This document shows positions 1 through 64,000 of a stretch of DNA of 64,000 bases, one piece after another. The stretch is from Cognatundibacterium jejuense (GTDB lineage Bacteria; Pseudomonadota; Gammaproteobacteria; Burkholderiales; Burkholderiaceae_D), in contig NZ_JACOFV010000011.1 in assembly GCF_014284255.1 (NCBI RefSeq), positions 1 through 64,000 on the forward strand, read 5' to 3'. Numbering within the stretch: position 1 is the first letter of the stretch; each line of letters starts with the position of its first letter. The translations under genes and the position numbers were made by a program. Below the pieces are notes generated by a model, which saw only the letters and a program-made list of their open reading frames with translations, did not search any database and was not told where the DNA came from.

Positions 1-34
1 CAACCAGTGTGAAAGTAGGTTATCGTCAGGCTCC
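1..34 (+). rRNA. rrf: 5S ribosomal RNA, 3' end only
   Basis: The first 34 bases match the conserved 3' end of proteobacterial 5S rRNA (GTGTGAAAGTAGGT then ATCGTCAGGCTCC), the strand that closes the molecule's terminal helix. The rest of the gene, and presumably the 16S-23S part of the rRNA operon, lies before the window. A terminator follows at once, as expected at the end of an rrn operon. Recognition is from the conserved motif only. Confidence 0.85.
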
Positions 35-43
35 AAATTGCAA

Positions 44-77
44 CCCCTCTCTGTGAAAACAGCGAGGGGTTTTGCTT
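44..77 (+). terminator. rRNA operon terminator
   Basis: CCCCTCTCT (44-52) pairs with AGCGAGGGG (61-69) with one mismatch around an 8-base loop, followed by the T-rich run TTTTGCTTTT. It lies 10 bases after the 5S rRNA end, so it is the likely intrinsic terminator of the rRNA operon. Confidence 0.8.
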
Positions 78-439
78 TTGTGATTCAGAAATTCTTCTAC
101 AATCACCAAGGTTATCAAATCCCATTCACCGTTCACCGTTCACCGTTCTTCGCCCCGCAATGACTCGCTCTTAAACTCTGCAATGTAGGACGGCTGCGAC
201 CGTCGATTTCAGTCCGCCTAAAACTACCGTACGGCTTGCACTTTAAAAGCCTAAATAAACTGCGGTCTTTTTTTATTGTTGCTACATTACTCAATGAATT
301 TTTATACATCATTCTGAAGTTTCAAATGAACATGGATAATTGATATAAATTATTCACCTGAAAATTGAATGCACAAATGTAAGGACGTAAACAGTCATGA
401 ACGCGTAACAAACCTATCATATAGTAGGCACATGTGAAA
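78..439. other. intergenic region upstream of the deoR-type gene
   Basis: No gene is visible. The stretch holds a short heptamer repeat (124-148), a small hairpin around 193-208 (GACGG/CCGTC), and an AT-rich part after about 290. A perfect inverted repeat ATAATT-N6-AATTAT at 336-353 lies about 90 bases before the regulator's start. It could be an operator or simply AT-rich promoter DNA; no convincing -35/-10 pair was assigned. Confidence 0.4.
124..148. repeat. heptamer tandem repeat (about 3.5 units)
   Basis: Consecutive 7-base units of the form (A/G)TTCACC run from 124 to 148, three full copies plus a partial one. It lies in non-coding DNA between the rRNA operon and the DeoR-type gene. Another 7-base tandem array is at 6362-6417, with a different unit. 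Confidence 0.75.
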
Positions 440-1300
440 ATGATTCACCATATGAACATGTCTAAAACGATTCCTTCTGATACATTTCCAATTCCTGTTC
501 GCAGTTCAATTGAACGCGGCGAGGCGATTGTCGAACTGGTGCGAACTGCAGGTTTTCAAAGCATAGAAAGTCTGGCGGCGCAATTTGATGTGACGCCACA
601 AACGATACGACGCGATGTCAATTTACTTTGTGATCATGGTATTTTGCGACGCCGTCACGGGGGCGTTGATGTTCCCAGCACCGGCGAAAATCTCGCCTAC
701 CCGATGCGCCAGGTTTTAAACATTGATGCTAAGCGAGCGATTGCCCGTCGGGTTGCGAAGGAAGTCCCTGAAGATGCCTCTTTGTTTTTTGGTATAGGAA
801 CAACGCCAGAGCAATGTGCACACGCATTGGTTGAACATACGCATCTGCGCGTCATGACTAACAATATTAATGTAGCTGTTGCCTTATCACCTAATCCTCA
901 GTGCGAAATTACTCTTGCTGGTGGTCGTATCCGCAATCTCGATCAAGATATGGTCTCCAGTGAGGCTCACAATTTCTTTGGCCGTTTTTCCGTCGATATA
1001 GGTATTTACGGTGTCGCTGGCGTCGCTGAAGATGGCACATTATTGGACTTCAGCAGTGACGAAGTCCATATGCGGACCGAATTGAGTACACACTGTCGTC
1101 AGCGATTCTTAGTCTTGGATCACAGTAAATTTGGACGCAGTGCGACAGTCCGTGGTGGCCACATTACGGATGCAACCGCTGTCTTTACCGACAAACCTAT
1201 TTCCATTGAGTTGGAAAAGCAATTGCACCAGGCAGGTGTTCGCTTAATTATTTGTTCCGACCCCGTTTTACCCCGTAACTTCAGGAGAAGTGGATTATGA
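440..1300 (+). CDS. DeoR/GlpR-family transcriptional regulator
   Basis: A sugar- or phosphate-ester-responsive repressor of the DeoR family. The N-terminal winged helix-turn-helix is clear (RGEAIVELVRTAGF, then TPQTIRRDVNLL and ILRRRHGG), followed by the DeoR sensor domain with its phosphosugar-isomerase-like fold (FFGIGTTPEQ, SHNFFGRF-like segment, DHSKFGR). Its stop overlaps the start of the solute-binding protein gene (ATGA at 1297-1300), so it is the first gene of the transport operon and probably its repressor. Candidate starts are GTG 434, ATG 440 and ATG 458; none has a strong ribosome-binding site, so the start is uncertain by up to 8 residues. By family, the inducer is likely a phosphorylated metabolite such as glycerol-3-phosphate (inference). 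Confidence 0.85.
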   Translation: MIHHMNMSKTIPSDTFPIPVRSSIERGEAIVELVRTAGFQSIESLAAQFDVTPQTIRRDVNLLCDHGILRRRHGGVDVPSTGENLAYPMRQVLNIDAKRAIARRVAKEVPEDASLFFGIGTTPEQCAHALVEHTHLRVMTNNINVAVALSPNPQCEITLAGGRIRNLDQDMVSSEAHNFFGRFSVDIGIYGVAGVAEDGTLLDFSSDEVHMRTELSTHCRQRFLVLDHSKFGRSATVRGGHITDATAVFTDKPISIELEKQLHQAGVRLIICSDPVLPRNFRRSGL

Positions 1301-2313
1301 AATTATTCAAGATGAAGCATGTTGTCGCCTCGTTTGCTTTGGGCTTGATCGCATTGAGTGGTAGTGTACAGGCGCAGAACCGCGCAATTTGCTATAACTG
1401 TCCGCCAGAATGGGCAGATTGGGGTACCCAATTAAAAACGATACAAATGCGTTTGGGCATACAAATTCCACCTGATAATAAAAATTCTGGCCAATCTATT
1501 ACTGCAATGATTGCGGAAAAAGCAAATCCCGTTGCTGACGTTGTTTATCTCGGTGGTATTGCTTCTGATCAGGCGCGTGAAGCCGGGATCATCACGCCAT
1601 ATAAACCAAAAAACTGGGATAAAATTCCCGCCGATTTAAAAGATCCGCAAGGTAACTGGTTCACCATTCACTCAGGCACTTTGGGCTTATTCATTAACAA
1701 AGCCGCCTTAGGTAAAAAGCCTGTTCCACAAAGCTGGTCGGATCTGCTTAAGCCAGAATACAAGGGCCTCGTCGGTTACCTTGATCCGACTTCTGCTGCT
1801 GTCGGGCAGGTCGGCGTGATGGCAGTCAATCTCGCCTTGGGCGGCACTTATGAAAACATTACTCCTGGTATCAATTTCTTTAAGGCGCTGGTCAAAAATC
1901 AGGCCATCGTTCCTAAGCAAACTTCTTATTCTCGAGTAATTAGCGGCGAAATTCCTATTCTGATTGATTACGATTTTAATGCGTATCGCGGTCAATATAC
2001 CGACAAAGCACCAGTCGTATTCGTGATTCCGAAAGAAGGCACCGTAGTTTTCCCTTACGTCATGGCGTTGGTAAAAAATAGTCCTAACCAAGAAAACGGT
2101 AAAAAAGTATTAGACTTTGTATTGTCTGACGAAAGCCAGCAAATGTGGGGCAATGCGTATTTGCGTCCGGTATTTGCGGAGAAGTTGTCAGCCGCAGCTA
2201 AGGCGAAATTTTTGCCTGACAGTGAATATGAACGTGCAAAACCTGTTGATTTGAAGAAGCTGGCAGCAGCACAAAATATGATCATTGAACGTTATAAGAA
2301 CGAAGCGAAATAA
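1297..2313 (+). CDS. ABC transporter periplasmic solute-binding protein (family 1)
   Basis: A periplasmic binding protein of the Fe(III)/putrescine/2-aminoethylphosphonate type, 338 residues. It has a signal peptide (basic start, hydrophobic core, cleavage near VQA-QN around residue 27) and two cysteines close to the mature N-terminus (ICYNCPPEW) that could form a disulfide. The start is supported by AGGAG about 10 bases upstream and a 4-base overlap with the regulator gene. It feeds the two permeases and ATPase downstream. The substrate cannot be read from sequence; the phosphodiesterase at the operon end suggests an organophosphate diester. A strong hairpin after the gene may raise its expression over the permeases. 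Confidence 0.85.
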   Translation: MKLFKMKHVVASFALGLIALSGSVQAQNRAICYNCPPEWADWGTQLKTIQMRLGIQIPPDNKNSGQSITAMIAEKANPVADVVYLGGIASDQAREAGIITPYKPKNWDKIPADLKDPQGNWFTIHSGTLGLFINKAALGKKPVPQSWSDLLKPEYKGLVGYLDPTSAAVGQVGVMAVNLALGGTYENITPGINFFKALVKNQAIVPKQTSYSRVISGEIPILIDYDFNAYRGQYTDKAPVVFVIPKEGTVVFPYVMALVKNSPNQENGKKVLDFVLSDESQQMWGNAYLRPVFAEKLSAAAKAKFLPDSEYERAKPVDLKKLAAAQNMIIERYKNEAK

Positions 2314-2337
2314 GGAAGTAATTCGGATCATATCAAT

Positions 2338-2370
2338 GCTCCAAAGCGCCTTATATTGGCGTTTTGGAGC
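2338..2370 (+). terminator. intra-operon hairpin after the binding-protein gene
   Basis: GCTCCAAAGCGCC (2338-2350) pairs over 13 bp, with one G-T pair, to GGCGTTTTGGAGC (2358-2370). There is no T-run, so it is more likely an mRNA-stabilising or attenuating hairpin than a full terminator. This is common after binding-protein genes, which need more copies than their permeases. Confidence 0.6.
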
Positions 2371-2449
2371 ATGAACTGCAACGCTATAGATGAAGTGATC
2401 ACCAACTGTTCCTTCATGTCATGCCCCCTGTTCTTTACATTCATCGCAA

Positions 2450-3268
2450 ATGCCTACTGAAACCCGTCGCCTGACATTATTATTACTTCCGACAGGAATA
2501 TTCTTTTCCGCGTTCTTTTTGCTGCCAATGGCCAAGCTATTTATGATTGGTGGTGGTGGGGTCAAAGGCTGGTCAGCATATACAGCTATTCTGACCGACA
2601 ACAATTATCTGAATTCTTTATTGACGACCTTAGGAGTTGGCCTAGCTACCACGATCGTCACGCTCATCATCAGCGGGATTAGCGGCGTCTTTTTGCAGCG
2701 TCATAAATTCCCAGGTAATGCCTTGTTGGTGAGTTTGCTGACTTTACCTTTAGCTTTTCCTGGCGTCGTAATTGGCTTCATGGTCATCATGCTGGCCGGG
2801 CGTCAGGGCATTATCGGCGATCTGAGTGAAGCTCTGGGGCATGATCGTTTGGTGTTCGCTTACTCTTTGTCTGGTTTGTTCATGGGCTATGTTTATTTCT
2901 CGGTGCCACGTACGATTTTGACCGTCATGGCGGCCGCTGAAAAACTTGATCCACGTTTAGAAGAGGCAGCTCGCTCACTAGGCGCATCACCATGGCGCGT
3001 TTTGGTTGACGTAATTATTCCGGGGCTGAAGCCTGCGATGATTTCTGCCGGTGCCATTTGCTTTGCGACAGCCGTTGGTGCGTTTGGTACGGCATTTACT
3101 TTGGCCTCAAGTATCGATGTGTTGCCGATGGTGATCTATACCGAATTTACAATGTCTGCTAATTTTGCGATGGCGTCCGCCCTTAGCTTTGTGTTGGGGG
3201 TTGTCACGTGGATCGTCCTCGCATTGGCACGTAGCGCAAGTAGTGCAACCGTCGCTGCTGCGGCATAA
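2450..3268 (+). CDS. ABC transporter permease, first subunit
   Basis: An inner-membrane permease of the binding-protein-dependent family, 272 residues. It has about six hydrophobic segments and the ATPase-docking EAA loop (EEAARSLGASPWRVLVDV), the coupling helix of this family. It would form a heterodimer with the next permease and work with the binding protein and ATPase of the operon. ATG 2450 is the natural start since the first transmembrane segment follows directly (LTLLLLPTGIFFSAFF); no strong ribosome-binding site is visible. The Fe(III)/spermidine-type permease set fits the type of binding protein. Confidence 0.85.
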   Translation: MPTETRRLTLLLLPTGIFFSAFFLLPMAKLFMIGGGGVKGWSAYTAILTDNNYLNSLLTTLGVGLATTIVTLIISGISGVFLQRHKFPGNALLVSLLTLPLAFPGVVIGFMVIMLAGRQGIIGDLSEALGHDRLVFAYSLSGLFMGYVYFSVPRTILTVMAAAEKLDPRLEEAARSLGASPWRVLVDVIIPGLKPAMISAGAICFATAVGAFGTAFTLASSIDVLPMVIYTEFTMSANFAMASALSFVLGVVTWIVLALARSASSATVAAAA

Positions 3269-3287
3269 GGCATGCAAGGAAAAAGTG

Positions 3288-4109
3288 ATGACAAGAAATA
3301 GAGTTTTATTTGTTTTGCAGTTGCTATTTACGCTGTTGGTTTGCGTATTTTTGATTGTACCAGTTGGCATGTCTATGCTTGCGGGTGTTACGACGAATTA
3401 TCAGGTGGGGCTGGAAAGCGGTCTGACTTTGCGTTGGGTATTGGAAGTTTGGGATGGTTATCGCGATACTTTATTCGCATCACTTGGACTATCAGTTGCG
3501 TGTTTGATCGTCACCTTGATTCTCGGTATTCCGACTGCCTATGTATTAGTGCGGACACAAAATCGCCTGAGTCGAATTATCGAAGAATTGCTGGTCTTGC
3601 CGATTGCGATTCCTGGTCTGGCAACCGCATTGGCATTGATTGTCACCTTTGGTGGAGTGCCCGGTTTTCGGACTTCCTGGTTATTTATTCTGGTCGGTCA
3701 CGTGCTGTTCACCTTGCCATTTATGGTGCGTTCCGTACTTGCTGTGATGCACGCTATTGACTTAAAAACCCTGGAAGAGGGTGCTGCTTCGTTGGGGGCA
3801 AACTTTGCACAACGTTTTGTCGATATCGTATTGCCTAACTGCCGTGCGGGCATACTTGCTGGTTCTCTAATGGTCGTCACCTTATCCGTTGGTGAATTTA
3901 ATATGACCTGGTTGTTGCATACGCCGCTGACCAAAACTTTACCTGTTGGTCTGGCGGATGCTTATGCCTCTTTGCGTTTTGAAATCGGCAGTGCCTACAC
4001 CTTGATTTTCTTTTTACTGATCACCCCTTTGTTATTGGCGATACAGGCTATCGGTAAAGCACGTGTTGTGCGCTTTGTACCTGAAGAACTCGCGACAGAA
4101 AGCAAATAA
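3288..4109 (+). CDS. ABC transporter permease, second subunit
   Basis: The second inner-membrane permease, 273 residues, with about six transmembrane segments and an EAA loop (LEEGAASLGANFAQRFVDIVL). ATG 3288 was chosen because AAGGA lies 8 bases upstream and a signal-anchor-like segment follows at once; an in-frame upstream start (3165) would run deep into the preceding gene. It starts 19 bases after the first permease and its stop overlaps the start of the ATPase gene by one base (TAATG), so the two are probably translationally coupled. Confidence 0.85.
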   Translation: MTRNRVLFVLQLLFTLLVCVFLIVPVGMSMLAGVTTNYQVGLESGLTLRWVLEVWDGYRDTLFASLGLSVACLIVTLILGIPTAYVLVRTQNRLSRIIEELLVLPIAIPGLATALALIVTFGGVPGFRTSWLFILVGHVLFTLPFMVRSVLAVMHAIDLKTLEEGAASLGANFAQRFVDIVLPNCRAGILAGSLMVVTLSVGEFNMTWLLHTPLTKTLPVGLADAYASLRFEIGSAYTLIFFLLITPLLLAIQAIGKARVVRFVPEELATESK

Positions 4110-5152
4110 TGGAAATGCAATCCTCTCTCTCTATTTCGCTGCAACAATGCAGTAAGACGTTTGCCGATGGTACTCGAGCACTGGAGCCAATTAGTCTTGA
4201 TATTCATGCTGGCGAAACTCTGGTATTACTCGGTCCGTCGGGCTGCGGCAAAACCACGACGTTGCGTATGATCGCAGGTCAGGAACAGCCAGATCAAGGT
4301 GGTAAAGTAATGTTTGACGGCGTCGATGTTACTGCATTGCCGATAGAAAAAAGAAACGTCGGCATGGTGTTCCAATCATATGCCTTATTCCCGAACATGA
4401 CTGTTGCCGAAAACATTGGTTATGGTTTAAAAATCCGCAAAATGCCATCAGCAGAAAGCAAGGCGCGTGTCGCTGAAATGCTGGCGATGATGCAAATTGA
4501 ACGTCTGGCAGATCGCCGTATTACGCAATTGTCGGGTGGTCAGTGTCAGCGTGTCGCACTGGCGCGGGCGATTGCGGTACGACCGCGTGCCTTATTGCTG
4601 GATGAACCCTTAACGGCACTCGATGCCAAACTACGTGATAGTCTGCGTCTCGAAATCGACGGCTTATTACGTCAGTTAAAAATCACCTCTGTCTATGTCA
4701 CACATGACCAGACTGAAGCAATGGCTTTGGGGGATCGTATCGTCGTCATGGAGCATGGCCGCATTGCGCAAATAGGTACACCGCGTGAAATTTATCAGAA
4801 ACCTGCGAATACCTTTGTTGCGGATTTCATTGGCATCATGAATCGTTTAAATGGCAAGATCCGTGACGGGATATTTTCTTGTAACGCGGGACAGTTGGCA
4901 TGGCAGCAGCCAGACACCGCCGCGCATTCGATTTTGTTCCGTCCGGAAGATATTAAAATCGCCGAAGCGCATGAGAATACTAGCTTACGCGGTACCGTCA
5001 ACACAGCTGTTTTCATGGGCGACCGTACGCGTATTCTAGTCGACGTCGGCGAGCCGCAACCACTGGTGATTGATAGTCATAGCCGCTACGATTTCAAAGC
5101 TGGCGATATGGTCGGATTGCACATTGATACGCGTGGCATTATCGTCTTATAG
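4109..5152 (+). CDS. ABC transporter ATP-binding protein (PotA/FbpC type)
   Basis: The ATPase that drives the importer, 347 residues. Visible motifs are Walker A GPSGCGKTT (residues 42-50), the Q-loop (VFQSYALFPNMT), signature LSGGQCQRVALARA, Walker B ALLLDEP and the switch histidine in YVTHDQTEA. A C-terminal TOBE-like regulatory domain follows (about 240-347, with FRPEDIKIAE), typical of the spermidine, iron and glycerol-3-phosphate importers. It overlaps the permease gene by one base and precedes the phosphodiesterase gene by 8 bases. Confidence 0.9.
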   Translation: MEMQSSLSISLQQCSKTFADGTRALEPISLDIHAGETLVLLGPSGCGKTTTLRMIAGQEQPDQGGKVMFDGVDVTALPIEKRNVGMVFQSYALFPNMTVAENIGYGLKIRKMPSAESKARVAEMLAMMQIERLADRRITQLSGGQCQRVALARAIAVRPRALLLDEPLTALDAKLRDSLRLEIDGLLRQLKITSVYVTHDQTEAMALGDRIVVMEHGRIAQIGTPREIYQKPANTFVADFIGIMNRLNGKIRDGIFSCNAGQLAWQQPDTAAHSILFRPEDIKIAEAHENTSLRGTVNTAVFMGDRTRILVDVGEPQPLVIDSHSRYDFKAGDMVGLHIDTRGIIVL

Positions 5153-5160
5153 GAGCCACT

Positions 5161-5979
5161 ATGTTAATCGCACAAATCAGCGACACCCATATCAAAATGC
5201 CTGGAAAGGTGGCGTATAACATCGTCGATACCGCTCAAATGCTACGTGACTGCGTTGCCCACATCATGCAGTTAAAAATTCAACCGGATCTTATTTTACT
5301 GACAGGGGATCTGGTTGATCTGGGGCGTGATGAAGAATACGACTATCTACGTAGCATACTTGCCCCGATCAGGCAGCGTATCATCGCTATTCCCGGTAAC
5401 CACGACGAACGTGATGCAATGCGTCGTGCTTTTAAAGATGCGAGCTATTTGCCTGCGAGCGGATTTTTACATTTTGCGATCAATGATGAATACCCTTTTC
5501 GCATCATTGGTCTCGATACTCTGATACCTTTCTCCGGTGGAGGCGAGTTGTGCCAGGAGAGGCTTGGGTGGTTAGACCAGACTTTACAACAGCAGCCTGA
5601 TGTACCTACCCTGATCATGATGCACCATCCGCCATTTTTAACTGGTATCGGGCATATGGATGATATTGGTTTGAAAGGCCGTGAGGAATTCGCTGAGATT
5701 ATGTCTCGCCACCCGCAGGTCAGTGCCATTTTATGTGGCCACTTACATCGCACGATTCACGCTCATGTTGGTGGTCGTCCGGCGATGACAAGCCCCAGTC
5801 CCGCGCATCAGATTGAGTTAGAAATTAACCCTTCAGCCCCAAGTCACTTCTGCATGGAACCACCAGGATATTTGCTGCACTGGTGGAACGACGGCCATTT
5901 AATCAGCCACACCGCGCTGATAGGCAATTACCCGGGGCCATTTCCATTTTTTGGAAATGATGGAAAATTGATTGATTGA
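5161..5979 (+). CDS. GpdQ/CpdA-type metallophosphodiesterase
   Basis: A binuclear metal phosphodiesterase of 272 residues with no signal peptide, so cytoplasmic. All metal-ligand motifs are visible and fall at the positions known for Enterobacter GpdQ: D8 and H10 (SDTH), D50 (TGDLVD), N80 (GNHDE), the HHPP histidine and GHLH. GpdQ hydrolyses glycerophosphodiesters; related CpdA hydrolyses cAMP. Being the last gene of an import operon, 8 bases after the ATPase, argues for cleaving an imported diester rather than cAMP. GGAG about 6 bases before ATG is a fair ribosome-binding site. The exact substrate is inference. Confidence 0.85.
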   Translation: MLIAQISDTHIKMPGKVAYNIVDTAQMLRDCVAHIMQLKIQPDLILLTGDLVDLGRDEEYDYLRSILAPIRQRIIAIPGNHDERDAMRRAFKDASYLPASGFLHFAINDEYPFRIIGLDTLIPFSGGGELCQERLGWLDQTLQQQPDVPTLIMMHHPPFLTGIGHMDDIGLKGREEFAEIMSRHPQVSAILCGHLHRTIHAHVGGRPAMTSPSPAHQIELEINPSAPSHFCMEPPGYLLHWWNDGHLISHTALIGNYPGPFPFFGNDGKLID

Positions 5980-5985
5980 ACCATC

Positions 5986-6014
5986 ACCCGGGCTTGCAAC
6001 CCGGGTTTTTATTT
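5986..6014 (+). terminator. terminator of the phosphodiester transport operon
   Basis: ACCCGGG (5986-5992) pairs with CCCGGGT (6000-6006) around a 7-base loop, followed by TTTTATTTTT. It starts 7 bases after the phosphodiesterase stop codon. Confidence 0.85.
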
Positions 6015-6266
6015 TTGTATCGCTTTTTATGTACATGGGGCGCTATTTTTCAACACCATCGAAATATAAAAAAGCATCTGCTTTCTTATTCGAGACATTT
6101 ATTAAAGCAAAGAAGGTAGTACAGATAGATTGTCTATCCCCAAGAAACGCACTAATATCAGTGTCCATGTCAAGAAATGAAGTGATGGCTCTCACTGTTC
6201 TAATGACAATCTAGACACTTCAACACTCAGCTAACTTGGCTGCTATGCCATTGGGAGAGTCGCATC

Positions 6267-6347
6267 ATGTCAAACGAAGTGATAGTCCAGGATATAACAC
6301 CGGTTGAAAACACTTCACAAGATGTTGCACTGAACTATCTTGCGTAA
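6267..6347 (+). CDS. possible 26-residue peptide
   Basis: ATG 6267 opens a 26-codon frame (starts MSNEVIVQDITP, ends ALNYLA, TAA at 6345-6347) with GGGAG 9-13 bases upstream, a plausible ribosome-binding site. It ends just before the heptamer repeat upstream of the thiolase gene. I do not recognise it. It could be a leader or small peptide, or chance. The surrounding 6015-6431 holds nothing else convincing. Confidence 0.25.
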   Translation: MSNEVIVQDITPVENTSQDVALNYLA

Positions 6348-6361
6348 TTCCTGGTTAATAA

Positions 6362-6417
6362 AAAATTCAAAATTCAAAATTCAAAATTCAAAATTCAAAA
6401 TTCAGATTTCAGATTTC
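6362..6417. repeat. heptamer tandem repeat upstream of thiolase
   Basis: Eight consecutive 7-base units: six AAAATTC (6362-6403) then two AGATTTC (6404-6417). The array ends 3 bases before AGGAGA and 14 bases before the thiolase ATG, so it sits in the leader or promoter region. Such short arrays can gain or lose units by slippage, which would change spacing in steps of 7 bases. Confidence 0.9.
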
Positions 6418-6431
6418 AGGAGACCAACATC

Positions 6432-7613
6432 ATGCGCGAAGCCGTCATCGTTTCAACAGCCCGTACCCCGCTCACGAAAGCACATCGAGGTGAATTCAAT
6501 ATTACCTCTGGTCCTGCACTCGCCGCGTTTGCTGTCGGTGCTGCGGTACAGCGCGCAGGGATTGATCCTGCGTTGATCGAAGATGCGATTATTGGTTGTG
6601 GCTACCCTGAAGGTACAACCGGTCGTAACATCGCACGTCAAACCATCATCCGCGCTGGACTGCCGATCAGCATTGCGGGCACAACGGTCAATCGCTTTTG
6701 TGCGTCTGGCTTGCAAGCCATTGCCGTGGCCGCTGGCCGCATCGTGGTCGACGGTGCGCCCGCGATGATCGCTGGTGGCGTCGAAAGTATTTCTCAGATA
6801 CGTACACGTGAGGACGGTGCATCTAGCCTTGATCCATGGATAATGGAACACAAACCAGATCTGTATTTATCCATGATAGAAACCGCAGACATTGTCGCCG
6901 CACGCTACGGCATCAGCCGCGAAGCGCAAGATATTTTTTCTGAACAAAGTCAGCGCAAAACTTCTGAAGCCCAAGCGGCTGGACGTTACCGCGACGAAAT
7001 CGTCGCCTGCAGTACCGTAATGGCAGTCACCGACAAGGCCACTGGCACCGTATCGCAACGCGCTGTGACGGTGGATGCGGATACATGCAATCGTCTCGAC
7101 ACCAATTTAGCGGGGCTGGCAAAACTGGCGCCGGTGCGCGGTGTCGAGCATTTCATTACGGCGGGAAACTCTTCTCAGTTATCAGATGGTGCGTCAGCCT
7201 GCGTGTTAATGGAAGCTAAAGAAGCGAATCGTGCCAACCTTACGCCATTGGGCGCGTTTCGTGGCATGGTCGTCGCTGGTTGTGAGCCCGATGAAATGGG
7301 TATCGGGCCTGTTTTTGCAGTACCAAAATTACTCGCTCGCCATGGCTTAAAAATGGATGACATCGGTTTGTGGGAACTCAACGAAGCGTTTGCGTCTCAG
7401 AGTATTTATTGTCAACAGCGTCTATGCATTCCAGATGAACGTCTGAATGTAAATGGCGGCGCGATCTCCATTGGTCATCCATTTGGCATGACGGGGGCAC
7501 GTCTGGCTGGTCATGTACTGATCGAAGGTCGTCGGCGGGGTATTAAATATGCGGTCGTTACGATGTGTATTGCGGGTGGTATGGGTGCCGCCGGCTTGTT
7601 TGAAATTTATTGA
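6432..7613 (+). CDS. acetyl-CoA acyltransferase (thiolase, FadA/FadI-like)
   Basis: Degradative thiolase, 393 residues, the usual family length. It splits 3-ketoacyl-CoA with CoA at the end of beta-oxidation. The catalytic residues are present: nucleophile C90 (NRFCASG), NEAFA, H349 ([16 protein letters not shown]) and C379 ([10 protein letters not shown]). The start at ATG 6432 has AGGAGA 12 bases upstream. A heptamer repeat lies directly before the ribosome-binding site. The acyl-CoA dehydrogenase gene that would normally be a partner is only a remnant immediately downstream (7625-7777), suggesting a once larger fatty-acid operon. Confidence 0.92.
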
Positions 7614-7624
7614 GGTAAGACCAG

Positions 7625-7777
7625 AAGGATTTGAATTTTACCGCTGGGGAAGAAAATTTCCGCCAGGAAGTGTGTGCGTTTTTGCGTGTGAATCTGTCCT
7701 CACAATTGGCTGACAAAGTCGGTCAAGGTGAGCACTTATCCAAGACAGGCTTGGAACGATTGTATGTTTCAACGTAA
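7625..7777 (+). pseudogene. remnant of acyl-CoA dehydrogenase N-terminus
   Basis: From 7628 a frame of 49 codons reads DLNFTAGEENFRQEV, CAFLRVNLS and GQGEHLSK, matching the N-terminal helix region of acyl-CoA dehydrogenases (typically an M-D-L-x-F-x-x-E-E-x-x-F-R-x-E-V pattern). The expected ATG is AAG (7625-7627) and the frame stops at TAA 7775-7777, about 330 codons short of a full enzyme. Nothing downstream continues it. It starts 11 bases after the thiolase stop, so it was probably co-transcribed with it. Most likely a decayed gene. Confidence 0.7.
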
Positions 7778-8000
7778 ATTTAAACCGCAGCAAAGGGGGG
7801 AGTTTTTCAATTTACGGAATGTGACTTTGGCAATGAATGTCACTTGTCTCAAAGCGGTGGGTTACGCTAGAGGCGATCGAGAGGGGAGATTGATATATTA
7901 TTGAGGATTTGTGCGTTCTTGTTGATTGTTCGGTGATTGGTGGCGAAATTTACGGAATGACTGAAGTCGGGTTTCAGCCTCAGTGAAATAAGTTGCATTG
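7778..8000. other. non-coding stretch between gene remnant and tmRNA terminator
   Basis: No coding frame or RNA gene is evident. A 13-base direct repeat AATTTACGGAATG occurs at 7809-7821 and 7946-7958. The region may be residual DNA from loss of the acyl-CoA dehydrogenase body. Confidence 0.4.
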
Positions 8001-8030
8001 ATAATAAAAAAGCCCGCAATTGCGAGCTTT
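8001..8030 (-). terminator. terminator of ssrA (tmRNA)
   Basis: On the minus strand AAAGC/GCTTT flank a CGCAATTGCG hairpin (stem 8009-8030), followed by TTTTTTATTAT. It lies about 100 bases after the mature tmRNA 3' end and ends the ssrA transcript. Confidence 0.8.
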
Positions 8031-8133
8031 CTCTTGCTGTCATTTTGTTGACATTCTGGTATCAAAACGACCAGAAATAACCACGATTAATGATTATTTT
8101 AAAATCGTAAATTTTTGATTTTAAATCATATTC

Positions 8134-8493
8134 TGGTGGAGTCGGCGGGAATCGAACCCGCGTCCAGAAGCACTCTACAGACAGTTCTACATACTTAGTG
8201 CTGCCATTTGATTTAATCTTGACGACGCGGACGCACACGCTGCGGCAAGACGAGTTACCTATTATTTAATCCTGAGCCAAGTAACCCGACTCAAGACGAT
8301 TCCATATGAATGTCCTTACTGCTGTTGCCAGCCCACCCTATGGACGAGGTAGTGTAAGGTTAGCCGGTATTAAGCGGCTAATGCGTACGAGTTATCGTTT
8401 GCAGTTATAAATTTCAGATTGTATTTACGAGGTAGTCTGGCCTCGGTATGCCCTGCGCTGCTTTGCAACCCCTGTCGAAACCTGGTCGACCCC
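8134..8493 (-). ncRNA. ssrA: transfer-messenger RNA (tmRNA)
   Basis: One-piece tmRNA of about 360 nt that rescues stalled ribosomes with SmpB. The 3' end carries the tRNA-like T arm and acceptor (GGGTTCGATTCCCGCC then GACTCCACCA), with encoded CCA at 8134. The 5' end GGGGTCGACC (8493) pairs with CGACTCC to close the acceptor stem. The tag frame on the minus strand, 8402 down to 8370, reads ANDNSYALAA and stop TAA; with the resume alanine this gives (A)ANDNSYALAA. ALAA is the usual ClpXP/ClpAP degron end. The gene is transcribed away from gph. Confidence 0.95.
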
Positions 8494-8504
8494 TAAGCCT
8501 TGCT

Positions 8505-8533
8505 AGTATACCTCAATAATGGGGGCGAAGGAC
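8505..8533 (-). promoter_or_regulatory. probable ssrA promoter
   Basis: On the minus strand a near-perfect -10 box TATACT lies at 8510-8505, 12 bases before the mature tmRNA 5' end. A weak -35 candidate GTCCTT (8533-8528) is 17 bases further up. The short gap to the mature end would be removed by RNase P. Confidence 0.55.
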
Positions 8534-8552
8534 AGGGTATTCAATAGCTGCG

Positions 8553-9218
8553 TTACGCTAAATGTTTGCTACGTACGATTTCCAGCAATTCTAATGGACT
8601 ATAAAGCACCAGATCAGCATTCCAATGAGTAGGCTCAGTTGCACCACAATAGCCCCATGCTGCGGCAATGCTATACATGCCAGCCGCTTTGGCGGCTTGA
8701 ATATCGCGCAAATCATCGCCAACGTACCAGCAATGTTCTGCCGCTATTGCCAGCTGTTTTGCCGCTTCGAATAATGGTGCAGGATGTGGTTTGGAGTGCG
8801 GCGTGGTATCACCAGAGATGATGCAACGGGCTTGTTTTAAATCGAGCAAGGGCACCAGTGCATCGGTAAAGCGCATGGCTTTGTTGGTGACGATGCCCCA
8901 CGGTAATTGCAAGGCATCAAGTCCGTTGAGTAGATGTGGTACGTCGTCAAAAAGTGTGCTTTGATCAGCAATTGCTGATGCGTAATGATTTAAAAATTCA
9001 ATACGCATCGCTTCGTATTCCGGATCTTCCGGTCTGATATTAAAACCAGCGCCGATCAGGCCGCGCGCGCCGGCGGACGCATAAGGGCGCAAATGTTCAT
9101 AAGGTGTGGGAGGTAAATCCCGGTTGCGGCGCATGACGTTGATCGCGGCTGCCAGGTCTGGAGCGGTATCGGCGAGGGTGCCGTCAAGATCAAATAAAAT
9201 GGCTTTTGGAATTTGCAT
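8553..9218 (-). CDS. gph: phosphoglycolate phosphatase (HAD family)
   Basis: Removes phosphate from 2-phosphoglycolate, a by-product of DNA repair and oxygenation reactions. At 221 residues it is the family length. HAD motifs are visible: motif I LFDLDGTLADTAPDL (nucleophile Asp in DLDGT), motif II in IVTNKAM, the lysine in SKPHPAP, and motif IV WYVGDDLRDIQAA. It follows ubiG on the same strand with 85 bases between, holding a perfect hairpin. The ubiG-gph pairing is common in Burkholderiales. No strong ribosome-binding site precedes ATG 9218. MupP (N-acetylmuramate-6-phosphate phosphatase) is a closely related alternative, since mupP sits beside ubiG in many Gram-negatives. Confidence 0.8.
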   Translation of the reverse strand: MQIPKAILFDLDGTLADTAPDLAAAINVMRRNRDLPPTPYEHLRPYASAGARGLIGAGFNIRPEDPEYEAMRIEFLNHYASAIADQSTLFDDVPHLLNGLDALQLPWGIVTNKAMRFTDALVPLLDLKQARCIISGDTTPHSKPHPAPLFEAAKQLAIAAEHCWYVGDDLRDIQAAKAAGMYSIAAAWGYCGATEPTHWNADLVLYSPLELLEIVRSKHLA

Positions 9219-9241
9219 GGTATGTGATTGAAATCAAAAGA

Positions 9242-9270
9242 AGGGGATCAAATATTGAATCTGATCCCCT
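9242..9270 (-). terminator. hairpin between ubiG and gph
   Basis: AGGGGATCA (9242-9250) pairs perfectly over 9 bp with TGATCCCCT (9262-9270). Read on the minus strand it is followed by a modest T-rich run (TTCTTTTGATTTC), so it may partly terminate ubiG transcription before gph. Confidence 0.55.
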
Positions 9271-9303
9271 CCGGAATACGTTGGCGCTGCCCTGTGCTTT
9301 ATA

Positions 9304-10008
9304 TTAAGCTGGCTTTGTACAAGCAATCATGTAATTAACACTCGTGTCGTTATTAAGTGAATACATTTTTGTCAGCGGGTTGTAGCTCAGGCCTCTCATT
9401 GCATGTAATTCCAGGCCGGCATTGCGTACATCCTGAGTCAGTTCTGCTGGAGTAATAAATTTGGCATAGTCATGCGTGCCTTTTGGTAGCAATTGCAGCA
9501 CATATTCAGCGCCGATGATCGCAAACAGATACGATTTGACGTTGCGATTTAAGGTTGAAAAGAAAACGTGCCCTCCCGGTTTGACCATTCTGGTGCAGGC
9601 GCGAATAATCGATGCGGGGTCTGGAACGTGTTCTAACATTTCCATGCAAGTGACCACGTCAAATTGACCTGCTTCCATTTCTGCCATTTCTTCGGCGGGA
9701 ATTTTTTTATAGCGCACTGATACGCCAGATTCCAGGCTATGCAAATCCGCAACCTTTAAGGCTTTGTCAGATAAGTCGATGCCAGTGACCGTGGCCCCTT
9801 TTTTTGCCATGGACTCAGCCAGGATACCGCCACCACAACCGACGTCGATGATATTTTTACCTGCCAGCGGAATGCGCTGATTAATCCATTCCAGGCGTAG
9901 TGGGTTGATTTCATGGAGTGGACGGAATTCTGAGGTCGGATCCCACCAGCGATGGGCAAGTTCACTGAATTTTTGAATTTCTGCTGGGTCGGCATTGATG
10001 GTAGACAT
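9304..10008 (-). CDS. ubiG: ubiquinone biosynthesis O-methyltransferase UbiG
   Basis: S-adenosylmethionine-dependent methyltransferase that performs both O-methylations in ubiquinone synthesis. Motif I is [16 protein letters not shown], and the UbiG-typical N-terminus [20 protein letters not shown] and [13 protein letters not shown] are all present. Length 234 residues is typical. It is transcribed with gph below and lies between gph and the ompA-type gene. About 225 bases separate it from the ompA-type gene's terminator side. Confidence 0.93.
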
Positions 10009-10189
10009 GATGTAATCGCTGAGGCACGCGAGGTGCTAATGGCAAAGAACGTATTGTAGGCGATTCAGAGACTTATCGCATTAGCCGACATCAATTCATG
10101 AAAGATTGAGTTGCTGCGTCATTTGCTATGGTGTTGATGTTGGATGGAAGGAGATGAGAAACGAAGAGAAAAATGCAGTAAAAAATAAA

Positions 10190-10214
10190 AAACCCCGCGA
10201 AGCGGGGTTTTTCA
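10190..10214 (-). terminator. terminator of the ompA-type gene
   Basis: ACCCCGC (10193-10199) pairs with GCGGGGT (10203-10209) around a GAA loop. A-runs on one side and T-runs on the other make it able to work in both directions. It lies about 20 bases after the OmpA-family stop codon (minus strand). Confidence 0.85.
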
Positions 10215-10234
10215 ATAAATAAACCGGAGTTTAA

Positions 10235-10894
10235 TTATTTAGTTACTGTGTGAGTACCAACAACTTCGATCTCTACACGACGGTTTTTAGCACGGCCTTC
10301 TGCTGTTTTGTTGTCAGCAACTGGTTGTTTTTTGCCTTTGCCTTCAGTGTAAACACGGTTAGCTTCGATACCTTTAGTTACCAAGTAAGCTTTAACTGCT
10401 TCAGCACGACGAACAGACAATTTTTGATTGTATGCGTCTGTACCAACGGAGTCAGTGTGACCAACAGCAACTACTACTTCCAGGTTGATTTCTTTCAACT
10501 TAGCAGCCATGTCGTCCAGTTGTTTTTTGCCTTCTGGTTTCAATACAGCTTTGTCGAAGTCAAACAATGCGCTAGCAGCGAAAGTAACTTTTTCGGAAGT
10601 TGGAACTGGAGCTGGTTTTGGTGCTGGTGCTGGTACAACTACTGGTGCAGGAGCTGGTGCAGGTGCAGGAGCAGCTTCTTTTACCAATGGTGCATCGCAA
10701 CCTGGAACCGCATCAGCTGGTGTCCAGTAGCCAGTGCGCCAGCACAGACCAAATGGATCCATAGCAACTACACCGCGGCCGTCTTGAACGTATGCGCTGT
10801 TAGGTGTGCTTGCTTTGATGTCTTGTTGTTGTGCGAATGCAGAAAAAGAAGCCACTGCGGACGCTGCGATAACGAGCTTAACTAAAATTTTCAT
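10235..10894 (-). CDS. OmpA-family outer membrane protein
   Basis: Secreted protein of 219 residues: signal peptide (residues 1-21, cleavage near AFA-QQ), a short N-terminal part with two cysteines (LCWRTGYWTP...GCDAP), an alanine-proline hinge, and a C-terminal OmpA domain that binds peptidoglycan (GHTDSVGTDAYNQKLS, RRAEAVK, GRAKNRRVEI). It has no eight-stranded porin barrel, so it is closer to the small OmpA-like proteins of Betaproteobacteria. ATG 10894 has AGGAG 6 bases upstream. Codon use is strongly biased, which creates long open antisense frames and suggests high expression. Confidence 0.9.
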   Translation of the reverse strand: MKILVKLVIAASAVASFSAFAQQQDIKASTPNSAYVQDGRGVVAMDPFGLCWRTGYWTPADAVPGCDAPLVKEAAPAPAPAPAPVVVPAPAPKPAPVPTSEKVTFAASALFDFDKAVLKPEGKKQLDDMAAKLKEINLEVVVAVGHTDSVGTDAYNQKLSVRRAEAVKAYLVTKGIEANRVYTEGKGKKQPVADNKTAEGRAKNRRVEIEVVGTHTVTK

Positions 10895-11688
10895 ATTTCT
10901 CCTCTCGGGTGAGATTGAATTACCGCAGATAAACTGCGCAAAATGCTGCATAAAACCGGATGATACCATGTGCTTGATGACAATACTATTTCTTCAAGCA
11001 GACTTTTACCATTCGTCGCCATTTTGCCATAGATGCGTAAGTCATTGGCATTCTTGTTAATTCGGAAAACTGAGAAAGAGGCAAATATGTCGTGTATTGG
11101 CAACGAAATATAAGGAGTTTGATGAAATTAGACTAATTTTAAGCGGATTTTCAGTGGTATTGTTGAATTGTAAATCTTTGTTTTTAGCTCAAATTAGTAC
11201 TGGTAAGTGTGCTTTTTTTGTCGTTTAAAGATCAAAATTTAAGGATAAAAGGCTATTTTTTTGTTGAAAAAGCGGGTTTTATTCGCACTTAAATTGAAAA
11301 TTTTGGCCCTTTTTTGGTGTTTGAATGTTGCAATGCAGCAGTTTATTCAAAATTGTCTGGGTATTTTTTGAGACTTTTTAATATACGCACATCATTGAGC
11401 TCACTCAGCGTCGCAGATCTGTGCATAAATGCTATTTATGCCGCTTTAGGTGCGTGAGGCATGTTAGAATCAAGAGTTAAACGCTATGTAAATTGATGGA
11501 TCTTGTGCAATCGTCCTTAACTCAGGTTCTGGATGCATATTATTTTTGTACGCGAAGTCGGGCGGTTATCGTTGATAAAAACGCGTACAGATTTTGAGCA
11601 AGCTTACATCACTAGAATCGCATCACGAGATTTACATCAGTATATATAGCGTCGTCAATTAACCAAGCTCTAATTTGCCGGCCTGCCA
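10895..11688. other. long intergenic region between ompA-type gene and gyrA
   Basis: About 790 bases with divergent genes on both sides and very AT-rich DNA between about 11100 and 11390. It must hold the promoters of both genes. No convincing open frame or known RNA was seen, and no promoter pair was strong enough to name. It is long enough to hide a small RNA. Confidence 0.5.
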
Positions 11689-14373
11689 ATGGATCAATTC
11701 GCAAAAGAAACACTCCCGATTTCCCTTGAAGAAGAAATGCGCAAGAGTTACCTCGATTACGCCATGAGCGTGATCGTTGGTCGAGCCTTGCCGGACGTGC
11801 GTGATGGCTTAAAGCCAGTGCATCGTCGCGTATTGTTCGCGATGCATGAAATGAACAACGTCTATAACCGTCCTTTCGTGAAATGTGCACGTGTGGTCGG
11901 TGAAGTCATGGGTAAGTATCACCCGCATGGCGACGCTTCTATTTACGACACTTTGGTACGTATGGCGCAGGATTTCTCTTTGCGTTACACGCTTGTTGAT
12001 GGTCAGGGTAACTTCGGTTCGGTCGACGGCGATAACGCCGCGGCGATGCGTTATACCGAATGTCGTCTCGATAAAATCGCCAATGAAATTCTGGCCGATA
12101 TCGAGAAAGAAACCGTCGATTTTGTACCTAACTACGATGGTAAAGAAAAAGAACCATCCGTATTGCCGACCCGTATTCCTAACTTGCTGATCAACGGCGC
12201 TTCCGGGATCGCGGTGGGTATGGCGACGAATATTCCGCCACATAATATTACTGAAGTCATTAACGGTGCGTTGCACGTGCTGCGCAATGCAGATTGCACA
12301 ATTGATGAGCTGATCGAAATTATCCCGGCGCCAGATTTCCCGACTGCCGGTATTATTTATGGCGTTTCTGGCGTACGCGATGGTTATCGCACTGGCCGTG
12401 GCCGCGTTGTGATGCGCGCTAAGACGCATTTTGAAGAATTCGGCAAAGATAATCGCACTGCACTGATCGTCGATGAGCTGCCATATCAGGTCAATAAGAA
12501 ATCTTTGCTCGAACGTATCGCTGAATTAGTGCGCGACAAAAAGCTCGAAGGTATTTCTGATATTCGCGATGAATCAGATAAATCCGGTATGCGCGTTGTG
12601 ATCGAATTAAAGCGCGGCGAAGTGCCCGACGTCGTTCTCAATAACCTGTACAAACAAACGCAATTGCAAGATACGTTTGGTATGAACATGGTGGCGCTGG
12701 TCAATGGTCAGCCAAAATTGCTGAATTTAAAGCAAATGCTGGAATGCTTCTTGTCGCATCGCCGTGAGGTTGTGACACGCCGTACCGTATTTGAGTTACG
12801 CAAAGCGCGTGAACGCGGTCATGTGCTCGAAGGTCTGGCTGTTGCTCTGGCTAATATTGATGATTTCATCGCGATCATTAAAGCGGCGCCAACACCGCCA
12901 ATCGCGAAACAAGAATTGATGACCCGCGCCTGGGATAGCTCCATGGTACGTGAAATGTTGACACGTACCGCGGCTGACAATCCAGGTGGTATCGCTGCTT
13001 TCCGCCCAGAGAATCTTCCGGCGCATTATGGTATTCAAAATGACGGTTTATACAAACTGTCGGATGATCAGGCGCAAGAAATTCTGCAAATGCGTTTGCA
13101 ACGTTTGACTGGTCTGGAACAAGACAAGATTGTCAACGAATACAAAGATGTGATGGCTGAAATCGCTGATTTGCTCGATATTTTGTCGAAGCCAGAGCGC
13201 GTGACAACCATCATCACAGATGAATTGACATTAGCGAAAAACGAATACGGCGAAGGCAACAAAGATGTACGTCGTTCAGAAATCACGCATAACGCCACGG
13301 ATCTGGAAACCGAAGATTTAATTACGCCGCAAGATATGGTCGTGACTTTGTCACACACCGGTTACATGAAATCGCAACCGCTGTCTGAATACCGCGCGCA
13401 AAAACGCGGCGGTCGCGGCAAGCAGGCGACAGCAACCAAAGACGATGACTGGATCGAACAATTATTCGTCGCCAATACACATGATTACATCCTGTGCTTC
13501 AGTAACCGTGGTCGTTTGTACTGGTTGAAAGTCTGGGAAGTACCACAAGGTTCTCGTACTTCACGTGGTAAGCCTATTGTGAATATGTTCCCGCTGCAAG
13601 ACGGTGAAAAAATTACAGTCATTCTGCCTTTGTCAGGCGATAACCGTAGCTTCCCTGAAGATCATTATGTCTTCATGGCGACTAGCCTTGGTACTGTGAA
13701 GAAAACACCGTTAACGGATTTCAGTAACCCACGTAAAGCCGGCATTATTGCGGTCGATTTGGATGAAGGCGATTTCCTGATCGGTGCAGCATTGACCGAT
13801 GGCAAACACGATGTCATGTTGTTCTCTGATTCTGGTAAAGCAGTCCGCTTTGATGAAAATGATGTACGTCCTATGGGGCGTACCGCACGTGGCGTTCGTG
13901 GTATGAATCTGGATGAATCGCAACAAGTGATTGCTTTGTTAGTGGCAGAAAATGAGCAGCAATCAGTCTTGACAGCGACGGAAAATGGCTTCGGCAAACG
14001 TACACCGATCACGGAATACACACGTCACGGTCGTGGTACCAAAGGGATGATCGCAATCCAGACGTCTGAGCGTAACGGTAAAGTCGTTGCTGCAACCCTG
14101 GTTGAAGCAACTGATGAAATCATGCTGATTACAACGGGTGGTGTGTTGATCCGTACCCGCGTTTCTGAAATTCGTGAAATGGGTCGTGCAACACAAGGCG
14201 TGACACTGATTGCTGTTGAAGACGGTACTAAACTGTCTGGCTTGCAGCGTATTGTTGAGACGGATGCAGATCCAGAGGCGATTGATGCAATCGAATCTGC
14301 TGATGCCGCCGATGCTGGTGAAGTCGATGGAAATGCTTCAGGTACAAGTCCAGATGCTAATGTAGCGGAGTAA
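11689..14373 (+). CDS. gyrA: DNA gyrase subunit A
   Basis: Introduces negative supercoils with GyrB. 894 residues, usual length. The catalytic tyrosine is Y122 (AAMRYTECR), numbered exactly as in E. coli. The quinolone-resistance region reads GDASIYD at 81-87, so residue 83 is alanine (serine in E. coli), residue 84 serine and residue 87 aspartate. The GyrA box (QKRGGRGKQ) is near residue 571, starting the DNA-wrapping beta-pinwheel. The C-terminus ends in an acidic tail rich in Asp, Glu and Ala. serC starts 4 bases after the stop. No clear ribosome-binding site precedes ATG 11689, but the N-terminus aligns with the family. Confidence 0.97.
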
Positions 14374-14377
14374 ATAA

Positions 14378-15481
14378 ATGACGGTCATCTACAATTTTTC
14401 AGCCGGTCCGGCGGTCTTGCCTAAAGAGGTTTTGCAGCAAGCCGCTGCCGAGATGTTAGATTGGCATGGCAGCGGTATGTCTGTCATGGAGATGAGTCAC
14501 AGGGGCGCGGAATTCATGTCTATCATGGATGCCGCGCAACAAGATTTGCGTGATTTGCTGGCGATCCCGGCAAATTACAAAATCCTGTTTTTGCAGGGTG
14601 GTGGTTTAGGTGAGAACGCGATTGTTCCCATGAACTTAATGGGCTTGCGTCCAGATGCGACAATCGACTTTGTACATACCGGTTCGTGGAGTGGCAAGTC
14701 CATCAAAGAAGCGCAGAAATACGCTAAGGTGAATGTCGCAGCCTCTGCTGCTGAAAACGGATTCACCTCTGTGCCTGCACGTGATAGCTGGAAATTGACA
14801 GCCGATGCCGCGTACGTGCATCTGTGCACCAACGAAACCATTGATGGGGTTGAATATCATTTCGTGCCGGACGTCGCAGCTGATACCAATGGCGCGCCTA
14901 TCGTTGCAGATATGTCTTCACATATTTTGTCGCGTGAAATTGATGTGAGCCGTTACGGCGTCATCTTTGGTGGAGCGCAAAAAAATATTGGTCCCGCTGG
15001 TTTAACCATTGCGATAGTGCGCGATGATTTATTGGGGCAGGCGTTGCCGTGCTGTCCTTCTGCGTTCGATTGGAAAATCGTTGCTGAAAATGGTTCTATG
15101 TATAACACGCCACCAACCTATGCAATTTATATTGCGGGCTTGGTGTTCCAATGGCTGAAACGTCAGGGTGGCGTCGCAGCGATGGAGCAAAAAAATATCG
15201 CCAAAGCGACCTTGCTTTACGATTATCTGGACTCGACAGACTTTTATGAAAATCGTGTTGAAAAGGCCTATCGCTCCCGCATGAACGTACCGTTTTATCT
15301 GAAAGATGAAACCTTGAATGCCAGCTTCCTTGCAGCGGCCAAAGAGCGTGGATTGCTGCAATTAAAAGGGCATAAATCGGTCGGTGGTATGCGTGCTTCG
15401 ATCTATAACGCAATGCCATTTGAAGGCGTGCAGGCTTTAGTTCATTTTATGCAGGAATTTGCGCAAGCTTCCCACAAGTAG
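14378..15481 (+). CDS. serC: phosphoserine aminotransferase
   Basis: PLP enzyme making 3-phosphoserine for serine synthesis and the analogous step of pyridoxal phosphate synthesis. 367 residues. It starts with the family signature [11 protein letters not shown], and the PLP lysine is K202 ([12 protein letters not shown]). The C-terminal [10 protein letters not shown] motif is also present. It begins 4 bases after gyrA with GGAG inside the gyrA end as ribosome-binding site, so it is probably co-transcribed. The gyrA-serC-pheA order is a Burkholderiales feature. Confidence 0.96.
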
Positions 15482-15523
15482 ACTTGCGGTAATATGGCTT
15501 GTTGTCGCATCAGCGACGAAAAT

Positions 15524-15559
15524 AATTAAATACGCAATTAAATACGCAATTAAATACGC
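15524..15559. repeat. 12-base tandem repeat, three copies
   Basis: AATTAAATACGC is repeated exactly three times (15524-15535, 15536-15547, 15548-15559), then a degenerate fourth copy AATAAAATCAGC. It lies between serC and pheA, about 200 bases before pheA. Confidence 0.9.
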
Positions 15560-15662
15560 AATAAAATCAGCGATCAAAAAAATCCTGAAATGCAAACACT
15601 TGTTCGGTAGCGCTTTCTGAGCATGGTATCCGCCATCACCTGGAAACCGTAGCGCTGCCGGG

Positions 15663-15725
15663 CCAGATCACAAGTCTGGTATAGGTACACGAAATATCAC
15701 GCAGCTCGCCGCGAGTGCGAGCTGC
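15663..15725 (+). other. two hairpins in the pheA leader
   Basis: CCAGA/TCTGG (15663-15679) and the stronger GCAGCTCG/CGAGCTGC (15701-15708 with 15718-15725) lie 36-100 bases before the pheA start. No T-run follows, and no phenylalanine-rich leader peptide was found, so classical attenuation is not supported. They may be structural elements of the leader or remnants of a repeat. Confidence 0.45.
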
Positions 15726-15760
15726 CTACACAACGATCAAACACGGTTTTTAGGTACAGC

Positions 15761-16834
15761 ATGAGCGATAATAAATTACTCCCTTTACGTCAAAAAATAG
15801 ATGCCATTGATGCGCAGATTTTAGATCTGTTGAATCAACGCGCACGGGTTGCCGAAGAAGTCGGTCACGTCAAAGCAGAAACCAACGCACCAGTGTTTCG
15901 ACCTGAGCGCGAAGCGCAGGTATTACGCAGCGTAGCGGAGCGCAATCCTGGCCCTTTATTGAGTGACGATATTCAACTGATTTTCCGTGAAATTATGTCG
16001 GCCTGCCGTGCACTGGAACGTCGCGTCGTTGTGGCGTTTTTAGGGCCAGTCGGCACATTTAGTGAGCAAGCAGTCTATAAACAATTTGGACACGCAATTC
16101 AGGCTTTACCTTGCGTTTCGATCGACGAAGTGTTTCGCGCAACCGAAGCCGGTACGGCAGATTTTGGTGTCGTGCCAATTGAGAATTCTTCTGAAGGTGC
16201 GATTAACCGCACCCTCGATTTGCTGTTGCAAACCAGCCTGATCATTAGTGGTGAATTGGCGATTCCAGTCCAGCATAGTTTGATGGGTAAATCCGGCAAT
16301 ATGGAAGGTGTGAGCCGCATCTGCGCCCATTCTCAGGCTCTGGCGCAATGCCAGGCGTGGCTGAACCAACACTATCCGCATATTGAGCGACATGCGGTTG
16401 CTTCCAATGCAGAAGCAGCGCGCATGGCGAGTGGCGATTTCACCGTTGCGGCGATTGCCAGCGAGATCGCAGGTCAGCAATACAATCTCGGCATCGTCAG
16501 TGCGCATATTCAGGATGATCCGCATAATCGCACTCGTTTTGCGGTCGTCGGGCGTTTGCAAACCACGCCAAGTGGCAAGGATCAAACCTCGATCGTTTTA
16601 GCAACGCCAAACAAAGCCGGTGCTGTCTACAACCTGCTGGCGCCGCTCTCTAAACACGGTGTTTCGATGACGCGTTTTGAGTCGCGTCCGGCACGTACGG
16701 GCAATTGGGAATATTACTTCTACGTTGACGTAGAAGGGCATGTGCAGGACACCAAGGTGGCAGCAGCCATGGCAGATTTGAATGACAAGGCGGCCTTCTT
16801 TAAGGTCCTGGGTTCTTACCCGTGTACTTTGTGA
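15761..16834 (+). CDS. pheA: bifunctional chorismate mutase / prephenate dehydratase
   Basis: P-protein of phenylalanine synthesis, 357 residues. Residues 1-85 form an AroQ-type chorismate mutase (LRQKIDAIDAQILDLLNQR). A prephenate dehydratase domain follows from about residue 92 (VAFLGPVGTFSEQA, and IENSSEGAINRTLD). The C-terminal ACT domain has the phenylalanine-binding ESRPARTGNWEYYFYVD. Feedback inhibition through the ACT domain is expected. tyrA starts 7 bases after the stop; the hisC copy often found between them in Burkholderia is absent. The leader has two hairpins and a 12-base tandem repeat. Confidence 0.95.
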   Translation: MSDNKLLPLRQKIDAIDAQILDLLNQRARVAEEVGHVKAETNAPVFRPEREAQVLRSVAERNPGPLLSDDIQLIFREIMSACRALERRVVVAFLGPVGTFSEQAVYKQFGHAIQALPCVSIDEVFRATEAGTADFGVVPIENSSEGAINRTLDLLLQTSLIISGELAIPVQHSLMGKSGNMEGVSRICAHSQALAQCQAWLNQHYPHIERHAVASNAEAARMASGDFTVAAIASEIAGQQYNLGIVSAHIQDDPHNRTRFAVVGRLQTTPSGKDQTSIVLATPNKAGAVYNLLAPLSKHGVSMTRFESRPARTGNWEYYFYVDVEGHVQDTKVAAAMADLNDKAAFFKVLGSYPCTL

Positions 16835-16841
16835 GCGAACG

Positions 16842-17750
16842 ATGCAAACAGTGTTTAATCGTATCGCCATTTTCGGTGTTGGTTTAATCGGTGGTTCATT
16901 TGCCTTAGCGTTAAAAAAGTCTGGCGCGGTCAGGCAAATCGTAGGCGTTGGTCGTAGTCGTACATCGCTGGAAACAGCGCAGCAGTTGGGCATCATTGAT
17001 CATATTGCTGATTCGGTCGAAGAGGCTGTTGCCGGCAGCGATCTGATTATGATTGCAGCACCTGTCGCGCAAACTGAAAGCATCTTGCGTGCGATCGTGC
17101 CATTTTTGAATGCGAAAACCATCGTTACTGATGCAGGAAGTACCAAGGCAGATGTGGTGCTCGCGGCACGTGCGGCTTTGGGTAACAAAATCGCACAATT
17201 TGTTCCTGCGCATCCTATTGCAGGGCGTGAGTTGAATGGTCCGGAAGCTGCATTGACTGATTTGTACGTTTGTAAAAAAGTCGTGATTACGCGTTTGCCA
17301 GAAAATACCAATGACGACGTGGCGGCAGTTGCCTGGGCATGGCAACAATGCGGCGCGATCATTCATCAGCTTAATCCCGCGCAGCACGACGCTGTATTTG
17401 CGGCGGTCAGTCATTTGCCACACTTGCTGGCGTATGCCTTGGTGGACGATGTGGCACGTAAGCCGCATGCAGATACCTTGTTCCAATATGCCGCCAGTGG
17501 TTTTCGGGACTTTACGCGGATCGCTGGTTCTTCGCCGGAAATGTGGCGCGACATTACGCTTGCCAACCGCGTGGCAATGCTGGAAGAGTTGGATTCTTAC
17601 ACCGCACGTTTAGCGATACTGCGCGAACATCTGGTGCAGGCGGATGGAGCTGCAATTGAAGACATTTATAGCAATGCGCAAAAGGCGCGGCATAATTGGA
17701 TTAGCGCGATTGAAGCAGCCGAAAAACAGCAGCGAGAAGGTGGCGATTAA
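16842..17750 (+). CDS. tyrA: prephenate dehydrogenase
   Basis: NAD(P)-dependent enzyme converting prephenate to 4-hydroxyphenylpyruvate for tyrosine, 302 residues. The nucleotide-binding motif is [29 protein letters not shown] and the catalytic-region [13 protein letters not shown] are present. ATG 16842 was chosen since the Rossmann fold starts directly after it; an upstream in-frame start (16782) would overlap the pheA ACT domain by 53 bases. The 7-base gap to pheA suggests one transcript. There is no ACT domain, so regulation may differ from the long TyrA forms. Confidence 0.93.
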
Positions 17751-17806
17751 TTGCCGCGGCTTTTAATTTATCCAAAGATAAAACCCAAATAAAAGATCAA
17801 ACGAGA

Positions 17807-19144
17807 ATGACACAACACAGCAAACATTATCCGCATTACATCGATTTGCAACCTGTGATGCAAGTTCAGGGAACAGTGCGCCTGCCGGGTTCTAAAAGTA
17901 TTTCTAATCGTACATTGCTGTTGGCCGCCTTATCTGAAGGTGTGACCGAAATTAAAGACTTGTTGTCCTCTGATGACACGATGGTGATGCTCAATGCCTT
18001 GCAAAAATTGGGCGTACATTGGGAACGTGACGGCGAAACACAGAACTACATCGTGCATGGTGCCAGTGGTAATTTCCCACATCATAACGCGGATCTGTTT
18101 ATGGGCAATGCGGGTACCGCGATACGTCCATTAGTCGCAGCCCTGGCAGTGCTCGGTGGCGATTACACGGTGCATGGCGTTGCGCGCATGCATGAGCGCC
18201 CGATCGGCGATCTGGTCGAAGCTTTAAATCACGCTGGTGCGCAAATCGATTACACCGGCAATCCTGGTTATCCGCCCTTGCACATACGCCGCGGGCATAT
18301 CCACGCTCAGCGTTTGCAAGTCAAGGGTAATGTATCCAGCCAGTTTTTAACGGCCTTGCTGATGGCGGCGCCTCTCATGGCGAAAGCGCATGATGTTGTG
18401 ATTGAAGTCGTTGGTGAATTGATTTCTAAGCCGTATATAGAAATTACGCTTAATCTCATGCAAAGATTTGGCGTCGAAGTGCAACGCGATGCGTGGCAAG
18501 TATTTACCATTAAGCAAGGACAACATTACAAATCACCTGGCGTGGTGCATGTCGAAGGTGATGCATCATCGGCTTCGTATTTCCTGGCAGCGGGCGCTAT
18601 TGCCGGCGGTCCGGTGCGAGTTGAGGGGGTCGGGCGTGACAGTATTCAAGGTGACGTTCGCTTTGCCGAAGCATTGGAGCAAATGGGCGCGACCATTACC
18701 CGTGGCGATAACTGGATAGAAGTGCGATCGAATGGCATATTGCAATCGATTGATATGGATTTCAATCATATTCCTGATGCCGCAATGACGATTGCGATTG
18801 CGGCGTTATATGCCAATGGCACCACCACGTTGCGTAACATTGCGAGCTGGCGCGTCAAAGAAACTGATCGCTTATCAGCCATGGCAACGGAATTGCGCAA
18901 GCTAGGTGCGATAGTGGAAGAGGGGGCTGATTACATGAAAGTCACCCCGCCAGCGCAAATCTTGCCAGCAACGATCGATACTTACGACGATCATCGTATG
19001 GCAATGTGTTTTTCGCTCGCAAGTTTGGATGGTAAAGCCAGACGCGGTGCAGTGATGCGTATCAATGATCCGCAATGTGTTGCCAAGACCTTTCCGGATT
19101 ATTTTGAAGCATTTGCTAAAATTAACCATACAGAGCTTTTTTGA
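17807..19144 (+). CDS. aroA: 3-phosphoshikimate 1-carboxyvinyltransferase (EPSP synthase)
   Basis: Sixth step of the shikimate pathway, joining phosphoenolpyruvate to shikimate-3-phosphate. 445 residues. Motifs visible are [47 protein letters not shown] and [12 protein letters not shown]. The glycine and alanine in [10 protein letters not shown] are as in class I, usually glyphosate-sensitive, enzymes. It lies 56 bases after tyrA and 73 before cmk in the conserved aromatic-translation block. Confidence 0.96.
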
Positions 19145-19217
19145 TACTCCCCCTTGTATTAAAAATACCTCTTGTACTTGTAATGACAATTGAATGAATT
19201 TTACGGATACTCCCCCT

Positions 19218-19889
19218 ATGAGCTTACTCAGCCCGGTAATTACGATTGATGGTCCAACCGCTTCCGGTAAGGGTACAGTCGCGCATCGCGTCGCGAAGCA
19301 TCTGGGTTATCACTACCTCGATTCAGGCGCCTTGTATCGCCTGACTGCGTTAATGGCCCAAAACAAAGGCGTTGCGCTGGATGATGAGCCTGCAATCGCT
19401 GCGTTGGCTCGTGCCTTACCTTGTCGTTTTGATCATGGCCACGTTTTGCTGGAAGATGTGGATGTTACAGACGAAGTGCGTGCCGAAGCGATTGGAGTCG
19501 CAGCCTCCAAAATTGCTGTGCTGCAAGAGGTGCGCAAGGCATTGGTGGATTTGCAAGTATCTTTCAGAAATACACCTGGTCTGGTAGCAGACGGGCGCGA
19601 TATGGGGACAGTTATTTTCCCGGATGCGCAGTTAAAAATTTTCTTAACAGCAAGTGCTGAGGCGCGCGCAAGTCGTCGATATAAGCAATTGATTGAAAAG
19701 GGAATTTCTGCTAATATGGAAAACTTGGTAAAAGATTTGATAGAACGTGACGCAAGGGATAGTGCCCGAACCGCAGCGCCGCTCAAGCCTTCACCAGATG
19801 CAATTATTCTCGATACGTCAGAAATTACCGCTGAACAAGCGGTGCAAAACGTGTTGGAATGGTTTGCAAAAACACAAAAATCTGCGTAA
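19218..19889 (+). CDS. cmk: cytidylate kinase
   Basis: Phosphorylates CMP and dCMP. The P-loop is [19 protein letters not shown], followed by the substrate-binding [22 protein letters not shown] and the lid with RDARDSART. Counted from ATG 19218 it has 223 residues, the family length; an in-frame ATG at 19194 would add 8 residues that homologues lack (MNFTDTPP). Neither start has a strong ribosome-binding site. cmk-rpsA is conserved across Proteobacteria. Confidence 0.94.
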
Positions 19890-20006
19890 TTTTTTAAAGA
19901 TCCTTGTGTTGTACGTCCCCTTTAATGAGGCAAGCTTGTTAAAGGGTTGTTTAACCTAACCCGGTAAATAGTGCCATTGTGCTATTCCGGCTAACTCGTA
20001 AATATT

Positions 20007-21728
20007 ATGTCTACTGTATTCATGTCCCAAGATTTCGCAACCGGTGCAGACAGCTTCGCAGCTTTGTTCGAAGAGTCCCTGTCACGTCAGGATATGCGTT
20101 CCGGTGAAGTGATTTCTGCTGAAGTCGTTCGTATCGACCACAACTTCGTGATCGTGAACGCAGGCTTGAAGTCTGAAGCCTTCATCCCTGTTGAAGAATT
20201 CAAAAACGACCAGGGCGACCTGGAAGTTAATATCGGCGATTTCGTTTCCGTAGCGATTGACTCGCTGGAAAACGGTTTCGGCGACACAATTTTGTCCCGT
20301 GACAAAGCTAAACGTCTGGCTTCCTGGCTCGCGCTGGAAAAAGCGCTGGAGTCTGGCGAGATCGTTACTGGTACAGTTAATGGTAAAGTTAAAGGTGGTT
20401 TGACTGTTCTGACGAACGGCATCCGCGCTTTCTTGCCAGGTTCTTTGGTTGATACACGCCCAGTTAAGGATACAACTCCTTACGAAGGCAAAACCATGGA
20501 ATTCAAAGTTATCAAGCTTGACCGCAAACGTAACAACGTTGTTCTGTCCCGCCGCGCTGTTGTTGAAGCGTCCATGGGCGAAGAGCGTCAAAAATTGATG
20601 GAAACCCTGAAAGAAGGCACAGTGGTTACTGGTGTTGTTAAAAACATCACCGACTACGGCGCGTTCGTTGATCTGGGCGGCATCGATGGCTTGTTGCACA
20701 TCACTGACTTGGCATGGCGTCGTGTACGTCACCCTTCCGAGGTGTTGACAGTTGGTCAAGAAATCACTGCAAAAGTATTGAAATTCGACCAAGAGAAAAA
20801 CCGTGTTTCCCTGGGCGTAAAACAATTGGGCGACGATCCATGGACAGGTTTGTCACGTCGTTACCCAGCGAACACACGTTTGTTCGGTAAAGTAACTAAC
20901 CTGACCGACTACGGCGCGTTCGTTGAAGTAGAACAAGGTATCGAAGGTCTGGTACACGTTTCCGAAATGGACTGGACAAACAAAAACGTTGCACCAAACA
21001 AAGTAGTTCAATTGGGCGACGAAGTTGAAGTCATGGTTCTGGAAATCGACGAAGAACGTCGTCGTATCAGCCTCGGCATGAAACAATGTAAAGCTAATCC
21101 TTGGGATGATTTCGCGATCAATCACAAGAAAGGCGACAAAGTTCGTGGCGCAATCAAATCTATCACTGACTTCGGCGTGTTCATCGGCTTGTCCGGCAAC
21201 ATCGACGGTCTGGTACATTTGTCTGACTTGTCCTGGAACGAAGCTGGCGAAGAAGCAGTTCGCAAGTTCAAGAAAGGTGACGAGCTGGAAGCCATCGTTC
21301 TGGCAATCGACGTTGAGCGTGAGCGCGTTTCCCTGGGCGTTAAGCAATTGGAAGGTGACCCATTCAACAACTACTGCGCAATGAACGACAAAGGTGCGAT
21401 CGTTGTTGGTACAGTGAAATCTGTTGAAGCTAAAGGTGCAGTAATCCAATTGGCAGACGACGTTGAAGGCTACCTGCGTGCATCAGAAATCTCCCGCGAC
21501 CGCGTGGAAGATGCTGGTACACACCTGAAAGTTGGCGACAGCGTTGAAGCTTTGGTTCTGAACATCGACCGTAAAGCACGTGGTATCCAGTTGTCTATCA
21601 AAGCAAAAGATAGCGCTGAAACACAAGAAGCAATGCAAAAAATGTCGACAACAGTTGATGCTAACGCAGCTTCTGGTACTACAAGCCTGGGCGCGTTGTT
21701 GAAAGCTAAGCTCGACAACAAAAACTAA
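20007..21728 (+). CDS. rpsA: 30S ribosomal protein S1
   Basis: RNA-binding protein that brings mRNA to the 30S subunit. 573 residues with six S1 (OB-fold) repeats, clear from the recurring patterns [40 protein letters not shown] and [20 protein letters not shown]. The N-terminus ([20 protein letters not shown]) is typical of Betaproteobacteria. Codon use is highly biased, consistent with strong expression, and produces long artificial antisense frames. No clear Shine-Dalgarno precedes ATG 20007, usual for rpsA, which relies on leader structure. Confidence 0.97.
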
Positions 21729-21757
21729 GCTTAATCTAGTCATTAGGTCTTATACAT

Positions 21758-22063
21758 ATGACGAAGTCGGAGCTGATAGCTCGTCTGGCAGAGCGATATC
21801 CACAGCTGGTAGCTAAAGATGTGGATGTCGCAGTCAAAACCATCCTTGATGCAATGTCCGATGCTTTGGCAACCGGACAGCGCATTGAGATCCGTGGTTT
21901 CGGCAGTTTCGCTCTGAACAGTCGTCCACCAAGGATAGGTCGTAATCCTAAGTCTGGCGATAAAGTGATGGTTCCTGAAAAACGGGTACCGCATTTTAAA
22001 CCAGGTAAGGAATTGCGCGAACGTGTCGATGCCATGGTTGGGCAGCCGATACGTGATGATTAG
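21758..22063 (+). CDS. ihfB: integration host factor subunit beta
   Basis: DNA-bending nucleoid protein, partner of IhfA. 101 residues. The N-terminus [17 protein letters not shown], the [10 protein letters not shown] core and the DNA-intercalating arm ([30 protein letters not shown]) are diagnostic of IhfB rather than HU. It follows rpsA by 29 bases; a terminator lies about 40 bases after it. Confidence 0.96.
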
Positions 22064-22100
22064 ACGGGTCGTCGGACTTTGCGATTGACGCAAAATAAGA

Positions 22101-22137
22101 ACGGTATATCGGTTTTTCCGGTATGCCGTTTTTTTTC
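22101..22137 (+). terminator. terminator after ihfB
   Basis: ACGGTATATCGG (22101-22112) pairs with CCGGTATGCCGT (22118-22129) through Watson-Crick and G-T pairs around a T5 loop, followed by seven or more T. It ends the rpsA-ihfB transcript before lapA. Confidence 0.85.
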
Positions 22138-22277
22138 AGTACAATGTCTACTTTATTACTCAATTAGTTCACAATATTAGTTCACAATATCGGCGGACTT
22201 ACGCAAAATTACCTCAATGTTGGTACGGCACTTGATGCGGTACTTGGTGTGCTACTCTCCATTTTTAGGATGCGTCC

Positions 22278-22592
22278 ATGAAATATGTTTCCAGACTGCT
22301 TACTCTTATACTCTTCGTTTTGTTTTTTGGTTTTGCCTTAAAGAATGATAGCGAAGTGACGCTCCGTTATTTTTTCGGATATGAGCAAAAAGCGCCGTTG
22401 GTCATCATGCTTCTGGTGTTCTTTGTTGCAGGTGCAGTGTTGGGAATTTTAGCGATGGTACCAATGGTATTTCGACATCGTCGAGACCTGCATCGTCATA
22501 AAAAGACGTTGGCCGAAATTGAAAAAGAACGGGAAGAGGCAGAGCGTGCCAGCACACAGGCGCCACAACCTGATAGCATTCGTAACACTTAA
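22278..22592 (+). CDS. lapA: lipopolysaccharide assembly protein A (LapA, DUF1049)
   Basis: Small inner-membrane protein, 104 residues, with two transmembrane segments (about 5-20 and 40-62: LLTLILFVLFFGFAL and VIMLLVFFVAGAVLGIL) and a charged coiled-coil C-terminus (AEIEKEREEAERAS). With LapB it controls LpxC turnover and so lipopolysaccharide level. AGGA lies 8-11 bases before ATG 22278. lapB follows by 92 bases. Confidence 0.88.
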   Translation: MKYVSRLLTLILFVLFFGFALKNDSEVTLRYFFGYEQKAPLVIMLLVFFVAGAVLGILAMVPMVFRHRRDLHRHKKTLAEIEKEREEAERASTQAPQPDSIRNT

Positions 22593-22684
22593 ATAGCGGC
22601 AGGGTTAGCGCATATTTTTGTGTTTCTAACCTGGTCTGAAATTGCCGGTAAATTGTTGGCTATGTTGAAAGAAAATAAGAAAAA

Positions 22685-23860
22685 ATGGATTTTGAAATTT
22701 GGTGGTTGCTAGGCATCCCCTTGTTTTTTACCCTCGGCTGGATTGCTGCCCGTGTTGATATCCGTCAGTTGTTATCGGAGTCGCGCAGCCTGCCAAAAGG
22801 TTATTTTAAAGGGTTGAATTTTTTGTTGAACGAACAACCCGACAAAGCGATTGACGCTTTTATTGAGATTGTTCGTCTTGACCCGGAATCGGTTGAATTA
22901 CATTTTGCGTTGGGTAATTTGTTCCGCCGTCGTGGTGAAACCGAACGTGCGATTCGGGTTCACCAAAATTTGCTGGCGCGTCCAGATTTACCCGTAGAAC
23001 AAAAAACTCAGGCCAGATTTGAATTGGGACAGGATTATCTGAAAGCTGGCCTCCTTGACCGTGCTGAAGAAGCATTTACGGTGTTGTTGTCGAGTAATTT
23101 CGAGGCGCAAGCCCGACGCGCGTTGCTGGAAATATATCAACGTGAAAAAGAATGGTCACGTGCGATTGAGGCGGCGCACGCTTTGCAAGAAGCGGGGGCG
23201 GGTGGTCGTCAAAAAGAAATCGCTCAGTTTTACTGCGAAATCGCGCAAGATGAATTGGTTCACACTAACGCGGATGCCGCGATGGCAATGCTCGATAAAG
23301 CGCTGGCAACAGATAGAAACAATGTGCGAGCAACTATCCTTGCCGGCGACGTCCATCAAGCTAACGGCGATATTGAAAAAGCCGTACTCACTTGGCGTCG
23401 GGTTGAGCAGCAAAGTGTGCCGCATGTGGCGTTGGTCGCACAACGCCTGATGGATGGCTATCGCAAGCTCGAACGTCCGCAAGAAGGTCTGAATTTGTTG
23501 AAGAATTATCTGGCAGAAGCGCCTTCGATTGATTTATTGGAAGTCGTATTTAAAGCGACTTTAGAGCTCGATTCTGTTGCTGGAGCGAATCAATTGGTGC
23601 GCGATGAATTACGTCGTACACCAACGCTACTTGGGCTGGATAAATTACTGGATGCACGGATGTTAGATGCTCCACCAGAAGTTCGTCCTGAGTTGGCTAT
23701 TGTGAAAAATCTGGTGCATGGGTATGCGCAAAAGCTGGCACGTTACCAATGTTCGCATTGCGGCTTTAAAGCGCGCCAGTTTTATTGGCATTGTCCTGGG
23801 TGCAGCCGGTGGGAAACCTACCCGCCACGCCGCACAGAAGAATTGAACGTGATGAATTAA
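22685..23860 (+). CDS. lapB: lipopolysaccharide assembly protein B (LapB/YciM)
   Basis: 391-residue protein anchored in the inner membrane by its N-terminus (WWLLGIPLFFTLGWIAA). The body is a set of tetratricopeptide repeats (DKAIDAFIEIVRLDPESV, LGNLFRRRGETERAIRV) facing the cytoplasm. A C-terminal rubredoxin-type metal site has CSHC and CPGC pairs (residues about 357-375). It promotes FtsH-mediated degradation of LpxC, coordinating LPS with phospholipid synthesis. The sugar genes ugd and hldE-type kinase follow. Confidence 0.93.
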   Translation: MDFEIWWLLGIPLFFTLGWIAARVDIRQLLSESRSLPKGYFKGLNFLLNEQPDKAIDAFIEIVRLDPESVELHFALGNLFRRRGETERAIRVHQNLLARPDLPVEQKTQARFELGQDYLKAGLLDRAEEAFTVLLSSNFEAQARRALLEIYQREKEWSRAIEAAHALQEAGAGGRQKEIAQFYCEIAQDELVHTNADAAMAMLDKALATDRNNVRATILAGDVHQANGDIEKAVLTWRRVEQQSVPHVALVAQRLMDGYRKLERPQEGLNLLKNYLAEAPSIDLLEVVFKATLELDSVAGANQLVRDELRRTPTLLGLDKLLDARMLDAPPEVRPELAIVKNLVHGYAQKLARYQCSHCGFKARQFYWHCPGCSRWETYPPRRTEELNVMN

Positions 23861-24000
23861 TAAGTATCAACGGTGGTTGAGCAGGTGAATTGATTTTTAT
23901 CCTTCATGCGAAGGACGTAGCGATGAGTAAAACAGCTTGTATCAATCACCGCGATAGCATCGATACAGAACATCAGCATTTTTTAGATTGTGATCACAAA

Positions 24001-25374
24001 ATGAAAATTACTATTATTGGTACTGGCTATGTCGGTTTGGTCACGGGCGCTTGCCTGGCCGAATTGGGTAATGACGTTTTCTGTTTAGACGTCGATAGCA
24101 AAAAAATTGAGATACTCAATAACGGTGGCATCCCCATTCATGAGCCGGGCCTCGAAGAAATCGTTGCACGCAATCGCGCTGCAGGACGTATTCGTTTTTC
24201 TACCGATGTCGAAGCCAGCGTTGCTCATGGTGACGTGCAATTTATTGCGGTAGGTACGCCTCCTGACGAAGATGGCTCTGCCGACCTGCAATACGTGTTG
24301 GCAGCAGCGCGTAATATCGGTAAATACATGAATGCTTTCAAGGTCGTGGTCGACAAATCTACGGTACCTGTAGGTACTGCAGACCGCGTTGCAGCTGCTC
24401 TGCAGTCAGAACTGACAGCACGCGGATCGGATGCCAATTTCTCAGTAGTATCTAATCCTGAATTCTTAAAAGAGGGTGCGGCGGTAGAGGATTTTATGCG
24501 TCCCGATCGTATCGTCATTGGTTGCGATAATTCTCCGCAAGGTGAAAAAGCACGCGGCATGATGAAAAAACTATACACGCCGTTTAACCGTAATCATGAA
24601 CGCACGTATTGGATGGATGTACGTTCTGCGGAATTCACCAAATACGCAGCAAACGCAATGTTGGCGACCCGTATTTCTTTCATGAATGAATTAGCAAATC
24701 TGGCTGATCATGTTGGCGCTGATATCGAAGCCGTACGTCATGGGATTGGATCTGATCCACGCATTGGACACAGTTTCTTGTATGCTGGTTGCGGCTATGG
24801 CGGCTCTTGCTTCCCGAAAGATGTGCAGGCACTGGAACGTACTGCGCAAGACTACGGTTTAAATCTATTGATATTGCAAGCTGTGGAAGCAGTGAATGCG
24901 CGTCAGAAACAAGTCTTGGGCAATAAAATTTTGCAGCGTTTCGAGCAAAATCTAAAAGGCAGACACTTCGCCATCTGGGGTTTGGCATTTAAACCAAATA
25001 CTGACGATATGCGTGCTGCCTCTTCTCGTGTTTTGTTGGGTGAATTACTGCGTAATGGCGCAACAGTTGCCGTCTACGATCCGGTATCGATGGAAGAAGC
25101 GAAGCGCGTGTTTGCATTAGATTTTGCCGATACGCCGGAGTTATTGTCTTCGATTCGTTTTGCGACAAGTCCTATGGACGCCCTGGATGGTGCCGATGCG
25201 CTGGCGATCGTGACTGAATGGAAAGCGTTCCGCAGCCCGGATTTCGATCAGGTGAAAGCACGTCTGAAGCAAGCAATTATTTTTGATGGCCGCAATTTAT
25301 TCGAACCAGGTGTTATGACCGAAATCGGTATTGAATACCATGGGATAGGCCGTTCCGTACTGACGCGTAAATGA
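24001..25374 (+). CDS. ugd: UDP-glucose 6-dehydrogenase
   Basis: Oxidises UDP-glucose to UDP-glucuronate for surface polysaccharide or lipid A sugars. From ATG 24001 it has 457 residues. Visible are the NAD-binding [20 protein letters not shown], the catalytic-cysteine motif [13 protein letters not shown], and [13 protein letters not shown] of the UDP-binding domain. The start is not settled: ATG 24001 fits homologues but lacks a ribosome-binding site, while in-frame ATG 23923 has AAGGA 7 bases upstream and would add 26 residues (begins [12 protein letters not shown]) not typical of the family. A palindrome TTGTGATCACAA lies just before 24001. It belongs to the lapB-ugd-hldE envelope set. Confidence 0.93.
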
Positions 25375-25382
25375 GGTGAGTA

Positions 25383-26342
25383 GTGAGTTCACAAGCGGAA
25401 TATAAAGAACGCACTAGTACAGCCGATTTTCTGAAGAAACGTATTCTCATCGCTGGCGATGTGATGCTGGATCGGTATTGGTTTGGTGAAGTCAATCGTA
25501 TTTCTCCTGAAGCGCCGGTGCCGATTGTGCGGGTGGAGCGTCGTGAAGAGCGTCTTGGTGGCGCAGCTAATGTCGCCTTAAATACGGTTGCCTTGGGTGT
25601 TGACGCTAGTCTGATGGGGGTGATTGGCGATGATGAGGCAGGTAATACTGTCAGCGACTTATTGGTAAAGTCTGGAATAGGCTCGTATCTGAGTCGCGAC
25701 AAGCAGATATCGACCATTATCAAATTGCGCGTCATTGGACGTCAGCAACAGTTGATACGCATCGATTTTGAAGAACGTCCGACTGAACACGTATTGAACG
25801 ACAAGCTCAATCGTTTTAATGCGTTGTTAGGCTCGCATGATGTCGTGATTTTTTCCGATTATGCGAAGGGCAGTCTGGTGAATGTCACGACCATGATTGA
25901 GGCCGCCCGAAATGCTGGCAAGCCCATCCTGGTTGACCCTAAGGGAAGTGACTTTGCACGTTATAGCGGTGCGACCTTGTTGACGCCAAACAAATCCGAA
26001 CTCAGGCAAGTGATTGGTGAATGGTATAGCGAAGACGAGCTGACCGCAAAGGCGCAAAAAATGCGTCAGGATTTGCGATTGCAAGGCTTGTTGCTGACCC
26101 GTTCCGAAGAAGGGATGACGCTATACACCGAGAATGACGTTGTTCATGTCCCGGCAATGGCACGCGAAGTGTATGACGTATCCGGTGCAGGCGACACCGT
26201 GATTGCCACCATGGCGGTCATGATGGCAAATGGCATGTCTATGCAGGATGCAGTTGTCATTGCCAATCGGGCTGGTGGTATTGTCGTTGGTAAGCTGGGA
26301 ACCGCGACAGTTTCCCGTGAAGAGCTATTTCCAGGTCAGTAA
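25383..26342 (+). CDS. rfaE1: D-glycero-beta-D-manno-heptose-7-phosphate kinase (HldE kinase domain, RfaE1)
   Basis: PfkB-family sugar kinase that adds the 1-phosphate to heptose-7-phosphate in LPS inner-core heptose synthesis. 319 residues, so only the kinase half of E. coli HldE; the nucleotidyltransferase must be a separate gene. Motifs: LIAGDVMLDRYWFGEVNRIS, PEAPVPIVRV, RLGGAANVALN and the anion hole YDVSGAGDTVIA. The start is GTG 25383 with GAGGTG upstream, 8 bases after ugd. hldD, often next in Burkholderiales, is not here. Confidence 0.9.
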   Translation: MSSQAEYKERTSTADFLKKRILIAGDVMLDRYWFGEVNRISPEAPVPIVRVERREERLGGAANVALNTVALGVDASLMGVIGDDEAGNTVSDLLVKSGIGSYLSRDKQISTIIKLRVIGRQQQLIRIDFEERPTEHVLNDKLNRFNALLGSHDVVIFSDYAKGSLVNVTTMIEAARNAGKPILVDPKGSDFARYSGATLLTPNKSELRQVIGEWYSEDELTAKAQKMRQDLRLQGLLLTRSEEGMTLYTENDVVHVPAMAREVYDVSGAGDTVIATMAVMMANGMSMQDAVVIANRAGGIVVGKLGTATVSREELFPGQ

Positions 26343-26477
26343 GAATCACGATAAAAATAGTGAAAAATAGTCAACCGTTGGGGTGGCTGATCGTTATTTA
26401 CTTAAGGATTAACTCAGGTAAATTTGCAGCGAAGTTCTACCGGGTTTGAATCGATAACTATTTTTAGGAGTGATTTC

Positions 26478-26843
26478 ATGTTTAAAAAATTATTGTTAGC
26501 TGCTGCCACGATGATCGTCACAATGGGGTTTGCGATTGCTGATGTGGATGTGAATAAAGCGGATCAGGCAGCCTTGGATGGCGTTAAAGGTATTGGTCCG
26601 GCAAAATCTAAAGCGATCATTGCGGAGCGCTCGAAAAACGGTAATTTTAAAGACTGGGCTGACTTTGAAACACGCGTCAGAGGGATCGGTGATAAAAACT
26701 CAGTGAAAATGTCGCAAGCTGGCTTGACTGTCAATGGTCAGCCAAAATCAGCTGCTAGCGCTACAGCCAGTAATGCGACATCTGTAAACACGACAACTTC
26801 GACGTCCGCGAAAGCCGCAACTAAAGATAGCAAAACCAAGTAA
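26478..26843 (+). CDS. ComEA-like helix-hairpin-helix DNA-binding protein
   Basis: Small secreted protein of 121 residues: signal peptide (about 1-21), then a tandem helix-hairpin-helix domain (VDVNKADQAALDGVKGIGPA, VRGIGDKNSVKMSQAGL) that binds DNA without sequence preference, and a Ser/Thr/Ala-rich tail. Homologues act in DNA uptake (ComEA), although many short forms in Betaproteobacteria are untested. ATG 26478 is fixed by AGGAG 7 bases upstream. A strong terminator follows. Competence genes are not nearby. Confidence 0.85.
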   Translation: MFKKLLLAAATMIVTMGFAIADVDVNKADQAALDGVKGIGPAKSKAIIAERSKNGNFKDWADFETRVRGIGDKNSVKMSQAGLTVNGQPKSAASATASNATSVNTTTSTSAKAATKDSKTK

Positions 26844-26861
26844 TGTTAGTTAAACCGACAA

Positions 26862-26895
26862 AAAACCTCTGACGAATGCTCAGAGGTTTTTTTTA
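26862..26895 (+). terminator. terminator after comEA-like gene
   Basis: AAAACCTCTGA (26862-26872) pairs perfectly with TCAGAGGTTTT (26880-26890) around a 7-base loop, followed by T-run to 26895. Confidence 0.92.
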
Positions 26896-27094
26896 TTTGC
26901 TTATTTGAATTATATATAAAGTAGATATCGGATCAGAATATCGGCTGAAATTCATATTTTCATGTTTTTTTGACGAAAATATACGATGTTGCAGCAAAAA
27001 GCCATAAAGTATGTGCGATATATGCATATGACAAATCTGCACGTATTTGCAGCTACGATTAGAATGAACGTTTGACTGACTAGAGACATTGAAA

Positions 27095-27997
27095 ATGGCT
27101 TATCTGACGATAGAAGACACAATAGGAAATACGCCGCTGGTACAGTTGCAGCGCATACCCGGAGCTGACAACCTGCGTCGCAATAACATTATTCTTGGCA
27201 AGCTTGAGGGCAATAATCCGGCCGGTTCAGTAAAAGATCGTCCAGCCTTGTCTATGATTAAGCGTGCAGAAGAGCGCGGTCAGATTAAACCAGGCGATAC
27301 ACTGATTGAGGCAACTAGCGGCAATACTGGTATTGCCCTCGCAATGGCAGCTGCCATGCGCGGCTACAAGATGGTTTTATTGATGCCAGAAAATCTCAGT
27401 ATTGAACGCCGCCAAAGCATGGCTGCCTATGGCGCACAGATTGTATTGACGCCAAAAACAGGTGGTATGGAATACGCGCGTGATCTGGCTGAGCAGATGC
27501 AAAAAGAAGGTAAAGGTGTGATTCTGGATCAGTTTGCAAACCCCGACAATCCTCTGGCGCACTTTGAAGGAACAGGTCCTGAAATCTGGCGCGATACGAA
27601 CGGTAGGGTCACACACTTTGTTAGCGCAATGGGTACTACTGGCACGATCATGGGTGTTTCTGCGTACTTAAAACAACAGAATCAAGATATTCAGATTATC
27701 GGTGCGCAACCAGAGGATGGTTCACAAATTCCAGGCATCCGTAAATGGCCAGAAGCGTATTTGCCGAAGATATATGACAAGGCGAGGGTTGATCAGGTTG
27801 AATCTGTGACGCAATCCGATGCTGAACACATGGCACGTCGCCTCGCCGTAGAAGAAGGTATATTCTGTGGTATTTCTGCAGCAGGAGCGTGTCAAATCGC
27901 ACTCAGAATAGCTGAAACTGTAGAAAACGCGACGATTGTGTTCATCGTTTGCGATCGTGGTGATCGCTATTTGTCGACCGGAGTGTTCCCTGCCTGA
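27095..27997 (+). CDS. cysM: cysteine synthase B
   Basis: PLP-dependent O-acetylserine sulfhydrylase of the CysM branch, able to use thiosulfate. 300 residues. The PLP lysine is K47 (NPAGSVKDRPA), with EATSGNTGIALAMAAAMRGY and the phosphate loop SAMGTTGTIMG. The N-terminal MAYLTIEDTIGNTPLVQLQR and the RKWPEAYLPKIY region distinguish it from CysK. ATG 27095 was chosen; in-frame TTG 27089 has no support. The AT-rich 200 bases upstream after the comEA terminator probably carry its own promoter. Confidence 0.94.
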   Translation: MAYLTIEDTIGNTPLVQLQRIPGADNLRRNNIILGKLEGNNPAGSVKDRPALSMIKRAEERGQIKPGDTLIEATSGNTGIALAMAAAMRGYKMVLLMPENLSIERRQSMAAYGAQIVLTPKTGGMEYARDLAEQMQKEGKGVILDQFANPDNPLAHFEGTGPEIWRDTNGRVTHFVSAMGTTGTIMGVSAYLKQQNQDIQIIGAQPEDGSQIPGIRKWPEAYLPKIYDKARVDQVESVTQSDAEHMARRLAVEEGIFCGISAAGACQIALRIAETVENATIVFIVCDRGDRYLSTGVFPA

Positions 27998-28092
27998 TCC
28001 TGTTGAGCGGTTTTTCAAACAATCAAACTACCCGAATTACAGCGGGTAGATTGATTTAATTTGTAGTGTTGTATTTTTGATCTGCAAATAAA

Positions 28093-28131
28093 AAAATACC
28101 GAAATTACTCTCTGAGTAGCTTCGGTATTTT
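28093..28131. terminator. bidirectional terminator between cysM and HTH gene
   Basis: AAATACCGAA (28094-28103) pairs with TTCGGTATTT (28121-28130), with an inner TACTC/GAGTA stem. A-run and T-run flank it, so it can end both cysM (plus) and the HTH gene (minus). A second weaker hairpin CTACCCG/CGGGTAG lies at 28028-28049. Confidence 0.85.
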
Positions 28132-28168
28132 GTCTTTAAAGTACTGCATGGCAATACTTAAAGTATTT

Positions 28169-28468
28169 TTATGCAGCGTCTTTTGGTTTGAATTGCTTGT
28201 CGCTGATACGGAATTTCGCACGACGGTCGCCCATCAATTCGCGCAATTCTTTGATGCTGACGTCGCTAATTTCATGCATACGAATCAACAACGACGCGCC
28301 AACTGGCAGACGGCGATGTCTGATTTTACTAATTACTGGTGGCGCAACTTCCAATGCTCTGGAGAGTGCTGCGTCGTTTTTTAAATGCAATTGCTTGATC
28401 AGAGTATCCAAAAGATTGTTTGGATCGTAGTCTATTTCATCCGATTCAAGCTGGGTCAAATTTGCCAT
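28169..28468 (-). CDS. small helix-turn-helix protein, Burkholderiales-type
   Basis: 99 residues with an XRE-like helix-turn-helix (NDAALSRALEVAPPVISKIR followed by HRRLPVGASLLIRMHEIS) and a conserved basic end (GDRRAKFRISDKQFK). The family is widespread and very conserved in Burkholderiales but, to my knowledge, without an assigned function. GAGG lies 8 bases before ATG 28468. It stands alone between two terminator-rich borders, with an AT-rich 360-base upstream region. Probably a transcription factor, target unknown. Confidence 0.75.
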   Translation of the reverse strand: MANLTQLESDEIDYDPNNLLDTLIKQLHLKNDAALSRALEVAPPVISKIRHRRLPVGASLLIRMHEISDVSIKELRELMGDRRAKFRISDKQFKPKDAA

Positions 28469-28827
28469 AATTACCTCGCTGTCTAGTCTATTGATGCTGG
28501 ATTTAGTTGCTTCAATGAGAATTAATCATACGGTAATATTGTATCTTTAAAATAGAAATTGCTTATCATAAAAATAGCAAAACATTGTTAAATCTATTGA
28601 CACATTGCTTGGTTTGCATGCCATTGTATCAACTAGATTTAGTTACTTTAGATTAATCCGTCTCGAAAAACAATTATATTTTTTGAAAAAAATGATGGAT
28701 GCCATCGACATGTAATTTTGCATGGTTTTCGCTCCGTGCCATTGCAGTATTGGACATAATGTGCTTTAGATCAATTGGTTCAAGTGAAACATATTGTTAA
28801 AAGTCGTTTTCTTATCGCTATCACTTT
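28469..28827. other. AT-rich intergenic region upstream of HTH gene
   Basis: No gene is visible. It separates the end of mltB (minus) from the start of the HTH gene (minus), so it should contain the HTH gene promoter and the mltB 3' end. No clear terminator for mltB was found here. Confidence 0.4.
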
Positions 28828-29934
28828 TTAATTTTGCCGTGCGGCACTAATTACCCGACCAAGGTCAATGACCGACATCGCGTAAAAATAGCTACGGTTA
28901 TATTGTGTGATAGCAAAAAAGTTATCAGTGCCCAGCCAATATTCGTCTGCGTCTTCACCATTTTGTAAATCGATCACACCGTACAAAATTCCGTCTGGCG
29001 CATCACTGCTTGGTGTTGTTAAAAATCCTTTTAGGTCATTGAGCGTATAAGTAGCGCGCAAACCTTTTGAAATGGCAGTTTTTAGTTGTGCCTGGTTTTC
29101 ATCCGATGGGCTCAATGTAGCGGGAAAAACTGTAGGGAGATTGCGTTTCCAGCCATGTAAAGAAAGATAGTTTGCAACACTGCCGATCGCGTCAGCGGCT
29201 GATTCGTTTAAATTGATTTTTCCATCGCCATCAAAATCGACTGCGTACTGCCGGATGCTACCAGGCATAAACTGTGGTAAGCCTATTGCACCAGCGTAAG
29301 ACCCCTTGAAGGCAAATGGATCAGCCCCGGATTCTTTCGCCAGTACCAATAAATTTTCCAATTCAGACCTGAAAAATTGCATACGGGTTTCGCGGGTTGG
29401 TGTTTCTGGATAATCAAATGCCAAGGTGGTCAATACGTCCATAGCACGGAAACTACCGGTATTTTTGCCGTAGATGGTTTCTACACCGATCAGACCAACG
29501 ATGATTTCGGCCGGGATCCCGTATTGCTGCTCGGTGCGCGCCAATAGATCGGCGTTTTTATTCCAGAATGCGACACCAGCGTCAATCCTGTAGGGTTCAA
29601 CAAAGCGCGCACGGTAGGCTTTCCAATTTTTGGGCTTTCCAGGTGGCGCTGGGCGCATCAGTTGTCGAGCGGTTTCGATATACCGCGTCTGCTCAAACAT
29701 AGCATTGAGTTCATCCGCCTGAAAACCATGTTTTGCAACCATATCGGTAATGAATACGGATACTTCTTTCCATTGCGTAAAATGAACGTCTGCTTGCTGG
29801 TTTTTGGTCGCTGTTTGCTTTTTTTTACTTTTTTTTACGACGTTATCAGTCGCTGAACTGCTTGGGGAGTAGGTGCTCAACATTGCGACATAAACGCAGG
29901 ACAGAGCAAGAAATTTAGAAGTTTTTTTGAACAT
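28828..29934 (-). CDS. mltB: lytic murein transglycosylase B
   Basis: Cleaves peptidoglycan glycan strands with formation of anhydromuramyl ends. 368 residues from ATG 29934. Signal-peptide-like N-terminus (no clear lipobox), then the SLT_2 domain with catalytic E152 (GLIGVETIYGKNTG), SYAGAIGLPQFMPGSIR and VDFDGDGKINL (an EF-hand-like calcium loop, as in Slt35/MltB). It starts 7 bases after tgpA, at the end of the moxR-DUF58-tgpA set, suggesting joint control of envelope functions. TTG 29940 is a less likely start. Confidence 0.9.
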   Translation of the reverse strand: MFKKTSKFLALSCVYVAMLSTYSPSSSATDNVVKKSKKKQTATKNQQADVHFTQWKEVSVFITDMVAKHGFQADELNAMFEQTRYIETARQLMRPAPPGKPKNWKAYRARFVEPYRIDAGVAFWNKNADLLARTEQQYGIPAEIIVGLIGVETIYGKNTGSFRAMDVLTTLAFDYPETPTRETRMQFFRSELENLLVLAKESGADPFAFKGSYAGAIGLPQFMPGSIRQYAVDFDGDGKINLNESAADAIGSVANYLSLHGWKRNLPTVFPATLSPSDENQAQLKTAISKGLRATYTLNDLKGFLTTPSSDAPDGILYGVIDLQNGEDADEYWLGTDNFFAITQYNRSYFYAMSVIDLGRVISAARQN

Positions 29935-29941
29935 AGACAAT

Positions 29942-31951
29942 TTATTTGCAGGCGCCCAGTAAGGCTTTCAGGCGTTTAGTGACACTGCTTTCCGGTAACT
30001 CATGCTTACCGTATTTTGCAGCAATATAAAAATTTAAAAAATGTTCTGCTGGCAGAATTTTGTCTGCTGGTAAAGCAAGCCTGAGTCGCCATAAAAATGC
30101 TTGAGGACCTTCATTCATACCCCTTGGCTCGGTATGCTTTGCCATGATTTTGCAGAATGAAAAGTATACTCTATCGATCGCTGGGATTGTGGGTTTGTTA
30201 AGAACTAAGGGCAGGGCAACAATGCTGATCGCAATGCTTCCGACGATAAAAAATAGTAAGCTGATTTGCGCCCAGTCAACGTTTTTAAAGCCAAGCGAAT
30301 CGAGTAAGTGCCTTTGCGAATTTTGGTTGTAATTTAAAACCCACTGATTCCAAGAGTTGTTCACTGCATCCCAGCGCATATGCAAGGCTTGCACCAAAGA
30401 ATTTCCAGAAACTGCTTGGCCGACCAGACCTGCCAGACCACGTTGTGGAATGGCTCTGGCCAGATTGAGCATCACTCGCTCGGGCGCTACTGCGGCGGTC
30501 GGATCGACCCTGACCCAACCCTGCTTCTTTAGCCAAACTTCTGCCCACGCATGTGCATCCGACTGACGAATTTCAAAGTAGCCATCAATATCGTTTTTTG
30601 TTCCGCCCTGATAACCTGTCACTACTCTCGCCGGAATATTGGCGGCACGCATGAGAATGACAAACGAGCTGGCAAAATGCTCGCAGAACCCGGCACGGCT
30701 TTTGAAAAAAAAATCGTCGACGCTATTGGTGCCCAGTAGCGGTGGTTCCAGCGTATAGACAAATTCTTCTTTTCTGAAAAAATCCAATACGGCTTTGATT
30801 AACTGATTATCGTCGCTATAACGTTGCCGTAAATCTTGCGCAAAACTCAATGTGCGCGGGTTGTAACCAGCAGGTAAATCAAGAGTTGCAACTAATTCTT
30901 CGTCTTGCAGATCGGGTAAATATTTGTAATGTGTCGCAGAGCGTACTTGATAACGTAAGCGATTAAGAATAGGTTCCTGACTTCTCAGTTCCATATCTGC
31001 ATTGAGGCTGGAGGTATTTTTATCAGCAAACAACGCCGCTTCAACTGGCAAGTCGAGTGCAAAGATCCAGCGTTGGCCTTGGGGTTCCAGGACGATTTCT
31101 TGCTGGATTAGGTTGCCTGAGAATTCAGAATAGCTTGATTTTTTTCCTAGCCTGGTTGCCTTCGTACTCCAGGTAAGTCCATTAAAGGCGGTCAAAATGA
31201 TACCGCGCCAATACAAGACCGATTTGTTCAATATGGGTTGGTCGAATTTTGCGCGGAACACGATGTCTTCTGATTGCACCAGATTACTGATTCCTCCGGG
31301 CGCCATTGTTTCGGACAATCCGGTGCGAGCACTATGTGCGTCGCCTGGCAAGCCCCAAAGCGGGCCCTGTATGCGCGGGAAGAGCAGAAACGCACATAGC
31401 GTCAGAGGAATCGCCAGACCTACTAAGGTGCCGGCTAATTTGAATTTTTGACCTAACGAAGGTACCAGATTCGTATATTGAAAAGACAGTTGCGCTGTAA
31501 TTAACAACGCAGTTCCGAGCAATGCGAGGGCTGCTGCACCTATGCTTTGCTGATAGAAAAAACTACTCAGCAACAAAAAGAAACTCAGGAAGATGACGAC
31601 GAATAGGTCGCGCTTGGCATGCATCTCTAATAGTTTACAGGTCAGCAGTAGCACCAACATCGTCACGCCAGCCTCGCGGCCTAAAAATGTGTGGTGCGTC
31701 AAATACACACCGGCCATCATTAACCCCGCAATCGGCAGCAGTAGCCATGACGGGGGTAAACGTCTGCCATTGAAGGTTAACCACGCGCGCCAGCTTAATA
31801 ATCCACCGCAGGCAAGATTTACCCACCATGTGACATGGCTTGCATGCGGAAGTAGTACGCACAAACAGGCGGTCAGCAAAAGTAGCGTATCTACTTTGTC
31901 GCGACTCAAAATACGCGAAGATAAACGGCCGGGTAAATTTAGGCGCATCAT
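29942..31951 (-). CDS. tgpA: TgpA-like membrane transglutaminase (DUF3488/transglutaminase core/DUF4129)
   Basis: 669 residues: about six N-terminal transmembrane segments (DUF3488), a periplasmic transglutaminase-like domain with Cys (AGFCEHFASSFVILMRAA), His and Asp (SDAHAWAEVWLKKQGWVRVD), one more transmembrane segment (ISLLFFIVGSIAISIVALPL) and a cytoplasmic DUF4129-like tail. In Pseudomonas aeruginosa TgpA is essential and thought to act on the envelope. It directly abuts the DUF58 gene and precedes mltB by 7 bases, so moxR-DUF58-tgpA-mltB is one likely transcript. Start is ATG 31951 or 31948. Confidence 0.9.
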   Translation of the reverse strand: MMRLNLPGRLSSRILSRDKVDTLLLLTACLCVLLPHASHVTWWVNLACGGLLSWRAWLTFNGRRLPPSWLLLPIAGLMMAGVYLTHHTFLGREAGVTMLVLLLTCKLLEMHAKRDLFVVIFLSFFLLLSSFFYQQSIGAAALALLGTALLITAQLSFQYTNLVPSLGQKFKLAGTLVGLAIPLTLCAFLLFPRIQGPLWGLPGDAHSARTGLSETMAPGGISNLVQSEDIVFRAKFDQPILNKSVLYWRGIILTAFNGLTWSTKATRLGKKSSYSEFSGNLIQQEIVLEPQGQRWIFALDLPVEAALFADKNTSSLNADMELRSQEPILNRLRYQVRSATHYKYLPDLQDEELVATLDLPAGYNPRTLSFAQDLRQRYSDDNQLIKAVLDFFRKEEFVYTLEPPLLGTNSVDDFFFKSRAGFCEHFASSFVILMRAANIPARVVTGYQGGTKNDIDGYFEIRQSDAHAWAEVWLKKQGWVRVDPTAAVAPERVMLNLARAIPQRGLAGLVGQAVSGNSLVQALHMRWDAVNNSWNQWVLNYNQNSQRHLLDSLGFKNVDWAQISLLFFIVGSIAISIVALPLVLNKPTIPAIDRVYFSFCKIMAKHTEPRGMNEGPQAFLWRLRLALPADKILPAEHFLNFYIAAKYGKHELPESSVTKRLKALLGACK

Positions 31952-32929
31952 TTATAACTCATAAAGTGCCAAAGCACGCAGGCAGGCGTCACGATGTGCC
32001 GGACCTTGTGCAGCAGCAAAATTGCTGCTGCCTAGCTTGAATGCATAGAGCAATCCGTTGCGGTCCGCTTCCATCACCCAACTTGTCATACGTGAGAGTT
32101 TAAGTTCGGTATCCAAGATTCGTGGCAACGCTGCAAAATCGATAACGATGTCGCTACCAGTACCACCAGCAAATTGTTTGGTGACTAATTGACCGCCCAG
32201 CGCCGTATCAACTCTGGCGATTTGTTTCCATGCAAGATGTTTTAAAGGGTCACCCGACTGATATGCACGTACACCGGCAAAATCTTCATGACCTGAGTGA
32301 CCATGTTCGGTATCTTTGCTTACGCCAGTCACTGGAAGCGGGGGAGCATTGAGTTCTGGTTGAGGGTAGACCAGCGCTTGTGAGTCTGGTAACCAAGTGC
32401 TCCATACTCTCAACATGCCTAACGGAAACCAGGTTTGCAGGCGGATTCTGGGGATGGATTGCCAGCCACGTTGTTTTGTCGGATAGCTAAGCTGCAATGA
32501 GACTTGACTTTGTCCGCCGATATCAACGGCAGTTTCCGGGTGTCCAGCCTCGGCAATACCGACCCAAATTGCATAACGCTGATGGGCGCGACGATTGATT
32601 AAAAATACCGTGTATTGCGTTTCCTCGCCAGCGAATACAGCTTGTGTTGGCCCCGCGTTTAGATGCAAATACGCGAGATTACGAAAACCAAAAAAAGTAT
32701 TCACCATTGCAATGCTAGCCAACACAAAAGTCAATGCAAACCCGAGGCTCAGATTGTAATTGGTCGCCGTTACAAACATGAGCAGCAGCAAAAGGATAAA
32801 CATCCATCCGGGTTTGCTGGGGAGTGTGAAGACGCGCCTTTGTTTCAGGAGTACTTCGCCACTTTCTGGTTTGTTCTCCAGAAAAATCATTTTTCGCAAA
32901 CGCTGGCGCAGAGAGATGAGCATGACCAT
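31952..32929 (-). CDS. DUF58 membrane protein
   Basis: 325 residues with two close transmembrane segments near the N-terminus (GWMFILLLLLMFVTATNY and LGFALTFVLASIAMVNTFFG) and the conserved DUF58 motif DFAGVRAYQSGDPLKHLAWK. DUF58 proteins resemble von Willebrand factor A domains and pair with MoxR ATPases as chaperone-like partners. It lies 9 bases after moxR and abuts tgpA, the standard trio in Proteobacteria. Start ATG 32929 or the ATG two codons later. Confidence 0.9.
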   Translation of the reverse strand: MVMLISLRQRLRKMIFLENKPESGEVLLKQRRVFTLPSKPGWMFILLLLLMFVTATNYNLSLGFALTFVLASIAMVNTFFGFRNLAYLHLNAGPTQAVFAGEETQYTVFLINRRAHQRYAIWVGIAEAGHPETAVDIGGQSQVSLQLSYPTKQRGWQSIPRIRLQTWFPLGMLRVWSTWLPDSQALVYPQPELNAPPLPVTGVSKDTEHGHSGHEDFAGVRAYQSGDPLKHLAWKQIARVDTALGGQLVTKQFAGGTGSDIVIDFAALPRILDTELKLSRMTSWVMEADRNGLLYAFKLGSSNFAAAQGPAHRDACLRALALYEL

Positions 32930-32938
32930 ACCGTTTGC

Positions 32939-33859
32939 TTAAACTGGTACACGCTTCATTAATTCGGCCAGTAATTCGCTGCTGATATTGATTTTTCCAG
33001 TAACGGATTTGATTGGTCGCAAGCGATGCGCAATGACGGGGATGATGACTGCTTGTACGTCTTCTGGTATCACGTGATCACGACCTTCCATTGCGGCCCA
33101 TGCGCGTGCTGCTTGCAAAAGTGCAATCGAAGCACGTGGGCTCATACCTTCCGCGAACAAATCACCCTGGCGGGTCGCGTGTGCCAATGCTTGTACATAA
33201 TCGACCAGTGCTGCGGAGGTGTGGATTTTTTTCAGTTCTTGTTGCGCCTGAATGAGTTCGCTTGATTGCATCACTGCTGGCAAATGCGCCAATAAAGCGC
33301 GGCGATCTTCCCCCATAAGCAATGCGCGTTCGGCGGCAGCATCAGGATAACCGAGTGACAAACACATTAAAAAGCGGTCAAGCTGAGATTCTGGCAGGGC
33401 AAAGGTACCCACCTGATGCGCCGGATTTTGAGTCGCAATGACAAAAAAGGGGCTTGGCAGGGCACGGGTTTGTCCTTCGACAGATACTTGTCTTTCTTCC
33501 ATCGCTTCCAGCAATGAAGATTGGGTCTTCGGCGTGGCGCGATTGATTTCATCTGCCAGCAAAACCTGTGTAAACACCGGACCAGGATGAAAAATAAACT
33601 GATTCTTCTCACGGTCGAAAATCGATATACCAACGACGTCCGCTGGCAACAAGTCGCTGGTGAATTGTAATCGGTTAAATTTTAAACCTAAAGAAATCGC
33701 CAATGCATGCGCGAGTGTAGTTTTACCGACACCAGGCAAATCTTCTATAAGCAAATGGCCGCCAGCAAGCAGACACACTAGAGCCTGCCGGATTTGCAGT
33801 TCTTTGCCGATAATCACGTTATTGACCTGTTTGGCGACTTGATGCACTTTGGAAAACAT
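32939..33859 (-). CDS. MoxR-family AAA+ ATPase
   Basis: 306 residues. Walker A LPGVGKTTLA (41-50), Walker B VLLADEINRATPKTQSSLL, sensor 1 in FFVIATQNPAHQVGTFALPE, and the C-terminal lid (SPRASIALLQAARAWA). MoxR proteins act with DUF58/vWA partners in maturation or remodelling of envelope complexes. ATG 33859 was chosen because AGGAAA lies 5-10 bases upstream; longer in-frame starts read through sequence unlike the family. First gene of the moxR-DUF58-tgpA-mltB set, divergent from the deacetylase-like gene with about 140 bases between. Confidence 0.92.
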   Translation of the reverse strand: MFSKVHQVAKQVNNVIIGKELQIRQALVCLLAGGHLLIEDLPGVGKTTLAHALAISLGLKFNRLQFTSDLLPADVVGISIFDREKNQFIFHPGPVFTQVLLADEINRATPKTQSSLLEAMEERQVSVEGQTRALPSPFFVIATQNPAHQVGTFALPESQLDRFLMCLSLGYPDAAAERALLMGEDRRALLAHLPAVMQSSELIQAQQELKKIHTSAALVDYVQALAHATRQGDLFAEGMSPRASIALLQAARAWAAMEGRDHVIPEDVQAVIIPVIAHRLRPIKSVTGKINISSELLAELMKRVPV

Positions 33860-33999
33860 AGATTTCCTCGAATAAAAATTTAAATCACAGTGTAAACTGA
33901 TTCTGCGGCATCTGTGGCAAACCATGCTGCTTGCAGCAAGCTATTTGCAAAACAAGGCAAATAGGCGGAAACTTGAATAAATAAATAAGAATTTGAGAC

Positions 34000-34938
34000 A
34001 TGACAACTGCTTATTACACCCACGCCGACTGCAAACGGCATGAAATGGGCTCCTGGCACCCAGAATCACCCGAACGTTTGCAGGCAATAGAAGATCAATT
34101 GATTGCCAGCCGCATCAATACGCTACTTGACTATCGCGAGGCGCCAGCGGCTCTGGAGTCGGATCTGGCGCGAGTGCACACGGCCGACGCTATATATCGG
34201 ATACGCGAAAACTGCCCATCTGAACGTTCCGAATATGATCATTTTCCGTTGGATGCAGATACTTCTTTAAACGCCTATACCTGGCGCGCTTCTTTGCGTG
34301 CCGCAGGTGCTGCTGTTGCTGCCACTGATGCGGTAATCGATGCGGAAATTGAAAACGCATTTTGTGCCATACGACCGCCAGGACACCACGCAACCAGTAA
34401 AGAAGCCATGGGTTTTTGCATGTTCAATAATGTCGCGGTTGCCGCTAAACATGCATTGGAGGTACGTGGCTTACAACGGGTTGCGATTGTCGATTTTGAT
34501 GTTCATCATGGCAACGGAACTGAAGAGATTTTTAATGGTGACCAGAGGGTATTGATGGTGAGCTTCTTTCAACATCCATATTACCCCTATTCTGGAACAG
34601 AGCATCCCGCTAGCAATATGGTCAATGTGCCGGTGCCTGCGCATAGTTACGGCAACGTCATACGTGAGTTGGTGTCAGAACGATGGTTGCCAGCACTTGA
34701 GGCATTTAAGCCTGAAATGATATTCATCTCGGCCGGATTTGATGCGCACAGAGAAGACGATATGGGGCAATTAGGTCTGGTTGAAGCCGATTATGCGTGG
34801 ATCACCCAACAAATTATGCGCGTTGCAAAGACGCATTCACATGGTCGCATCGTCAGTTGCCTTGAAGGTGGTTACAATTTATCGGCCCTGGCGCGTAGCG
34901 TTACCGCTCATGTGAAAATTCTCGCTGACCTTGAGTGA
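34000..34938 (+). CDS. histone deacetylase family protein (acetylpolyamine/acetoin-type amidohydrolase)
   Basis: 312 residues of the bacterial class II HDAC-like family; zinc-dependent deacetylases acting on acetylated lysine or polyamines. Visible are the catalytic histidine pair RPPGHHA, the zinc ligands in DFDVHHGNGTEEIF, SAGFDAHREDDMGQL and EGGYNLSALARS. The N-terminal HPESPERL is typical. No signal peptide, so cytoplasmic. The YCII-type gene follows by 69 bases on the same strand. The exact substrate is not predictable from sequence. Confidence 0.9.
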   Translation: MTTAYYTHADCKRHEMGSWHPESPERLQAIEDQLIASRINTLLDYREAPAALESDLARVHTADAIYRIRENCPSERSEYDHFPLDADTSLNAYTWRASLRAAGAAVAATDAVIDAEIENAFCAIRPPGHHATSKEAMGFCMFNNVAVAAKHALEVRGLQRVAIVDFDVHHGNGTEEIFNGDQRVLMVSFFQHPYYPYSGTEHPASNMVNVPVPAHSYGNVIRELVSERWLPALEAFKPEMIFISAGFDAHREDDMGQLGLVEADYAWITQQIMRVAKTHSHGRIVSCLEGGYNLSALARSVTAHVKILADLE

Positions 34939-35007
34939 GATTACAGAAATAGATTATTGGATAGTTTAACAACGATTAACAACGATTTTTTAATTCAATT
35001 TAAGGTC

Positions 35008-35298
35008 ATGTTTATTATTGATTTAGATTACATAAAAGCTTTAACCGAAGTCGAAAAATTTATTCCCGAACATCGGCAATTTCTTGAAAAATACTACGCA
35101 AGTGCTAAGTTTGTGATGTCGGGACGTAAGGAGCCGCGCACTGGCGGTATCATTATTGCGAACTGTGCTTCAAGGGATGAAGTTGAGGCATTGATACAAG
35201 AAGATCCGTTTCACCGCGAAGCAATCGCACGCTATACGATTACCGAATTTATTCCTACGATGACTGCCGATTTTCTGGAAAATTTGAAAGTGGCATAA
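35008..35298 (+). CDS. YCII-related protein
   Basis: 96 residues, ferredoxin-like YciI fold: MFIIDLDYIKAL at the start, HRQFLEKYYASAKFVMSGRK in the middle and EDPFHREAIARYTITEFIP, the conserved DPF-x motif. The family is linked to small dehydratase or isomerase roles, mostly unproven. ATG 35008 fits the family start (AAGG just upstream); an in-frame TTG at 34957 would add 17 untypical residues. Probably co-transcribed with the deacetylase-like gene. Confidence 0.8.
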   Translation: MFIIDLDYIKALTEVEKFIPEHRQFLEKYYASAKFVMSGRKEPRTGGIIIANCASRDEVEALIQEDPFHREAIARYTITEFIPTMTADFLENLKVA

Positions 35299-35301
35299 CC
35301 C

Positions 35302-35358
35302 TTAGCCAAGCATTATCAAGTCCCGATTTCTGTCAACTTACATTGGCTAATTTTTTTT
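35302..35358 (+). terminator. terminator after YCII gene
   Basis: TTAGCCAA (35302-35309) pairs perfectly with TTGGCTAA (35343-35350) around a long 33-base loop, followed by eight T. The long loop makes it weaker than usual, but the T-run position fits a terminator. Confidence 0.6.
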
Positions 35359-35405
35359 GAGAAAACTCAAGTGCAATCAGCTACATGAAGGTACAAGGCT
35401 ATTTT

Positions 35406-35906
35406 ATGAAAAAACTTTTAGGTTTCATTTCTCTGTTGTCTTTTCTCGTTTGCCTCCCGGTGGTCGCCGAGGAAAGTCAGGTCCAGACGATACAAAAACT
35501 CAATCAATTCATCGACGAATGGCACGATGATGCAGCGCATTCGCGCATGGCCTATTTCGATAAAATAGCAAAAGACGGCGTATATATTGGTACCGACAAA
35601 ACAGAGCGCTGGACGCGTGAGGACTTTAAGGTCTGGGCGAAACCGGCTTTTGCCCGACCCAGCGCCTGGGCATTTAAAGTGCTGGATCGTCACGTGGCAA
35701 TGACGATCGATCAAAGCGTCATCTGGTTTGATGAGCAATTACAAACGCAAATGGGCATTTGCCAGGCTTCTGGCGTGGTGCGAAATACGTCTGAAGGTTT
35801 TCAAATTGAACATTATCAACTGTCTTTAACAGTGCCCAATGACTTGATTGATTACCTGTCTGAAGGCGTTAAGAAAAACGAGCAGAAGCAAAAAAACAGT
35901 CCATAA
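35406..35906 (+). CDS. secreted SnoaL/NTF2-like protein
   Basis: 166 residues. Signal peptide (KKLLGFISLLSFLVCLPVVA, cleavage about residue 22), then a single NTF2/SnoaL-like domain (LNQFIDEWHDDAAHSRMAYF, then DGVYIGTDKTERWTREDFK and WFDEQL). Such domains are common in DUF4440-type secreted proteins of unknown function. The ATG at 35406 starts the signal peptide; an in-frame ATG 21 bases earlier would add seven residues. Placed just before the riboswitch-controlled protease gene but with about 230 bases and AT-rich DNA between, so probably a separate transcript. Confidence 0.75.
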   Translation: MKKLLGFISLLSFLVCLPVVAEESQVQTIQKLNQFIDEWHDDAAHSRMAYFDKIAKDGVYIGTDKTERWTREDFKVWAKPAFARPSAWAFKVLDRHVAMTIDQSVIWFDEQLQTQMGICQASGVVRNTSEGFQIEHYQLSLTVPNDLIDYLSEGVKKNEQKQKNSP

Positions 35907-36082
35907 AAAAAGGGCATATAAGGCAGTGAGTTTGTGTACTTTGCAAGAGCATCTGTGTTCAATTTCGGAAATAATGTGAAGACGATATGTGAAAATAGAA
36001 AATGTTAGTAAATAGTTGATTTATAAAGACAATTTTTTGTCAGAACACTATTTTTATCTGTGATAATTAACATTTGTTTGCT

Positions 36083-36110
36083 TTGATTTTTCGAGTTTTC
36101 TTCTTAAACT
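36083..36110 (+). promoter_or_regulatory. candidate promoter of the riboswitch-protease transcript
   Basis: TTGATT (36083-36088) and TAAACT (36105-36110) are separated by 16 bases, a fair sigma-70 match, and would start transcription near 36117, about 25 bases before the riboswitch core. The region is AT-rich. It is a visual match only. Confidence 0.4.
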
Positions 36111-36137
36111 TTGTGTGTTGTATTTTGAAGTAAAATT

Positions 36138-36220
36138 TTTGGGCAAACCCGATGAAAGTCGGGGACGCAAAGCTTCCGGCCTACGGCGTTAGATCGCTAA
36201 GGTAGCGGGGTTGCCGGTGG
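36138..36220 (+). promoter_or_regulatory. cyclic di-GMP-I (GEMM-I) riboswitch
   Basis: The core matches the GEMM-I aptamer closely: GGGCAAAC (36141-36148), a first hairpin capped by the GAAA tetraloop (CCCGAT-GAAA-GTCGGG), GGGACGCAAAGC, TTCCGGCCTACGG, then GGTAGCGGGGTTGCCGGTGG at 36201-36220. The P1 stem can be seen as GGCAA (36142-36146) pairing with TTGCC (36211-36215). It lies in the 5' leader of the S53 protease gene, ending about 65 bases before its ATG. It senses the second messenger c-di-GMP. Whether it turns expression on or off is inference (see the overlapping hairpin). Confidence 0.92.
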
Positions 36221-36261
36221 GCGAATTCATTTTTCTGTCACCGTGCGTGCGCAGCCTTTTT
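36207..36261 (+). terminator. possible expression-platform hairpin overlapping riboswitch P1
   Basis: GGTTGC (36209-36214) can pair with GCAGCC (36251-36256), and CGGTG (36215-36219) with CACCG (36239-36243), leaving a 7-base bulge; TTTTT follows (36257-36261). The 5' arm uses the same bases as the 3' strand of P1, so the two structures exclude each other. This would be a terminator released when c-di-GMP stabilises P1. The structure was found by eye and is not proven. Confidence 0.4.
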
Positions 36262-36282
36262 CCATCCTGGAGAGCTGACACC

Positions 36283-38949
36283 ATGAGTATCAAACAAAAC
36301 GTATTGTTTTCTTCTGTTCCTGTTACCCTTTCTGCTCCACTCGCTCGTACCTTGGTATCTGCAGGGCTTTTGGCTTTGTTGAGTGCTTGTGGTAGCGGCA
36401 CCAGTTCTACCAGTGCCAACTCCAATTCATCCGTTGCACAAATCTCTACCGCGACGACGACTTTAGATTTGCCAGTTATCGGCTCCGCTGCTACACCACC
36501 TGATCAAATAGCGACACCAACATTTCACATCGCACCAGTACTGTTAAATGAACCTTCAGACGTTGATGCGTTGGATGCTAATAGCTCTGCCCAAATAGCA
36601 GCAAATAAGCAATTTGTTCCAACTGAACTACAAGGCTTGTCGTCCCGCCGCTTGACGGTTGACATATTGAATGCAACTCGTGGGGGGCAAAACTTCAGCG
36701 CAAGCAACATCTCTGCTGACCAGTCTATTCAACCAAAGGTGAATAATGCGGTGGTCGTTACTTATACCCCTGCACAGATTCGTGCTGCTTACGGTTTGCC
36801 AGCTTTGCCCGCGAATACGACTGGTTTAAGTGCTGCGCAAGCGGCGCAGTTAGGCGCTGGTCAAACAATTTATCTGGTCGATGCACAACATGATCCTTAC
36901 GTTGTTCAAGAGCTGGCAGCGTTCAATCAAAAATTTGGCTTGCCAACTTGTACTACACAAACAATAGCGACGAACGCGAGTTTGCCGCTGGCGCCAGCTT
37001 CAGTTACCGCGGGTTGTGTATTGTCTGTCGTTTATAACACTTCAAATGGAACGATGACGAGTACTGCTCCGGCATACGATTCAGGCTGGGCAACGGAAAT
37101 TACATTAGATGTGCAATGGGCGCATGCGACTGCACCTTTGGCGCGAATTGTGTTGATCGAAGCACCAGATGCGTCCCTCAATAGCTTGATTGGCGGCGTC
37201 AAACTCGCTAATGCGATGGGGCCAGGCGTGGTATCGATGAGCTTTGGTGCTTCTGAGGGAAATTGGACTTCATCTGTTGATTCCGCTTTTACTGGCGCCA
37301 AAATGACATACGTCGCTGCGACTGGTGATTCTGGCGCAGCTGTCGATTGGCCGGCTGTATCGCCGAATGTGCTGGCAGTCAGTGGTACATCGCTCGCTTA
37401 TTCAGGTAGCGGTTCTCGCTCTGAAACGGTATGGTCCGGCACGGGTGGCGGTATCAGTGCTTATACTTCCACGCCATCGTATCAAGCCAGTGGTGTACCA
37501 GGCGTTGGTAGCCTCCCACGCCGCAGCGTTGCAGACGTGGCTTTCAATGCAGATCCCTCTACTGGTCAATATCTGGCAGTGATCAATCAGGGTAGCAGTA
37601 CTGTCAGCTGGTTGAGTGCTGGTGGTACAAGCCTGGCAACACCACAGTGGGCAGGCGTAATTACTGTTGCGAATGCGATTCGTGCGCAAAACGCAAAAGC
37701 TGCTTTGGGTCTGACGCAGCCAGTATTGTATGGACAGATTGCTGGCGTACCAGGTTCTTACGCGAGTACGTTTTACGATGTAACTTCCGGTTCCGATGGT
37801 AGCTGCTCGACTTGTAATGCAAAAGTTGGTTACGACGAAACGACTGGCTTGGGTACGCCCAATGTCACCAGTTTGCTGACCTATCTGGCAGGTAATAGCG
37901 CTGCAAGTGCACCAGTAGTGACAGGCGCAAGCATTAGTGGTCAGGTCGGTACAGCACTCTCATTCACGGTATCAGCTTCATCGCCAAATCCTTTGACCTT
38001 TAGCTTAAGCGGTGCGCCATCTGGCATGACGATCAATGCTGCTGGCGTAGTGACTTGGGCAACGCCAGTTGCTGGTACTTATTCTGTGACTGTTACGGCG
38101 GTAGACAGCAAGGCCAAGTTGTCTGGCAGTGGTGTGTACACAGTAAAAATTTCACCCCCAGTTGCTCCAGTGGTGACGGGTGGCGCGATCAGCGGCAAAG
38201 TCGGTACTGCATTTTCTTTCAACGTCAGCGTGACAGATGTGAATCCAACGACCTTGGCACTCAGCGGCGCACCGTCTGGTATGACCGTGAACAGCGCAGG
38301 TGTCGTAAGCTGGGCGACGCCAGTTTTGGGTACGTACTCGGTGACCGTGACTGCAACGGATAGCAAAAATGGTTTAACTGGCAAGGGCGTGTATGTTGTT
38401 ACGATTGCAGCGCAACCTGCTCCAACGGTTCCAGGTGGCAGCATCTCCGGCAAGGCTGGTACTGCATTGTCATTCAGCGTGACTGTTGCCAATAGCAATC
38501 CACTGACATACAGCTTGAGTGGCGCACCATCCGGAATGACAATCAGCACCGCAGGCGTGGTCAACTGGGCAAATCCAGTCGTTGGTAGCTATAACGTCAC
38601 AGTGACAGTGAAAGATACTAAGACTGGTTTAAGTGGTCAGGGCGTGTACGCTGTTGTAATCAGCGCTGCAACGCCAGTCGGTCCAATTATTACTGCCGCT
38701 CCAATGACAGGTGTTGCTGGTAAGCCGATGTCGGGAACGATTAGCTTTGCCGATGCTGGCGCGACTGGTTTGTCGGTCTCGATCTCTGGCGTGCCACTGG
38801 GCATGAGCTTCTCTATGGGTAGCGGTATGTCATTGGTTGCTAGCTGGCCAAATCCCGTCACCGGTAGCTATACCCTGAAAGTGACAGTAACTGATAATCT
38901 GGGACGGTCCGCTACAGCATCTGTTCCGGTCACGATAAATGCGCACTGA
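36283..38949 (+). CDS. surface lipoprotein sedolisin (S53 peptidase) with Ig-like repeats
   Basis: 888 residues. Lipoprotein signal with lipobox LSAC (C36). The S53 domain starts near YTPAQIRAAYGLP (about 161) and has the sedolisin catalytic set: E272 and D276 (TEITLDVQ), D349 (ATGDSGA) and S450 (AGGTSLATPQWAG), plus the calcium site (YDVTSGSDG, then ETTGLGTPN). From about 543 there are four Ig-like repeats of about 85 residues (He_PIG type: SGAPSGMTINAAGVVTWATP and alike). The usual propeptide domain is not recognisable in the roughly 120 low-complexity residues before the catalytic domain. ATG 36283 has GGAGAG 9 bases upstream. A c-di-GMP riboswitch lies in the leader. Likely a secreted or surface-held protease. 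Confidence 0.9.
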   Translation: MSIKQNVLFSSVPVTLSAPLARTLVSAGLLALLSACGSGTSSTSANSNSSVAQISTATTTLDLPVIGSAATPPDQIATPTFHIAPVLLNEPSDVDALDANSSAQIAANKQFVPTELQGLSSRRLTVDILNATRGGQNFSASNISADQSIQPKVNNAVVVTYTPAQIRAAYGLPALPANTTGLSAAQAAQLGAGQTIYLVDAQHDPYVVQELAAFNQKFGLPTCTTQTIATNASLPLAPASVTAGCVLSVVYNTSNGTMTSTAPAYDSGWATEITLDVQWAHATAPLARIVLIEAPDASLNSLIGGVKLANAMGPGVVSMSFGASEGNWTSSVDSAFTGAKMTYVAATGDSGAAVDWPAVSPNVLAVSGTSLAYSGSGSRSETVWSGTGGGISAYTSTPSYQASGVPGVGSLPRRSVADVAFNADPSTGQYLAVINQGSSTVSWLSAGGTSLATPQWAGVITVANAIRAQNAKAALGLTQPVLYGQIAGVPGSYASTFYDVTSGSDGSCSTCNAKVGYDETTGLGTPNVTSLLTYLAGNSAASAPVVTGASISGQVGTALSFTVSASSPNPLTFSLSGAPSGMTINAAGVVTWATPVAGTYSVTVTAVDSKAKLSGSGVYTVKISPPVAPVVTGGAISGKVGTAFSFNVSVTDVNPTTLALSGAPSGMTVNSAGVVSWATPVLGTYSVTVTATDSKNGLTGKGVYVVTIAAQPAPTVPGGSISGKAGTALSFSVTVANSNPLTYSLSGAPSGMTISTAGVVNWANPVVGSYNVTVTVKDTKTGLSGQGVYAVVISAATPVGPIITAAPMTGVAGKPMSGTISFADAGATGLSVSISGVPLGMSFSMGSGMSLVASWPNPVTGSYTLKVTVTDNLGRSATASVPVTINAH

Positions 38950-38983
38950 TCGCTGACAGAAGTAGACGAAGTTCATATACTGG

Positions 38984-39018
38984 ATGTGGCGCTGAAGATT
39001 TCAGCGCCACATTTTTTA
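38984..39018 (+). terminator. terminator of the S53 protease gene
   Basis: ATGTGGCGCTGAA (38984-38996) pairs perfectly over 13 bp with TTCAGCGCCACAT (39000-39012) around a 3-base loop, followed by a T-run. The rest of the spacer to 39237 shows no gene. Confidence 0.93.
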
Positions 39019-39237
39019 TTTGCAGCGAGTCAACCACCCCTCAAAGTTGATATATGTATGAATTTATACTCCCTATGAGTATTTTTAAACATCGTTTATA
39101 CACCTTGGGAATAATAAGAAAATTGCCTATACCCCCTAATATTGGCTAATTTTGAAGATCAGAGATGAAACTTTTGGGTCAAGCACGACAGACTTCCGTA
39201 CAATATCGCTTTGATTTAGCAAAAAAGAAGAATAAGC

Positions 39238-40176
39238 ATGTCCATACAATGGTTCCCCGGCCACATGAACGCCGCCCGCAAGAAAGCGGCGGAAACCATG
39301 GAAAACACCGATTTGGTGATTGAAGTGCTGGATGCACGCATCCCGCAAGCAAGTTGCAATCCCATGGTGGAGCAACTGCGCGTATTCCGTCAGCGTCCGT
39401 GTCTGAAAATTTTAAACAAGGCCGATCTCGCCGATCCTAACGCCACCAAGCAATGGCTGGATTTTTATAACGCCCAAAAAGATGTTTTTGCATTAGCGAT
39501 GAGTTGCAAAAAGCCAGCAGATGTGGCCAAAGTACCTGGCTTTGCACAAAAACTGGCACCGCATCGTGCTGTGCCAACCAAGCCTCTACGCATGATGATC
39601 ATGGGGATTCCCAACGTCGGTAAATCAACGTTGATGAATGCCTTGCTCAAAAAGCGCGTTGCCAACGTTGGTGACGAACCAGCGGTGACCAAGACCCAGC
39701 AACGATTGTATCTTGGCAAAAATATGATTTTGACCGACACGCCTGGAATGTTGTGGCCTAAGATTGAGCATCCTACCGATGGTCTGATGCTGGCAGCCAG
39801 TCATGCGATTGGTATCAACGCCTTGATTGAAGAAGAAATTGCGACTTTCCTCGCAGAGCAATTACTGCTGCATTATCCAAAGTCACTGGTGACACGGTAC
39901 GGCTTTAATCTCGACGGTATGGATGCCGTTGCGGTCGTTGAAGGTGTTGCCATGAAGCGCGGCTACAAACTCAAGGGTGGTGATTGGGATTTTGAAAAAG
40001 CGTCTCATACCTTATTGCTCGATTATCGAAGTGGCGCTTTAGGACGCATCAGTCTGGAAACACCAGCCAGTCGCGAACATTTGCTGGCAACCTATGTGCC
40101 ACCTGTATTGTTGGGTCAAGGTAAGAGCGTACAAACCGGCATGGAGCCAGAAATCGAGGACGAGGATCAGGAATGA
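39238..40176 (+). CDS. ylqF: ribosome biogenesis GTPase YlqF/RbgA
   Basis: Circularly permuted GTPase of 312 residues; the Bacillus relative assembles the large ribosomal subunit. The permuted motif order is visible: G4 NKADL (near residue 61), then G1 GIPNVGKSTLMNALL and G3 DTPGMLWP. N-terminus WFPGHMNAARKKAAETM is diagnostic. AAGAAG lies 7 bases before ATG 39238. Its stop overlaps the enoyl-CoA hydratase start (ATGA), so the two genes are translationally coupled. Confidence 0.92.
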   Translation: MSIQWFPGHMNAARKKAAETMENTDLVIEVLDARIPQASCNPMVEQLRVFRQRPCLKILNKADLADPNATKQWLDFYNAQKDVFALAMSCKKPADVAKVPGFAQKLAPHRAVPTKPLRMMIMGIPNVGKSTLMNALLKKRVANVGDEPAVTKTQQRLYLGKNMILTDTPGMLWPKIEHPTDGLMLAASHAIGINALIEEEIATFLAEQLLLHYPKSLVTRYGFNLDGMDAVAVVEGVAMKRGYKLKGGDWDFEKASHTLLLDYRSGALGRISLETPASREHLLATYVPPVLLGQGKSVQTGMEPEIEDEDQE

Positions 40177-40955
40177 TTCACAACGCTAGCTCCGCCTTGC
40201 TGCTACGTCAGGATGAGGCTGGCGTCACAACCTTGACGCTCAACCATGGCGAGCGTTTTAATGTGTTATCCGAAGAAATGCTGACGGAATTGCTGTCAGC
40301 ATTGAAGACGATCGCACAAGATACACAAGTGCGTGTTGTTGTATTGGCGGCAGCCGGAAAAGCTTTCTGCGCAGGGCACGATCTGAAGCAAATGCAAGCC
40401 AATCCTTCGCAAGCCTATTATCAATCCTTATTCCAGCAATGCAGCAAGCTGATGCTGGCGATACAACACTTGCCGCAACCGGTCATTGCACGCGTGCACG
40501 GAATCGCGACAGCGGCGGGTTGCCAACTGGTGGCGATGTGCGATCTTGCGGTGGCGGCGGATAGTGCGCGTTTTGCGGTTTCTGGCATCAATGTCGGTTT
40601 ATTTTGCTCAACGCCCGCCGTGGCTTTGTCGCGTAATATCTCGCGTAAGCAAGCGATGGAAATGTTATTGACCGGTGATTTTATGGACGCGCAAACGGCA
40701 TTGCAGCGCGGCCTCGTTAATCGCGTTGTTCCGGCTGATATGTTGGATGCTTGTATTACAGAATTGGTGGACAGCATTATCAGCAAACCCATGTCTGCCA
40801 TCAGCATGGGTAAGCAACTATTCTATAAACAGCTGGAAATGGGTGTCGAAGCGGCATACCAATTGGCGGGGCAAACCATGGCCTGTAATATGATGGAAAC
40901 TAGCGCACAAGAAGGCGTGCTTGCGTTTATTGAAAAGCGTTCGCCAAAAAAATAG
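40173..40955 (+). CDS. enoyl-CoA hydratase/isomerase family protein
   Basis: Crotonase-fold protein, 260 residues. Oxyanion-hole segments are FCAGHDLKQM and HGIATAAGCQLVAMCDLAVA. The residues where catalytic glutamates sit in true hydratases read INVGLFCSTPAVALSRNIS, so one of the two acids seems to be missing. This resembles the ECHDC3-type group, so hydratase activity is uncertain. ATG 40173 overlaps the ylqF stop by 4 bases, with AGGATCAGGA as ribosome-binding site. Confidence 0.85.
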   Translation: MIHNASSALLLRQDEAGVTTLTLNHGERFNVLSEEMLTELLSALKTIAQDTQVRVVVLAAAGKAFCAGHDLKQMQANPSQAYYQSLFQQCSKLMLAIQHLPQPVIARVHGIATAAGCQLVAMCDLAVAADSARFAVSGINVGLFCSTPAVALSRNISRKQAMEMLLTGDFMDAQTALQRGLVNRVVPADMLDACITELVDSIISKPMSAISMGKQLFYKQLEMGVEAAYQLAGQTMACNMMETSAQEGVLAFIEKRSPKK

Positions 40956-41271
40956 CTTGATCTTTACGTTGCTGTTTTCTATCGCAAACTCCCGAGTATC
41001 CAGCAATGAATCGCTATCTCATGTTGGTGATAAAAAATCATCGCTTGCGTGGCTTTCAGCGGTTTGTCGCCTCATCTTTTTTATCAACTCAGTCTCAGTG
41101 TTGCCATGATCTCGATCTTGATGACGTGTTCTTTTTGGGCGCATTTGCTTGCCCGAGATCAGATGATATAATTTAAACGTTGGCTAATGCAGCAAGCGTT
41201 ACCTAATGTTCGTCGCTTGCCGCATTCATCCGTCATCGGACGTGACTGATACGGTTTTATTGATTTTAAGA
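40956..41271. other. intergenic region between convergent genes
   Basis: No supported gene. A 56-codon frame (41006 to about 41176) gives no recognisable protein. An inverted repeat GCAAGCG/CGCTTGC (41191-41219) could form a hairpin near the 3' end of the GntR gene but has no T-run on either side. Confidence 0.4.
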
Positions 41272-41937
41272 CTAAACAACGGTGGTTTTTGCGAAGGATT
41301 CCAGATAATCCATTAAGCCATCGATTGCCTTGGTAGCGAGTTCTTTTTTGCCTTTGGCAATTGCCTTTGCTACGAGTAAATGGCATCGTGCACATTCTTC
41401 TAAATCGCCCTCATGCTGATAGGCGTACCAGAAACGCCGGCTCTTGATGATCAGTGGAATCACTGCTGCCACCGCTGATGGATTGTTGCAGGCATCTTGG
41501 ACGATATGGTCAAAAGCCTGATCCGCCTCCATGTACTCAGTCAAGGTTCGACGTTTGGCGGAAATCAGCATCTGCTCGGCACAAACGACCAACTCTTTAC
41601 CTTGTTGTGTCGACGCTCTTTCAGCGGCATTTTGCGCAATTAAGCGTTCCAGCACCCGCCGTGTTTCTAAGAGGGACAAATGCGCGGATGCCTCAATATC
41701 GCTAACCACCAGGCCACGCCGTGGCATTTGTCGTATTAAGCCATTGGAGGACATACGCATCAGTGCTTCGCGCAATGGGGTACGACCTAGTCCGGTTTTT
41801 TGTATGAGTTCAGCCTCAATAATGGGGGCGCCAGGAGTGAGTTCCATCGTCACGATCAAGCTTTCCAGCTTGTCATAGGCGATATCGGCAGCACGTTTTT
41901 TTTCGGCAGGGGCAGGATTTTCTGGATTGATACGCAT
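41272..41937 (-). CDS. GntR-family regulator with FCD domain
   Basis: 221 residues. N-terminal winged helix (IAYDKLESLIVTMELTPGA, LIQKTGLGRTPLREALMRMS) and a C-terminal all-helical FCD sensor domain, which in this subfamily binds carboxylic acids through a metal site. Divergent from the PAS-AraC regulator with about 220 bases between, holding an inverted repeat (41973-41985) as candidate operator. Close to the 4-hydroxyproline epimerase gene, so it may regulate hydroxyproline or another organic-acid pathway; this is only context. Confidence 0.87.
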   Translation of the reverse strand: MRINPENPAPAEKKRAADIAYDKLESLIVTMELTPGAPIIEAELIQKTGLGRTPLREALMRMSSNGLIRQMPRRGLVVSDIEASAHLSLLETRRVLERLIAQNAAERASTQQGKELVVCAEQMLISAKRRTLTEYMEADQAFDHIVQDACNNPSAVAAVIPLIIKSRRFWYAYQHEGDLEECARCHLLVAKAIAKGKKELATKAIDGLMDYLESFAKTTVV

Positions 41938-41972
41938 AGATGTAGATTAACTCAATATAAATATATCTTAAC

Positions 41973-41985
41973 TTGATCATATCAA
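41973..41985. promoter_or_regulatory. candidate operator for the GntR-type regulator
   Basis: TTGAT-CAT-ATCAA is a perfect inverted repeat 36 bases upstream of the GntR gene start, in AT-rich DNA between two divergent regulator genes. GntR/FCD proteins often bind short palindromes of this size in their own promoters. No direct proof. Confidence 0.35.
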
Positions 41986-42155
41986 CATATTTTCAAATTT
42001 TACTCAGTAAAAATGGTTAATTGCAAAATTTTAAATTGTTTAATTGACGTGAAAGTTTGATCTCATACGGTAACTTGGGTTCGACACCAAACCGCGAGTA
42101 AAATTGCATAGGATTGATATATTTTTTTGTCGCTGTATGCGGAGGTTGTAGGTTG

Positions 42156-42914
42156 ATGGAAAAAAACATTTGTTCTTCAGGGAAACAACGCCAGGACTTG
42201 GCTGCGCTGGTGAGCGATGCCTTTTTTTCTGAAATTTTATTTGACGCAATGAGCGATATTGTATTTTTTGTGAAAGATCTCGGCGGGCATTATGTGGTCG
42301 TCAATCAAACACTGGTGCGCCGTTGTGGTCTGAGAGAAAAATCGGCCTTGTTGGGACGCAAAGCCAGCGATGTTTTCCCAAGCAGATTAGCAGCGAACTA
42401 CGCAGCACAAGATGCAATGGTGTTGAGCGGTGTAAAAGAATTGCGTGATCAGCTCGAATTGCATTTATATCCTAATCGTTCACCGGGTTGGTGCCTGACT
42501 CAGAAAATACCTTTACGTGACCGACAACACAAAATCATAGGCATGACCGGTATCTCACGCGATCTGGCCAGTCCTGATCAGCGGCATCCTGTGTATGAAA
42601 AAATCGCGGCAGCAGTAGCCCATATACACCAACACTACGCGCAACCGATCAAAATGGCAGATTTGGTGAAATTAACAGGTTTATCCGTTGCGCAGTTAGA
42701 AAGAAATTTCCATAAAATTTTTTCACTGACGCCACGTCAGATGATGGTCAAAATCCGGCTTGATGCCGCATCAGCCATGTTGGGGCAGGCTGAATTGAGT
42801 ATTACCGATATTGCGCTGGCCTGCGGATATCAGGACCACAGCGCATTTTCGCGCGTTTTCAAAGCGACAGTCGGTATGACACCAAGCGAATATCGTGACG
42901 TAATAATTACTTAG
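42156..42914 (+). CDS. PAS-AraC family transcriptional regulator
   Basis: 252 residues: an N-terminal PAS domain (EILFDAMSDIVFFVKDLGGH, VVVNQTLVRRCG, ending QHKIIGMTGISRDL) and a C-terminal AraC/XylS DNA-binding domain (KMADLVKLTGLSVAQLERNF, then ITDIALACGYQDHSAFSRVF and KATVGMTPSEYR). ATG 42156 was chosen because GGAGG is 11 bases upstream. The gene runs toward the hydroxyproline epimerase gene, ending 20 bases from its end. A PAS sensor on an AraC protein suggests a small-molecule ligand. Confidence 0.85.
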   Translation: MEKNICSSGKQRQDLAALVSDAFFSEILFDAMSDIVFFVKDLGGHYVVVNQTLVRRCGLREKSALLGRKASDVFPSRLAANYAAQDAMVLSGVKELRDQLELHLYPNRSPGWCLTQKIPLRDRQHKIIGMTGISRDLASPDQRHPVYEKIAAAVAHIHQHYAQPIKMADLVKLTGLSVAQLERNFHKIFSLTPRQMMVKIRLDAASAMLGQAELSITDIALACGYQDHSAFSRVFKATVGMTPSEYRDVIIT

Positions 42915-42934
42915 ACCTAGCAATGTAGAAAAGC

Positions 42935-43903
42935 TTATCGTATGCCCCACACAAACGGATCTCGCTCGTTCAACAGTAAGCTTGCTTCGGCATTCACAAA
43001 CGCCGTGCCGCGCAGGATAGGCAAAATTTTTGGTGTTGCAGAATTTGCCTGATCAACGCCGGATGCAATGTGAAGTTGATATGAAGCTTCAAATACGCTA
43101 CCCAGTATGCTTTCTTGTCGCCATACCTGACTCGGTGCCAGTTTGTCGTCCGCAGCAAGACACGCCAGCTTGGCGCTAGTGCCAGTACCGCATGGTGATC
43201 TGTCGTAAGCTTTACCCGGGCATAGCACAAAGTTTTTACTGTGATTCGCGGCGTCACTTGCCGCTGCAAATAATTCAATGTGGTCGATCAGTGCGCCATC
43301 TTCGCCAGTAATTTTATTGGCTTCCAATGCTAACCGTACGCGCCAGCAGTAATCGGTCAAGCTGTCTACTTCGGCAAGATGCAAGTCCTGACCGTGTTCG
43401 CTGATCAGGAAGAACCAGTTGCCGCCCCATGCTATATCACCTTTGACCATCCCTATTCCTGGTACTTCAACGCTGACCGCCTGCTTAAAACGATAGGCTG
43501 GCACGTTACGTACCGTCACTGAGTGATCTGCATGTAGCTCCGCTTCGACAATGCCAACTGGTGTTTCTATACGGTGCGTGCCGACATTGATTTTTTCCTG
43601 ATAAGCCAAAGTAACGATAAAGCCTATCATGCCGTGACCACACATGCCGAGATAGCCGACGTTATTGAAAAAAATCACTCCTGCAACGCAATCCGGTTCT
43701 GATGGAGCGCAGGCCAGTGCACCAACTAAAACGTCAGAACCACGCGGTTCACACACAGTCGCAGTGCGAAAATGATCAAATTGTTCTTTGAAAATATGCA
43801 ATTGTTGCGTGACTGAGCCAGACCCTAGATCTGGGCCGCCACCGACAATCACACGGGTAGGTTCACCACCGGTATGCGAATCAATTATCATTATTTTTTT
43901 CAT
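42935..43903 (-). CDS. 4-hydroxyproline 2-epimerase
   Basis: Proline-racemase family enzyme, 322 residues. Both catalytic cysteines are present: C88 in [10 protein letters not shown] and C238 in [11 protein letters not shown], so it is an epimerase or racemase, not the trans-3-hydroxyproline dehydratase form (which has Thr). It would turn trans-4-hydroxy-L-proline into cis-4-hydroxy-D-proline, the first step of catabolism. GGAGC lies 5-9 bases before ATG 43903. The other pathway genes (D-hydroxyproline oxidase, deaminase, semialdehyde dehydrogenase) are not in the window. Proline racemase is the alternative. Confidence 0.85.
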
Positions 43904-44227
43904 AGAAGCTCCGGAAATAGTTCAATATCGCTAGCATACGTTGCCTGACGAAGACCTGTCTTGTTCTGAAATGGATATGCAGTTGTGGAAATCGGCACAG
44001 CACGATGTGACGACTCAATCTGAGCAGGTAATTGATTATCAGATGGATGGCAAAAATGCAGCCATTAACTGATATGGATGCTAAAGTAGCGGTCGAATTT
44101 AGAAAATCATTAGCAATCTTCTAAATATTCCCGCTGCACACAGATACAGGGCTGATTAAAAAATGCCCCAATTTGATTGAACATTAAAATTTGCATGAAT
44201 CTATTTCCAGCAAAAAACGAACATCAC
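43904..44227. other. intergenic region between epimerase and TonB-like gene
   Basis: Divergent promoters for the epimerase (minus) and TonB-like protein (plus) should lie here. Short frames exist but none is supported. No clear operator or promoter could be named. Confidence 0.35.
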
Positions 44228-46063
44228 ATGCCCATAGAGGTGAAGCGTCGCCTGACAGCCGCTATTGTTTTTTCTGTGCTGCTGCATGCTTTTATTTTGT
44301 CTTTGCAATTTGGTGTGCCTGGGATAGGATTACCAGGCGCAGGTTCAGCGAAGTTAGAACATAGTGCCGCGACGCTACTGGCACCGGCAATGACGGTGCA
44401 GATTGAAAATGCCTTACCCACACCTTTATCCCCAATAAAACCACTTGTTGTTCCTGTACCAGTCCCGCCAATAGCGAAGCCAGAACTAACAATTGCACCG
44501 CACGGATTTCAACTCATTGCGCCGCCAGCGTTGCATCCTCAAGCTGCAACTATACTCAAAAGAGAAATTAAAAAAGAAGTAAATAAAGAAAAGAATAAGT
44601 TGCTGACAGCGCCTAAACGAAAATCTGCCAGCATCGCAAAATCAGAGCGCCCGCACAAAGTCATTGTTACCGAAATGCCGGATTTAATCACGCAAGATAT
44701 TTTGCGAGACGATAGTTTTGTCGTTGCCGTGCGTGATCCTGATGAAGTGAAAAAAGAGGATGCGGTTCAAGAATTGGTTTCTAAAGTTCCAGAGCCTGTA
44801 GTTGCCGCGCCCCTGGAGGCAAAGGCAGAAATGCTAACCGAGCCAGAACCAACAATTGTTCCACCGACGGCAAATACAGATGCCGCAGTCGCTAGCGTTG
44901 CTCGTTTTGAAGTTGATCATAGCAAACAGCAACAGAGGGAAGCTGAAATTCTGCAACGTACTCAGGATTTGTTAGCCACAAAAGCGCAGGACAACGCAGC
45001 AAAAGACAAAATTCTGCAGCAACTGGATGAAGACAATCGTCGTCAAGCAGAACAAATTCAACAAGCGGCTGCTTTGAAAAAGCAATTGGAAGTCGAACAG
45101 CAAGCGCAGGAGCAAAACTTAAAGACGCAACAGGAGCTTGCGACCGCCGCAACGCTTGCTTTGACCCAACAACAGCGTACCGAAACCACACGACAGTTTG
45201 ACGAAGCGCTTAAACAACAATTGCAAGCAGAACTAGCTCAAAAAGAATTGCAACGCAAAGAACGCTTACGTGAAGTGACAAAAGTGCGGCAGCAAAAAGA
45301 AGAGCTTGAAGAAAAGGCATTGCAAGAAGCCGAAATTCAGCGTCAGCTGCAAGCCCGTCAATTGGCGCAACAACAAGCCGCCCAGGCTGTTCTTGCGGCG
45401 CAGGCAGCAACCCAAGCAACCCAAGCAGCACAAGCAGCACAAATCGCGAACCAAAATACCAAAGGTCAAAGCGAAATGTCAGGAAAAGACAGTCGGACAT
45501 CGGCGCGTGCAAGCGGTGATGACATGTTTGGCAGTGGTAGCGTACATGCTGGCGCTGAGACTGCGACAGGGAATAAGTCAGGCGCTTTTGTGTTACCTAA
45601 GAGTTTGCTCAGCAGCGATCTGGCAAATCGTTCACGCGAATCGGCGCAAGGGCTAGGTTTGTTGCAAGGCAAGCCGCCATTGCCTTTACTGGATGAAAAA
45701 GCCAGACGACATACAATACTCAACAACATAGAAAAAGACGTGCAATTGCGTATGTATGCAGATAGCTGGAAACAAAAAATAGAACGCAATGGTAATTTGA
45801 ATTACTCACAAAGTTCCAGCAATAAGTCACGTGGTGATCCGCTAGTCAGCGTTTCTATACGTCGCGATGGCAGCGTGGAGGAAATTACGATACTTCGTTC
45901 CAGCGGAAGGGAAGATATTGATCAGGCGGTGCGCAATATCGTGCGTATCAATGCGAGATATGCTGCTTTTCCGCCAAGTATTGCCGCGCAGTATGATGTT
46001 TTGGAGATCCGACGCATTTGGAGTTTTGATGATAATCTGCGGATTATCGAAGAAATTCGTTAA
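44228..46063 (+). CDS. TonB/TolA-like energy transducer, unusually long
   Basis: About 611 residues from ATG 44228. An N-terminal single transmembrane anchor (AAIVFSVLLHAFILSLQFG) is followed by a proline-rich stretch, then a long Gln/Ala/Glu-rich coiled-coil (about 230-420), and a C-terminal TonB-C domain (SVSIRRDGSVEEITILRSSG, DIDQAVRNIVRINA). It combines a TonB-type C-terminus with a TolA-like helical middle. It would span the periplasm and push on an outer-membrane partner. No ExbB/ExbD or receptor gene is next to it. Start may be 44195 or 44177 instead; none has a good ribosome-binding site. Confidence 0.8.
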   Translation: MPIEVKRRLTAAIVFSVLLHAFILSLQFGVPGIGLPGAGSAKLEHSAATLLAPAMTVQIENALPTPLSPIKPLVVPVPVPPIAKPELTIAPHGFQLIAPPALHPQAATILKREIKKEVNKEKNKLLTAPKRKSASIAKSERPHKVIVTEMPDLITQDILRDDSFVVAVRDPDEVKKEDAVQELVSKVPEPVVAAPLEAKAEMLTEPEPTIVPPTANTDAAVASVARFEVDHSKQQQREAEILQRTQDLLATKAQDNAAKDKILQQLDEDNRRQAEQIQQAAALKKQLEVEQQAQEQNLKTQQELATAATLALTQQQRTETTRQFDEALKQQLQAELAQKELQRKERLREVTKVRQQKEELEEKALQEAEIQRQLQARQLAQQQAAQAVLAAQAATQATQAAQAAQIANQNTKGQSEMSGKDSRTSARASGDDMFGSGSVHAGAETATGNKSGAFVLPKSLLSSDLANRSRESAQGLGLLQGKPPLPLLDEKARRHTILNNIEKDVQLRMYADSWKQKIERNGNLNYSQSSSNKSRGDPLVSVSIRRDGSVEEITILRSSGREDIDQAVRNIVRINARYAAFPPSIAAQYDVLEIRRIWSFDDNLRIIEEIR

Positions 46064-46121
46064 GACGAGTGGCTATCCTGTTACGACAAGTTTGCTATAA
46101 AGCAATTAAATAGAGGGGATC

Positions 46122-47027
46122 ATGCGTATCTTAATCACCGGTGGAACGGGACTGATCGGGCGTCGTTTATGTGCTGCGCTTCTGGTTCAAGGTCACCAGC
46201 TTACTGTCTTGAGTCGTCGCAGCCAACAAGTGTCAGTCTTGTGCGGCGCTGGTGTGACTGCGATGTCCAGCCTAGACGAATACCATCGTGATACGTCATT
46301 TGATGCGGTCATCAATCTTGCCGGAGAACCCATCGTTGACGCTCGTTGGAGTGAGCGTCGCAAACAAATTTTACGCCAGAGCCGTATTGATTTAACGGAA
46401 AGCTTAATCCAAAAAATGCGTGAAGCGTCCCATCGCCCACAAATTTTTTTAAGTGGTTCCGCGATTGGTTATTACGGCGATGGAGGCGATGTCATTTTGA
46501 GCGAACAAGCGCAAGCGGGCGGTGACTTTGGCGCTCAGCTATGCGTTGATTGGGAAGCCGCTGCGATGGCCGCCGCCGCATTGGGAATACGTACCTGCAT
46601 TTTGCGTACAGGACTCGTGCTTGATGCCGCTGGCGGTATGCTTCAGAAAATGCACTTACCGTTTAGTCTCTGTCTGGGGGCCAGAATCGGTAACGGCTAT
46701 CAATGGATGAGCTGGATTCATATTGATGACTATGTTGCCATACTGCAGTTCTTGTTGCAGCACCACAATGCCGCTGGATGCTTCAATATGGTGGCACCAG
46801 AACCCGTGACGAATCGTAAATTTACCCGATTGCTGGCTTTGGCTTTGCATCGACCGGTATTTTTTGTCACACCGGCATTTTTGTTAAAATTGGCGTTGGG
46901 CGAGATGTCCGAGTTACTGATCGGAGGACAGCGCGTTATCCCCGCTAAGATCAGCGCATTGGGTTACCAGTTTAAACATCCGTCATTGCTACCAGCATTG
47001 ACGGATTTATTGAAACGTTCAGTATAA
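46122..47027 (+). CDS. TIGR01777 family (YfcH/SDR39U1-like) epimerase
   Basis: 301 residues of the extended short-chain dehydrogenase family. N-terminal NAD(P) motif ILITGGTGLIGRRLCAAL; INLAGEPIVDARWSERRKQ and LSGSAIGYYGDGGD are hallmarks of TIGR01777. The C-terminal DUF1731 region ends in LGYQFKHPSLLPALTDLL. No substrate is known for bacterial members. AGAGGGG lies before ATG 46122. Converges with the lipoprotein gene with only 3 bases between the stop codons. Confidence 0.9.
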   Translation: MRILITGGTGLIGRRLCAALLVQGHQLTVLSRRSQQVSVLCGAGVTAMSSLDEYHRDTSFDAVINLAGEPIVDARWSERRKQILRQSRIDLTESLIQKMREASHRPQIFLSGSAIGYYGDGGDVILSEQAQAGGDFGAQLCVDWEAAAMAAAALGIRTCILRTGLVLDAAGGMLQKMHLPFSLCLGARIGNGYQWMSWIHIDDYVAILQFLLQHHNAAGCFNMVAPEPVTNRKFTRLLALALHRPVFFVTPAFLLKLALGEMSELLIGGQRVIPAKISALGYQFKHPSLLPALTDLLKRSV

Positions 47028-47030
47028 ATA

Positions 47031-48233
47031 TCAGGGCAGAGCCGCTGGCGATGTGTAATAGATGCCCGACAGTTTTTTGAATTGTCCGCCATCGGTATTA
47101 ATGGTCGTCTGATGCACCTCTCCTGCACTGAATACCACGCCGATTGCACCGGCTGCTACCAGGTCTGCCGCGTGATTTAAAAAATAGTGAACCCGGTTAT
47201 CCCGCCATTGTCCTGACGAGCCGCCAGGCGTAGTCGAGGGCGCGCCCAAAGGCGTTTGCCACCAGAGCAGTGGTAACTGCAGGCTGGTATTGAAATTGCT
47301 GCCTTGTGCGATGTTTTGTGCGAAATTAGGTGTGTTGGTATTGGTTTCATCCCAATACCAGGCAGTTCCGGGACGTGAGCAATACGAAGGTTGAGGTATG
47401 GCCTCAAAACAACCTGCATCCCTATCCAGAGTTTGCATGACGACAAAGTCGGCCTTTGCTGTGCCAAGCTTTTGCATGAAACCTACGGAGGCAGGATACA
47501 AATCACTTGCCAAAGACGGTGGAAATCCAACGTAAGCATTCGGCGCGTAAGTGCGTGCCGTCAATAGCAGGCATTGGGCTACCCCAGCCACGTTGTTGGG
47601 TAAATTAGCGCAATCAGTGTTGCTGTTGACGAGCGCGGTAACCGAGGTAGGGTCTGCGTTAGTGCTTGCTCTTTGCGCGTACTCCCAAAAATCAGGTTCG
47701 AAATTAACCAACACTGGTTTTCCGAAAATTTTGATTTGTTGAAATAATAGCCTGACATTGCTCCAGTAAGCGCTCATAAACGTGGGATTGGTTAAGCCGC
47801 TCAGATTGCCATCGCCATTCGCCGCCATTTGATATAGCGTAAACATAGGAACTGCACCAAGACTAGTAGCATTTTTTGCAACCACCTGCACATAGGCACC
47901 AGAAGGGTTATTCCAGGTTGGCCACGCCCCGTTGCCGACACCAGTCAGGTATTGGTCGTAGATATCGACATGAATATTTTGCGTCTGAATATCGGACACA
48001 TTGGTTGTGCCTAAACCTAGCAGTAAGCGCTTCGATAAACCGAGATTGGTCGCCAGCACCCCAGGTTTTTGTTGCAAGGTTGGCGGTGTCGTTGGAGGCG
48101 GCGTTGGTGGCGTGGAGGGTGGCGTCGGAATCGTCGTTGACGTTGTTGTGTCACTGACTGGTGTCGTTGTTCCACCGCCGCAAGCGGAGATCAGCACGGA
48201 AATGCCAAAAATAAGTAAGCGTGATAGTTTCAT
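47031..48233 (-). CDS. uncharacterised lipoprotein, probable TIM-barrel hydrolase-like
   Basis: 400 residues. Lipoprotein signal with lipobox LISAC (Cys about residue 18), then a Thr/Pro-rich linker (about 20-55: TPPSTPPTPPPTTPPT) and a globular domain. Segments such as HVDIYDQYLTG, KPVLVNFEPDFWEY, ADFVVMQTLDRDAGCF and AGAIGVVFSAGEVHQT look like successive beta strands of a glycosidase-type (beta/alpha)8 barrel, with E and D in NFEPDFWEY as possible active-site acids. I do not recognise the family. Likely surface- or outer-membrane-exposed. Only 3 bases from the convergent epimerase gene. Confidence 0.65.
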   Translation of the reverse strand: MKLSRLLIFGISVLISACGGGTTTPVSDTTTSTTIPTPPSTPPTPPPTTPPTLQQKPGVLATNLGLSKRLLLGLGTTNVSDIQTQNIHVDIYDQYLTGVGNGAWPTWNNPSGAYVQVVAKNATSLGAVPMFTLYQMAANGDGNLSGLTNPTFMSAYWSNVRLLFQQIKIFGKPVLVNFEPDFWEYAQRASTNADPTSVTALVNSNTDCANLPNNVAGVAQCLLLTARTYAPNAYVGFPPSLASDLYPASVGFMQKLGTAKADFVVMQTLDRDAGCFEAIPQPSYCSRPGTAWYWDETNTNTPNFAQNIAQGSNFNTSLQLPLLWWQTPLGAPSTTPGGSSGQWRDNRVHYFLNHAADLVAAGAIGVVFSAGEVHQTTINTDGGQFKKLSGIYYTSPAALP

Positions 48234-48376
48234 GTAAGCAAAAAAACGAATGACTGATCTAGGTATGATAGTCTAAGCTGCAGACTGGCGTTGTGAAACC
48301 GTGTAAAAGTGTGTTTCATATTCGTTAAGCAAAATACAATTCCAGTTTTTTTGAAAGCGATACTTTTGATTTTCGT

Positions 48377-49051
48377 ATGAGTACAGGCAATGCCAAATTT
48401 ATCTTTCATGCCAGTCTTTCTCGCCAGGCTTGTGCACAATGTCAGCGTCCACTTACTAACTGTATCTGCCGTTGGATAAAACCGATCGCGAATCTGGTCG
48501 AAGTGTTGATTTTGCAACATCCAATGGAAGTAAATAATGCGAAAGGAAGTGCTCGCTTACTTGATCTTTGTTTGCAAGCATCGCAAATTATCATCGGTGA
48601 AAATTTTGCGGCTGATGAGCTTTTAAGTGTATTACATGCACCATCTTGTCAGAACCCTGGTTCGTATGCGTTACAACCTGTGCTTCTGTATCCGGATACC
48701 GGTGAAAATCAAGCTATTGACCTGGTTACGTCAACTGAGACTCGATTTCAGGAAAACCAAGACCCTCGCGGACTTCGTTTAGTGATTCTGGACGCCACCT
48801 GGCGCAAAAGTCGCAAGATGCTGTATCTCAATCCGGTATTGCAAACTTTGCCAAGGCTCAGTCTGACAGCGATGCCCGCATCCCATTACCGCATACGTAA
48901 AGCCCATAAGCCTGATCAACTTTCCAGTCTGGAAGCGAGTACTTACGCGCTAATGCGGCTTGAAAACGATGAAGAAAAATATTTGCCATTGCTCGAAGCC
49001 TTTGATGGTTTTGTCGAACAGCAAATGCAGTTTATGCCACCACGCAAGTAA
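48377..49051 (+). CDS. tapT: tRNA-uridine aminocarboxypropyltransferase (DTW domain)
   Basis: Adds the 3-amino-3-carboxypropyl group to uridine 47 of tRNAs using S-adenosylmethionine. 224 residues. N-terminal zinc-type cysteines C19, C22, C29, C31 (CAQCQRPLTNCICRW), the LILQHPMEVNNAKGSARL strand and the DTW-like motif LDATWRKSRKMLYLNP (here D-A-T-W). A bidirectional terminator starts right at its stop. A short spacer separates it from the divergent lipoprotein gene. Confidence 0.85.
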   Translation: MSTGNAKFIFHASLSRQACAQCQRPLTNCICRWIKPIANLVEVLILQHPMEVNNAKGSARLLDLCLQASQIIIGENFAADELLSVLHAPSCQNPGSYALQPVLLYPDTGENQAIDLVTSTETRFQENQDPRGLRLVILDATWRKSRKMLYLNPVLQTLPRLSLTAMPASHYRIRKAHKPDQLSSLEASTYALMRLENDEEKYLPLLEAFDGFVEQQMQFMPPRK

Positions 49052-49079
49052 AAAAGCCCCGCACAATGGCGGGGCTTTT
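49052..49079. terminator. bidirectional terminator between tapT and OPT gene
   Basis: AAAAGCCCCGC (49052-49062) pairs perfectly with GCGGGGCTTTT (49069-49079) around a 6-base loop. It sits between two convergent genes and serves both. Confidence 0.92.
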
Positions 49080-49094
49080 CATTGGTGCGCTGAC

Positions 49095-51077
49095 TCAGAT
49101 CAGCACATTGATAATTGCATTACCGATACCGACCAATGCTGCGCCAGAAACCAAGCCAGCACAGATAGGTTCACAACCATCGACCCAGAAGTCATAGCCC
49201 TTGGTGCCAGGTGTCGCATTGCGGCGACCCATGTACCAGAACACCATCGCACCTATCCACATCGCCAGGCATGATTCTGGTGGCAACACAACACCAAGAC
49301 CTATCGATACGGCGGATAACGGGAAGCGTCCCTTAGTGACAATCCGCGCGCCCTCAATGACTACCGCACTCACCGCAGCCACAACCATAGAGATCACCGC
49401 AGAGGTGTGCAGACTGTGGACACCTTTGGCAATCAGGTCTGCGACGCCTTTCCATTGAACCGCTGATGGAAATGCAAACTGTTCAGTCAAAATAGTGGCT
49501 GTACTACGAACACCATTTGCGTCGGCGGGCAGGAACAACAAGTAGTAAAGCGGGACGCAAGCCAAGGCGCCGGAGAAAATACCGATCACGTGACCAATCG
49601 CTTGTTGACGTGGTTTTGCACCCAGCATATAGCCAGGTTTAATATCAGACAGCAAATTCGACGCATTCATGGCTACTTCGGCCGTCATACCAGCGGGCAG
49701 AATATTATTGGCTGGGTTCACATGATCAATCGCACCAATTGAGAATTGCGTGATTTTTGCCAGTGCACCACTCGGCACCCATGATGTCAGCGCCATCGAG
49801 TTAATACCGATAATGGTCAACACAAATATCAATGGCAATGAGATGAAGGACAGTAACCAGGAAACACCAAAAAATTCGTGCGTTACGGCGGCGCCGATGA
49901 CGCTGAAAATAGGTACGCCAACGTACGATACCCATAAAGGCAGTTCAATCTCCTTTAGGACGTCGTTACTCGGTTCGGGCGCCGCTTTTTTCTTCAGACT
50001 CTTAAAAGCGTTAGTAAAAATTTCAGGTTTAGCCAACAAGCCTACCAATGAGCCAACCACCATCATCGAGACACCCCACCAGAGCGACCATTGGTTCACA
50101 ATTTCAGCGCGTGTGAGTGCAACGATATGTCCATCGATACCAATGCGTGGTGCAATTTCACCTTGGTTAATCATGATGGGAGCCAGGATCACAAAATTGA
50201 TGAAAGCACCCAATAAGACGCTGCTGGCGACGCGGATACCCATCAAGCCACCAACGCCGAACATCGCCGCATCTACCGTAAAACGCAGGCCTAGCGTGCG
50301 AAAATCAACGCCAGCAATTTTTGGTGACCACAGATCGTATTTGACCATCGCAGCGTAATAGTAATCATCAAAACGCTCGTGTAAATTCCATGGCTCTTTC
50401 ATGCCGGCCCATTGGTCCATACGTAGAATTTTGAACTGTATCAATTTCATCCAGCCATCGCTGACGATCATCTGATACAGTCCTGTAAATACTGCTGTCA
50501 TGGCTAACAAGCGCGCTTTATACATTCCTACATCGGCATTGCCAGTGTACAAAGAGTCTAAAACGACACCGCAGGCGCGCCCTTCAGGGAAGGGTAACTG
50601 GTCTTCATTGATGAAACGGCGTTTCATCGGAAATGCAATCAAGACGCCCAAAATAGCCACAACAACCATCCAGACCATCATTTGCCACCATGGGATGATT
50701 TTTCCGCTGACCAGCATGAAGGCAGTCAGGCTAGCCATTAATGGTGACACCATATACCCTGCAGCCGTAGCAATCGACTGAGTACAGTTATTTTCAAGCA
50801 CCGTGAAATCACTCGCCAAACCTGCTTGTGCCAGCAACTTAAACATGGCAAAAGCCAGAATTACGGATGTCAGCCCAACCCCAATACCGACACCCGTTTT
50901 AGCGCCAATATATAAAGCGGTCGCGGCTAAGATGCCACCTAGTATGAAACCAGTCAGCGCGGAACGCAGTGTCAATTGCGCCATGTCACCACGGTAAATA
51001 TTGGTGAACCACCATTCGTCCTTTTGGGATCGGGTCCAGGTTTTTATCTGTTCATCGGATAGATGTTGCAGCGCCAT
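49095..51077 (-). CDS. OPT-family oligopeptide or metal-complex transporter
   Basis: 660 residues with about fifteen transmembrane segments typical of the OPT family (for example RSALTGFILGGILAATALYI, TSVILAFAMFKLLAQAG). The N-terminus carries TRSQKDEWWFTNIYRGDMAQ, and a hydrophilic loop lies near AVQWKGVADLIAKGVHS. Transports peptides or metal-siderophore-like complexes in the inner membrane. Start ATG 51077 has GGAG 7 bases upstream; an upstream in-frame start would add 22 untypical residues. No peptidase or siderophore gene is next to it. Confidence 0.88.
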   Translation of the reverse strand: MALQHLSDEQIKTWTRSQKDEWWFTNIYRGDMAQLTLRSALTGFILGGILAATALYIGAKTGVGIGVGLTSVILAFAMFKLLAQAGLASDFTVLENNCTQSIATAAGYMVSPLMASLTAFMLVSGKIIPWWQMMVWMVVVAILGVLIAFPMKRRFINEDQLPFPEGRACGVVLDSLYTGNADVGMYKARLLAMTAVFTGLYQMIVSDGWMKLIQFKILRMDQWAGMKEPWNLHERFDDYYYAAMVKYDLWSPKIAGVDFRTLGLRFTVDAAMFGVGGLMGIRVASSVLLGAFINFVILAPIMINQGEIAPRIGIDGHIVALTRAEIVNQWSLWWGVSMMVVGSLVGLLAKPEIFTNAFKSLKKKAAPEPSNDVLKEIELPLWVSYVGVPIFSVIGAAVTHEFFGVSWLLSFISLPLIFVLTIIGINSMALTSWVPSGALAKITQFSIGAIDHVNPANNILPAGMTAEVAMNASNLLSDIKPGYMLGAKPRQQAIGHVIGIFSGALACVPLYYLLFLPADANGVRSTATILTEQFAFPSAVQWKGVADLIAKGVHSLHTSAVISMVVAAVSAVVIEGARIVTKGRFPLSAVSIGLGVVLPPESCLAMWIGAMVFWYMGRRNATPGTKGYDFWVDGCEPICAGLVSGAALVGIGNAIINVLI

Positions 51078-51417
51078 TATGTCTCCAGCGTCGTGTTTAG
51101 GGTAATAAGCGAGGGTAAAGCATCTGTTTGATAAAACCATCAAAAAGACGACTTTAATCGAGTAAAAATGAAAGTTTTCTTTCAGGTGCCGCAGTATCTA
51201 AGTCTGTCATCAGACTGTCAAGCATCATCAGGAGAAAACCACAATTTGCTTGTGATGCAGTGCGATATAAGAAGTTCGATAAATTTATTAAATGGTTATC
51301 GTTGTGAGGCAAGTGCAGCCCTTCAAACCTCTTTTCCCGCAAGGAGAAGGACGTGGTAATGGTGGGGCAGCGATGGTGTAGAGTGCATTGTTTTAAGTTA
51401 CATTTACCCACAAGAAG
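51078..51417. other. intergenic region upstream of the OPT gene
   Basis: Holds the OPT promoter on the minus strand and the region after the groEL terminator. A short minus-strand frame (51154-51432) shows no protein-like composition. No element was named. Confidence 0.35.
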
Positions 51418-51420
51418 CAA

Positions 51421-51450
51421 AAAGCCCCACAACTTGCGCTGCGGGGCTTT
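51421..51450 (-). terminator. terminator of groES-groEL
   Basis: AAAGCCCC (51421-51428) pairs with GGGGCTTT (51443-51450); read on the minus strand, the second arm is followed by TTTTTGC. It is about 35 bases after the groEL stop. Confidence 0.8.
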
Positions 51451-51485
51451 GATGAATGCGACTCTGTAGCGAGTAGCAAGCGATA

Positions 51486-53171
<1,686 letters not shown>

Positions 53172-53186
53172 TTAGGAATACAGGAA

Positions 53187-53477
53187 TTATTTCTGTACGA
53201 TCGCGAAGATGTCTTCTTCACGCATAACTAACACTTCATTGCCGTCAACTTTGACAGATTGGCCAGAGTATTTGCCGAACAATACGCGATCGCCAACTTT
53301 GACTTCGAGTGCGCGCACAGTGCCGTTATCCAATTGTTTACCTGAGCCAACGGCTAATACTTCACCTTGATCTGGTTTTTCTGCTGCCGCGTCAGGCAGA
53401 ACGATACCGGATGCAGTTTTTGTTTCTTGATCCAGACGTTTAACGATCAGACGATCGTGCAGGGGACGAAGGTTCAT
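53187..53477 (-). CDS. groES: co-chaperonin GroES (Hsp10)
   Basis: Heptameric lid of GroEL, 96 residues. Typical start [15 protein letters not shown] and mobile loop ([17 protein letters not shown]), then [22 protein letters not shown] lies before ATG 53477. First gene of the operon, with CIRCE about 75-100 bases upstream. Confidence 0.97.
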
Positions 53478-53551
53478 ACAAGCTCCTTTAAATTTGCGAG
53501 TAATTACGAGGGAATACTATTGAATTCAATTTAAGCTGGGGAAAGACTTTG

Positions 53552-53578
53552 TTAGCACTCTCTCCCAACGAGTGCTAA
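53552..53578 (-). promoter_or_regulatory. CIRCE operator (HrcA binding site)
   Basis: TTAGCACTC (53552-53560), 9-base spacer, GAGTGCTAA (53570-53578): a perfect match to the CIRCE consensus. HrcA bound here represses groES-groEL; heat releases it. It lies just after the predicted -10 of the sigma-32-like promoter, as expected for a repressor site. Confidence 0.96.
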
Positions 53579-53580
53579 TT

Positions 53581-53608
53581 ATATGGGCGAGGTGCTGGTA
53601 TTTCAAGG
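53581..53608 (-). promoter_or_regulatory. sigma-32-like heat-shock promoter of groES
   Basis: On the minus strand CTTGAAA (plus-strand complement at 53601-53607) and GCCCATAT (53588-53581) resemble the sigma-32 consensus CTTGAAA-N12-14-CCCCATNT with 12 bases between. It sits directly upstream of CIRCE. Both controls together mean dual regulation of the operon. Confidence 0.7.
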
Positions 53609-53871
53609 ACAAAAACGATAAGATTTTTTTTAATCCTTATAAAACAGTTACTTAGATGATTTTGATCGGGACGTGATTTCGGTTCAGAATTGGTATTATT
53701 TAAAAAGCTTCACTTTTCTACAATCAACAAATAAGGAGCTTGACTCAGCACTTACGAAAAATACTCGTGCAAATATTGCCCAAAAGACATAGAAAGTGTG
53801 TTGCATTTTGAAAAACTACTGGCAGTGGTGAGTATTTTGAGTATTTAGCTCAAATGTGATAAGTTCCGCCT

Positions 53872-54267
53872 ATGAAACGATTTTCATTGCGCTCATTGAC
53901 GATATATTTGTTGCTGATAATGCTACCTTTGCAAGGGTTTGCAGTCAGTAGCATGTCGTTATGTGGACAGGTTTGGTTTCCGTCAGTATCCGTAGCATCG
54001 ATGTCACCGTGCAAACAGCACCGGCAGATCTCGCTTAGCTCGCAAGGTGTTGAAAACGACGTTAAAAAAATTTCTTCAAATCAACTTGATTTACATGGCC
54101 ATTGCAAAGCGAATGCAGCTTGTTGCAGTGGGCTTGCTTTGCTCACTTCAGTTGGCCTGACGATACCGTCAGATTTTTCTCCTGTTGCATATAATAGTTA
54201 TCCCTCATCATTTTCTTCTTTGGTGTCTGGCACACCGGAACGTCCCCCCAAATCTTTGCTTTCCTGA
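53872..54267 (+). CDS. small secreted metal-associated protein (CzcI-like)
   Basis: 131 residues with a signal peptide (about 1-24: LTIYLLLIMLPLQGFAV) and several metal-type residues (SPCKQHRQ, HGHCKANAACCSGLALL) and a conserved end (TPERPPKSLLS). Small Cys/His-rich periplasmic proteins with a closing ERPP motif precede heavy-metal efflux genes in many Betaproteobacteria (CzcI-like group). It lies 134 bases before a TolC-family gene and a multicopper oxidase gene, so a copper role is likely. Recognition rests on pattern and context. Confidence 0.6.
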   Translation: MKRFSLRSLTIYLLLIMLPLQGFAVSSMSLCGQVWFPSVSVASMSPCKQHRQISLSSQGVENDVKKISSNQLDLHGHCKANAACCSGLALLTSVGLTIPSDFSPVAYNSYPSSFSSLVSGTPERPPKSLLS

Positions 54268-54401
54268 TGACGCGATCCCGCTTTTTAGCGGATTCTTTTT
54301 TGAGTTTATGATTTAATGCTTTTTGCTGTAAGGATGGGTAACAGATCCTTCTTTGCTCTTGCATAGGCATTTAATTTGCCCAGAATATTGACGGGAATGA
54401 T

Positions 54402-55853
54402 ATGCCGCCATTTTTTTCACTTAGTACGCGTTCATTGATGAGCGCCTCAGTTATAGTTTTCACCTTATCAGCTTGCGGCAGCTTTGATGCGCAGAATGCA
54501 ATCTTGAAGGTGAATGAGACGATTCCGGCTTTCACTGGAGGTCGCCTTGAAATGGTTGGAGGGAGCCAGCAATTTCGTATCCAAGAAGCCAAAACAAAAG
54601 ATTTATTGACGCAAAGTCGTGAGCAAGGTTTGTCGCAAAATGATGCGGTTCACATCGCACTGGTCAATAATCCGGCTTTACAGGGATTGCTGGCACGACA
54701 TGCTGCAAACGGCGCTATTGCTGCGCAGAGCGGGCAGATTGCCAATCCTTTATTGACACTGGAAAGTATTCGTCGCGGCGATGCTTCAGATCTTTCGCGT
54801 ATGATTAGTTTTAGCTTAGTTGATTTGTTGAGCTTATCGCAAAGACAGAATCTGGCGCAGAGTAAGATCAGTGAAGGGCAATTGCAAATGAGTATCGAGG
54901 TGGTAAATCGTATTACTCAAGTACGTAAGGCATGGGTTGATGCGGTCGCTGCGAAACAAAGTTTTATTTATGCAAATCAAGTCAACGATGTGGCGCAATC
55001 GAGCGCGACGTTAGCGAAACAGATGCGTGATGCCGGAAATTTCAGTAAGTTGCAAGCTGCAAGGCAGCAGGCATTTTATGCAGATGCCTTTATGCAATTT
55101 AAAGCGGCACAACAGCGTGAGGTCAGTAGTCGCGAGAATTTAATCCGCCTACTTGGTTTGACAGATGAGCAAAAGCAAATGCTCCATTTGCCAGAGCGTT
55201 TGCCAAACTTACCTACAGTGCCTATCGATGCAGAAAAAATCAAAGACGCTGCAAATGCAGAGCGATTGGACATACGACTCGCAAAAAATCATTTGGAGTA
55301 TGCGGCCAAGCGGCAAGGTTTAACCTCCTTGACTAGTTGGACTGATGTGCAGCTAAGTGTGGCGCGTGAAACTGGTTCGGACAGCTCAGGCACACGCGTT
55401 GACGTTAATAGTCTCAGCGATGCGGGCACAAAACGCACTACACAGATTAGCTTTAGCTTGCCATTATTTGATCAAGGACAGTTGCAACGCGATTCGATGA
55501 ACGCCAATACACGCGCCGCCAGTTTTGAATTAGAAAATGTGATGCGCAATGCGGCCTCAACATTGAGGGAATCGTATTCTGCTTATCTGACTAGCTATGA
55601 CATTGCTCAGCATTACCACACTGATGTTTTGGTTTTGCATGAACAAATTTTGCGTGAAAACCAATTGCGCTACAACGGTATGTTGGTCAGTGTTTTTGAG
55701 TTGCTGGATGACGCGCGTACGCAAGTCCATGGCGTGATCGCTGCTATTCAGGCAGAACAAGATTTTTGGTTGGCGGACGCAGCTTTGCAAGCGGAAATTA
55801 TTGGTGCGCCACATATTACGAGCGGCCAGGATTCAAGGAATATAAATGAGTGA
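54402..55853 (+). CDS. TolC-family outer membrane lipoprotein (metal efflux type)
   Basis: 483 residues. Lipobox LSAC (about residue 25). Two OEP repeats with long helices (LSQNDAVHIALVNNPALQGL, MSIEVVNRITQVRKAWVDAV and NAASTLRESYSAYLTSYDIA), the fold of the TolC/CusC channel. It would form an outer-membrane exit duct, but no periplasmic adaptor or RND pump gene is next to it. Followed after 66 bases by a multicopper oxidase gene. GGGA precedes ATG 54402. Likely part of copper tolerance. Confidence 0.82.
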   Translation: MPPFFSLSTRSLMSASVIVFTLSACGSFDAQNAILKVNETIPAFTGGRLEMVGGSQQFRIQEAKTKDLLTQSREQGLSQNDAVHIALVNNPALQGLLARHAANGAIAAQSGQIANPLLTLESIRRGDASDLSRMISFSLVDLLSLSQRQNLAQSKISEGQLQMSIEVVNRITQVRKAWVDAVAAKQSFIYANQVNDVAQSSATLAKQMRDAGNFSKLQAARQQAFYADAFMQFKAAQQREVSSRENLIRLLGLTDEQKQMLHLPERLPNLPTVPIDAEKIKDAANAERLDIRLAKNHLEYAAKRQGLTSLTSWTDVQLSVARETGSDSSGTRVDVNSLSDAGTKRTTQISFSLPLFDQGQLQRDSMNANTRAASFELENVMRNAASTLRESYSAYLTSYDIAQHYHTDVLVLHEQILRENQLRYNGMLVSVFELLDDARTQVHGVIAAIQAEQDFWLADAALQAEIIGAPHITSGQDSRNINE

Positions 55854-55919
55854 GTCCCACATCTTATTTCAACACATCTGTGCAATGTGCTGCTCCAACT
55901 TTTCCCAAGAGTAAAAGCT

Positions 55920-57323
55920 ATGAATTCAAGAAGACATTTTTTAAAGGCAGCTGGTCTGAGTAGTATTGCAGGTGGCGCGATGGCAGCAGCCAGCGTCAAC
56001 AAAGTTGCACTCGCCGCATTACCAGAAGTAGTGAGCCAGGTGAGCCCAAACACCATGCCACCGTTGACACCCACAAATGGTCGTCCGTATCGTCCGGTAG
56101 TGACCTTAAACGGTTGGACTTTGCCATGGCGCATGAACAATGGTGTCAAGGAATTTCACTTGATTGCCGAGCCAGTGGTGAGAGAGATGGCACCTGGCAT
56201 GAAAGCCCAACTGTGGGGCTACAACGGGCAAAGCCCGGGGCCAACAATTGAGGTGGTGGAGGGGGATCGTGTACGTATCTTTGTCACGAATCGCTTGCCC
56301 GAGGCTACCAGTATGCATTGGCACGGACAGCGTTTGCCCAATGGCATGGATGGCGTTTCTGGTTTAACGCAAGCGGCAATACAGCCAGGAAAAACGTATG
56401 TCTATGAATTTGTTGCGAGGCGACCGGGCACTTTTATGTATCACCCCCACGCCGACGAAATGACACAAATGGCAATGGGTATGATGGGGTCATGGATAAC
56501 CCATCCACGCCATGCGCATCCTTTGATAGATGAAGTAGATCGTGATTTTGTTTTTCTGATCAACGCTTATAACATTGAACCTGGCGCTACCAGACCGAAT
56601 ATCATGACGATGACTGATTTTAATTTGTGGTCGTGGAACAGTAGGGTGTTTCCGGGCATTGATAGCCTGAACGTACGTAAGAATGACAGGGTCAGAATTC
56701 GTGTCGGTAATTTAAGCATGACCAATCATCCCATCCATATTCACGGTCACGAATTTTATGTCACCGGAACAGATGGTGGGGCGATTCCAAAAACGGCGCG
56801 TTGGCCAGAAGTGACGACTGATATTGCGGTCGGACAAATGCGCCAGATAGAATTCATCGCCGACGAAGAAGGTGACTGGGCTTTTCATTGTCACAAGAGT
56901 CATCACACCATGAACGCGATGGGTCATAGCGTGCCAACCATGATAGGCGTGGATCAGACTGCTGTGATGGAAAAGCTCAGTCAGCTCATGCCATCGTATA
57001 TGGCAATGGGTGAAAACGGCATGGGTGACATGAGCAAGATGCAGATGCCATTACCAGAAAATACTTTGCCAATGATGTCCGGCGATGGTCCTTATGGCAG
57101 TCTTGAAATGGGCGGCATGTTTAGCGTTTTAAAAGTGCGTAACAATCAGGCTCATGGCGATTATAAAGATCCCGGTTGGTACCAACATCCAAAGGGAACA
57201 AGCGCGTATGAATATCAAGGTGCAATTGATACACCCTTACGCCAACATGCGGAGATGAAAACAGTTGAGCAGAACCAAATTGAGTTGAAGGTGATTAAAC
57301 CTCATATTCATCAAGAGCACTGA
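55920..57323 (+). CDS. periplasmic multicopper oxidase (CopA/CueO-like)
   Basis: 467 residues with a Tat signal (RRHFLKAAG, twin arginine at 4-5). All copper-site motifs are visible: H133/H135 (HWHGQR), H175/H177 (YHPHADEM), HPIHIHGH at 270-277, HCHKSHH at 323-329 with M334 region. A Met-rich part follows (GDMSKMQMPLPENTLPMMSG). Oxidises Cu(I) to the less toxic Cu(II) in the periplasm. It is shorter than classic CopA (about 600). ATG 55920 begins the Tat signal; an earlier in-frame ATG would precede it by 11 residues. A bidirectional terminator lies shortly after. Confidence 0.9.
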   Translation: MNSRRHFLKAAGLSSIAGGAMAAASVNKVALAALPEVVSQVSPNTMPPLTPTNGRPYRPVVTLNGWTLPWRMNNGVKEFHLIAEPVVREMAPGMKAQLWGYNGQSPGPTIEVVEGDRVRIFVTNRLPEATSMHWHGQRLPNGMDGVSGLTQAAIQPGKTYVYEFVARRPGTFMYHPHADEMTQMAMGMMGSWITHPRHAHPLIDEVDRDFVFLINAYNIEPGATRPNIMTMTDFNLWSWNSRVFPGIDSLNVRKNDRVRIRVGNLSMTNHPIHIHGHEFYVTGTDGGAIPKTARWPEVTTDIAVGQMRQIEFIADEEGDWAFHCHKSHHTMNAMGHSVPTMIGVDQTAVMEKLSQLMPSYMAMGENGMGDMSKMQMPLPENTLPMMSGDGPYGSLEMGGMFSVLKVRNNQAHGDYKDPGWYQHPKGTSAYEYQGAIDTPLRQHAEMKTVEQNQIELKVIKPHIHQEH

Positions 57324-57361
57324 GCAAGATCACTGAGCATGAGCATGTGCTTGTAAAAAAT

Positions 57362-57389
57362 GATGGGCGGCCTATTCTGGCCGCCCATC
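57362..57389. terminator. terminator after the copper cluster
   Basis: GATGGGCGGCC (57362-57372) pairs perfectly with GGCCGCCCATC (57379-57389). On the minus strand it is followed by ATTTTTT, so it best ends the minus-strand small-protein gene; it may also slow the plus-strand transcript. Confidence 0.85.
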
Positions 57390-57412
57390 AAATGCTGAAC
57401 CGTTAGTTGGAA

Positions 57413-57793
57413 TTACTTGCCGGTTGAAACACCAGCCTGATTAGATTGAATGTCTGCTTTACGTTGTGCGTTGACAGCGTTCTCCTGACGATTCAACTGA
57501 CGTTGTTCACCCTTAGTGATATGACCGCCATCAGCCGCTGCATCGGCACGCTCTTCACGACGGATTGAATTGTCTTCTTTGTTCAACTGTTTGCCCTGAG
57601 CCTGAGTCAGACTACCATTTTTTACTTCTTTTGCTGTCGTCGCTTTTTCATGTTTTTCGCGCTTAATCACTTCAGCGCGACGTGGATGTTCTTTTGCAAA
57701 ATTGTTGTCTTGCGCAAATGCGGATTGGATCGACAGTGCTGCAAAGCCAGCGAGGATTGCAACGGAAGCGAATTGACGTGTGCTCTTGATCAT
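57413..57793 (-). CDS. small secreted charged protein
   Basis: 126 residues. Signal peptide (about 1-28, ending ALSIQSAFA), then a strongly charged helical part with regular repeats (EHPRRAEVIKREKHEK, NKEDNSIRREERADAA, NGGHITKGEQRQLNRQEN). A family found widely in Burkholderiales and other Proteobacteria, function unknown to me. ATG 57793 has GGAGAA upstream; a frame from 57805 (four residues earlier) is less likely. Confidence 0.75.
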   Translation of the reverse strand: MIKSTRQFASVAILAGFAALSIQSAFAQDNNFAKEHPRRAEVIKREKHEKATTAKEVKNGSLTQAQGKQLNKEDNSIRREERADAAADGGHITKGEQRQLNRQENAVNAQRKADIQSNQAGVSTGK

Positions 57794-57994
57794 GATGTTC
57801 TCCAATAAAGTAAGTGTGTCTACCGGTTTTTAATTAGCCACCAAACTGTTGTGGCCTGTTAGCAAAAAACGCACTGAATGCAAAAATGGATTACACGCCA
57901 TGTGTAACGCTTTGTCACTTATTTTTTAATGCAATGTATCAAGAGGTATTTCAATGTTCATTGAGTAGCTACTCTTTTTTGGGAATAAATATTA

Positions 57995-58036
57995 CTTCCT
58001 ATGTATCACTTCCTATGTATCACTTCCTATGTATGG
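57995..58036. repeat. 14-base tandem repeat, about three copies
   Basis: CTTCCTATGTATCA is repeated at 57995-58008 and 58009-58022, and a third copy (58023-58036) differs in the last two bases. It lies in the spacer between the small-protein gene and the DUF2145 gene, just after the DUF2145 3' end on the minus strand. Confidence 0.85.
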
Positions 58037-58074
58037 TCGTCTGGGAATTCGTGTATCAATGTGGCCTATGTAAG

Positions 58075-58881
58075 TCACAGACCAAGCACAATTTTCTGTG
58101 CACCGTTATCTCGCATTAGTATAAAACGTACGATGGATTCGACGGTGACGGTATCAATTGATCCCGACATGCGACGGTCAAATGGATGGTCGTCGAAGCT
58201 GACGTTGGCGCGAAACATACGTGCACCTAAACGGGTCACCGCATCAATATGTAAAACGTCCGCCTGATAGTCAGCGGATTTTAACCAGGCTTGCGCTTGC
58301 TCGCGCGTGTTGATGTTGATGCCTTGTGCCTGCGCAGCGGCCAGGACTTCGAGTGCCCATTGGTTTGAATTTTGATATTTCGTCGAAAATGGGTAGGACA
58401 GCATATTGTAGTGCGGATCATGCAGTGCTTTGGCTTTACCATTTTCTAGCAGGTTTCTGATTTTCGTTTGCAATTCAGGGTTAGGGATCAGTATTAAGGT
58501 CTCAAACGCAAACAAATCGTCGAGAAAGAAGTTACCCAATCCTTCATCAAATAAGCCAGAATTTGCGGTACCGCAATCATTGAGTTCATGGATCACTGAC
58601 CAACGCCCATCCGCATCGTGTTTAACGATGCCAAGGTGGGAGTAGCGTAAATGGTATTTGGACAGGTCTTGTCCAACGCGCGCAATGATGGCGATATCAG
58701 CATGGCTATCTGCGAGTCTCATATGCGTTTTTTGAGCCAGTTCCAATGCTTGCATGACTTTATATGCATCGTAGGCCGGTGCATCACAAGACCGACCTGC
58801 AAAACTTAATGGTGCATAAACTAAGCTTAGTGCGACCAATGCGCAGTTGAAAATCAATGAGACGGTCTTAGTATGCATCAT
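58075..58881 (-). CDS. DUF2145 family protein
   Basis: 268 residues with a signal peptide (about 1-29, cleavage near SFAGRSC). The body has SHADIAIIARVGQDLSKYHL, RYSHLGIVKHDADGRWSVIH, ELNDCG and SNQWALEVLAAAQAQG, the pattern of DUF2145. Its function is unknown. The HLGIV and ELN/NQW segments resemble the histidine and asparagine positions of NlpC/P60-like or YiiX-like papain-fold enzymes, with C in the first segment; this is speculative. It overlaps the end of the small membrane-protein gene by 4 bases (ATGA), a tight two-gene operon. Confidence 0.75.
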   Translation of the reverse strand: MMHTKTVSLIFNCALVALSLVYAPLSFAGRSCDAPAYDAYKVMQALELAQKTHMRLADSHADIAIIARVGQDLSKYHLRYSHLGIVKHDADGRWSVIHELNDCGTANSGLFDEGLGNFFLDDLFAFETLILIPNPELQTKIRNLLENGKAKALHDPHYNMLSYPFSTKYQNSNQWALEVLAAAQAQGININTREQAQAWLKSADYQADVLHIDAVTRLGARMFRANVSFDDHPFDRRMSGSIDTVTVESIVRFILMRDNGAQKIVLGL

Positions 58882-59324
58882 TGCACCTTGTTATGATGTA
58901 AAAGTGCATTTCCGACTTCATTTGGAATAAAAGCGATCGCTTTGCCTGATGCAATCAACAAATAACCCGTTGAAGTCGCGCTGACTTCGACCACAGCACC
59001 GCTGACAAGTGCGGCTTTTTCTACTACTTTTCCTGACAGCTTAACGGTAGTGCTAGCGGCTTGACCTGAGGCTTTAAGAACCACGGTAATGCCATCTGCA
59101 GCTTTTTCTACGCTAGTGACAATGACTGCTCCTGTTCCCACTAAGACTGACATGGTGCCCAAAACAACAAAACCCGCACCAAGTGATAAGGTTTCGGATG
59201 CATTTGACGGGGTGCAAGAGACACAATCGGCAGCATATGTTGTGGGAGCTAAGTACATCATGCCGAGTAATAAGAAAGCGTTGATTTGTTTGTTCAATTT
59301 TCTGTTTTTAATTTGCATAGTCAT
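58878..59324 (-). CDS. small membrane-associated protein, partner of DUF2145
   Basis: 148 residues from ATG 59324 (GGAG 6-9 bases upstream). Signal peptide to about residue 28 (LGMMYLAPTTYAADC), a CVSC motif just after cleavage, a hydrophobic segment (LSLGAGFVVLGTMSVLVGTG), and a regular Val/Thr/Ala-rich part (GQAASTTVKLSGKVVEKAAL). I do not recognise a family. It is translationally coupled to DUF2145, so the two probably work together in the envelope. Confidence 0.65.
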   Translation of the reverse strand: MTMQIKNRKLNKQINAFLLLGMMYLAPTTYAADCVSCTPSNASETLSLGAGFVVLGTMSVLVGTGAVIVTSVEKAADGITVVLKASGQAASTTVKLSGKVVEKAALVSGAVVEVSATSTGYLLIASGKAIAFIPNEVGNALLHHNKVQ

Positions 59325-59473
59325 GGTGTCTCCTGGGTAATTTAAGTAAGAAGTGCTTATCATCAACGCAAAATTAGTTCTTAACAACGAGTGTAGCTCA
59401 AGTAGAATTATCTGAACAAAAAAGTAGCGAGATATGATCGCTAACGCCACTGACTAAATTAATTAAGTCGATA

Positions 59474-59513
59474 AAAAAGCGCCTTGGATCAATATTGATG
59501 CAAGGCGCTTTTT
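59474..59513. terminator. bidirectional terminator before trhO 3' end
   Basis: AAAAAGCGCCTTG (59474-59486) pairs perfectly with CAAGGCGCTTTTT (59501-59513); the loop itself contains the palindrome ATCAATATTGAT. It ends the trhO transcript on the minus strand, about 25 bases after its stop. Confidence 0.9.
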
Positions 59514-59538
59514 AACACTGCAAATCAGCAATAACTAT

Positions 59539-60426
59539 TTATACAGCACTGCTGGTGTTGGCTTCGCTGGATTCTTTTTTGCAATGCGGGCAGGATTTTC
59601 CCGGTACATACCAAGGTGATAATTGCTCGCGAGGCGTGACTACGGCGCGGCAGGCAAAGCATTGCTTGGTATCGGTAGCTTCTAATTGTGGATTCAATGC
59701 AGTCCGGTAATCAAAGACAAAACAATCGCCATGGTAGTGGTCGCCGCCGACTTCTTCGAAATACTTAAGAATGCCGCCCTCGAGTTGGTAGACACTGTTG
59801 TAGCCGATGTTTTGCATGTGGATCGCCGCTTTTTCGCAGCGAATACCGCCGGTACAGAAGGTGACCACGGTTTTGTCATTCAGCGCGTCACGATTCGCTT
59901 CAATGACCGCTGGAAATTCAGTGAATTTGGTGATGCGATAATCGATCGTGTTGTCAAAGCTGCCCACGTCGACTTCAAAATCATTGCGGGTATCAACCAT
60001 GACCACTGGTTTGCCATTGTCATCATGACCTTGATCGAGCCAACGTTTTAAGGTTTTGGCTTCGACAAATGGCGCGCGGCCTTCTTCTGGCTTGATCAGC
60101 GGCATACGCATGGTGATGATTTCTGCTTTCAGCTTCACCAGCAATTTGGTGAACGGCTGATGATCAGAAAAACTTTCTTTCGCGACCACATCAGCAAAAC
60201 GCGGGTCAGCGTGCAGCCAATCCATATACGCGTCGATTTCATGGCGCAAACCAGCAAGGAACATATTGATGCCTTCAGGCGTCAATAAAACCGTGCCTTT
60301 CAGATTGAGTTCCGTGCATTTGTCGATAAACGCCTGACGCTTTTCAGCGGTGTCGTTAAACGTGATAAATTTATAAGCAGAGATATTGACGTAGGGCGTT
60401 TCTGGGGAAAGTGTTGCTACCGGCAT
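59539..60426 (-). CDS. trhO: tRNA uridine(34) hydroxylase (rhodanese-type)
   Basis: Hydroxylates uridine 34 of tRNAs for 5-methoxyuridine or related wobble bases (formerly YceA). 295 residues. N-terminal domain of the family ([20 protein letters not shown]), rhodanese domain with the conserved cysteine in [19 protein letters not shown] and [15 protein letters not shown], and a C-terminal zinc-type cluster (CFACRAV, SCPHCK). ATG 60426 fits the family start; it is close to an upstream GNAT gene on the same strand. Confidence 0.93.
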
Positions 60427-60497
60427 AATAATTAATTCAGTAAGTCATTGATTTGTCAGCATTATAGTTGAAAACGTCGTTGATTTGCTCAAAGCTT

Positions 60498-60971
60498 TTA
60501 TTTGATTTCTGCCGCGAGCAGCATGTCAACGTGCGGAATATCGTCTTCCAGATACATTTCGCTGACCGTGACAAAGCCAAAGCTGGCGTAGAATTTTTCC
60601 AGATATGCTTGTGCACCGATGCGTATCGGTGCGTTTGGATACAACTCGCGCAGAGCCGCAATGCTATTAGTGATGAGCATTTTTCCTATACCGGTACCAC
60701 GCCATTTTTTGCTGCTCAGGACCCGGCCTATGGATGGTTCTGCAAAACTAAGTCCTGCTGGCACGATACGCGTATAGGCGGCGACTTCTCCATCCGGATC
60801 CCAGGCGATCAAATGATGGCATTGAGGGTCTTTGCCATCAATATCCAGATACGGACAGTTTTGTTCAAGGATAAATACAGCGCAACGCGCTGCATAGATT
60901 TGATGCAATTGCAGATTACTCAGATCGTTAAAGCTCACGCATTGCCATTGCAATTGGGAAGTCGAGGTCAT
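60498..60971 (-). CDS. GNAT-family N-acetyltransferase (ElaA-like)
   Basis: 157 residues. The ElaA-type N-terminus LYHQIYAARCAVF-like segment (LQLHQIYAARCAVFILEQNCPY) and acetyl-CoA-binding motif GRVLSSKKWRGTGIGKMLI, with ending AYLEKFYASFGFVTVSEMY. ElaA homologues have no settled substrate. On the same strand as trhO with 71 bases between, so perhaps co-transcribed. Confidence 0.85.
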   Translation of the reverse strand: MTSTSQLQWQCVSFNDLSNLQLHQIYAARCAVFILEQNCPYLDIDGKDPQCHHLIAWDPDGEVAAYTRIVPAGLSFAEPSIGRVLSSKKWRGTGIGKMLITNSIAALRELYPNAPIRIGAQAYLEKFYASFGFVTVSEMYLEDDIPHVDMLLAAEIK

Positions 60972-61019
60972 AGTAAAAATATTTGAAGTGAATGTCTGAC
61001 GAGAATACTTGGTCAGACT

Positions 61020-61865
61020 TTACATCTGTTTGAATAAATGTGCATAAACCCGACTGACGCTGAGTTTATCATCGCTATTTTTTAACTTTAAGGTGATCTT
61101 GCCAGATTCATCTTTGTGCGCCATGTGTACCCGCTTAACATTGACCACTGTACTGCGATGTATTTGCCAGAACAGGCTGCTATCAAGTTGCGGTAGCAGA
61201 TCACGTAAGCTACTACGTATCAAAGAAGAGTGTTCTGCCGTGACGACGTTGATGTACTTGTCTGTCGCCTCGAAATAGATCACGTCTTCTATGGGAATAA
61301 TACGTATATTGTTACCGACAGCGGCACGGATGACCGATAATTTTTCAGTTGTTGGTGATAGGTTTTCTGCCGAATTTGGTAATTGAATTTGATGTAATTG
61401 CCGTAATTGTACAATCACGCGTTCAAGTTCTGATTCTGGCTGTTGGCGGTCGTTCTGAGTTTTTGTACGCGCTTGAAAATGCTCTTGTAGACGTTTGATG
61501 GTCTTGTTAAGGCGTTCTTCACTGATTGGCTTTAATACGTAATCTGCCGCACACGTTTCAAATGCCTGCACGGCAAATTCATCATACGCAGTTACATAAA
61601 CAACCATAGGGAAAGGCTGTTCGGCTGGCCACTCTTCAGCTAATTCTTGTGCAACTTCAAGGCCGGTTTTGCCTGGCATTTTTATATCCAGAAACAGCAC
61701 ATCAGGCAATTCACTAAGTGCTGCTTGTACTGCTTCTATGCCATTTTCTACCACGCTGCATAACTCCAATTCAGGCCATAGTTTGCCTAGCATACGTTGC
61801 AAGGTTAAAGATAAAATTGACTCGTCTTCGGCGATCAGAGCTTTGATAGTTGGCGCTTGATTCAT
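61020..61865 (-). CDS. LytTR-family response regulator
   Basis: 281 residues. N-terminal receiver with phosphoacceptor D60 (PDVLFLDIKMPGKTGLEV) and K in DYVLKPIS, and C-terminal LytTR DNA-binding domain (about 183-281: IPIEDVIYFEATDKYINVVT, SLFWQIHRSTVVNVKRV). It lies 25 bases after the histidine-kinase gene, its cognate partner. LytTR pairs often control envelope, surface or transport genes; the target here is unknown. Confidence 0.92.
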   Translation of the reverse strand: MNQAPTIKALIAEDESILSLTLQRMLGKLWPELELCSVVENGIEAVQAALSELPDVLFLDIKMPGKTGLEVAQELAEEWPAEQPFPMVVYVTAYDEFAVQAFETCAADYVLKPISEERLNKTIKRLQEHFQARTKTQNDRQQPESELERVIVQLRQLHQIQLPNSAENLSPTTEKLSVIRAAVGNNIRIIPIEDVIYFEATDKYINVVTAEHSSLIRSSLRDLLPQLDSSLFWQIHRSTVVNVKRVHMAHKDESGKITLKLKNSDDKLSVSRVYAHLFKQM

Positions 61866-61890
61866 ATTTTAATGTCCGGTTGAAATGCCT

Positions 61891-63018
61891 TTAAGCTAAT
61901 GCTGGCAGGGTAATCGTGGCTATTGCACCTTCAGGCAGGTTTGATTTCAGATTGAATGTTGCTTGTTCTCCGAATAATGCGAGTAGTCGTTCGCGAATAT
62001 TGGCATTTCCAACGTGTGCTCTATCTCGGTCGATAGAAATATTTTTCTCAAAATTAAACGCAAGACCTAAACCCGTATCACTGACTTCCAGTAGTATTTG
62101 ATTGTTATTTTTTCTGACGCTGACGGTGATTTCTCCACCTTCTACTTTGGGTTCCAATCCATGCTTGATTGCGTTTTCTACCAGAGGTTGCAATAGCATA
62201 GGTGGGATTTTCTCTTCTTCCAATCCGGACGGTAAATCGAGCGTATAGCGCAGACGTTTTCCCATACGGATCGCGAGTAAATCCAGGTAGGCCTGGATTA
62301 AAATAAATTCTTGTTTTAAGCTGATATTTTCGGCACGGGAAGAGCTCAGCGTGGCACGCAGATATACAATCAATTGTGCCAGCATGTGTTGCGCTCTATC
62401 GGTATCGATGGCGATTAAGCCTTGTAAATTTGCCAGCGTATTAAACAGCATATGCGGCTCTATCTGTGCTTGTAGCAATTGCAGTTGCGCTTGCATTGCC
62501 TGCCGTTCAATCGATGCCGTGCGGGCTTTTTCTTTTTCTGCATTTGCGATCAATTCTGCAATCTTAATTTTGTTCCAAAATGACCATGCAGCGATGACGC
62601 TGATCAGGCAGCTTAAAGCAATGAATGCAGAAATATAGTTACTTTGAAAATGTAATACTTCACCAACGGGATAAGAGAATATCAACGCGCCAATAACTGA
62701 TCCCAATGTAAAACCCACTGGCGCTAAAAAAATGCACAATAGATAAAACGCGAACATGTTGCGCTGTGCCTTTCCCCAAATGAGACGATCGGCGACGCGA
62801 ATCAGAGCATGACAGCTAAACCCAATAGCATTTGAAAAAACGAGGTTTTCCAAAAACGAGCTACCATTGCGCATGATAAAGGTAACCAGGATTGCACAAA
62901 GAAAATTGATGACGAGTAATCTCGGTATTTCGCCGATAATTTTTTTAAGTAAACTATCTGGAATTACCTGGTATTTTTTCTGCAACCGTTCTCGCATCTG
63001 GTGGACTATCTGCATCAT
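61891..63018 (-). CDS. LytS/YehU-type sensor histidine kinase
   Basis: 375 residues from ATG 63018. Four to five transmembrane helices (LLVINFLCAILVTFIMRNG, LLCIFLAPVGFTLGSVIGAL and ISAFIALSCLISVIAAWSFW), then a His_kinase domain with the phosphoacceptor histidine in LQAQIEPHMLFNTLANLQGL and the ATPase part with LLQPLVENAIKHGLEP and VSDTGLGL. Start is uncertain; longer in-frame starts (to 63111) add residues before MMQIVHQMRERL. It is the partner of the LytTR regulator downstream. Confidence 0.88.
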   Translation of the reverse strand: MMQIVHQMRERLQKKYQVIPDSLLKKIIGEIPRLLVINFLCAILVTFIMRNGSSFLENLVFSNAIGFSCHALIRVADRLIWGKAQRNMFAFYLLCIFLAPVGFTLGSVIGALIFSYPVGEVLHFQSNYISAFIALSCLISVIAAWSFWNKIKIAELIANAEKEKARTASIERQAMQAQLQLLQAQIEPHMLFNTLANLQGLIAIDTDRAQHMLAQLIVYLRATLSSSRAENISLKQEFILIQAYLDLLAIRMGKRLRYTLDLPSGLEEEKIPPMLLQPLVENAIKHGLEPKVEGGEITVSVRKNNNQILLEVSDTGLGLAFNFEKNISIDRDRAHVGNANIRERLLALFGEQATFNLKSNLPEGAIATITLPALA

Positions 63019-63174
63019 AGATATTCTTTGCTGTGGTGAAGTCTGAAGGGTATTCAATAATAAGGGTTTGTCGCAAGTAACTGGCGACGACATGTAGAAT
63101 GATGTCGCCAACGGTCTCTGGTAAGGCGGGAGCTGGATCTTTGTTTAAAAGAATATTTGTCCGGCACTTGCTGC

Positions 63175-64000
63175 TTAGATTACTTTTTTTTCTTTCAGTA
63201 ACTGCAGTTGATTTACATCGTAATTGAGTAAGCGCTGCAACACGGATTCGGTATGTTGTCCCAGCAAGGGTGGCGCACCTGCATAATTCACCGGTGTCGC
63301 GGATAATTTCATCGGACTGGCGACCAGTTTGACCGTTCCTGCGGTTGGATGTGGTAAGTCAATTTGCATGGCGCGTGCTTTGACTTGCGGGTCGTCGAAA
63401 ACTTCATTGAGCTGATTGATAGGGCCACATGGGACGCCAGCTTCTTCCAACAGAGTGATCCATTCGCCTTTGGTTTTACGTTTCACCATGTCTGCCAACA
63501 TCGGAACCAGCGTGTCGCGATGTTGTACCCGCGCTGGGTTGGTGCTGAAGCGAGGATCCTCCGCCAATTCTGGCTGACCGCCAATGTGGACAAATTTTTT
63601 GTACTGGCCGTCATTTCCAGCGGCGACAATAATGTGTCCATCAGAAGTCGCAAAGGTTTGGTAGGGGACAATATTGGCGTGGGCATTGCCCCAACGTTTT
63701 GGCGCATTACCGGTGGTCAGATAATTCATGTTCATATTTGCTAACATTGCTACTTGCACATCGAGTAAAGCCATATCGATGTATTGACCTTCACCCGTGC
63801 GGTCGCGATGCGTAAGGGCAGCCATGACGGCAATGGTGGAATACATTCCGGTCATTAAGTCTGTAATGGCAACGCCAGCTTTTTGCGGCCCGCCCCCAGG
63901 CAGGTCATCGCGTTCACCAGTGAGTGACATAAAGCCACCCATGCCTTGCACAATGAAATCATAACCTGCGCGATTCGCATAGGGTCCATCTTGTCCGAAG
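63175..64000 (-). CDS. CaiB/BaiF family CoA-transferase, 3' part (cut by window end)
   Basis: C-terminal 275 codons of a class III CoA-transferase (formyl-CoA:oxalate or acyl-carnitine type family). Visible are GPYANRAGYDFIVQGMGGFM, DLMTGMYSTIAVMAALTHRD, GQYIDMALLDVQVAML, KRWGNAHANIVPYQTFATSD and GVPCGPINQLNEVFDDPQ. The frame stays open to the window edge, so the 5' end lies beyond 64000. The substrate cannot be named from this part. Confidence 0.9.
   Translation of the reverse strand, partial: FGQDGPYANRAGYDFIVQGMGGFMSLTGERDDLPGGGPQKAGVAITDLMTGMYSTIAVMAALTHRDRTGEGQYIDMALLDVQVAMLANMNMNYLTTGNAPKRWGNAHANIVPYQTFATSDGHIIVAAGNDGQYKKFVHIGGQPELAEDPRFSTNPARVQHRDTLVPMLADMVKRKTKGEWITLLEEAGVPCGPINQLNEVFDDPQVKARAMQIDLPHPTAGTVKLVASPMKLSATPVNYAGAPPLLGQHTESVLQRLLNYDVNQLQLLKEKKVI

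Follow-up and report, generated by a model that had tools for sequence, protein, structure and literature searches.

The gene that starts at position 36283 of the window (the whole 64,000-nucleotide stretch of Cognatundibacterium jejuense DNA analysed here) raises two questions: whether the element in its leader is a genuine c-di-GMP riboswitch, and in which direction such a switch would control the lipoprotein protease encoded downstream. A sequence-only reading had placed a GEMM-I aptamer before an S53 lipoprotein gene and had proposed a covariance-model search with RF01051 as a check. That search was run and returned a match far over the cut-off:

36132–36218, plus strand: c-di-GMP-I (GEMM-I, RF01051) aptamer, cmscan score 80.9 bits against a gathering cut-off of 35, E 2.4e-14.
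36283–38949, plus strand: gene for an S53 (sedolisin/kumamolisin) lipoprotein protease of 888 amino acids, with ATG at 36283 and a stop codon ending at 38949.

The cmscan alignment is full length (model positions 1–87 of 87, no truncation), and the S53 gene starts 65 nt downstream of the aptamer. All of the aptamer motifs named in the earlier reading are present in the sequence; the interval it gave ended correctly at the stop of the gene (38949), while its start lay 6 bases inside the aptamer. RF01051 matched only once in the whole 4.44-Mb C. jejuense genome and nowhere in 14 control genomes. Aligned to model position 11 is a G; we take this position to be G20, the pocket guanine that marks a preference for c-di-GMP over cGAMP. 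In cGAMP-sensing variants G20 is replaced by A. Taken as a whole, the window leader did not fold better than its shuffles (z -0.60), and a scan for sigma-70-like promoters in the region 35900–36330 found none. Elsewhere in the window a tmRNA gene was detected at 8134–8493 on the minus strand (RF00023, 216.5 bits). Judged by its sequence, the leader contains a real GEMM-I riboswitch, predicted to bind c-di-GMP and to change expression of the gene that follows.

The encoded protein was divided into three regions:

36283–36390, plus strand: lipoprotein signal peptide, identified from the sequence, with lipobox LSAC at residues 33–36 and lipidation at Cys36.
37060–37893, plus strand: S53 catalytic region, from the alignment to kumamolisin-As, with Glu272, Asp276, oxyanion Asp349 and Ser450.
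37912–38937, plus strand: C-terminal Ig-like repeats, four He_PIG stretches and a Big_9 match (Pfam).

The window protein matched no protease model of Pfam at E values of 0.01 or below, and NCBIfam likewise gave nothing over a cut-off. A phmmer search against solved structures, on the other hand, matched kumamolisin-As at 1.4e-21 over residues 260–537. A profile was also made from 48 sequences, the window protein plus 47 drawn from the 73 named orthologs with a riboswitch that are described below; its E values were 1.1e-29 for kumamolisin-As, 1.6e-18 for sedolisin and 1.4e-18 for tripeptidyl-peptidase 1. Glu272, Asp276, Asp349 and Ser450, which we take to be the S53 triad and oxyanion positions, are invariant in all 48 aligned sequences, as is Cys36, and in 71 of the 73 named orthologs a simple lipobox pattern occurs among residues 1–60. 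The S53 assignment, the Ig-like repeats and the lipoprotein character put forward in the earlier reading are all borne out by these data. The catalytic Glu, Asp, oxyanion Asp and Ser thus align with those of kumamolisin-As and sedolisin (MEROPS S53). Unlike those enzymes, the window protein has an N-terminal lipobox and C-terminal Ig-like repeats, and no protease or prodomain model is found among the 25 of 28 Pfam families listed for the 48 members (E up to 0.1). More than 200 residues separate Cys36 from the region matched by kumamolisin-As. A location in the outer membrane and exposure at the surface are predicted, the latter from the lipobox; proteolytic activity, and action on the targets considered below, are putative.

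Conservation of the gene pair was assessed in two samples. The first consisted of 98 genomes, C. jejuense and relatives, of which 57 carried an RF01051 match over the cut-off. A match to the window S53 protein was found in 25 of the 98; 21 of these were full orthologs, and all 21 had GEMM-I directly upstream. More distant S53-like matches in two genomes (G052 and G036; about 40% identity) were not beside a GEMM-I match. The second sample comprised the best 80 of 184 relatives from a contig scan, mostly Burkholderiales by title; the covariance model used to search it was trained on 46 aptamers, including 14 taken from S53 leaders. GEMM-I lay just upstream in 73 of these best 80 named loci, 11 of the 73 apparently being the same records as first-sample genomes. 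Among the seven loci without a match, L155 and L193 start near contig ends. The other five (L185, L201, L207, L209 and L217) gave no convincing GEMM-I match even with filters off and have in common an alternative short leader, in which a promoter motif resembles GTGCGATAATT (L209 has GTGCGAAAATT); because a match is missing and another promoter-like leader is present, GEMM-I appears to be absent or replaced in this Rugamonas/Duganella-type group. The link first noted in the window, between GEMM-I and an S53 lipoprotein with Ig-like repeats in a betaproteobacterium, is therefore kept in 21 of 21 and 73 of 80 loci, and control of the S53 protease by the riboswitch is well supported.

How might the aptamer communicate with the gene? 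RNAalifold, applied to the 21 first-sample leaders, returned unprompted a helix between aptamer positions 8–13 and a block upstream of the Shine–Dalgarno (SD) sequence. This GCCCUC-like block usually lies 8–13 nt ahead of the SD and could base-pair with the aptamer strand GAGGGC, where the ligand-contacting G presumably resides. In the 21-leader alignment alone, covariation fell short of significance (59 of 500 shuffles), and a larger set was needed. We assembled 83 S53 leaders (the 73 named and 10 others, window included; 81 distinct) and located the GCCCUC block by alignment of the leader tails rather than by complementarity. All six pairs of the switching helix can form in 62 of the 81 distinct leaders, and 93.0% of its cells are paired, compared with 34–62% when the strands are slid by 1–4 columns. 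Double changes occur in 13 cells at three of the six positions. None of 2000 shuffles reached the observed pairing or number of double-change cells, 210 reached the number of positions and 9 that of pair types, a result that is not to be read as a probability because related sequences are not independent. With five divergent leaders removed (n = 76), 95.4% of cells are paired, with 9 double-change cells at 3 positions. Three Rugamonas leaders (L187, L205 and L212) have aptamer strand GAAGGC, leader strand GCCUUC or GUCUUC and SD GGGAAG, all changed together. Chance alone yields a six-pair complement somewhere in the leader at a frequency of 0.07–0.83, judged from shuffles of the 20 leaders that contain such a complement; the argument for the switching helix lies in the constant position of the block and its covariation, not in mere complementarity. 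Leaders of non-S53 GEMM-I genes gave no clear signal for a complement of the aptamer strand.

The window leader is an outlier in this set, with four of the six pairs, and two further features are relevant to it:

36254–36257, plus strand: GCCU, the window's short version of the GCCCUC strand, which can pair with aptamer GGGC at 36141–36144.
36252–36277, plus strand: predicted hairpin sequestering the SD GGAG (36269–36272), -7.7 kcal/mol alone.

Pairing of GCCU with GGGC forms in folds of nascent lengths 128–144, and the window SD has a predicted unpaired probability of 0.01 in both states.

For the direction of control, we computed the cost of opening the region from the SD to the start codon with either the aptamer or the switching helix forced. 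This covered 55 of the 83 leaders, selected for an aptamer of 87 nt, all six pairs and an SD that could be recognised, a set to which the window does not belong. Opening costs 10.3 kcal/mol with the aptamer and 5.3 kcal/mol with the switching helix, and in 54 of the 55 leaders the cost in the bound state is higher by more than 0.5 kcal/mol. The mean difference, 5.0 kcal/mol, compares with 1.95–3.37 in 20 shuffled sets. Calculated alone, the window leader behaves in the same direction (11.2 kcal/mol against 6.3 or 7.8). Accessibility of the SD itself was also considered. Among the 21 first-sample leaders it was lower in the bound than in the free state in 18, and 4-nt accessibility was higher with the switching helix in 13 and lower in 2; on the 55 leaders it was higher in 27 and lower in 8, and the state difference (0.095) was below that of shuffled leaders (0.166). 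This measure was consequently dropped as evidence for an OFF switch. The sign of control is thus unproven, since opening cost favours OFF and SD accessibility is not above its control; repression by c-di-GMP is favoured as a reasoned prediction of these fold models, not shown.

On this evidence we propose, with a probability of about 0.58, that the locus is a working class I riboswitch controlling a lipid-anchored, exported S53 protease in cis as an OFF switch, by means of the switching helix. In cells without c-di-GMP, the leader strand GCCCUC would pair with the aptamer strand GAGGGC, leaving the ribosome entry region easier to open, and protease would be made. Binding of c-di-GMP would hold the GAGGGC strand in the ligand pocket and free the GCCCUC strand, which would then close with the SD and start region and turn the protease off; in a few relatives a weak terminator may act instead of this closure. 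It follows from repression by the ligand that the enzyme would act on cell-surface or extracellular proteins at low c-di-GMP, that is, in motile or dispersing cells.

It is also conceivable, although we consider it unlikely, that the window leader is an ON switch, based on an alternative structure:

36207–36258, plus strand: anti-aptamer, terminator-like hairpin, GGGGUUGC with GCAGCCUU, extended by CGGUG with CACCG and followed by a U run.

Here the ligand-free leader would use aptamer sequence to form the hairpin (GGGGUUGCCGGUG ... CACCG ... GCAGCCUUUUU), c-di-GMP would prevent it, and protease would be made in sessile cells with high c-di-GMP. The isolated hairpin is stable (-18.5 kcal/mol), precedes a U run and excludes the aptamer, and precedents exist: PMC9262584 describes a cGAMP-sensing pilM switch of Geobacter that works likewise, and PMC6366702 an ON switch of class I in Bacillus thuringiensis. 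Both papers indicate that either sign occurs among class I switches, and PMC6366702, a review, cautions against extrapolation from one species to another. The hairpin, however, contains a 7-nt bulge and a 17-nt loop, and a terminator scan did not return it, flagging instead a different five-pair hairpin at 36211–36224 (1 found, 0.5 expected). Across the set, terminator-like hairpins occur in 14 of 83 leaders compared with 8.2 expected from shuffles, and intrinsic termination was set aside as a general mechanism, perhaps with the exception of the Curvibacter leader L204. The covarying helix and the opening costs, moreover, point to OFF. In L204 a strong terminator-like hairpin (-13.0 kcal/mol) lies just after the aptamer, and the usual platform is replaced.

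The possibility that the window aptamer is a relic, its leader no longer switching and the protease constitutively low, appears quite improbable. Consistent with a relic, only the window among the 21 first-sample leaders has unpaired switching-helix cells, its SD is closed in both states, and the five orthologs above have no detectable riboswitch; yet its aptamer is intact and high scoring, and a state-dependent opening cost persists (11.2 versus 6.3–7.8 kcal/mol). Least probable of all is that the aptamer binds 3',3'-cGAMP instead of c-di-GMP, given that a G occupies the presumed G20 position both in the window and throughout the 21 first-sample leaders and that the genome has 45 GGDEF matches, although these are silent on which dinucleotide is made. 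Variants of the same family do sense cGAMP, according to PMC8835794 and PMC6274999.

A c-di-GMP riboswitch before a surface protease has a counterpart in Clostridioides difficile, as the sequence-only reading had pointed out; that reading left the sign of control open. According to PMC6366702 and PMC6447587, the zmpI/PPEP-1 gene (CD2830) is preceded by a class I c-di-GMP riboswitch and repressed by c-di-GMP, and the resemblance holds for PPEP-1 (PMC6366702): in both cases a class I switch precedes a secreted protease, with repression known there and predicted here. The systems differ in the enzyme and its surroundings. PPEP-1 is a zinc metalloprotease whose gene lies next to that of an adhesin, CD2831, which is regulated inversely, whereas the protein described here is a serine-carboxyl S53 lipoprotein with Ig-like repeats, from betaproteobacteria. 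No conserved partner frame was apparent: in 74 loci, each compared over one frame on the upstream side and at most two on the downstream side, no neighbouring frame is conserved (the largest cluster of these mechanical reading frames covers 13 loci), and the class I match is the only one in the genome. The suggestion that the protease trims or releases adhesins found no support here, and adhesin trimming is at present a guess. The mode of control also differs, since the functional class I switches of C. difficile act by transcription termination, and control here is probably translational. In this respect the leader would resemble Vc1 and Vc2 of Vibrio cholerae, Gram-negative class I switches that do not act via termination (PMC6366702); unlike the present switch, they are followed by orthologues of gbpA and tfoX rather than by a protease gene. 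Among the open papers listed, we found no report of GEMM-I paired with an S53 protease in this way, and the earlier claim of novelty is accordingly plausible; PMC9144310, PMC12456836 and PMC6755753 are, in the parts seen, unrelated to this pairing.

GEMM-I loci in the 98 genomes were also surveyed for the genes that follow them. Of the 84 matches over the cut-off, 52 lie in the window's family and the other 32 come from the rest of the order. Downstream proteins were examined with Pfam in 29 cases and otherwise assigned by tblastn to representatives. Within the family, proteases of unrelated families lie downstream of 40 of the 52 loci: 21 S53 proteases, 13 zinc metalloproteases with HExxHxxGxxH, one M11-like metalloprotease and five subtilases. 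These 40 loci are not independent events, because the 21 S53 loci are orthologs. One subtilase assignment (G012b) is less certain, the gene lying 422 nt downstream of its GEMM-I, and one metalloprotease frame (G022a) is interrupted. The remaining loci precede eight response regulators, one FliD and three genes that were not classified. Several of the GEMM-I-linked proteases bear Ig-like or PKD domains; export of those outside the S53 group is putative. At one locus (L082), two consecutive metalloprotease genes each have their own GEMM-I aptamer. Eight lower-scoring GEMM-I variants with a changed P3, from the window's genus (L061, L070, L074, L077, L078, L079, L080 and L083), lie before response-regulator genes in what is apparently a chemotaxis- or pilus-type operon. 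Outside the family, subtilases follow at least three of the 32 loci, and seven were not classified. DUF1631 genes follow a further eight (L101, L103, L104, L111, L116, L119, L120 and L130), and this family of unknown function may be a c-di-GMP output.

Unrelated protease families (S53, two kinds of zinc metalloprotease and subtilases) would thus each have been placed under c-di-GMP-I, and the 40 of 52 loci in this one family sample suggest that this riboswitch class is generally used there to control proteases. We tentatively extend this, at somewhat less than even odds, to the proposal that in Oxalobacteraceae-type Burkholderiales c-di-GMP-I chiefly controls exported proteases, the S53 branch being an OFF switch with a dedicated expression platform, whose strand would pair with either the ligand-pocket strand or the ribosome entry region, and an independent counterpart of PPEP-1. 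Because the pairing of riboswitch and protease recurs in many relatives, our data suggest that c-di-GMP decides when these cells cut extracellular proteins. In a large bacterial group, an extracellular protease would then be coupled directly, at the RNA level, to a widespread lifestyle signal. The prediction is that low c-di-GMP releases surface proteolysis; if true, this would add to C. difficile PPEP-1 a second and unrelated example of the same logic, in which surface proteolysis is released when c-di-GMP falls.
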